35,467 nucleotides of DNA from Acidimicrobiia bacterium (GTDB taxonomy: Bacteria > Acidobacteriota > Vicinamibacteria > Vicinamibacterales > UBA2999). Every line of letters starts with the position of its first letter. The stretch's first letter is position 1. Of this stretch, positions 1 through 35,467 are shown in pieces. Below the pieces are notes generated by a model. It saw nothing but the letters and a program-made list of their open reading frames with translations. It was not told the origin of the DNA and ran no database searches. The stretch covers positions 1 through 35,467 of the forward strand of contig VFYY01000022.1 of the NCBI GenBank assembly GCA_016871375.1. Reading direction: 5' to 3'. The position numbers and the translations under genes were made by a program.

Positions 1-14
1 CGCCGTGCCCCTAC
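1..14 (-). repeat. Possible truncated REP-like palindrome at window edge
   Basis: CGCCGTGCCCCTAC resembles the right half of the 29001-29024 element; provides the SUMF1 TAG stop. Confidence 0.45.
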
Positions 15-775
15 CGCGGATCCCGGGCGCACCGGAAGCCGACGTTGACGTTCCGGCTGGCGGGCCGGTTCGGGTTGCGGTTCGACACGCGCAGGTTGCT
101 CATGTCGTCGCCGTAGGAGCCGCCGCGGACGACGCGGAACCCGCCGCCGTCTCCACCTTTCGGATCCGTGACCGGCTCGGGACCGAGCACGCTGTACCAG
201 TCGCTCACCCACTCCCAGACGTTGCCCGCCATGTCGTAGAGGCCGAAGCCGTTCGGGCGGAACGTCTTCACCGCGCGCGGGGAGTCGCCCTCGAATGCGG
301 CGCCGCTGGCCGTGGCCGGCCGATCGTCGGGCGGCTGATCGCCCCACGGATACACCGCCCCTTCGCGGCCACCGCGCGCCGCGTACTCCCACTCGGCCTC
401 CGTCGGCAGCCGACCCTCCACCGCCTTGCAGAACTTCACCGCATCGTCCCAGGTCACCACCGCAACCGGCTGGTCCGCGTTCATGCTCCACACCGGCTGC
501 TCTTCCATGAGCGGCGTGAAGGCGCGGAACATGCGCGCGGTCACTTCGGTGCTCATCATGTCGAAGGGCCGCGTGATGGTGACCGCGTGGCGCGGGTATT
601 CGTCGGCATCGCAGCGCCGCGGCATCGCCGGCGAGATGCATCCCATCTGGAACGTGCCGGCGGGAATGCGCACCCACTCGACGCCGGGGATGGCGTCGCC
701 CCCCTGCGCCTGTAGGGGCGACGCATGCGTCGCCCGTAAAGCGACAGCAAGAATGATGACGCCGAGTGTTCGCAT
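11..775 (-). CDS. SUMF1 / formylglycine-generating-enzyme-like secreted protein
   Basis: ORF with GAVYPWGDQ, GFGLYDMAGNVWEWVSDWY and VVRGGSYGDD...GFRCARD motifs typical of the FGE-sulfatase fold. Start chosen at MRTLGVIILAVAL (signal peptide) rather than the long upstream extension. Confidence 0.9.
   Translation of the reverse strand: MRTLGVIILAVALRATHASPLQAQGGDAIPGVEWVRIPAGTFQMGCISPAMPRRCDADEYPRHAVTITRPFDMMSTEVTARMFRAFTPLMEEQPVWSMNADQPVAVVTWDDAVKFCKAVEGRLPTEAEWEYAARGGREGAVYPWGDQPPDDRPATASGAAFEGDSPRAVKTFRPNGFGLYDMAGNVWEWVSDWYSVLGPEPVTDPKGGDGGGFRVVRGGSYGDDMSNLRVSNRNPNRPASRNVNVGFRCARDPR
716..735. repeat. REP-like perfect palindrome, family 1, inside the SUMF1 gene signal peptide
   Basis: GTAG + GGGCGACGCATGCGTCGCCC; encodes ATHASP of [24 protein letters not shown]. 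Confidence 0.9.
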
Positions 776-786
776 GCGTTGAAATG

Positions 787-2616
787 CTAATCCAGATGCG
801 CGCGTTCGGAGTCGCCCATGTCCACCCGGCGCGAGGGAAAGTACTCGTTCCACCGCCGCGTGACGCGGTCGGCAATCTCCGGGCTGCAGGACAACTCCTT
901 CGGGAACGACGGTTTCAAGCGCGCGTCGATGACGATGGGGCCGCGATACGCGATGTGGTTGCGCACGATCCGCCGCTCGGCGGCATGGATGTCCGCCGCC
1001 GGCTCGAACCGCGTAAACGTCGTCCACAGGAAGTTCATCGGGCTGGCGGCCGCGCGCGCCGGCTCATCGGAGACGACCACGAGCGGCCACTGCGCGAACG
1101 CCGGGTCGGTGGCCAGTCGCCCCGCCGCGCCGGGCTCGGACGCATAGGGCGGCGCGCCAATCACGAGGCAGCCGCCACAGAAGACCCGCGCGTCGGTGAC
1201 GCCGGCAGGCAGCGTGGCCGCGTTGAACTGCCGCGGCAGCTCGCGGACCGGATCGCCCAGGCCGAGCCACACGCCTTTCGATCCCTCGTTGACCGCCGGT
1301 CCCGTGTAGTCCAGGGTGTCCATCGACAGGTTCGACAGCACGTAGAGATCGGTCTCCGGGTTGGTGCGCGCGAGCACGTGCTCGAGGGTCGCCGTGAAGT
1401 TGCGAAGGTCGACGTGGCGATCGGTGACCAGCAGGAACTTGGTCAGCGAGAGCTGCCCTTCGCCGAGGATGCGGAAGGCGCTCCCCATCGCCTCGCGCGT
1501 GTAGCGCTGCTTCACCACCGCCGCCGCCAGCGAGTGGTAGCCCGTCTCGCCGTACGACCACAGGCGTTCCACCGCCGGCATCACCAGCGGGAAGAGCGGC
1601 GACAGCAGGTCCTGCAGCAGGTCGCCGATGTAGAAGTCTTCCTGCCGCGGCTTGCCGACGACGGTGGCCGGATAGATGGCGTCGGCCCGGTGCGCGATCC
1701 GGCGCAGCTCGAATACCGGGTAGTCGTGCTGCAGCGAGTAGTAGCCGTAGTGATCGCCGAACGGCCCCTCGGGCCGGCGGACGCCGGGCGGCACCTCGCC
1801 CATGAGCGCGAACTCGGCGTTGGCGACGAGCGGATGCGGGCCGTGCCCGCGCACCTGCGGCAGGCGCTCGCCGGCGATGAGCGACGCCAGCATCAGCTCG
1901 GGAACGTTCTCCGGCAGCGGCGCGATGGCAGACAGGATCAGCGCCGGCGGTCCGCCGAGGAACACCGTCGCCGGCAAGCTCTGCCCGCGCGCTTCGGCCA
2001 CGCCGTAATGAAATCCTCCGCCCTTCCCAATCTGCCAGTGCATGCCCGCGGTGCGCGCGTCGTGCACGTGCATGCGGTAGATGCCAAGGTTGCTTGCCCC
2101 GCCGTAGCTGGGCGAAGGCGGGTGGCCGCGGCGATCCGGATGCTGGGTGTAGACGAGCGGCAGCGTGATGAACGGTCCGCCGTCTTCCGGCCACGAGGTC
2201 AGCGCCGGCAGTCGATCGAGGCCGAGCGTGGACGTCACGCGCTCCGTGACAGGTCCGGCCGGCACCGTGCGCGTGCCGACCTTCAGCAGCTCGAGCCCGA
2301 CGTCGCGCGCGCCCCAGAGGGCCGGGAGGCTCGGCGGCAGGATCGTTTCCGCCAGCTCCACCAGCCGCCGCACCAGCCGCAGCGGCCGCTCGCCGAACGC
2401 GAGCTCGGCGCGCCGCGCCGTGCCGAACAGGTTGGTGACGAGGCGGAAATCGGATCCGGTGACGCTGGTGAAGAGCAGCGCCGGACCGCCGGCCGCGATG
2501 ACGCGCCGATGGATCTCGGCCGCCTCGAGCCGCGCGTCGACGGGGACGTCCACCGTGACGATGTCATCGTCACGGCGGAGCCGGTCGATGAAGGATCTGA
2601 GGTCGGGAAACGACAT
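787..2616 (-). CDS. UbiD family (de)carboxylase
   Basis: 609 aa from MSFPDLRSFIDRLRR; UbiD-like PEGPFGDHYGYYS and VVGKPRQEDFYIGDLLQDL segments. Confidence 0.88.
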   Translation of the reverse strand: MSFPDLRSFIDRLRRDDDIVTVDVPVDARLEAAEIHRRVIAAGGPALLFTSVTGSDFRLVTNLFGTARRAELAFGERPLRLVRRLVELAETILPPSLPALWGARDVGLELLKVGTRTVPAGPVTERVTSTLGLDRLPALTSWPEDGGPFITLPLVYTQHPDRRGHPPSPSYGGASNLGIYRMHVHDARTAGMHWQIGKGGGFHYGVAEARGQSLPATVFLGGPPALILSAIAPLPENVPELMLASLIAGERLPQVRGHGPHPLVANAEFALMGEVPPGVRRPEGPFGDHYGYYSLQHDYPVFELRRIAHRADAIYPATVVGKPRQEDFYIGDLLQDLLSPLFPLVMPAVERLWSYGETGYHSLAAAVVKQRYTREAMGSAFRILGEGQLSLTKFLLVTDRHVDLRNFTATLEHVLARTNPETDLYVLSNLSMDTLDYTGPAVNEGSKGVWLGLGDPVRELPRQFNAATLPAGVTDARVFCGGCLVIGAPPYASEPGAAGRLATDPAFAQWPLVVVSDEPARAAASPMNFLWTTFTRFEPAADIHAAERRIVRNHIAYRGPIVIDARLKPSFPKELSCSPEIADRVTRRWNEYFPSRRVDMGDSERAHLD

Positions 2617-2618
2617 CG

Positions 2619-2686
2619 CAATTCCCAACGCCCAAGTCCCAACTCCCAAGACGCTTTGGAAGTTGGGAGTTGGAAGTTGGGAGTTT
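2619..2686. repeat. Inverted heptad-repeat hairpin, cargo-less (element A)
   Basis: Left arm AATTCCCAACGCCCAAGTCCCAACTCCCAA, right arm TTGGAAGTTGGGAGTTGGAAGTTGGGAGTT; about 25/30 complementary positions by eye, 7-nt periodicity (TCCCAAC), short spacer; lies just after the stop codon (2689-2691) of the minus-strand DinB-fold gene. Confidence 0.85.
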
Positions 2687-2688
2687 CT

Positions 2689-3207
2689 TTACGTGGCGGC
2701 CGCCTCTTTGGAATCCGCGCTGGGGCCGTAGATGTCCGGCACCTTGGAGCCCATCGCGCGCAGGTAGGCGGCGAGCTGGCCGCGGTGATGGACGCTGTGG
2801 TTGTTGGCGAACCCGACGAAGCGGACGCGCGGCCATTCCATGATGCCGAAAAAGCTGAGCGGCTGGAGGAGGTCCTCGCCCTTCATCGCGCGGATGGCCT
2901 CGAGGCGCTCGGACATCGCCTTGGCGTAGAACGCCTGCAGGCTGGCGCCGTCGGTGAACTGCGCCTCCGCTTTCTTCGCCGCCTCGGGGTTGAACTCGAA
3001 CTTCCCGCCGACGATGCTGTCGAGGAACCAGACGTCGGCGGTGGCGATGTGCACCGCGACCTCCCACGCGCTCCGCGACTTCGGATCGGGCTTGTAGTCG
3101 CGATTGCCCTTGTCGACGGCGGCCAGCACCTTCTCGGTGGTGCCCGTCTCGCCTTCCCATACCGTGGCCATCAGATCGGCGGCGGCTCTTGCCTGGTCTG
3201 GAGTCAT
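2689..3207 (-). CDS. DinB-superfamily protein (four-helix metal-binding fold)
   Basis: 172 aa from MTPDQARAAADL; AWEVAVHIATADVWFLDS and NNHSVHHRGQLAAYLRAMGSKVPDIYGPS typical of DinB_2. Confidence 0.85.
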   Translation of the reverse strand: MTPDQARAAADLMATVWEGETGTTEKVLAAVDKGNRDYKPDPKSRSAWEVAVHIATADVWFLDSIVGGKFEFNPEAAKKAEAQFTDGASLQAFYAKAMSERLEAIRAMKGEDLLQPLSFFGIMEWPRVRFVGFANNHSVHHRGQLAAYLRAMGSKVPDIYGPSADSKEAAAT

Positions 3208-3218
3208 GTCAGTTCTCC

Positions 3219-3243
3219 GGCGGGCCGCAAGGACCCGCCCTAC
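3219..3243 (-). repeat. REP-like palindrome with GTAG foot
   Basis: Minus strand GTAGGGCGGGTCCTTGCGGCCCGCC; its TAG is the stop codon of the ABC-F gene. Confidence 0.75.
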
Positions 3244-4910
3244 CGAGTTAGCTTCCTGTACTTGATGCGATGGGGCGTGTCGGCTTCGGCGCCGAGGCGG
3301 CGGTGCCGGTCTGCCTCGTAGTCCTGGTAATTCCCCTCGAACCACACCACCTCGCTGTCGCCCTCGAAGGCGAGCATGTGCGTGGCGATGCGGTCCAGGA
3401 ACCAGCGGTCGTGGCTGATGACGACGGCGCAGCCGGCGTAGTTGAGGAGCGCCTCCTCGAGCGCGCGCAGCGTGTCCACGTCGAGGTCGTTGGTCGGCTC
3501 GTCGAGCAGCAGCAGGTTGGACCCGCGCTGCAGGAGCTTGGCGAGGTGGACGCGGTTGCGCTCGCCGCCCGAGAGCGTGCCGACCTTGCGCTGCTGCTGC
3601 GCGCCCTTGAAGTTGAACCACGAGACGTAGGCGCGCGACGGCACCGGGCGCTTCCCCACCATCAGCTCGTCGAGCCCGCCGGAGATCTCCTCCCACACGC
3701 TCTTGTTCGGGACGAGCGCATCGCGGCTCTGGTCGACGTAGCCGATCTGCACCGTCTCGCCCAGCTTCAGCGTCCCCGCGTCCGGCTTCTCCTGCCCCGT
3801 GATCATCCGGAACAGCGTCGTCTTGCCGGCGCCGTTCGGGCCGATGACGCCGACGATGCCGCCGCGCGGCAGCGTGAAGGTGAGATCGTCCATGAGGAGC
3901 AGATCGCCGTACGCCTTGCGGACGCCGCGCGCCTCGACGACCACGTCACCGAGACGCGGCCCGGGCGGGATGTAGATCTCGACCTGCTCGATCTTCTGCG
4001 CGGCGTCCTCGTTGAGGAGCTGCTCGTAGGCGTTGAGGCGCGCCTTGCCCTTCGACTGGCGGGCGCGCGGCGACATGCGGATCCACTCGAGCTCGCGCTG
4101 CAGCGTCTTCTGCCGCTTGGTCTCGCTCTTCTCTTCCTGCGCGAGGCGCTGCTGCTTCTGGTCGAGCCAGGAGGAGTAGTTGCCCTTCCACGGGATGCCG
4201 GAGCCGCGATCGAGCTCGAGGATCCACTCGGCGGCGTTGTCGAGGAAGTAGCGGTCGTGGGTCACGGCGACGACCGTCCCCTTGTACTCCTTGAGGAAGC
4301 GCTCGAGCCACGCCACCGACTCGGCGTCGAGGTGGTTGGTCGGCTCGTCGAGGAGCAGCAGGTCGGGCGACTTCAGGAGCAGCCGGCACAGCGCGACGCG
4401 GCGCCGCTCGCCGCCCGAGAGCGTCGAGACGTCCGCATCCGGCGGCGGGCACCGCAGCGCGTCCATCGCCAGCTCGAGCTGCGAGTCGATGTCCCAGGCG
4501 TTGACCGCGTCGATCCGGTCCTGCAGGCGGCCCTGCTCTTCCAGGACCTTGTCCATCTGCTCGGGCGACATCTCCTCGCCGAGCTTCATGTTGACTTCGT
4601 CGTAGCGCTCGAGCAGCGCCTTGATCTCGGCGACGCCTTCCTCGACGTTGCCCTTCACGTCCTTCGACGGATCGAGCCGCGGCTCCTGCGGCAGGAAGCC
4701 GACCGTGATGCCGTCGGCGGGGAACGCCTCGCCGATGAACTCGGTGTCCTCGCCCGCCATGATCTTCAGCAGCGAGCTCTTGCCCGCGCCGTTCAGCCCG
4801 AGCACGCCAATCTTGGCGCCCGGCAGGAACGACAGCCAGATGTCCTTGAGTACGACGGCGTCGGGAGGATGCACCTTCCCGAGCCCTTTCATCGTGTAGA
4901 TGTATTGCAT
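3240..4910 (-). CDS. ettA: Energy-dependent translational throttle protein EttA (ABC-F)
   Basis: 556 aa, two ABC domains ([55 protein letters not shown]), EttA-type N-terminus [13 protein letters not shown] and inter-domain linker. Confidence 0.95.
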
Positions 4911-5011
4911 TCAGCCCCGGTAGACGTGGTGTAGACGACCGCTCAGTATATCTGGCGCGCATCCTTCACTGCCACGGGCCACAGAGACACCGAGCATCGT
5001 ATGTATCGTAC

Positions 5012-5039
5012 GTAGTGTCCGGCTTTAGCCGGACCACAC
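5012..5039 (+). repeat. REP-like palindrome, family 2 (GTAGTGTCCGGCTTTAGCCGGACCACAC)
   Basis: Inverted repeat TCCGGCT/AGCCGGA with GTAG foot; near-identical 28-nt copies at 5265-5292 and 28958-28985 and a partial copy at 34640-34663. Confidence 0.85.
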
Positions 5040-5207
5040 CCGTCAACGCGTTTCAGATGCTGCGAATCAGCGACGGCGTTTTGAGCCGCATAATGGATGC
5101 GGTATCGAGATAGCGGCTACTCGCCGCGCCAGCGAAGGGCGGCGAGCGGAAGCCGATTTCCGGCGCGCCAGCGCCGGCGGCCGCGGCCCGGCATGGCGAG
5201 CGGCGGA

Positions 5208-5240
5208 AAAAAAGGGCGGACCTGACAAGGTCCGCCCCAC
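5208..5240 (-). terminator. Intrinsic-terminator-like hairpin downstream of the M16 peptidase gene
   Basis: Minus strand GGGCGGACCT-TGTC-AGGTCCGCCC followed by TTTTTTT; perfect 10-bp stem plus T7 tract. Confidence 0.8.
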
Positions 5241-5264
5241 ATGATCAACGTTGACGACGGCGGC

Positions 5265-5292
5265 GTGTGGTCCGGCTGAAGCCGGACACTAC
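5265..5292 (-). repeat. REP-like palindrome, family 2
   Basis: Minus strand GTAGTGTCCGGCTTCAGCCGGACCACAC, immediately after the M16 stop codon (5295-5297). Confidence 0.85.
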
Positions 5293-5294
5293 GA

Positions 5295-8150
5295 CTACTG
5301 CCCCGCGGCGCGCGGGGGCGCGACCTCGGGCATCAGCGTCACGACGGTGTGGCGGTTCTCGGGGAAGTACTTCCTGAACATCTCGTGGACGTTCGCCCTC
5401 GTCAGCGTCTCCGCGCGGGCGATGCGCTGCAGGATGGCGCGCGGGTCGCGCCCGAGCAGATGGGCGGTCTGCAGGGAGTTCAGCCAGTAGTTGTTCGTCT
5501 TCAGCGACGTCTCGAGGTCGCGACGCTCGGTTTCGATGACGACCTGCACTTCCGCGTCGGTCGGCCCGTCGCGGCGGAGCCTGTCGAGCTCGGTCATGAC
5601 CGCGCCGCTCAGCTTCTCCACGTTCTCCGGTGCGCTGCCGAAGCTGACGCTGGTCGTGCCGTAGCCGGGCTGCGGCGTCGTGTCGGAGTAGCCCACGCCG
5701 ACGGAGTAGGTCCCGCCCAGCTCTTCACGGAGCACGTCACGCAGCCGGTTCTGCAGGATGCTCGTGGCCGCGCGCACGCGATGCACCTCGAACTCCTCGA
5801 GTCCCGTGTCGGCGAAGAACGTGATCGACGTCTGGCTGCGCGGCTCCTGCCCCTTGCGCACGGTCTCGCGCTGCACGCCCGCCGGGAACTGCAGCCGCAG
5901 GTTCGCGCCGACGGCCGACGTCGGCGTGCCTGCAGACGGCAGCGAGCCGAGGTACTGCGCGACGAGCGGCGTGATCTCGTCCACCGTGAACGCGCCGACG
6001 AAGAAGAACGTGAAGTCGGCGGCGTTGCGGAAGCGCGCCTGATAGAACTCGTGCATGCGATCGGCGTCGAGCGCCGGCAGGTCCTCGACCTTCAGGGAGC
6101 GCGACGAGTAGTGGTCCAGCGTGTTGAGCCGCCGCACGCGCTCGCCGAACACGGCGCCGGGGTTCTGCGCCTGGTTGGCGAGGTTCGCCTCGAGACGCCG
6201 CTTCATGAGGTCGAGCGCCTGCGGATCGCGGTTCGGCGACGTGAACTGCAGGTACACGAGCTGCAGCGCGGTCTCGAGATCGCGCGGCGTGCTGCCGCCG
6301 GAGATCCCGTGCGTGTAGCTCGAGACGTAGGTGGACGCGTTGGCGATCTTGCCGGCCAGCAGCTTCCCGAGGTCCACCGGGTTGATGCCGCCCACGCCCG
6401 AGAGGCCGACGATGGAGGTGCTCAAGGAGGCGTTGAGGTAGTCGGCTTCCGGGGCGAGCGACACGCCGCCGCGCGCATACGAGGTGAACGAGACCTGGTC
6501 GTTGCGGAAGTCCGTCGGCTTCAGCCACACCTCGACGCCGTTGGACAGCGTGAGGACGGTGACCCCGATCTCCGCGATCTCGCGCCGCGCGCGCACCGGC
6601 CCGGCCGCCGGCAGGTCGGCCATCAGCGCGCGTCCTTCGAGCGCGTCGCGCCACGGCTCGACCGACGCGGCAAGTCCGACGCGCAGCGCATCGCTCAGCA
6701 CCGTCTGTGTGACGGGCGCGATGCCCTCCTTCTCGGGCGAGACCGCGAGCACGACGCGGCTGTCGTCGCCGAGCACGTCGCGCGCGAGCGCGCTGGCATC
6801 GGCGGCCGTCATCGCCGGCAGGAGCTTCCGCGCGAGGTCGAGCTCCATGGCAATCCCCGGCGCGGGCTCGCCCGTGAGGAAGTGGCGAATCAGCTCGGAG
6901 GCGAAGCCGCCGCTCTGCGACTTGTCGCGCTCGTTGTAGGCGCGCTCCAGGCCGGCAATCATCCCCTTCTTCGCGCGGTCGAGCTCCGCATCGCCGAACC
7001 CGTGCTGCGTCACGCGCGCGATCTCCTGCGCGATGGCCTCCAGCCCCTCGGCGATGCCGCCGTCCTTGGTCCGCGCCGACACCGTGAAGCCTTCCACGGT
7101 CTGCCCGAGCGTCTGCCCGCCCACCGACGCGCCGAGGAACCGCGCGTCGGGCCGGCGCGCGATCTCGGCCAGCCGGCTGTTCAGCATCTGGTCCACCAGC
7201 GAGCCGAGCAGCGAGCGGCGATAGTCGCCGACCGTGCGGAACAGCTGCAGCGGCCGCTTGTGCACGATGGAGACCGACGAGGCCTGCGCCTCGCGGTCCG
7301 AGGTCGTCACGTAGCGCGTCTCGCGATGCGGCGGCACGGGATACACCGTGCGCGCCGCCGGCGGACGCGTGGCCAGTCCGGAGAAGTGCGTGCGGATCAG
7401 GGCTTCCGTCGCGGCCACGTCCACGTCGCCCACGACGATGACCGCCATGCGGTCGGCGCGATAGTGGTCGCGGTAGAAGTCGCGGATCCGCTGCGCCGGG
7501 AAGGACTTCAGGATCTCGGGCAGGCCGATCGGCAGGCGCTGCACGTAGCGCGAGTCGCCGAAGAGGCCCTGGAGCTGCGCGTCCTGCATGCGCGACTGCG
7601 CGCCCTGCCGCAGCCGCCACTCCTCGATCACGACGCCGCGCTCCTTGTCGATCTCGGCGGCGTCGAGCTGGATGCCGCCGGCGAAGTCGCTGAGCGCCTC
7701 GAAGCCGCGCTCGATGATGGCCGGACGGTCCGTCGGCACCTCGAGCATGTAGACGGTCTCGTCGAAGCTCGTATACGCGTTCACGTCCGGGCCGAAGCGC
7801 GAGCCGATCGACTCGAGGTACTTCACGAGGTCGCCCGCCTCGAAGTGCTCGGAGCCGTTGAACGCCATGTGCTCGAGCAGGTGCGCGAGCCCGCGCTGGT
7901 CGTCGGCTTCGTCGATCGAGCCGGCCTTCACCGCCAGCCGCAGCGCGGCGCGGTTGGCGGGCTCGACGTTGCGGCGGACGAAGAACGTCAGCCCGTTCGG
8001 CAGCGCGCCCGTGCGGATCGCCGCATCGAGCGGCAGCGGCGCGCCGAGCTCCTGTGCCGAGAGGCCCTGCGCGAACGCGGGCGTGAACGTCACCGCCAGC
8101 AGCAGGTATGCTGCTGCGATGCGGCTGAAGATCAGACGGCTCGACGACAC
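5295..8150 (-). CDS. M16 family zinc metallopeptidase (two-domain, secreted)
   Basis: 951 aa; HLLEHMAFNG (HxxEH) zinc site, VIEEWRLR, C-terminal inactive-like M16 domain, signal peptide-like N-terminus; apparent GTG start. Confidence 0.92.
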   Translation of the reverse strand: MSSSRLIFSRIAAAYLLLAVTFTPAFAQGLSAQELGAPLPLDAAIRTGALPNGLTFFVRRNVEPANRAALRLAVKAGSIDEADDQRGLAHLLEHMAFNGSEHFEAGDLVKYLESIGSRFGPDVNAYTSFDETVYMLEVPTDRPAIIERGFEALSDFAGGIQLDAAEIDKERGVVIEEWRLRQGAQSRMQDAQLQGLFGDSRYVQRLPIGLPEILKSFPAQRIRDFYRDHYRADRMAVIVVGDVDVAATEALIRTHFSGLATRPPAARTVYPVPPHRETRYVTTSDREAQASSVSIVHKRPLQLFRTVGDYRRSLLGSLVDQMLNSRLAEIARRPDARFLGASVGGQTLGQTVEGFTVSARTKDGGIAEGLEAIAQEIARVTQHGFGDAELDRAKKGMIAGLERAYNERDKSQSGGFASELIRHFLTGEPAPGIAMELDLARKLLPAMTAADASALARDVLGDDSRVVLAVSPEKEGIAPVTQTVLSDALRVGLAASVEPWRDALEGRALMADLPAAGPVRARREIAEIGVTVLTLSNGVEVWLKPTDFRNDQVSFTSYARGGVSLAPEADYLNASLSTSIVGLSGVGGINPVDLGKLLAGKIANASTYVSSYTHGISGGSTPRDLETALQLVYLQFTSPNRDPQALDLMKRRLEANLANQAQNPGAVFGERVRRLNTLDHYSSRSLKVEDLPALDADRMHEFYQARFRNAADFTFFFVGAFTVDEITPLVAQYLGSLPSAGTPTSAVGANLRLQFPAGVQRETVRKGQEPRSQTSITFFADTGLEEFEVHRVRAATSILQNRLRDVLREELGGTYSVGVGYSDTTPQPGYGTTSVSFGSAPENVEKLSGAVMTELDRLRRDGPTDAEVQVVIETERRDLETSLKTNNYWLNSLQTAHLLGRDPRAILQRIARAETLTRANVHEMFRKYFPENRHTVVTLMPEVAPPRAAGQ

Positions 8151-8550
8151 AATTCCCCTCCCGAGCTATGGCACCGATGAATCGGCGGGGTTCGACCTGG
8201 CGGCGGCGCACGACTGCGAGGTGGCGCCGGGGCAGATAGTGCTCGTGCGGACCGGCCTCGTCATCGAGGTGCCGACCGGGCACTTCCTGGGCATTTTCGC
8301 CCGAAGCAGCGCGCCGCTCAAGCGCGGCCTGATGGTGGCCAACGGCGTCGGCGTCATCGATCCCGACTATTCCGGGCCGTCTGACGAAGTGATGATTCAG
8401 GTGCTGAACATCACCACATCGCCCGTCCGCATCACCCGGGGCGACCGGCTCGCCCAGGGAATCGTGCTGCCGGCCCCACGGGTCACCTGGCAGGAGGTCA
8501 CCGCCATCCGCGAGGCGACCCGCGGCGGATTCGGCGCCACGGGCCAGTGA
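8119..8550 (+). CDS. dut: dUTP diphosphatase
   Basis: MRLKIRRLDDTIPLPSYGTDESAGFDLAA, ARSSAPLKRGLMVANGVGVIDPDYSG, RGDRLAQGI, C-terminal RGGFGATG motif. Confidence 0.95.
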   Translation: MRLKIRRLDDTIPLPSYGTDESAGFDLAAAHDCEVAPGQIVLVRTGLVIEVPTGHFLGIFARSSAPLKRGLMVANGVGVIDPDYSGPSDEVMIQVLNITTSPVRITRGDRLAQGIVLPAPRVTWQEVTAIREATRGGFGATGQ

Positions 8551-9635
8551 TCCGACGGATTCTGCACATCGACATGGACGCGTTCTACGCGTCGGTCGAG
8601 CAGCGGGACAACCCGGCCCTGCGCGGAAAACCTGTCGCCGTCGGCGGCGACCCGGACAAGCGGGGGGTCGTCGCGGCCGCCAGCTACGAGGCGCGGACGT
8701 TCGGTGTCCGCTCGGCCGTGTCGATGGCACAGGCGGTCCGGCTCTGCCCGGCGCTCGAGATCGTGCACCCGAACTTCACGAAGTACCGCGACGTCTCGCG
8801 CCAGGTCTTCGACATCTTCCGCCGCGTCACCCCGCTCGTCGAGCCGCTGTCGCTCGACGAGGCGTACCTCGACGTCACCGAGAACGCCTGGGGCGAGCCG
8901 CTGGGGACGACGGTCGCGAAGCGGATCAAGGAGGAGATCCGCGCCGCCACCGGCCTGACCGCGTCGGCGGGCGTGGCGCCGAACAAGTTCCTCGCGAAGA
9001 TCGCGTCCGGCTGGCAGAAGCCGGACGGCCTGACCGTGATCCCGCCCGAACGCGTCGAGGTGTTCCTGCAGAACCTGCCGGTGGACGCGCTGTGGGGCGT
9101 CGGCCCCGTCACCGCGCGGAAGCTGCGCGCCCGCGGCATCGAGACGCTGACCGACGTGCGCACGGCGAGCCCCGAGCTGCTGCGCGACACGGTCGGCTCG
9201 CTGGCGGACTGGCTGCAGCAACTCGCCCGCGGCGAAGACGACCGCGCCGTCGTCTCCGAGCACGAGCCGAAGTCCTCGGGCAGCGAGAACACGTTCGAGC
9301 GCGACCTGGAGGACCTGGACGAGATTCGGCGCGAGATTACCGGGATGGCCTGCGACGCGGCGGCGTGGCTCGTGCGCACGGAGCGCTACGCACGCACCGT
9401 GACCGTCAAGGTGCGGTACCACGACTTCACGACGATCACGCGCAGCCACTCCGACGCGCCGACACGCGAGGAAGGGGCCATCGTCGCGCGCGCGCTGGCG
9501 CTGGTGGACAAGACCGAGGCGGGCCGGCGTCCGATCCGGCTGCTTGGGGTCAGCGTGCACAACCTGTGCACGGAACCGGATCCGCCCGAGCCGCAGCCGC
9601 GCCTGCCCTTCGAGATTACGGCTTCACGACCCTGA
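8547..9635 (+). CDS. dinB: DNA polymerase IV (Y-family)
   Basis: MIRRILHIDMDAFYASVEQRDNP, SYEARTFGVRSAM-like motif, LSLDEAYLDVT, SAGVAPNKFLAKIASGWQKPDG; GTGA overlap with the dut stop. Confidence 0.95.
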   Translation: MIRRILHIDMDAFYASVEQRDNPALRGKPVAVGGDPDKRGVVAAASYEARTFGVRSAVSMAQAVRLCPALEIVHPNFTKYRDVSRQVFDIFRRVTPLVEPLSLDEAYLDVTENAWGEPLGTTVAKRIKEEIRAATGLTASAGVAPNKFLAKIASGWQKPDGLTVIPPERVEVFLQNLPVDALWGVGPVTARKLRARGIETLTDVRTASPELLRDTVGSLADWLQQLARGEDDRAVVSEHEPKSSGSENTFERDLEDLDEIRREITGMACDAAAWLVRTERYARTVTVKVRYHDFTTITRSHSDAPTREEGAIVARALALVDKTEAGRRPIRLLGVSVHNLCTEPDPPEPQPRLPFEITASRP

Positions 9636-10704
9636 CGTTCGAGACCTCGATCCGCTCGACGGGCGTCTCGCCGTTCACGGCCACCGCTTCAATCCTGTCC
9701 ACGACGTCCAGTCCTTCGAGCACGCGGCCGAAGACCGTGTACTGCTTGTCCAGGCCCGGCTGCCGCCCGAGCACGATGAAGAACGACGACGTGGCACTGG
9801 CCGGATCGTCCCCGCGCGCCATCGAGAGAATGCCCTTCTCGTGCGGCGTCGCGTTGAACTCCGGCTGCAGCATCCGCGCGAAGCTCTGCTGACGCTCGTC
9901 GAGCCCCTCGCGCCGCGACGGCAGGTAGCCGCCCTGGATCACGAATCCCTTCGCCACGCGGTGAAACGCGGTCCCCTGATACACACCCGACTCCGCCAGC
10001 CGCAGGAACTGGCGCACGTGGTTCGGCGCACGGTCGGGAAAGAGCTCCACCGTGATGTTCCCCATCGAGGTCTCGATGACCGCCCGGTGCCTCGCCAGGT
10101 CCTCCACCGACTCGGTGAGGAACGGCTCCGGCAGCGGCGCGGGCTTCTCGCGAATCGTCGCCTTGACGATCTCGATGCGCTCCTTCGGTACCGTGTTGTC
10201 GGCCGCCGCGAGCGAGATCTTCTGGGCGATGTTGATCCCTTCGGCCACGCGCGCGAAGACGGTGTACTGCCCGTCGATGGCCGGCTGGTCGGTGATGACG
10301 ATGAAGAACTGCGCGCCGCCGCTGTCGCGCTGGCCGGGAACGAGCACCGCCGACACCGCCCCGCGCGTGTGCTTCTCGGCGTTCGGCTCGAACCGCAGCA
10401 CGCCGAGCCCGCCGGTGCCGTACCTGGCGGCCTGCGCCGGGTCCTTCGAGATCGGGTCGCCGCCCTGGACGATCCCCATGGCGATCACGCGGTGGAACGT
10501 CGTCCGGTCGTAGGCGCCCTCGCGCACGCGCGTGATGAAGTGCGCCACGTGGTTCGGCGCGGCGTCGGCGAGCAGGTCGAGCACGATCGTGCCGTGGCCC
10601 GTCTCGAGCACTGCCTGCTTGTTGCGCAGCTCGTCGGGCGCGAGCGTCGAGGTGAAGAAGGTCTGCGCCTGAAGGAGGCCGAAGAGCGTCAGCAGGACCA
10701 ACAT
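9616..10704 (-). CDS. Peptidylprolyl isomerase, tandem cyclophilin domains, signal peptide
   Basis: Two cyclophilin repeats (TTFHRVIAMGIVQGGDP...GAQFFIVITDQPAIDGQYTVFARV and TAFHRVAKGFVIQGGY...SSFFIVLGRQPGLDKQYTVFGRV). Confidence 0.92.
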   Translation of the reverse strand: MLVLLTLFGLLQAQTFFTSTLAPDELRNKQAVLETGHGTIVLDLLADAAPNHVAHFITRVREGAYDRTTFHRVIAMGIVQGGDPISKDPAQAARYGTGGLGVLRFEPNAEKHTRGAVSAVLVPGQRDSGGAQFFIVITDQPAIDGQYTVFARVAEGINIAQKISLAAADNTVPKERIEIVKATIREKPAPLPEPFLTESVEDLARHRAVIETSMGNITVELFPDRAPNHVRQFLRLAESGVYQGTAFHRVAKGFVIQGGYLPSRREGLDERQQSFARMLQPEFNATPHEKGILSMARGDDPASATSSFFIVLGRQPGLDKQYTVFGRVLEGLDVVDRIEAVAVNGETPVERIEVSNVRVVKP

Positions 10705-10757
10705 GGGCAATTACCGGTGAGCTATTCGATCGATGAAGATGGTGGGAACAGAGATGA

Positions 10758-10784
10758 TGTTCGAAGCATCACCATCTGTTCGAA
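10758..10784. promoter_or_regulatory. Direct repeat TGTTCGAA x2 with 19-nt start-to-start spacing in a divergent intergenic region
   Basis: TGTTCGAA at 10758-10765 and 10777-10784, next to TATACT/TATTCT -10-like sequences, between the cyclophilin (-) and ExeA-like (+) genes. Confidence 0.4.
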
Positions 10785-10856
10785 CGCTCCAGTATATCTG
10801 GTATTCTGTGTCGCAGATTGATCACTCCCGCCCCATTCGCGTCACGGCACGCGGGG

Positions 10857-11750
10857 ATGTACGAGGAGTTTTACCGCTTCGGCCAGCCGCCGTTCACGCT
10901 GGCGCCCGACCCCAGGTTCCTCTACCGCAGCGAGTCGCACGACCACGCCATCTCGGTGCTGATGCACGCCATCCGCCGCAAGGAAGGCTTCATCGTCCTC
11001 ACCGGCGACATCGGGACCGGCAAGACGACGATCTGCCGCGCGCTCCTGCAGCAGCTCGACCAGACGACGTTCACGTCGCTGATCCTGAATCCATTCCTGT
11101 CGGTCGAGGAGCTGCTGCGGGAGATCCTGCTGGACTTCGGCGTCGTCTCGCGCGAGGCGGTGCGGAGCGGCCGCATTGCCGGCGCCAGCAAGCACGAGCT
11201 GATCAGCACGCTGCACGACTTCCTGCTGTCGCTCATCGCCATCAAGGGCAGCGGTGTCCTCATCATCGACGAGGCGCAGCACCTGTCGCCGCAGGTGCTC
11301 GAGCAGATCCGCATCATCTCGAATCTCGAGACCAACGAGTCGAAGCTGCTGCAGATCGTGCTCGTCGGGCAGCTCAACCTGCTGGACGTGCTGGCGGACT
11401 CGCAGATGCGGCAGCTCGATCAGCGCGTCTCGCAGCGGGCGATGCTGAAGCCGCTCACGCGCGACGGCGTGGACGCCTACGTCGCGCACCGTCTCACAGT
11501 GGCGAGCAGCGGCGGCTCGCCGACGTTTTCGCCGGAGGCGATCGATGGCATCTACGCCTACTCCGGCGGCGTCCCTCGCGTCATCAACCTGTTGTGCGAC
11601 AGGGCGCTGATGCTGGGGGCGGAGCTGCGCGCCTCGGTCGTCACGCCGGCGATGGTCGATCAGGCCGGCGACCGGCTCGAGCTGAAGAAGCCCGACCTGC
11701 CCCAGTCGCGCTTCGGCCGGCTCCTCAAGCGCCTCCGTCTCCGCAAATAA
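10857..11750 (+). CDS. ExeA/GspA-like AAA ATPase
   Basis: MYEEFYRFGQPPFTLAPDPRFLYRS, Walker A GDIGTGKTT, Walker B GVLIIDEAQHLS, SGGVPRVINLLCDRAL. Confidence 0.9.
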   Translation: MYEEFYRFGQPPFTLAPDPRFLYRSESHDHAISVLMHAIRRKEGFIVLTGDIGTGKTTICRALLQQLDQTTFTSLILNPFLSVEELLREILLDFGVVSREAVRSGRIAGASKHELISTLHDFLLSLIAIKGSGVLIIDEAQHLSPQVLEQIRIISNLETNESKLLQIVLVGQLNLLDVLADSQMRQLDQRVSQRAMLKPLTRDGVDAYVAHRLTVASSGGSPTFSPEAIDGIYAYSGGVPRVINLLCDRALMLGAELRASVVTPAMVDQAGDRLELKKPDLPQSRFGRLLKRLRLRK

Positions 11751-11815
11751 GCGGTGTCCCGGGTGGTGACCCGCTGGTCGTCGGGCGACAGGATCGGCAG
11801 CGCGGTCGCCATGTC

Positions 11816-12856
11816 CTACCCCCGCCGTCTCGATCGCCGTTTCTCGTCGAGCATCGCCTTCTCTTCCTGCTGGCGCGTCAGCTCCGCCAGCTCGTCCTGC
11901 AGCTTCAGGTAGCTCTCGAGCCGGTCGGACGCGAGCCGTCCTTCCGCCACGGCCGCCTTCACCGCACACCGCGGCTCGCCGCGGTGGCGGCAGTCGGTGA
12001 AGCGGCACTCCGGCGCCAGCGCCTCGATGTCGTCGAAGGTCTCGCGCACGGCCTCGTTCACGTCCCAGAGCTGCAGCTCGCGCATCCCCGGCGTGTCGAT
12101 GATCAGCCCGCCGTTCGGCAGCGTCACCAGCTCGCGGTTCGTCGTGGTGTGGCGCCCGCGCTGGTCCGCCTCGCGCACCGCGCGCGTCTTGCGGACGTCC
12201 TCGCCGATCAGGCGGTTGATGATGGTGCTCTTCCCCACGCCCGACGACCCGAGCAGCGCGCCCGTGCGGCCCGGCGCGAGGTACGCGGCCACCTGCTCGA
12301 TCCCCTGGTTGAACTTCGGGCTGAGCACGTGAACGGGCAGATCGCCGGCCAGCGCCCTGACGTCCGCGACGCGCGCGGCCACGTCGGCGGCAAGGTCCGG
12401 CTTCGTCAACAGGATCACGGGCGCCGAGCCGCTCTCGCGCGCCAGCAGCAGGTAGCGCTCGAGCCGCCGCAGGTTGAAGTCGGCATCCAGGCCCATGACG
12501 ATGAAGGTGGTGTCGACGTTGGCGGCGACGACCTGCTCGTCGGTGACGTTGCCCGCCATGCGCCGCGAGAACCGGCTCCGCCGCGGCAGGACCGCGACGA
12601 TGGCGCCGCGGTCCTCCGTCTCGCGCTTGCGGACGACGACCCAGTCGCCGACGGCGGGCAGCTCGCTGCGGCTGGCGGCGCGATGCTTGAGCCGGCCGGT
12701 GAGCGTCGCCTCGAGCTCGCCCGCGTCGGTCGCGAGCCTGTAGATGTGGTTGAACTCGATGACGACGCGCGCCGGCTGCACGTCCTCACGCGCGCCCGAC
12801 TGCGCCGCGAACGCCTGCGCAAACGCGGCGTCCCACCCGAGCTCGGCCAGCGGCAT
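11816..12856 (-). CDS. rsgA: Ribosome small-subunit-dependent GTPase A
   Basis: Circularly permuted GTPase motifs LLTKPDL, LGSSGVGKSTIINRL, IIDTPGMREL; Zn site C-X-F-T-D-C-R-H...C. Confidence 0.93.
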   Translation of the reverse strand: MPLAELGWDAAFAQAFAAQSGAREDVQPARVVIEFNHIYRLATDAGELEATLTGRLKHRAASRSELPAVGDWVVVRKRETEDRGAIVAVLPRRSRFSRRMAGNVTDEQVVAANVDTTFIVMGLDADFNLRRLERYLLLARESGSAPVILLTKPDLAADVAARVADVRALAGDLPVHVLSPKFNQGIEQVAAYLAPGRTGALLGSSGVGKSTIINRLIGEDVRKTRAVREADQRGRHTTTNRELVTLPNGGLIIDTPGMRELQLWDVNEAVRETFDDIEALAPECRFTDCRHRGEPRCAVKAAVAEGRLASDRLESYLKLQDELAELTRQQEEKAMLDEKRRSRRRG

Positions 12857-12877
12857 TCCGCCCTTAGTGTACCGGTC

Positions 12878-12883
12878 TACAAT
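12878..12883 (+). promoter_or_regulatory. -10-like TACAAT 7 nt upstream of ATG (candidate leaderless transcript)
   Basis: TACAATCCGCTTTATG, no Shine-Dalgarno. Confidence 0.4.
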
Positions 12884-12890
12884 CCGCTTT

Positions 12891-13607
12891 ATGCGGAGGA
12901 CCGTGCTGCTCGCGTGGATCGTCTCGGGCGTCGCGCTCCTGCTGCTGGCGATGGCCGGTCCGCTGTACCGCGTGGGGCTGCTCTCGCTGCCGAGTGCCTT
13001 CACGCTGCTGCGCTGGGGCGCGTATGCCGGCATTGCGGGCGTCGTGCTGTCGCTTGCGGTGGCGCTCTGGGCGTACCGGCGAGGCGCGCGGCGCCAGGTT
13101 GCAGCCGCGGCCGGTGCGCTCCTCGCCGCGCTCGTCGCCGTCGGCGTGCCGTTCGCCTGGCAGCGCAGGGCACAGAGCGTTCCCCCGATCCACGACATCA
13201 GCACCGACCTCGAGAACCCGCCGGCGTTTGAAGCCGTCGTCCCTCTTCGCGCCGACGCGCCCAACACGCTCGAGCGCCCGCCCATCGTGGGGCAACAGCA
13301 GCGCGACGGCTATCCGGACCTGGCCCCGATCACGCTGCGGCAGCCGCTCGCCGAGGTCTTCGATCGCGCGCTCGCGGCCGCGCAGCAGGCCGGCTGGGAC
13401 ATCGTCACCGCGGACAAGAGCACAGGGCGCATCGAAGCCACCGACACCACCCGCTGGTTCGGCTTCAAGGACGACGTGGTCGTGCGGCTGACGCCGTGGG
13501 GATCCGGAACGCGGGTGGACGTGCGCTCGGTGTCGCGCGTCGGACGCAGCGACGTGGGGACGAATGCGCGCCGGATCGAGCGGTATCTCGACGCGCTAGG
13601 GTCCTGA
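12891..13607 (+). CDS. DUF1499 family membrane protein
   Basis: N-terminal TM helices, then YPDLAPITLRQP...GWDIVTADKSTGRIEATDTTRWFGFKDDVVVRL...SVSRVGRSDVGTNARRIERYL. Confidence 0.85.
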   Translation: MRRTVLLAWIVSGVALLLLAMAGPLYRVGLLSLPSAFTLLRWGAYAGIAGVVLSLAVALWAYRRGARRQVAAAAGALLAALVAVGVPFAWQRRAQSVPPIHDISTDLENPPAFEAVVPLRADAPNTLERPPIVGQQQRDGYPDLAPITLRQPLAEVFDRALAAAQQAGWDIVTADKSTGRIEATDTTRWFGFKDDVVVRLTPWGSGTRVDVRSVSRVGRSDVGTNARRIERYLDALGS

Positions 13608-14258
13608 TCGCACGCGCGTGAGCACGGCGGCCGCCGCCTCGCGGAACGCGGCGCTCCACTCGTGGCCGCCGTCGAAACTGCACCCGCTCACCGGCACGCC
13701 CATCTGGCGCAGCTGCGACAGGTCCGACATGAACTTCACTTCCGCGTAGGAAGCGTCACTGACGCCGCGGCCGAGCAGCACGGGCGGCAGCCTGGCCGCG
13801 GTGCCCGCGGCGACGTCCGGCGGCACGTCGGCGGCAAGCACGATCAGCGCCTGCGCCTCGTAGCGGGCGGCCGCGCGGTAGGCCATGGCGCCGCCCTGCG
13901 AGAACCCCGCAAAGACGAGCGGCCCTCCCACCGGATACCGGCGGCGCACGTCGTCCAGCACGCGGCCGGCGTAGTCCACGTTGTCGGCAATCGCGAGCTC
14001 GCGGTCCTCGCGCGTCATCCAGCTCGCCACGATGGTGTCCTGGCGCGTATAGAAGCGGTGCAGGCCCTGCACGGATACGATCAGCCAGTCGAGGGCGCCG
14101 GGAATCATCGCCAGGTCGTCGAGGTGGCCCGACGCCTCCTGGCCGTAGCCATGGAAGCCGACGAGGAGCGGCCAGGGCGGCGGTACGGCCGGCACGCGCG
14201 CGACATACCGCCCGTGGACGCGGGCTTCGACGGTGTGCACCACAGCAGGATCGGGCAT
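13596..14258 (-). CDS. Alpha/beta hydrolase (phospholipase/carboxylesterase-like)
   Basis: GFHGYGQEA, FAGFSQGGAMAYR nucleophile elbow, DGGHEW. Confidence 0.85.
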   Translation of the reverse strand: MPDPAVVHTVEARVHGRYVARVPAVPPPWPLLVGFHGYGQEASGHLDDLAMIPGALDWLIVSVQGLHRFYTRQDTIVASWMTREDRELAIADNVDYAGRVLDDVRRRYPVGGPLVFAGFSQGGAMAYRAAARYEAQALIVLAADVPPDVAAGTAARLPPVLLGRGVSDASYAEVKFMSDLSQLRQMGVPVSGCSFDGGHEWSAAFREAAAAVLTRVRSGP

Positions 14259-14259
14259 C

Positions 14260-14907
14260 GTGACCAATCTTAGTGTGACCAGTTACCCCGCCGCGCAGCC
14301 GCGCGGCGCGCTGTTGGTCTTCGCGCACGGCGCCGGCGCCGGACAGCGGCATCCGTTCATGGTCGCCGTGGCAAGCGGCCTCGCCGGGCGCGGCATCGAC
14401 GTCGTCACGTTCAACTTCCCGTACATGGCAGAGAAGCGGAAGGTGCCCGACAAGGCGCCGGTATTGGAGGCGGCGTTCCTGGAGGCCATCGCATCATCGA
14501 CGGGCGACGCATGCGTCGCCCCTACCGCGCAACCGCGACGTCTGTTCATCGGGGGCAAGTCCATGGGCGGCCGCATGGCGACGCACCTCGCCGCGCACGG
14601 CCTGGACGGGTTGCACGGTGTGATCGCGCTCGGCTATCCGCTGCACCCGCCGGGACGTCCCGATCAGCCGCGCACCGCGCACCTGCCGTCGATCGCCGTG
14701 CCCGTCCTCATCGTCCAGGGCGGACGCGACACCTTCGGCACGCCGTCAGAGCTGAAGCCGGTGATCGAGACCATGCGGGCGCCTGTCACGCTGCACGTCG
14801 TCGAAGGCGGCGACCACTCGCTCGCCGTGCGCGGGCGGAAGCCCGACGACACGCGGGCGCCAGTGCTGGATACAATCGCGGAATGGATGCTGGAAATTGG
14901 CGATTGA
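14260..14907 (+). CDS. Alpha/beta hydrolase (KANL3/Tex30-like dienelactone hydrolase superfamily)
   Basis: LVFAHGAGAGQRHPFM, FIGGKSMGGRMATHLA, GGDHSL. Contains an in-frame REP-derived segment GDACVAPT. Confidence 0.85.
   Translation: MTNLSVTSYPAAQPRGALLVFAHGAGAGQRHPFMVAVASGLAGRGIDVVTFNFPYMAEKRKVPDKAPVLEAAFLEAIASSTGDACVAPTAQPRRLFIGGKSMGGRMATHLAAHGLDGLHGVIALGYPLHPPGRPDQPRTAHLPSIAVPVLIVQGGRDTFGTPSELKPVIETMRAPVTLHVVEGGDHSLAVRGRKPDDTRAPVLDTIAEWMLEIGD
14502..14521. repeat. REP-like perfect palindrome, family 1, inside the alpha/beta hydrolase gene
   Basis: GGGCGACGCATGCGTCGCCC followed by CTAC; encodes GDACVAPT in a different frame from the other two coding copies. Confidence 0.9.
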
Positions 14908-14961
14908 CGATTGGAGATTGCAGAGTGTTGTCGATTGGTGATTTCCGATTGTGGTGATTTC
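14892..14961 (+). repeat. Heptad-repeat array B (left end of element 1)
   Basis: GAAATTG GCGATTG ACGATTG GAGATTG ... CGATTG GTGATTT CCGATTG; contains the hydrolase stop codon TGA (14905-14907). Confidence 0.85.
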
Positions 14962-14972
14962 ACAGTTCGCGG

Positions 14973-15332
14973 TCACCGACGCGAACGTGAGGCAGTGCGT
15001 CTCGAAGCCACGAAGATCGCGACCAGCTGATCGGCCTCGTCCAGCAGGCGAGTCACCTCTGGACCTGACGCCAGCTGTAGTCTGATCAACATTCCAAGCC
15101 ACATGTGGGACTCGTCGGCTTCCTCGATGACGAGTCCCAGCTTGGCGACGAATTCCGCTCGGGAGCGCGCGCGGCAGGTCGCGCGGTAGTTGGCAGCGAC
15201 GCCGGTCGCGGCCCGGCCGAGCTGATCGCGAATGTTTCGACCCTCGGGCGTCGGCGGCAGGCCTCGACACACGGTGACCACGTCGACGGCGAAAGTCTCG
15301 GCACGCCGTTGAAGCTCGCGCGGCGTCAGCAT
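14973..15332 (-). CDS. Four-helix-bundle protein (23S rRNA IVP / S23 / Avd-like family)
   Basis: 119 aa; IRDQLGRAATGVAANYRATCRARSRAEFVAKLGLVIEEADESHMWLGML...LLDEADQLVAIFVASRRTA matches the family layout. Confidence 0.85.
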   Translation of the reverse strand: MLTPRELQRRAETFAVDVVTVCRGLPPTPEGRNIRDQLGRAATGVAANYRATCRARSRAEFVAKLGLVIEEADESHMWLGMLIRLQLASGPEVTRLLDEADQLVAIFVASRRTASRSRR

Positions 15333-15432
15333 GCCGCCGAGTACAGCAGGCGGCGTGCCGGACGAGTGGCGCCTGTTTTCCGTAGGAAACGGAGGGTCTC
15401 TCCGTCAGACCGCTCGAAACCTGCACACTGTC

Positions 15433-15533
15433 TTCAATCGAAAGATCGCAAATTCTGCAATCTCAATCGGCAATCTCAATCGGCAATCTCAATCGGCGAT
15501 CTCAATCGGCAATCTTCAATCTCCAATCGTCAT
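15433..15533 (-). repeat. Heptad/13-mer repeat array C (right end of element 1, inverted relative to B)
   Basis: CAATCTCAATCGG repeated about 4.5x then CAATCTT CAATCTC CAATCGT; reverse complement shares TGACGATTGGAGATTG (16 nt) with array B. Confidence 0.88.
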
Positions 15534-16270
15534 TCCGTATACGGCTGGTGCAGGTGCACCGGGGCGCTCTTCGCGCGGACGCGCAGGTTGATCATCTCGA
15601 CGAAGATCGAGAAGCCCATCGCGAAGTAGATGTACCCCTTCGGGATGTGCTGGTCGAAGCCTTCGCCGATGAGCGACACGCCGATGAGCAGGAGGAAGGA
15701 GAGCGCCAGCATCTTCACCGTCGGGTGCCGTTCGACGAAGTCGCTGATCGTGGCGGCGGATACGAGCATCACACCCACGGCGACGATCACCGCCAGCACC
15801 ATCACCGACACGTCCTCGGCCATGCCGACCGCCGTGATGACCGAATCCAGCGAGAACACGATGTCCAGCAGCAGGATCTGGATGATCACGCCGGTGAACG
15901 ACGCGTGGACCTTCGCCGACGCGTGCCCTTCCTCGCCTTCCAGCTTGTCGTGAATCTCGTGCGTGCTCTTGGCGATGAGGAACAGGCCGCCGATGACGAG
16001 AATGAGGTCGCGGCCGGAGATCCCCTGCTCCGCCACCTCGAAGATCGGGGTGGTCAGCTGCATCACCCACGTAATCGACAGCAGCAGCAGGATGCGGATG
16101 ATCATCGCCAGCGACAGGCCGACCTTGCGCGCCCGCTCGCGCATGTCCTGCTTCAGCTTCCCGGCCAGGATCGAGATGAAGACGATGTTGTCGATGCCGA
16201 GGACGATCTCGAGCACGGTCAACGTGAGCAGGGCAATCCAGCCCTCCGCTGTCGTCGCCCACTCGAACAT
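15530..16270 (-). CDS. TerC/YgdQ family integral membrane protein
   Basis: 246 aa; LTLTVLEIVLGIDNIVFISILAGKL, DIVFSLDSVITAVGMA, multi-TM. Confidence 0.92.
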   Translation of the reverse strand: MFEWATTAEGWIALLTLTVLEIVLGIDNIVFISILAGKLKQDMRERARKVGLSLAMIIRILLLLSITWVMQLTTPIFEVAEQGISGRDLILVIGGLFLIAKSTHEIHDKLEGEEGHASAKVHASFTGVIIQILLLDIVFSLDSVITAVGMAEDVSVMVLAVIVAVGVMLVSAATISDFVERHPTVKMLALSFLLLIGVSLIGEGFDQHIPKGYIYFAMGFSIFVEMINLRVRAKSAPVHLHQPYTE

Positions 16271-16273
16271 CGG

Positions 16274-16771
16274 CTACTCGATGGCCTCGGCGAGGCCGCC
16301 CCAGGTGTCGGGGTCCTGCCACGTCAGCGTGGTGAGATACAGCGTCACGTCGTCGGCCGGATAGGACGCCTGCAGCGTCTTCGCCGCCGCCTTCAGCGCC
16401 GCGACGTCCGGCGCCTGCAGCTCTTCATCTTCGATGAGGCCGTCCTCGTGCCTGATGCCGAGCGCGGTCAGGAACGCGCCCATCATCGGCCGCTGGTGCG
16501 CAAGGTGGTATGCGACGAGCAGCCGGGCCGCCACCAGCTCCGACACGGCGCCGAGCGACACGAGCTGCCGCACTTTCTTGTCGATCGGCATGGTCAGCAC
16601 GCTCTTGTGGCGGAACTTGATCCGCTGCGCGATCGTCGCCACCGCTTCGGCCTGCTCGAGGGCGGCGTTCTCGTCGCGCCAGAAGGCGTCGGCCGCCTGC
16701 AGTTTGCGTTCGGGAGAGAGCTGCTTCCACAGCTGGGACGGCTTGGGGATCGCCGAGCGCGCGTCGGTCAT
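16274..16771 (-). CDS. Conserved hypothetical protein
   Basis: 165 aa ORF with upstream GTAGGAG SD-like sequence, tightly upstream of the terC-like gene; no confident family. Confidence 0.7.
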   Translation of the reverse strand: MTDARSAIPKPSQLWKQLSPERKLQAADAFWRDENAALEQAEAVATIAQRIKFRHKSVLTMPIDKKVRQLVSLGAVSELVAARLLVAYHLAHQRPMMGAFLTALGIRHEDGLIEDEELQAPDVAALKAAAKTLQASYPADDVTLYLTTLTWQDPDTWGGLAEAIE

Positions 16772-16800
16772 GAGCGGACTCCTACGTTAACATAGCGGCC

Positions 16801-17157
16801 ATGCCCACACTGACCGTTGAAGGCTTCACCACCGTCGATGCGCCGGACGGCAAGCGCCTCGTGCTGGCCATCGAGCAGGACGCCGGCGTCGACATCCTGC
16901 ACGCGTGCGGCGGCAACGCGCGCTGCACCACGTGCCGCGTGGAATTCGTGAGCGGCGAGCCGCAGGCGATGACGCAGGCCGAGAAGGGGAAACTGGAGGA
17001 GAAAGGGCTGACCGGCAGCCATATCCGGCTGTCGTGCCAGATCGTGTGCGATCGCGACATGACCGTCCGCGCGATCAGCCGCCTGGAGGGCAGCGGCCGG
17101 CCCGATCCCGGCAGGACGCCGGAGCCGACGATTCAGCCACCTCCGGTGTGGACCTAG
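16801..17157 (+). CDS. 2Fe-2S ferredoxin
   Basis: ACGGNARCTTCRV...LSCQ cysteine pattern of plant-type [2Fe-2S] ferredoxins. Confidence 0.92.
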   Translation: MPTLTVEGFTTVDAPDGKRLVLAIEQDAGVDILHACGGNARCTTCRVEFVSGEPQAMTQAEKGKLEEKGLTGSHIRLSCQIVCDRDMTVRAISRLEGSGRPDPGRTPEPTIQPPPVWT

Positions 17158-17159
17158 TC

Positions 17160-17192
17160 GATTTGCGATTTGTGATTTGTGATTTGCGATTG
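17160..17192 (+). repeat. Heptad-repeat array D (left end of element 2)
   Basis: GATTTGC GATTTGT GATTTGT GATTTGC GATTG, starting 2 nt after the ferredoxin stop codon. Confidence 0.9.
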
Positions 17193-17214
17193 GCGCGGGC
17201 CTTTCGGCCCGCGC
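17193..17214. terminator. Perfect 9-bp GC hairpin (GCGCGGGCC-TTTC-GGCCCGCGC)
   Basis: GAAA tetraloop on the minus strand; adjacent to array D; terminator-like but without a T tract. Confidence 0.5.
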
Positions 17215-17423
17215 TTCCTGAGGCGGCGACGGACGGTTTCGCGCGAACTGACGAAGATCCTCGTTAGTTCGTCCGCCTCTTTCCAGAGCGCGCGGCTCGC
17301 TGCCGCGGGCTGCACGATCTTGGCGTCGACGAGCAATTCAATCCAATAGGCGGCTTCGTCAGTTTCCTCGATCACCTCCGAGGAACGACTGCCGAATGTA
17401 CGCAAGAACTGCGTACCCGCCAC
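17198..17423 (-). pseudogene. Truncated four-helix-bundle (IVP/Avd-like) gene remnant
   Basis: Only the C-terminal half is recognisable (SSEVIEETDEAAYWIELLVDAKIV...LWKEADELTRIFVSSRETVRRR); N-terminal QLxRAA..NY..EF half absent. The formal ORF reads on through array D to a stop at 17154. Confidence 0.7.
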
Positions 17424-17445
17424 GGCGTCGAGTACGCAGTTTGTT

Positions 17446-17478
17446 CAATCGCAAATCACAAATCGCAAATCGCAAATG
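17446..17478 (-). repeat. Heptad-repeat array E (inverted relative to D)
   Basis: Reverse complement CATTTGC GATTTGC GATTTGT GATTTGC GATTG; 31/33 identical to array D. Confidence 0.9.
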
Positions 17479-17535
17479 GGCCGAGTCATGCCCTGCTGAA
17501 GAGCAGAATGCGCGCCGCGTGGATTTCTTAGGAAT

Positions 17536-17637
17536 TCCGAGGAACGACTACGGAACGTACGCACAAACTGCGTACCCAGCTCGTGGCCGAGTACGCAGTT
17601 TCTGCAATCACAAATCGCAAATCACAAATCACAAATG
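17536..17637 (-). repeat. Duplicated right-end module of element 2 (hairpin plus array F)
   Basis: 102-nt segment about 83% identical (by eye) to 17377-17478; both contain AACTGCGTAC-N15-GTACGCAGTT and a 33-nt heptad array. Confidence 0.85.
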
Positions 17638-17644
17638 CGAAGGC

Positions 17645-18790
<1,146 letters not shown>

Positions 18791-18950
18791 CTACGGAGAA
18801 ATCCCCGGAACTGCACACGTTTGCACAGGAAAGCGGCCGGATGAGCGCTCCGAAACGGCACACGCGATCCCCGTTTCCCGTCAGGGGTGTCGGTTTCCTG
18901 GCACCCCCTTTGAACCCGATCGGATGCAGGACGATACGGACTGAAGGTTC

Positions 18951-18970
18951 GGGCGACGCATGCGTCGCCC
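18951..18970. repeat. REP-like perfect palindrome, family 1 (GGGCGACGCATGCGTCGCCC)
   Basis: 20/20 palindrome; the following CTAC (GTAG on minus) contains the typA stop codon. Confidence 0.9.
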
Positions 18971-20830
18971 CTACTCTGCTCTTTTCGGTCTCATATTGCC
19001 GGGGAGGATGCGCTTCCGAAGCCGCATGTGCCTGGGGGTCACCTCCACCAGCTCGTCGTCGTTGATGAACTCGATCGCCTGCTCGAGGCTGAGCAGCCTG
19101 GGCGGGATCAGGCGAATGGCCTCGTCGGCCGTCGAGGCGCGCATGTTCGTCTGCTTCTTCTCTTTCGTGACGTTCACGTCGAGGTCGTTCGGGCGCGAGT
19201 TCTCGCCGATGATCATGCCCTCGTACACCTGCACCGCCGGCTCGATGAAGATCTCGCCGCGCTCCTGCAGGTTGAAGATGGCGTAGGAGGTGGCCGGCCC
19301 GGGCCGGTCGGCGACGAGCGCGCCGGTGGCGCGCGAGGCGATCGCCCCGTGCCACGGCTCCCAGCCGGCAAAGAGCGTGTTCATGATGCCCATGCCCTTC
19401 GTGTCGGTGAGGAACTGCGAGCGGAAGCCGATCAACCCGCGCGACGGGACCCGGAACTCGAGGCGCACGCGGCCGCTGCCGTGGTTCACCATCTTGCTCA
19501 TCACGCCGCGCCGGGTCCCTGCCTGCGCGATGACCACCCCCTGGAACTCCTCGGGCACGTCGATGATCAGCTCCTCGACCGGCTCCATCCGCACGCCGTC
19601 AATCTCCTTCGTGACGATGTCGGGGCGGGAGACCTGCATCTCGTAGCCCTCGCGGCGCATCATCTCGATGAGGATCGAGAGCTGCAGCTCGCCGCGGCCG
19701 ATTACCTTCATCTGCTCCGGCGACTCCGTCGGCTCGACGCGGATCGACACGTTGCCGAGCAGCTCCTTGTCCAGCCGATCCCGCAGGTTGCGCGAGGTGA
19801 CGAACTGTCCGTCGCGCCCGGCCATGGGCGACGTGTTCACGCCGAAGATCATCGAGACGGTCGGCTCGTCCACCGCGATCGGCGGGATGGGCACCTGGTG
19901 CTCGAGGCTGGCGATCGTCTCGCCGATGGTGATGTCCTCGATGCCCGCCAGGCAGACGATGTCGCCGGCGGCGGCCTGCTGAATCTCGACGCGCGTGAGG
20001 CCGTCGAAGGCGAACAGCTTGGTGACGCGGGTCTCCTGCGCCTCGCCGCCCAGCTTCAGCACCACCACCATGTCGTTCAGGCGCACCGTGCCGTTGAAGA
20101 TGCGGCCGATCGCGATGCGGCCGAGGTAGTCGCTCGAGTCGAGGTTGGCGACCAGCATCTGCAGCGGCGCGTCGGGATTGCCGCGCGGCGGCGGGACGTG
20201 GTCCACGATGGCGTCGAAGAGCGCGCGCAGGTCCTCCCCCGGCGCGGCGGGATCGGCGGTCGCGGTACCCTGGCGCGCGTTCGTGTACAGGACCGGGAAC
20301 TCGATCTGGTCCTCGGTGGCGTCCAGGTCGATGAACAGGTCGTAGACCTCGTTCAGCACTTCCTTCGGCCGCGCGTCGGGCCGGTCGATCTTGTTGAGCA
20401 CGACGATGGGCGGCAGCCCGCGCTCGAGCGCCTTGCGCAGCACGAACCGCGTCTGCGGCAGCGGGCCTTCCGAGGCGTCCACGAGGAGCATCACGCCGTC
20501 AACCATCGACAGCGTCCGCTCCACCTCCCCGCCGAAGTCCGCATGGCCCGGCGTATCGACGATGTTGATGAGGAAGTCCTGGTAGCGGACGGCCGTGTTC
20601 TTCGCCAGGATCGTGATGCCGCGCTCGCGCTCGAGATCGGTGTTGTCCATCACCCGCTCGGCCACCTCATGGTGGATGGCGCTGAACGCGCCGCTCTGCT
20701 GGAGCAGCGCGTCCACGAGCGTGGTCTTGCCGTGATCGACGTGCGCGATGATGGCGACGTTGCGGCGGAGCGGGTTCGCGACGGGACGCTTCTGGAGGGG
20801 CGACGCATGCGTCGCCCGGGCCACTGACAT
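18971..20830 (-). CDS. typA: Ribosome-associated GTPase TypA/BipA
   Basis: [54 protein letters not shown]-terminal TypA domain; N-terminal extension [13 protein letters not shown] encoded by a REP. Confidence 0.95.
20799..20818. repeat. REP-like perfect palindrome, family 1, inside the typA coding region
   Basis: GGGCGACGCATGCGTCGCCC with GGAG foot (+ strand); encodes ATHASP of TypA. Confidence 0.9.
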
Positions 20831-20932
20831 CCTTCCAGTATAGCGGTCACCACTTCACGACCTCGCACACGACCGGCGTCCACCCGGCGCCGGGACCGCG
20901 CACGGTGATTACGTCGCCCTGCGTCTTCACAG

Positions 20933-22024
20933 TCAGTGTGTGTGCCGGCGCCCCTCCAGCAGCATGTGCGCGGTTTGGAACGCCGCGCGGAATTCGCGCC
21001 GCGCCTGCACCCGCCGGCCAGCCGCCTGTGCCGCAAGGCCCGCCGCGTAGTGCCGTTCCGCGACGCGGATGCGACGGTGGTCAGTACCGAAGGCCGCAAT
21101 CGCCTGGTCGATCTCCGCGCGGGTTTCCGCGGCAAGGACGACGATGACCGCCGCCGTCGGCGGCTCGCCGAGGAGCGTGTGGGCGAGCGCCTGCACGGGC
21201 CCGGCCGGCTGCTGCAGACAGGCGATGAGCTCGTCCTGCAGGCTGGCGATCTGCTGGAGCAGCGCGTCGTTCTCCGACTCCAGCGTCCCATTCCGCGCGG
21301 CGAGCTGCTGATACTGCTGCGTGAGGGCGAGGATCTGGTCCTGCAAGTCCTGTATCAACTGCTGGACCTCCGCCGCCTCGTCCTGGCACGGCATGTCGCA
21401 GCCGGCGTTGTGTCTGAAGAACTCCCACTCGGACACCCCGTGCGCGAGGCCGGAGCCCTCCCCCCACAGCACACGTCCGACCGACCCGTGATCGGGGTCG
21501 ACGTATGTCTCACCCGACAACGCCGGCGCTCCGTCGAACGACACGTTGACCGCGCTGCCGCTCACTTCGATGCGATACGTGTGGAAGCCGTCATCGGTAT
21601 CGGCGAACGCGGCGACGAGGGATCCGGAGCCGAACGGCGCCTGCGTCAGGAAGATGCGATCCCGATCCACGAAGAATTGCACGCCAGTGTCCGGCGCGGT
21701 GGTGATGTGGAAGCGGACCGGCGCGCGCTCCGCGTGGCTCGACGAGCCTGAGACGAACTTCAGGCGCGCTTCGACGATCAGGGGGCCCGCAACAGGGCTC
21801 GGCGCCGCCGGGATCGTCTGCCAGTACACGCGATCCTGGCCGTCGGACGTGGTGCTGATGATCAGCTTCCCGTCGACGAGAGCGCCAGTTCCCGAGCCGC
21901 TCATCACCCAGTGCGGCTGATCGGGATGGAATCCGGATGCCGCGTCATAGCGTTCGCTGAAGGCCGTCTGCGCCTGCGTCGTGCTGGCCACAGCGACGAC
22001 GAGGACGGCTGCGGTCGCGAGCAT
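20933..22024 (-). CDS. Secreted hypothetical protein, lectin-like N-terminal domain plus coiled coil
   Basis: Signal peptide MLATAAVLVVAVASTTQAQ, beta-rich region, then EVQQLIQDLQDQILALTQQYQQLAARNGTLESENDALLQQIASLQDEL coiled coil. Confidence 0.75.
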   Translation of the reverse strand: MLATAAVLVVAVASTTQAQTAFSERYDAASGFHPDQPHWVMSGSGTGALVDGKLIISTTSDGQDRVYWQTIPAAPSPVAGPLIVEARLKFVSGSSSHAERAPVRFHITTAPDTGVQFFVDRDRIFLTQAPFGSGSLVAAFADTDDGFHTYRIEVSGSAVNVSFDGAPALSGETYVDPDHGSVGRVLWGEGSGLAHGVSEWEFFRHNAGCDMPCQDEAAEVQQLIQDLQDQILALTQQYQQLAARNGTLESENDALLQQIASLQDELIACLQQPAGPVQALAHTLLGEPPTAAVIVVLAAETRAEIDQAIAAFGTDHRRIRVAERHYAAGLAAQAAGRRVQARREFRAAFQTAHMLLEGRRHTH

Positions 22025-22069
22025 TCTGATCACGTTGTCCTCCCTGCAAGAGAACAACGGACACGAACT

Positions 22070-22678
22070 TCACTGAACGATCGTGAATCGCTGTGGGTTG
22101 GACGAGGCGATGATTTCGCCCGATTCGTCGAGGGCGTCGACCGTCCAGGTGTATGTCCCGGGCACCAGGCGGGACCTGAACAGGTCCGGAATCGTGTAGG
22201 TTTCGGCGGCGGTTTCGCCCCCCAGCACGATTTGATTGGCGCTGTCGCGGACCTCGAGCCGGTAGCGGGGGGCGGCGAACGGACTGGTCCAACGGAATTC
22301 GGCCGGCGCCGGGGCTTCCCCCACCGGCGCGAGCGGCCGCAGCTCGGCGCTGCGGATGCCGCCGTCATCCAACGGACGATCCAGGGCACGTGGGATGACG
22401 ACTGCCAGAACGAGCGCGGCGGCGGCCAGGCCGGACGCCGCAATCCACACGCGCGGCTGCTGCCACCAGCTACGCGCCGGGCGATACACGGCGCGGCCGG
22501 CGGCAACGAACACTCCAGGATCGAACGCCGGTTCCGCGCCGGCCGGATTCTCTCGCGTCAGCGCCGCAAGCTGGCGCCGGCAGTCGGCGCACGAGGCCAG
22601 GTGGTTCATCAGGCGCGGCCGGTCCGCTTCGTCGCTCCGATCGCGCCACCGGATCAACTCGTCGCGAGTGAGATGCAT
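22070..22678 (-). CDS. Putative anti-sigma factor (zinc-finger-like N-terminus, single TM)
   Basis: HLASCADCRRQLAAL (HxxxCxxC), TM WIAASGLAAAALVLAVVIP; TGATG coupling with the upstream sigma gene. Confidence 0.75.
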   Translation of the reverse strand: MHLTRDELIRWRDRSDEADRPRLMNHLASCADCRRQLAALTRENPAGAEPAFDPGVFVAAGRAVYRPARSWWQQPRVWIAASGLAAAALVLAVVIPRALDRPLDDGGIRSAELRPLAPVGEAPAPAEFRWTSPFAAPRYRLEVRDSANQIVLGGETAAETYTIPDLFRSRLVPGTYTWTVDALDESGEIIASSNPQRFTIVQ

Positions 22679-23481
22679 CACGGCCGTTCCGTCAGCGCGG
22701 TACGCAGGCGGCCGAGAATGTCCCGCATCCGCGTCGCCGGGATCGGCGGGATGTGAAGCGCCCGCTCGACTTCACGCTTGGGGAGTCCGTCCAGGTAGAG
22801 CATGGACACGATCAATGCGTCCTCGTCGGCCAGCGTGGCGAGCGCCGCAGCCAGCGCCTCATCCGCCTGCCGGCGGCGGAGCTGCCGCTCCGGGTCGCCT
22901 GTGGTATCAACCGGATCGACCACCGGCCGGCCGTCCTCGTCGTCGAGCGGCTCCTCCCGCGCCGTGCGCGCCACCATGGCGACGAGCTCCGCCCGCTGTC
23001 GCGACGAGAGCGCCTGCTCGATCCGCTCGAGCGCGTCGAAGACGTCGGGGAGCGTCACGCCCCCATGTCCCATGCCGCCAAGCAGCTCCACGATGGTGGT
23101 TACCGGATGGGCCTGCCAGTACCGCAGCTCGAAGACAGCCCGATCGAAAGGCGTGAGCTCGCGGATCGACTGAAACAGCCGCTTGCGTCCCTTCCGCGAC
23201 CGGACCCAGTCGACAATGACCCGCCGGACGACGACCGTGAGCCAGGCGGCAAGCGGACCCCTGCCCGGGTCGTGACGCCGCAGCCGCGCGCAATCATCGG
23301 CCGCGAGGTGCTCGCAGACGCGCACGTACACCTCCATCGCCTCGTCGTGGCGACGGATGCCGGAGCGCTGGATGACCGCCAGCATTGCGGACGTGTACTG
23401 CTCGATGAACATGCGCCAGCCCGCACGCGGATCGTGGTTGAGCCTCTCCTGGAGGGTCCGATCCAGTGTCCCCTCATCCAC
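22678..23481 (-). CDS. Sigma-70 family RNA polymerase sigma factor
   Basis: Region 2-like AAWLTVVVRRVIVDWVRSRKGRKR and region 4-like LADEDALIVSMLYLDGLPKREVERAL; start (GTG at 23481) inferred from the upstream stop. Confidence 0.78.
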   Translation of the reverse strand: MDEGTLDRTLQERLNHDPRAGWRMFIEQYTSAMLAVIQRSGIRRHDEAMEVYVRVCEHLAADDCARLRRHDPGRGPLAAWLTVVVRRVIVDWVRSRKGRKRLFQSIRELTPFDRAVFELRYWQAHPVTTIVELLGGMGHGGVTLPDVFDALERIEQALSSRQRAELVAMVARTAREEPLDDEDGRPVVDPVDTTGDPERQLRRRQADEALAAALATLADEDALIVSMLYLDGLPKREVERALHIPPIPATRMRDILGRLRTALTERP

Positions 23482-23483
23482 GA

Positions 23484-26036
23484 TCAACGGACAGCAGCGT
23501 GCGGCGGTGTGCCCGGCGCGCCCGCCGCCCGGCGCCGGGCGATCAGCAGGCCGGCGGCCAGGAGCGCGACTACGATCGCAGAGGCGACCAGCTCGACGCG
23601 CGGGCCGGGAGGCGTCACGACGCGTACCGGCGCCGAGGCGTTGCCGGTGACGACAAACGCCGCCCAGTAATACGGGTGGCGAAGCCGGGCGTCGCCAGCG
23701 AGAAAGGCGAGCTTCGCGTCGCGTGCCGCTTCGTCGATCGGGCCGCCCTCGGCAAGCGCGCCGTAGAAGCGGGCCATGAGCGCGGCGGTCGAGGCGTCGT
23801 TGACGTTCCACAGGCTGGCGAGGACCGCGCCGGCGCCGGCGTGAAGAAACGCCCTCGTCAGGCCGACGATGCCCTCGCCCGTGACGTCCTTGCCCAGCGC
23901 CGTCTCGCAGGCGGAGAGGCTCACGAGCGCCGCCCGCAGCCGCAGCCCATAGATTTCGCGCATCTGCAGGATCCCGTCGGTCCCCGGCGCCTCGGTGAGC
24001 GCCAGCCCCGAGCGCTGCGGCACGTCCTCGTCGATGAGGCCGTGCGTGGCGAAGTGCAGGACCGCCGCGCGCTCGATCCCCGCGCCGTGCAGACGGGACT
24101 CGGTCGCGTGCTCCTGCTGGAGGACACGCGCCGCGGCAAACGTCTCCGCGATGGCGTCGAGCTCACGCGCGGTGTGTGGAAGCGATTTCATCAGGCGGAG
24201 GTGCGCGATCGGCACGCCGCGGTCCTGCGCGACACCCGTCGCGCTCATCACCGGGTTGCCAATCGCCACGACGTCACCGGCCTCCGGCGCCGGCCTCGAG
24301 CGCAGGTAGGCCAGGCTCGCCGCCGACGGCGTGTAGGCAATCGCGCGGGACTCGATCAGATGCCGCCCGTCCCGATCGACGAGCGCCTCGAATGGCAGGT
24401 AATGCAGCACTCCGTCCGGCGCGATCGTCACGCGGCGGACGCCGTCGAGGCGGGCCGCCACCGGCTGCCACAACAGGTCGGCGACGCGGCGACCGACCTC
24501 GACGTGACGGCCGTCGGGACTCGAGAGCGCGGCGATGTACGGGCGCACGGCGGCGTCGATCTCCCGGCGCGGCGACAGGGTGACCGCCCAGACCCCGTCG
24601 CGCCTGATCACCCACGCCGTGGACTCGTCGGCGCCGAGGAAGTACTCGAGCAGCGCCTCGTCGGGACCAACCGTCGATCGCTGCACGTCCTCCGGCGTCG
24701 GCAGCCGCGGGAACCGCGCATGCGCCACGGCGGGGATATCGGCGGCGAGCTGGATGCGCATGGCGGCGAGCCGATCCTCGTGCGTCTGGATGGCGGTCTC
24801 GACGGCTCGCCGCGCCTGTGGCCGCAGCGTGCGCGCCCGCAGCTTCGCCTGGTCGTCCGACAGGCGCCGGAGGAGGGCGCGCTCCTCGGCGACGAAGGCT
24901 TCCGGCACCTGCGCGGCCATCGCATCGCGGGTGCCGGCGAGGACGTCGAGAAACGTGCGGGCGCGGGCCCGCTCGGCAATCGCGAACGCGTCGGCGACGC
25001 GGCCTCGCCGCAGGAGCAGCCGCACCAGCAGGTCGTACGGGTTGTCGTACATCGAGAGATTCCCGCCGAGCGACCCGGCCCGGTAATCCTCGAGCAGCAC
25101 GTTTGCGTGCTGCGCCTCGAGCACGTCGAGGGCGTCGAGGTAGTGCCGTTCGGCCTCGTCCGGTTTCCGGTCCGCCAGGAGCGTGCCGAGCTCCATCCGC
25201 GCCTGCCAGCGAATACGGGTGATACCGTCGGCCTCGGCGTTCTGAACCGCCGCACGCAGGGCGCGCTCCGATTCGGTGTGCCGTCCCAGAATCCGAAAGG
25301 CGCGACCCGTGTTCTTCAGCAGCAGCGCGTCGACGCGGCCGAGTTGCCGCGCCAGCGCGAGGCCCTCGCCGTAGCGGCGCAGTGCCTCGCCGGCCGTGGC
25401 AGGATCGTCGCGGAACTGGTTCCCGTAGTTGTTGAGCACCGCCATGCGCACATCCAGCGCGTCGCGCTCGGTGCGTCCCGAGAGCACCGCCAGCGCCTCG
25501 TCGAAGTAACGACGGCTCCTGGCGGGGTCGATTCTCGTGCGCTGGTACAGGATCGCCCAACTGTTGAGAATGCGGGCGGTCAGGACGGCGTCACCAAGGC
25601 GCGTCGCCAGCGCGTACGCCTCCTCGTGCGAACGGCCCGCACGGGCGATGTCCTCGAGCTCGTCGTAGACGACGCCGACGCGCAGCAGATACAGCGCGCG
25701 GTCGCGATCGTCCGGGTTGTCGATCAGGTCGAACGCGCGCTGTGCGTACTCGAAGAACCGCGCTTGCTGCCCCTGGTTGATCGACAGATCGGCGAGATCA
25801 TTGTACGCGCGGGCCAGGACCGGGCGAAGCCCTGCCGCAGACGCGATCTGGAGCTCGCGCTCGTGGTGCCCGATCGCCTGTACGAGCAGGCCCCGCCGCT
25901 CGGCCGCGACGCCGCGCTCGTGCTCGGCATCCGCCCGCGCCGCCGGGGTCATCTCGGGCGCGGGCGGTCCCTGCGCCCACACACCGGCGCCAAGCGCGAG
26001 TGCGTTGATGCACGCGGTCAGGGCGATCCGTCGCAT
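23484..26036 (-). CDS. TPR-CHAT domain protein (caspase-like protease fold) with C-terminal TM
   Basis: TPR-like N-terminal half; CHAT catalytic motifs VLHFATHGLIDE and LVSLSACETALG...GLTRAFLHAGAGAVLASLWNVND. Confidence 0.88.
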   Translation of the reverse strand: MRRIALTACINALALGAGVWAQGPPAPEMTPAARADAEHERGVAAERRGLLVQAIGHHERELQIASAAGLRPVLARAYNDLADLSINQGQQARFFEYAQRAFDLIDNPDDRDRALYLLRVGVVYDELEDIARAGRSHEEAYALATRLGDAVLTARILNSWAILYQRTRIDPARSRRYFDEALAVLSGRTERDALDVRMAVLNNYGNQFRDDPATAGEALRRYGEGLALARQLGRVDALLLKNTGRAFRILGRHTESERALRAAVQNAEADGITRIRWQARMELGTLLADRKPDEAERHYLDALDVLEAQHANVLLEDYRAGSLGGNLSMYDNPYDLLVRLLLRRGRVADAFAIAERARARTFLDVLAGTRDAMAAQVPEAFVAEERALLRRLSDDQAKLRARTLRPQARRAVETAIQTHEDRLAAMRIQLAADIPAVAHARFPRLPTPEDVQRSTVGPDEALLEYFLGADESTAWVIRRDGVWAVTLSPRREIDAAVRPYIAALSSPDGRHVEVGRRVADLLWQPVAARLDGVRRVTIAPDGVLHYLPFEALVDRDGRHLIESRAIAYTPSAASLAYLRSRPAPEAGDVVAIGNPVMSATGVAQDRGVPIAHLRLMKSLPHTARELDAIAETFAAARVLQQEHATESRLHGAGIERAAVLHFATHGLIDEDVPQRSGLALTEAPGTDGILQMREIYGLRLRAALVSLSACETALGKDVTGEGIVGLTRAFLHAGAGAVLASLWNVNDASTAALMARFYGALAEGGPIDEAARDAKLAFLAGDARLRHPYYWAAFVVTGNASAPVRVVTPPGPRVELVASAIVVALLAAGLLIARRRAAGAPGTPPHAAVR

Positions 26037-26055
26037 GCGGAGCGGCGTCAGCTTA

Positions 26056-26658
26056 TCAGAGCCACCCCCTGGACCGCGCGATGCGGGCGGCGTCGACACG
26101 GTTCTTCGCGCCGACCTTGCCGATCGCCTCCGACAGGTAGTTGCGGACGGTCCCTTCCGACAGCGCCAGCTGCGCCGCAATGTCGTGGCTGCTCAGGCCG
26201 TCGCCGGCCAGGCGGAGCACATGGCGCTCGCGGTCGGTCAGCGGGTCGCTCGCCGTCCATGCCTCGGCGGCTAGCTCAGCGTCGATGGCCCGCCCACCGG
26301 CATGCACGCGGCGAATCGCATCCGCGAGGCGGTTCGACGGCGCGTCCTTGAGCACGTACCCGGTGACGCCGGCGTCGAGCGCGCGGCGCAGGTAACCTGG
26401 GCGCGCGAAGGTCGTGAGGATTACGACCCTGGTCAAGGGCATCGCGCCGCGGACCGCCTGCGCAAGCTCCAGTCCGCTCATGCCGGGCATTTCGATGTCG
26501 GTGAGCAGGACGTCCGGCCGGAGGGCGCGGACCAGCGCCAGGGCCTCGTCGCCGTGTCCGGCGCGGCCGACGACTTCGATGTCGCGCTCGATCTCGAGCA
26601 GTGCGGCAAGCGCGCCAAGCACCATGTTCTGGTCCTCGGCGATGACCACGCGAATCAT
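26056..26658 (-). CDS. LuxR/NarL-family response regulator
   Basis: IRVVIAEDQNMVLGAL, LLTDIEMPGMSGLEL, C-terminal HTH DPLTDRERHVLRLAGDGLSSHDIAAQLALSEGTVRNYLS. Confidence 0.93.
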   Translation of the reverse strand: MIRVVIAEDQNMVLGALAALLEIERDIEVVGRAGHGDEALALVRALRPDVLLTDIEMPGMSGLELAQAVRGAMPLTRVVILTTFARPGYLRRALDAGVTGYVLKDAPSNRLADAIRRVHAGGRAIDAELAAEAWTASDPLTDRERHVLRLAGDGLSSHDIAAQLALSEGTVRNYLSEAIGKVGAKNRVDAARIARSRGWL

Positions 26659-27743
26659 GTTTCGGCCGTCGTCATCGGCACGGCCGGCAAGGTCACGACC
26701 AGACGGAGGCCGTTGCGGCCGTCGATGTCGACCCGGCCGCCCAACTCCGCGACACGGCCGCGCATCCCGGACAGCCCGATGCCCTCCACGACCGGACCGC
26801 CGCGACCGTCGTCTTCCACCGTCAGCACGATCGTTCGGTCATCCGCCGCGAGCCGCACCACGCATCGCGTGGAGGCGGCGTGGCGGACGATGTTCGTCAT
26901 GGCCTCGCGCAGCGCGAGCGCCAGGACCGTTTCATACCGTGCCGGCAGCGAGACCGGGGCGATATGTGTCTCGAGGCGGACGCCCGCGGCGGTCAGCACG
27001 TTCGCGGCACTCTGCAACTGCCCATGCAGCCCATGTTGCTGGTAGCCCTCGACGGCGCGCCGCACCTCCGACAGCGCGTCCCGCGACACCCGCTCGACGT
27101 CGCGGATCTCCTGCATCGCCCTGCCTGGATCGCTCTCCGCCAGCTTCGAGGCGAGCTCGGATTTCAGCGTGATGACCGAGAGCGTGTGGCCGAGCAGGTC
27201 GTGGAGGTCGCGCGCAATGCGCTCACGCTCGGCGAGCTTGGCCATCTCCTCGACGTCTTCGTGGGCACGCAGGAGCGCCGCGTGCTGGCGGATCCGTTCG
27301 GCCTGAAAGACGTTCATCCCGCCCACGCCACCGGCTAGGACGATCGTCGTCATGCCGATCCAGTAACGGCCGCCAGGGGGCAGCCAGATCATCACGAGGC
27401 AGACGCCGGCCACGAGCACGGCGAGGTAGACGAGCGCGCCGCGCGGACGCAGCGCGAACGGGATGCCGGCGGCCGAGAAGATGACGTACGTGTTCGCGCC
27501 AGGGTTGATCGGCATCAGCGCGAAGCCGAGGACCGCAATCGCGATCGTCGCTGTCAGGCGGAGCGGCCTGGGACCCGCGAACTGCCCGAAATACAGCGGC
27601 AGGAACAGCGCGATCGAGACCAGCGTCGCCGTCCACAACAGCCGGCCGCCGCCGTACATCACCGGCACGACGAACAGGTAGCCGAGAAAGATCAGCCACA
27701 CGTACGGCATCCAGCGTGGCGCGGGATCGGCGTGCGCGGTCAT
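26655..27743 (-). CDS. DesK/NarX-like sensor histidine kinase (HisKA_3)
   Basis: Multi-TM N-terminus, RERIARDLHDLLGHTLSVITLKSELA, HATPase GGPVVEGIGLSGMRGRVAELGG; ATGA overlap with the regulator. Confidence 0.92.
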   Translation of the reverse strand: MTAHADPAPRWMPYVWLIFLGYLFVVPVMYGGGRLLWTATLVSIALFLPLYFGQFAGPRPLRLTATIAIAVLGFALMPINPGANTYVIFSAAGIPFALRPRGALVYLAVLVAGVCLVMIWLPPGGRYWIGMTTIVLAGGVGGMNVFQAERIRQHAALLRAHEDVEEMAKLAERERIARDLHDLLGHTLSVITLKSELASKLAESDPGRAMQEIRDVERVSRDALSEVRRAVEGYQQHGLHGQLQSAANVLTAAGVRLETHIAPVSLPARYETVLALALREAMTNIVRHAASTRCVVRLAADDRTIVLTVEDDGRGGPVVEGIGLSGMRGRVAELGGRVDIDGRNGLRLVVTLPAVPMTTAET

Positions 27744-27756
27744 GGCGGCGGCGATT

Positions 27757-28236
27757 CTATCGCGCCAGCGCGGCGACGATCCGCGGCACGCGGCTGTTGA
27801 TGATGATTGCGGCGAGCACCATGACCGCGATGGACGCCGCCGTGAGCACCATCGGTCCGATGCCGCCCAGCCGGCCGCCGACCTCGCTGACGGCGGCGCC
27901 GACGAGGCCCGCGTACGACCAGCTCATGAACCTCGCGTGCATCTGGAGCCACCGGTGCCGGGGACGCTGGATCCACACAGGCACGACACCGGCAGCGACC
28001 GTCGCCAGGCTGACGAGCGCCAGCGTGTGAAACGGTCCCCACCGGTCAAACAGGTCGTAGATGGTCAACGCTGTCGCGTTCATGATGACCATGGTGACGG
28101 CATAGACCATCCCGAGGCGGCGATGCGCCGCCGTCCCCTTGCTCGTCACCACGACGACGAAGCCAAGCACCATCGCTGCGAGCGCGCACCCGAGATGAAC
28201 GGCGCCGAGCGCGTCGAGTCCGCGAATGCCAAACAT
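27757..28236 (-). CDS. DUF2306-like membrane protein
   Basis: GAVHLGCALAAMVLGFVVVVTSKGTAAHRRLGMVYAVTM and four hydrophobic segments. Confidence 0.7.
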   Translation of the reverse strand: MFGIRGLDALGAVHLGCALAAMVLGFVVVVTSKGTAAHRRLGMVYAVTMVIMNATALTIYDLFDRWGPFHTLALVSLATVAAGVVPVWIQRPRHRWLQMHARFMSWSYAGLVGAAVSEVGGRLGGIGPMVLTAASIAVMVLAAIIINSRVPRIVAALAR

Positions 28237-28420
28237 GCACGCCTCCGTTCGGTAGAGTGAGCCCCTACACGCGGCAACGGCAGTCCCGATCGTCATCCGC
28301 CGCGCGTGACACCTGTCATACGGCTGAGCAGCCAACGCGTACGCCTCAACAATACGGGCGCTTTTCGTTGGATCTCGCGATCTCCGTTCGTAGGATGGAC
28401 CTGCTCACAACACGCATTCG

Positions 28421-28720
28421 GTGCTGGTGGTCGACAACGATCGCGCGCCGCGGACGACTGTCTCGTCGTGGATCGATCCGTCCGCGTACCGCGTCGTCGA
28501 GGCCGAGTCGGCGGACGAGGCGCTGGACGCCATGGACGAGGCGGCGGCGGACATCGCCGTCTGCGACCTCAGCATGGCCGGCCGCGACGGCGTGTGGCTG
28601 GCGTGGGAGGTGGTGCGGACGCATCCGCAGCTCGGCTATGATCTACTGAAGAGGTTACCGGGGCTGTCCGCCGCCGCGCCGATCGTGCTTTCGCCCCACG
28701 AAGCGTTCGAGGTTGCCTAG
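28421..28720 (+). pseudogene. Possible truncated response-regulator receiver domain
   Basis: VLVVDNDRAPRTTVSSWI...AESADEALDAMDEAAADIAVCDLSMAGRDGVWLAWEVVRTHPQL is receiver-like, then homology-like pattern is lost. Confidence 0.5.
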
Positions 28721-28722
28721 AG

Positions 28723-28956
28723 ATGCCACTGTACGAATACGCCTGCAAGGAATGCGCGCACCAGTTCGAGACGCTGGTGCGCGGGTCGGAGACCCCGTCC
28801 TGCCCCGCCTGTCACGCCACGGCGCTGGAGCGGAAGCTCTCGGTCTTTGCCGCCCACTCCAACACCGGCAGCTGGCCGCGGCAGATCGAGGCGACGCCCG
28901 GCCCGTGCGGCTCGTGCGGCGATCCCCGCGGCCCGGGTTCCTGCTCGATTAATTAG
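28723..28956 (+). CDS. FmdB-type zinc ribbon protein
   Basis: MPLYEYACKECAHQFETLVRGSETPSCPACHATALERKLSVFAA. Confidence 0.9.
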   Translation: MPLYEYACKECAHQFETLVRGSETPSCPACHATALERKLSVFAAHSNTGSWPRQIEATPGPCGSCGDPRGPGSCSIN

Positions 28957-28957
28957 C

Positions 28958-28985
28958 GTGTGGTCCGCCTGAAGGCGGACACTAC
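28958..28985 (-). repeat. REP-like palindrome, family 2 (GTAGTGTCCGCCTTCAGGCGGACCACAC)
   Basis: Starts 2 nt after the FmdB-like stop codon; compensatory change in the stem relative to the other family-2 copies. Confidence 0.85.
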
Positions 28986-29000
28986 TCGATGAACTGAAAC

Positions 29001-29024
29001 GGGCGCGGCGTGCCGCGCCCCTAC
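29001..29024 (-). repeat. REP-like palindrome, family 3 (GTAGGGGCGCGGCACGCCGCGCCC on minus)
   Basis: Near-perfect palindrome; GTAG contains the stop codon of the DUF6644-like gene. Confidence 0.82.
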
Positions 29025-29533
29025 CGGACGATGCATTCGGCCAGCAGGCCGACGGCCTCGCCGGGCCTGCACCCCGACGGCCGGTAGAACGTGATCATCC
29101 GCCCGCAGACGATCACGGTGATCCACAGCGCGATGGAGACGGCGCCGTTGAGGCGCGCGATCCCTTCGCGGCGCGCCAGGTAGAAGCTCGCCGCGTTCAC
29201 GCCCGCCAGCAGCACGCAGAACATCTTCAGGTGAAACGCGGGGTTGTAGACGTACTGGTCCGGGTACGTCATCAGGAAGAACAGCCCGCTCGTCACGTTG
29301 ATCGCGAAGCCGAGCATCGCGAACGGAATCAGCCGGTGGAACTCCATCATCGGCACGTGCCTCGCGACGCCGAGCAGACGGAGGTCCCACGCCGCGATCG
29401 TGCCGAAGAGAAGCGTCAGGCCGGTGAAGTGGATGCTCTCCACGAGCGGCCACGACCAGGCCAGCTGCATGAATTCCGACACCCGGGGGAAACCCAGGAG
29501 CACACGTTCCAGTTCGACTTGAAACGGAATCAT
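29021..29533 (-). CDS. DUF6644-like membrane protein, copy 1
   Basis: LVESIHFTGLTLLFGTIAAWDLRLLGVA...INVTSGLFFLMTYPDQYVYNPAFHLKMFCVLLAGVNA. Confidence 0.75.
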   Translation of the reverse strand: MIPFQVELERVLLGFPRVSEFMQLAWSWPLVESIHFTGLTLLFGTIAAWDLRLLGVARHVPMMEFHRLIPFAMLGFAINVTSGLFFLMTYPDQYVYNPAFHLKMFCVLLAGVNAASFYLARREGIARLNGAVSIALWITVIVCGRMITFYRPSGCRPGEAVGLLAECIVR

Positions 29534-30003
29534 GTGCAGATCTCGTCAACCATCAGGCGGCTGCACGTATAGGCGAGCAGCCGTCCCGCCGTAATCGCGG
29601 CCGCCCAGCCCGCCAGGGACAGCACGGCCAGCGTCTTCGTCGGCTTCCGCAGTGTGGCGCGCAGCACGAGCAGGCTCATGACGATCAACCCGAGCTTCAG
29701 ATGGAACACGGGGTTCGTCAGGGCCTTGGTCGGGTACGCGATCACGAGCGCGATGCCCGACACCACGTTCATCCACAGCCCGAGCCACATCAGCGGCAGG
29801 TAGCGCCTGAAGGCGTCGGTCGGCACGCCCGGCGCGACGCCGAGCACGCGGAGGTCGAGCGCGCCGTTGAGCCCCGCGAGCAGGCCCAGGCCGACGGTGT
29901 GCGCCGCGAGGATGCCCGGGAACGCCCACAACGACGGCGACTCGCGCATCCAGATGCTGAACGCGCTCGCCTCCAGCCACGCGAAGAGCGGGTCTGCGGA
30001 CAT
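29530..30003 (-). CDS. DUF6644-like membrane protein, copy 2
   Basis: LAAHTVGLGLLAGLNGALDLRVLGVAPGVP...WMNVVSGIALVIAYPTKALTNPVFHLKLGLIV aligns with copy 1; ATGA overlap. Confidence 0.75.
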   Translation of the reverse strand: MSADPLFAWLEASAFSIWMRESPSLWAFPGILAAHTVGLGLLAGLNGALDLRVLGVAPGVPTDAFRRYLPLMWLGLWMNVVSGIALVIAYPTKALTNPVFHLKLGLIVMSLLVLRATLRKPTKTLAVLSLAGWAAAITAGRLLAYTCSRLMVDEICT

Positions 30004-30012
30004 CGGCGCCGG

Positions 30013-30333
30013 TCAGTCGCCGCCGCGAATCGGCGGCACGATCCGGATCTCGATGGCCAGCGAATCGTCCTCGGTGTCGCCATACGAATCGACGACGAGG
30101 CTCTGCCCCGCGCGCAGCGCGGCCGCATCCACCTTCTTCTTGTCGCGCGAAATCGCGGTCTGCTTGTCGAGGCGAATCGAGACCGTCTTGCCCGTGCGGC
30201 TCTTGACCTGAATCCGCGAGTCGGCGTGCTTCATCAGCGTGCCGATGATGCGGAACTCCTCGTGCGCCCGCACCACGCCGGCGCCTGCGGCCAGCAGCAT
30301 GAGGGCGGACACAAGGGCGGCTCGTCTCGTCAT
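30013..30333 (-). CDS. Small secreted hypothetical protein
   Basis: Signal peptide; HEEFRIIGTLMKHADSRIQVKSRTGKTVSIRLDKQTAISRDKKKV. Confidence 0.7.
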   Translation of the reverse strand: MTRRAALVSALMLLAAGAGVVRAHEEFRIIGTLMKHADSRIQVKSRTGKTVSIRLDKQTAISRDKKKVDAAALRAGQSLVVDSYGDTEDDSLAIEIRIVPPIRGGD

Positions 30334-30974
30334 GGCGTCTCCTCGCCCCCCGCGGGGCTGATCACGTCGAGCGGCCGCACCGCGCGCTCCCGCCGCGTAC
30401 GATCAATGTGGAACTCGTGCGCCACCGTGAAGAAACCGGCGGCGGCGACCCTGACCCGGATCGTCTCGCCTCCTGGATTCTCCCAGTACCACCCGTGGAT
30501 GCCCGCGAATGGCGCCACGAAGTGGCCGTCCGCCTGGCGCCGCGGCTGCTTGTCGAACGACTGCGCGGCGGTGCTGCTCGCCTGCCCCTCGGGGTCGCCG
30601 TGAAAGTCGTGGATCACGTCGCCGTCGGCGCGCCACGAGAACAGCATGGTGGCGCCCTGCTCGAGCTGGTACTTGTACTCCACGTACTCGTATGGCCCGA
30701 GCACGAATTCCCTCGCATCCACCTTGTATTCGGCGGGATACAGCGCGAACGGCCCCGCCTGCACCGGCGCCACGCGGTCGCCCGTCGGGGGCGGGACCGC
30801 TTCCTCCACGCCCGTGCCGGCCAGCGCCGTCAGGCCGAGCGCCCTGCCCGTGCCGAGCGGATCGATGCCGTACTCCGCCGGAAGGACGACGGTCGCCAGC
30901 ACGGCTGTCGCGACGGCGAGCGCCGCCGCGCTGGCGCGGCCGAGCGCCTGTCGCTCCCGTGTGTCCTGCGCCAT
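30330..30974 (-). CDS. Membrane-anchored hypothetical protein in metal-efflux operon
   Basis: N-terminal TM; YVEYKYQLEQGATMLFSWRADGDVIHDFHGDPEG...FVAPFAGIHGWYWENPGG. Confidence 0.7.
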   Translation of the reverse strand: MAQDTRERQALGRASAAALAVATAVLATVVLPAEYGIDPLGTGRALGLTALAGTGVEEAVPPPTGDRVAPVQAGPFALYPAEYKVDAREFVLGPYEYVEYKYQLEQGATMLFSWRADGDVIHDFHGDPEGQASSTAAQSFDKQPRRQADGHFVAPFAGIHGWYWENPGGETIRVRVAAAGFFTVAHEFHIDRTRRERAVRPLDVISPAGGEETP

Positions 30975-30978
30975 GTCG

Positions 30979-31434
30979 TTACCGGCGCGGCAGCGGCGCC
31001 AGCCGCGTCACCGCGGTTGGCCGCGTCCCGTTCGGTCCCCTGGTCCAGTCCGTGACGGTGCCGTCGGCGAACCGCTGCCGGAGGATCCAGACGATCTGCG
31101 CGCCTTCGCGCGGGTTGCGCGCGACGAAGCTGACCTCGATGAACTCATACGGCTTCACATCCGCGTGGATCGTCATGGCCACGACGCGATCGTCCTGACG
31201 CCTGACGTCGTACTTCCACCCCATCGGCGCCTGGATCGTCTCGACAATGACCCCGGCCGGGAACTCGATCTCCGCACCGGTCGTGGCGACCTTCCCCTCC
31301 GTCGGAATCCGAATCGTGTACTTCTCCGTCGCCCCGGCCGTCGACTCTCTGGGCGTGATGCTGACGTGCGCGCCGGCCACCGCCGGAAGCAGGAGCGCGA
31401 GCGCCGCGGCGGCGGAAACGAACCGTGTCGTCAT
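30979..31434 (-). CDS. YcnI/DUF1775 domain periplasmic protein
   Basis: Signal peptide followed by HVSITPRESTAGATEKYTIRIPTE and FIEVSFVARNP. Confidence 0.85.
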   Translation of the reverse strand: MTTRFVSAAAALALLLPAVAGAHVSITPRESTAGATEKYTIRIPTEGKVATTGAEIEFPAGVIVETIQAPMGWKYDVRRQDDRVVAMTIHADVKPYEFIEVSFVARNPREGAQIVWILRQRFADGTVTDWTRGPNGTRPTAVTRLAPLPRR

Positions 31435-31450
31435 GTCCTCTCCTCTCGAA

Positions 31451-34400
31451 TCAGCCTTCGTTGCGAACAGGGAACGGCGGCGGCGCGAACGGCGCGTGCC
31501 GCCCCCCGGGATCGCCGGCCGGCGCGGCGGCGCGCGCCGGCTCGGGCACCGGCGACGGCCTGGCGTAGCGCAGGTAGATCGTGGGCACCACGATCATGTT
31601 CAGCAGCGTGGAGCTCATCAGCCCGCACAGGATCACGATCGCCATCGGCGTCTGAATCTCGCTGCCCGGCCGTCCGCCGCCCAGCGCGAGCGGAATCAGC
31701 GCGAGGCCCGCGGCCATCGCCGTCATGAGAATGGGCACGAGGCGCTCGCGCGCGCCGCGCTCGACCGCCTGGCGGAAGTCCGTCACCCCCTCCTCCTGCA
31801 TCAGGTGCTGGATGTGCGACACCAGCATGATGCCGTTGCGCGTGGCGATGCCGAAGAGCGTGATGAAGCCGATCATCGACGCCACGCTCAGCACGCCCCC
31901 GGCCAGGGAGACGCCGGCGACGCCGCCAATGAGCGCCAGCGGCAGGTTGACCATCACGATCAACGCGTCGCGTGGTCTCCCGAACGCCAGCACCAGGAGC
32001 AGGAACACGCCGACGATCACGCCCCCGCCGAGCACGAGCAGCCGCCGCGCCGCGCTCTCCTCGCTCTCGAACTGGCCGCCGTACTCCACCCGGTAGCCGG
32101 CCGGCATCGGCACCGCCCGACCCACCGCCGCGCGCATGTCGTCCACCACGCTGCCCAGATCGCGCCCCGCCACGTTGGCGGAGACGACGATCCGGCGCTG
32201 CACATTCTCGCGCAGGATCATGTTGGGGCCGACCTCGCGCCGGACGTCGGCAAGCACGCGGATCGGGACGGTGCCGCCGCCCGGCGTGTCGATCGGCAGA
32301 TCGGCGAGCCGCTCGAAATCGGCCTGCGCACCGGTGTCGAACTTCACGACCAGGTCGAACGCGGCGCCGCGGTCGAAGATGCGCCCGACAACGGCGCCGG
32401 CGAGACCCGTCTCCACGGCTTGCGCCACGCCGGCGGGGCGCAGGCCGTAGCGCGCGATCGCCGGGCGGTTGAGGACGAACCGGACCACCGGCACCTCCGT
32501 CTGCTGCTCGAGCGACACGTCCACCGCGCCGGGCACGGCCATCATGGCCTCGCGGACCTGCTCGCCCAGCCGCCGCAGCGTCGGCAGGTCTTCCCCGACG
32601 ATCTTCACGGCGATGTTCGCGCGTGTGCCCGAGAGCATGTGATCGATGCGGTGCGAGATCGGCTGGCCGATCGTCACGTTGACGCCGGGCAGGCCCGCAA
32701 AGCCCCGGCGCAGGTCGGCCAGCAGCTCCTCGCGCGGACGGCCGGTCTCCCGCAGTCCCACGTCGATCTCGGCCGCCTCGACACCCTGCACGTGCTCGTC
32801 GTACTCCGCGCGGCCGGTGCGCCGCGCGGTCGCCACGACTTCCGGCTGGTCGAGCAGAATCTGCTCCACGCGCTTCCCCAGCTCGTCCGACGTCGCCAGC
32901 GACGTGCCGGGCAGCGTGTTGGCCTGGACGGTCAGCGTCCCTTCGTTGAACTCCGGCAGGAACGCGCTCCCGAAACGCGTCATCGCCACCAGCGCCGCCG
33001 CCAGCAGCAGCGCCGACGCCGCCATCACCAGCCTCGGATGGTCGAGCGCACGCGGCAGGTCCTTCTCGAAGCGCCCCTTCAGCGTGCGCGCCAGCCAGCC
33101 GTCGTGCCCCCGCATGATGGACGCGGCACCGGGCAGGAACGCGTAGGCGAGCGCCGGCGTCACGACGATGGCCACCGCCAGCGACGCCAGCAGCGCGACG
33201 ATGTAGGCCACGGCGAGCGGCGTGAGCAGCCGCCCTTCCACGCCCGTGAGGCCGAAGACGGGCAGGAACACGAGCACGATGATCACGGTCGCGAACACGA
33301 TCGACGTCCGGATCTCGAGCGTCGCGTCGCGGACGACGGCCGCCGCGGACGCGCGCTCGGCCTCGGGCCTCGCCGCGTTCTCCCGCAGCCGCCGCACCAC
33401 GTTCTCCACGTCGACAATCGCATCGTCCACGAGCGCGCCGATGGCGATGGCCATGCCGCCGAGCGTCATGGTGTTGATGGTGGCGTCGAAGGCGCGCAGC
33501 ACGAGCACGGCCGCGGCGAGCGACAGCGGCATGGCCGTCAGCGTGATGGCGGCGGCGCGCAGGTTGGCGAGGAACAGCACGACGATGACGACGACGAGCA
33601 GCCCGCCGTCGCGCAGCGCGTTGACGACGTTCTGCACCGCCACTTCGATGAAGTCGGCCTGGCGGAAGATGCGCCGATCGATCGTCATGCCCCGCGGCAG
33701 CTCCTGCTGCAGCGCGTCGAGCTCGGCGTCGAGGCGGGCGGTGAGCTCGACGGTGTTGGCGCCCGGCTGCTTCAGCACGCCGACGATGACCGCCGGCCGG
33801 CCGCTGCGCGAGCCCTCCCCCCGCTTGAGCGCGGCGCCTTCGCGGACGTCGGCCACGTCGCGGACGAGGACGCTGCGGCCGCCGCGCAGCGCGACGACCG
33901 TGTCGGCGATGTCGGCCGGCGTCCGCGCGCGGCCGATCGTCTGCAGGACGTACTCCTGCGGCCCCTCCATGAAGATGCCGGCCGAGGTGTTCTCGCTGGC
34001 GCCGCGGACGGCGTCGAGGAGCTCGGTCACCGTGACGCCGTTGGCGCGGAGCTGGTCGGGGTGCGCGACGACCTGGAACTGCCGCTCGGCGCCGCCGATG
34101 GGCGTGACCTGCGAGACACCGGGGACCGCCAGCAGACGGCGCCGCACGACCGTGTCGGCGACCGTGCGCAGCTCGAGCGGATCGTCGATCGCGGACGAGA
34201 TCGCGAAGAAGAGGATCTCACCCATGATCGACGAGACGGGCGCCAGGACCGGCCGCTCGACCTGCGGGGGCAGGCTGCCGCTCACGAGCGCGAGCTTCTC
34301 GGCCACGAGCTGACGCGCCAGGAAGATGTCGGTGCCCCAGTCGAACTCGACCCAGACGACGGCGATGCCGACCGCCGTGGCCGAGCGCACGCGCCGAACG

Positions 34401-34630
34401 TCCGGTGCGCCGTTGATGGCGGCCTCGATCGGAAACGTGACCAGCGTCTCCATCTCCTCGGGCGCCATGCCGCGCCCTTCGGTCAGGACCGTGACCGTTG
34501 GCGCCGTGAGGTCCGGGAACACGTCCACCGGCATGGAGCGCGCCGTCAGGACGCCGGCGACCGCCAGCACCACCGACAGCGCGAGCACCATCCAGTGATG
34601 GTCGATCGACCATTGAATCAGGCGTTTCAT
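31451..34630 (-). CDS. CusA/CzcA-family heavy-metal efflux RND transporter
   Basis: 1059 aa; MPVDVFPDLTAPTVTVLTEGRGMAPEEMETLVTFPIE, FLPVFGLTGVEGRLLTPLAVAY, C-terminal MSSTLLNMIVVPTIYLRYA. Confidence 0.95.
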   Translation of the reverse strand: MKRLIQWSIDHHWMVLALSVVLAVAGVLTARSMPVDVFPDLTAPTVTVLTEGRGMAPEEMETLVTFPIEAAINGAPDVRRVRSATAVGIAVVWVEFDWGTDIFLARQLVAEKLALVSGSLPPQVERPVLAPVSSIMGEILFFAISSAIDDPLELRTVADTVVRRRLLAVPGVSQVTPIGGAERQFQVVAHPDQLRANGVTVTELLDAVRGASENTSAGIFMEGPQEYVLQTIGRARTPADIADTVVALRGGRSVLVRDVADVREGAALKRGEGSRSGRPAVIVGVLKQPGANTVELTARLDAELDALQQELPRGMTIDRRIFRQADFIEVAVQNVVNALRDGGLLVVVIVVLFLANLRAAAITLTAMPLSLAAAVLVLRAFDATINTMTLGGMAIAIGALVDDAIVDVENVVRRLRENAARPEAERASAAAVVRDATLEIRTSIVFATVIIVLVFLPVFGLTGVEGRLLTPLAVAYIVALLASLAVAIVVTPALAYAFLPGAASIMRGHDGWLARTLKGRFEKDLPRALDHPRLVMAASALLLAAALVAMTRFGSAFLPEFNEGTLTVQANTLPGTSLATSDELGKRVEQILLDQPEVVATARRTGRAEYDEHVQGVEAAEIDVGLRETGRPREELLADLRRGFAGLPGVNVTIGQPISHRIDHMLSGTRANIAVKIVGEDLPTLRRLGEQVREAMMAVPGAVDVSLEQQTEVPVVRFVLNRPAIARYGLRPAGVAQAVETGLAGAVVGRIFDRGAAFDLVVKFDTGAQADFERLADLPIDTPGGGTVPIRVLADVRREVGPNMILRENVQRRIVVSANVAGRDLGSVVDDMRAAVGRAVPMPAGYRVEYGGQFESEESAARRLLVLGGGVIVGVFLLLVLAFGRPRDALIVMVNLPLALIGGVAGVSLAGGVLSVASMIGFITLFGIATRNGIMLVSHIQHLMQEEGVTDFRQAVERGARERLVPILMTAMAAGLALIPLALGGGRPGSEIQTPMAIVILCGLMSSTLLNMIVVPTIYLRYARPSPVPEPARAAAPAGDPGGRHAPFAPPPFPVRNEG

Positions 34631-34639
34631 CGTTCACTC

Positions 34640-34663
34640 GCAGTGTCCGGCTTCAGCCGGACC
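34640..34663 (+). repeat. REP-like palindrome, family 2 (partial, GCAG foot)
   Basis: GCAGTGTCCGGCTTCAGCCGGACC between the adaptor and RND genes of the operon. Confidence 0.75.
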
Positions 34664-34666
34664 GGC

Positions 34667-35467
34667 TCAGTGGACATGGCCCTCGGCGGGCAATCCGCCG
34701 GCCGCCGCCGCAAGCTGCACGTCGTAGGCGCCGCGGGTGACCACGCGCTCACCCGGCCTCACGCCGCTCCTCACGCCCACGACGTCGCCGTCGCGCGCGG
34801 CGATCTCGATGAAGCGGCGCGCGAAGCTCTCACCGCCGAGCTGGACGAACACGTACGGCCGGCCCGCCTCCATCAGCACCGCCGCCGGGGGCACCACCGG
34901 CACGCGCTGGCGGCGCTGCGAGTACAGCACCGCCGTCGCCGCCTGGCCGACGAGGAGCAGTTCGCCCCGGTTCGCCACCTCCATCTGCAGCGCGAGCGCG
35001 CGCGTGGAGGGATCGATCACGCCGGAGTCGTGCACGTGCTCGGGCCGCAGCTCGAGCGGCGCCGGCAGGCCGGGAATCTCGAGCGCGACGCCCTCGGTCG
35101 CGCGCGCCGCCACCACGTCGGGCGCGGGCACCTGTACCTCCAGCTCGACGCGGTCGGTCCGCACGATGCGGAAGAGCGGCGCGCCCTCGTCGTACGACGC
35201 GCCAAGCGTCGCCATCACCTCGGCGAGCCGTCCGGCAATCGGCGCGCGCAGCGCGAACGCGTTGCCCGACGCCGCGCCGCCGCCCGTGCGAAGCGTTTCG
35301 TCACGCTGCGTCAGCCGCGCCTCGGCGGCGCGCAGGCGCGTCTCCGCGACGGTAGTCGCCCGCCGCGCTTCTTCCACGCGGCGGGCCGGCACCGCACGGT
35401 CTGTCAGCAGGCGCTCGACGCGCGCCTGTTCGGCACGCGCGGCGTCGAGCGCGACCCGTGCCTCGGC
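34667..35467 (-). CDS. RND efflux periplasmic adaptor (HlyD/CusB-like), 5' end outside the window
   Basis: Frame open to window edge (AEARVALDAARAEQARVERLLTDRAVPARRVEEARR...); FALRAPIAGRLAEVMATLGASYDEGAPLFRIV, VRSGVRPGERVVTRGAYDV. Confidence 0.88.
   Translation of the reverse strand, partial: AEARVALDAARAEQARVERLLTDRAVPARRVEEARRATTVAETRLRAAEARLTQRDETLRTGGGAASGNAFALRAPIAGRLAEVMATLGASYDEGAPLFRIVRTDRVELEVQVPAPDVVAARATEGVALEIPGLPAPLELRPEHVHDSGVIDPSTRALALQMEVANRGELLLVGQAATAVLYSQRRQRVPVVPPAAVLMEAGRPYVFVQLGGESFARRFIEIAARDGDVVGVRSGVRPGERVVTRGAYDVQLAAAAGGLPAEGHVH

Follow-up and report, generated by a model that had tools for sequence, protein, structure and literature searches.

Inverted heptad arrays around S23 genes as the ends of a probable class of minimal mobile elements in bacteria, plasmids and phages

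A short gene for a four-helix-bundle protein, located between two convergent host genes and enclosed by tandem repeats in opposite orientation, raises the question of whether gene and repeats form a single mobile unit and, if so, what could move it. The gene lies in the window, as we call here the whole stretch of 35,467 nucleotides that was analysed. In our view, the unit probably represents one member of a large class of mobile elements that are selfish and minimal, hereafter S23 elements. As proposed here, such an element would measure about 400-650 bp and would consist of one S23/TIGR02436 gene and two inverted arrays, each of about 4-5 element-specific units of the NNNNYAG type. The family appears to be very widespread in bacteria, plasmids and phages and, apparently, has gone unrecognised as a family.

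The S23 gene of the window (14973..15332, minus strand; 119 aa) matched PF05635 with 46.5 bits (cut-off 33.8) and TIGR02436 with 69.4 bits (cut-off 24), and thus meets the requirement for family membership. It is the sole recognised gene between the arrays, where neither open reading frames nor profile searches revealed a transposase gene; Pfam gave PF05635 alone for it, and no HUH (Y1) transposase. The neighbours are an alpha/beta hydrolase gene (14233..14907, plus strand; PF20408) and the convergent gene of a TerC family membrane protein (15530..16270, minus strand; PF03741). On the hydrolase side stands array B (14891..14961, plus strand), an outer heptad array of the GATTG type that reads ATTGGCG ATTGACG ATTGGAG ATTGCAG and is degenerate thereafter; its first units encode the final codons of the hydrolase together with the TGA stop (14905..14907, plus strand). 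Upstream of the S23 gene, array C (15456..15532, minus strand; in the S23 sense TGACGATTGGAGATTGAAGATTGCCG...) carries the array B heptads inverted, and the TGA stop of terC (15530..15532, minus strand) forms its outer edge. Between the S23 start codon and array C there is a spacer (15333..15455, minus strand) with the motif GCAGAATTTGC at its array end, which was found upstream of several S23 genes in this bacterial order only. The 16-mer TGACGATTGGAGATTG constitutes the outer start of both arrays (14905 on the plus strand and 15532 on the minus strand), and its TGA serves as the hydrolase stop on one side and as the terC stop on the other, just as the initial annotation had read it. The same annotation had described both arrays as heptad repeats, which holds for array B; in array C, steps of 7 and 6 nt alternate, so that it is not a strict 7-mer array and a tandem-repeat program reports a 13-nt period.

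The reading of this locus as an IVP/S23-like gene between inverted arrays was borne out by the profile matches and also by the pairing of the flanks. The best inverted pair (14902-14927 / 15510-15535) extends over 26 nt with 88% complementarity, and the S23 flanks had an inverted score of 20.0, a value attained by none of the 2438 random 360-bp slots of the window (mean 10.4, sd 1.7, max 17.0). The sequence GATTNNNGATTNNNGATT occurs in 11 copies in the window, versus 0.00 in shuffles. The S23 transcript can form a strong stem (RNA fold z -7.1 and -8.9), and a search of the window against Rfam gave no match. Measured against a 23S rRNA intervening sequence, the unit meets the structural criterion (an S23 ORF preceded by heptads, with inverted repeats at the termini) but not the criterion of location, since it is found between the hydrolase and terC genes.

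The association of S23 genes with inverted arrays extends across phyla. The source genome presented eight PF05635 matches, and at seven of the eight S23 loci there were inverted short repeats around or beside the gene, with a unit private to each (for example CAGGAGG, GGCAGCC, CAGGCCT, the 9-mer GTGCCTAGG and CCCAACT); locus L006 has a single clear array, and L004 is truncated by the end of the contig. Of 40 relatives within the order, 26 have S23 genes, and when 34 loci were compared, the best inverted match of an upstream flank was usually its true downstream flank. With 514 windows as controls, 69 of the 80 S23 loci from named genomes of many phyla exceeded the 95th centile and 49 the 99th, and the same was true of 17 and 16, respectively, of the 23 viral contigs; two further sets, gathered once the method had been fixed, gave 23/28 and 23/27. 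Over 131 loci, the inverted score between upstream and downstream flanks averaged 22.7 for cognate pairs versus 9.6 for mismatched partners, the former mean being reached by 0 of 10,000 permutations, and the true partner ranked best among the 131 at 75 loci. At a few S23 loci (L051, L059, L062, L177-L179/L194) no inverted arrays were detectable.

In each array, a unit of 7 nt (sometimes 6, 8 or 9 nt) that differs from locus to locus is repeated about 4-5 times, and the matched core has a median of 4.4 units (interquartile range 3.8-5.2). Clear periodicity was observed at 108 loci, with period 7 in 94, period 8 in 12 and period 9 in 2; 9-nt units were found at L005 and L004 of the source genome, and a 6-nt unit at locus L325. 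Upstream of the gene, and read on the gene-sense strand, the units share the register NNNNYAG, whose last two positions are A in 78% and G in 86% of the 94 period-7 loci; the information of this register amounts to 2.65 bits, against 1.96 (max 2.13) for permuted units. Furthermore, G exceeds C on the gene-sense strand at 103 of 115 loci. The private unit tracks the sequence of the S23 protein (Mantel r=0.23 between identity of proteins and similarity of units, 0 of 2000 permutations), also over wide distances: GATTGAG is common to one betaproteobacterial and one Chitinophaga locus whose proteins are 67% identical. Common descent alone could be partly responsible for this correlation. A palindrome-like stretch, GCAG - AT-rich - CTGC, was seen between array and gene at six loci (L003, L005, L007, L041, L043, L063). 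The corresponding pattern GCAG[AT]3[CT]TGC was enriched before the S23 genes of this order (5/36 versus 0/128) and not in other phyla, and was discarded as a conserved internal motif.

In close relatives, S23 elements were found present or absent at identical gene junctions. In six relatives, hydrolase and terC stand next to each other in convergent orientation with no S23 gene between them, and in one of the six (G002) the two coding regions abut; hence the empty junction that the initial annotation had proposed to look for does exist. At the same terC end, other relatives carry an inverted gene-less GATTG pair (L081) or CTACCAG units (L069), which indicates that this junction has been hit by such sequences more than once. 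It should be noted that the comparisons of filled and empty sites at base level refer to relatives of the window element and not to the window copy. With the phages and plasmids described below and the hydrolase-terC pair, the general criterion for a mobile element, i.e. that close relatives differ in having or lacking it at a given site, is met, and the earlier claim of a discrete mobile unit is supported.

Three phage contigs (L204/L205/L211) carry an element at the junction of the genes for head decoration and for the major capsid protein, a site that is empty in eight others (L206, L208-L210, L212, L238, L239, L268), where the junction has 3-8 nt and the capsid proteins are 92-98% identical to those of the filled relatives. 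The phage elements are 96-98% identical, and the adjoining 50-100 bp resemble different empty alleles; in addition, dS was 0.08-0.19 for the phage S23 gene, whereas the capsid gene beside it gave 0.50-1.92. This contrast in divergence between element and flanks means that the same junction was entered in different backgrounds, or that the element spread much faster than its flanks. A search with the phage S23 against the phage collection gave no match. Two other observations were made at this operon. The capsid gene of L238 contains a 134-nt insert (L238:2234-2367) with inverted ends CAGGGCGATTGC...GCGATTGCCCTG and an apparent direct repeat TTCACCGTG, which was considered and is not a heptad element. 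In the viral contig L207, upstream of position 2001, the place of the head decoration gene directly before the capsid gene is taken by an ORF that resembles a reverse transcriptase and has a YLDD motif.

Cyanobacterial plasmids offered five sites with filled and empty alleles. At site 1, in Trichormus plasmid C (L203), the empty allele is AAAAAGTAATTAACAAAT and the filled one consists of AAAAAGTAAT, the element and GTAATTAACAAAT, with flanks 97% identical and a 5-nt duplication (GTAAT). Elsewhere, site 1 holds a decayed copy in Nostoc (contig C052) and a gene-less hairpin in Brasilonema, and relatives of its element are present at other plasmid sites (L412, L413, L416). Site 3 contains an unrelated S23 with GGGGAAA units. 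The plasmid insertions are located at stop/start junctions of packed operons or inside the last codons of a gene. Two different S23 elements at neighbouring junctions of homologous Nostoc plasmids (L420:1089-1594 and L413:2003-2423) suggest that packed plasmid operons are insertion hot spots. A target-site duplication, another check put forward at the outset, was clear only at site 1: among the five plasmid sites and one phage site no constant length was found, as one plasmid junction showed 5 nt, another 3 nt, and the rest small deletions or an unresolved junction. We infer that such an inconstant length speaks against a classical transposase and for variable joining by the host.

Gene-less heptad hairpins are abundant in the source genome and concentrated in genomes that bear S23. 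The window itself contains a second, decayed element (17154..17482), in which inverted GATTTGY arrays (17154-17199, plus strand; 17444-17482, minus strand) enclose an S23 remnant (about 17226-17396, minus strand), as well as a third GATTTGY array (17601..17642, minus strand). Of the families in the genome, GATTTGY is the one for which most copies were found, and it makes up most of the GATTNNNGATTNNNGATT hits listed, 225 in all. A gene-less CCCAACT hairpin (2619..2688) consists of two inverted arrays without spacer and shares its unit with the arrays that surround S23 locus L008; it is situated at the edge of the ORF 787-2649. In 435 kb of the source genome we counted 54 arrays of period 7, versus 2-7 for periods 5, 8, 10, 11 and 13; period 6 was raised too, which we attribute to codon structure. 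These 54 arrays belong to a few families, with 19 inverted pairs, most of which are hairpins some 80 bp in length.

The density of heptad arrays was 9.4 per 100 kb in S23-positive samples, with 23 inverted pairs; if the source genome is left out, the figures are 7.0 and 8. In S23-negative relatives the density was 1.35 per 100 kb, with no inverted pair. These figures come from small genome samples and not from whole genomes; the density is uneven among S23-positive genomes, with one array or none in the 40-60 kb samples of four of them (G015, G020, G026, G029), and a few S23-free genomes retain some arrays. Only 1 of 369 gammaproteobacterial genomes contained (GGGAATC)3, and GGGAATC units flank the S23 gene of that genome; within the genus of this genome, two S23-bearing species gave nine hits each, and six S23-free species gave 0, 0, 5, 2, 0 and 0. 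The reversed (GGGAATC)3, employed as control pattern, had six hits in one genome (G200), which are CTAAGGG repeats and probably another heptad family. The refutation conditions set with the original proposal were constant synteny of arrays and gene, no empty sites, no other copies, and no enrichment near IVP genes; on each of these points the outcome was the opposite.

A different explanation is that the arrays are control sites: S23 would bind the array or hairpin of its own 5' leader and regulate itself, and the cassette would be moved only passively, by ordinary homologous recombination and by horizontal transfer. The position of the arrays near the S23 start, their conserved orientation, the strong hairpin possible in the transcript and the lack of a catalytic domain in S23 are all compatible with this idea. 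It does not account for the gene-less array pairs of the same families scattered through S23-bearing genomes, nor for phage elements gained at one site in different backgrounds without flanking sequence, nor for the presence of related elements in unrelated plasmid sites whose empty alleles are clean; we regard it as unlikely, and moreover regulation and mobility are compatible with each other. S23 might also be a mere passenger, with some other function, between ends that a separate, unlinked host transposase or integrase mobilises. Many mobile elements indeed rely on enzymes in trans, and S23 has no catalytic residues. However, the unit varies between elements and tracks the S23 protein, so that a single common enzyme would need many specificities; besides, none of the examined sites has any gene other than S23 in the unit, and array density depends on the presence of S23. 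We therefore give this possibility only about one chance in ten.

The initial annotation had also pointed to Avd and diversity-generating retroelements, and S23 could act like Avd together with a reverse transcriptase, the element spreading via cDNA. Avd, the accessory protein of these retroelements, and S23 have the same fold and belong to the same four-helix-bundle family. Nevertheless, no RVT_1 match was obtained in seven genomes with 3-12 S23 genes each (G001, G006, G015, G024, G026, G029, G038), including near-complete and complete ones with 5-12 S23 genes, two of them complete single contigs; none of the genes scanned around the window element, nor those beside the S23 loci of the source genome, was recognised as a reverse transcriptase, and the single RVT_1 match of the source genome is on a different contig (C122). 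Neither a template nor a variable repeat was recognised near S23 loci. A reverse transcriptase is thus excluded as a requirement of S23 elements, and this mechanism, largely refuted, remains very improbable. It is hardly conceivable, finally, that the arrays are simple-sequence repeats grown by slippage and lie near S23 by chance or composition. Repeat copy number does vary, as in Coxiella strains with 2 or 3 heptads (PMC4990558), yet more than 100 loci have inverted partners with the same private unit, a situation refuted as chance by the permutation tests; slippage would explain neither the shared unit register nor the filled and empty alleles, nor the excess of period 7 over the other periods in the source genome.

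If S23 elements are indeed mobile in their own right, the protein has to be considered. To our knowledge, S23 is devoid of any recognised domain of a nuclease, recombinase or polymerase. Where dN/dS was measurable, values of 0.02-0.13 indicate purifying selection on the gene, and five chains are present in each of the two solved structures, 2gsc and 2rld. The Xanthomonas S23 structure is a homopentamer (PMC4990558). We propose that the pentamer would be the cognate heptad-recognition factor and would bind the units of its own element, an inference for which there are no binding data; from a pentamer and about 4-5 units, roughly one heptad may correspond to each subunit. S23 might then pair or bridge both ends, and replication or repair enzymes of the host would copy or paste the element, although no movement data support this step. 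Gene-less hairpins that share the unit may be moved in trans by S23, which is plausible and has not been shown. This mobilisation in trans and the retroelement link are the two points on which the initial annotation, otherwise essentially right, is not borne out. Gene boundaries, at stop or start codons, would be the targets, presumably because an insertion there does little harm. In transcripts, both arrays could pair into a stem that RNase III might cut out, as in Coxiella, and this excision would make insertions inside operons and rRNA genes tolerable.

Whether all this amounts to an enzyme-less transposable class, in which a ring protein recognises 7-nt units and steers host replication or repair, and which would explain intervening sequences, orphan heptads and many 'four helix bundle proteins', is a question on which we are evenly divided. 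Should it be so, a mobile element without a catalytic domain of its own would be mechanistically new. The S23/'four helix bundle' family would gain a concrete role and a partner sequence, and the rRNA intervening sequences known since about 1990, the cyanobacterial and Xanthomonas heptads and the over-representation of heptads in bacteria would become a single testable system. Furthermore, the private protein-repeat pairs would constitute a natural library of sequence-specific nucleic-acid recognition. As a caution for annotation, we infer that heptad-encoded C-terminal peptides are read-through of element ends.

Among the known systems, MITEs and IS elements resemble S23 elements in their inverted ends, gene-less derivatives and filled and empty sites; S23 elements differ from them in having no transposase, an inconstant target duplication and short tandem units as ends. 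RAYT genes with REP/BIME sequences work alike, as a gene between cognate palindromic repeats is accompanied by many gene-less hairpins. However, RAYTs are HUH (Y1) nucleases acting on REP palindromes, whereas S23 is a small non-catalytic four-helix bundle with tandem heptads. Avd systems possess a reverse transcriptase, template and variable repeats, none of which was recognised at S23 loci. We know of no described type of element whose ends are short tandem arrays in inverted orientation and whose protein is a ring without catalytic function, and for this reason we consider the class new. In the open-access literature, apart from the Coxiella heptads, no paper was found that joins S23 genes to heptad arrays.

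G-rich heptads have been described in Xanthomonas (GGGAATC) and Nostoc (GGGGAYT) (Rehm 2015, PMC4692102), and the cyanobacterial STRR repeats can be grouped with them as a close known system. Two Xanthomonas species have 186 and 183 GGGAATC arrays, mostly of four units, with 70-75 inverted pairs; the arrays stand at different genes in related species and have no protein partner (PMC4692102). Like S23 arrays, the Xanthomonas and Nostoc heptads mostly consist of four 7-nt units and are intergenic, those of Xanthomonas often in close inverted pairs; they were described as orphan quadruplex-forming repeats without an associated protein. The adjacency of S23 genes and GGGAATC arrays in two genomes of one genus is a new link, for which we have no data from Xanthomonas itself. 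XCC0516 (2gsc) is the S23 protein of one GGGAATC-bearing species, Xanthomonas campestris, and no close match to it was found in the class-wide draw of gammaproteobacterial genomes (best, 65% identity).

The nearest known relatives of S23 elements are the 23S rRNA intervening sequences of Coxiella, Leptospira and Brucella, which likewise have one gene of the S23 family in about 430 nt with inverted-repeat ends. In Coxiella, three tandem heptads GACAGAT stand just upstream of the S23 start, their number differs between strains (2 or 3 heptads), and RNase III excises the intervening sequence (PMC4990558). In sequence, GACAGAT fits the register NNNNYAG when read as ATGACAG, and these heptads strengthen the link to intervening sequences that had been suggested for the window. 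The differences are that intervening sequences sit inside 23S rRNA helices, whereas the S23 elements studied here stand at protein-gene boundaries, form many families with private units and have gene-less copies; in addition, the Coxiella S23 copy is decaying (PMC4990558), in contrast to the intact genes under purifying selection observed here. The intervening sequences, together with the orphan heptads of Xanthomonas and Nostoc, appear to be further representatives of S23 elements, and the 23S rRNA intervening sequences would be the known tip of this class.
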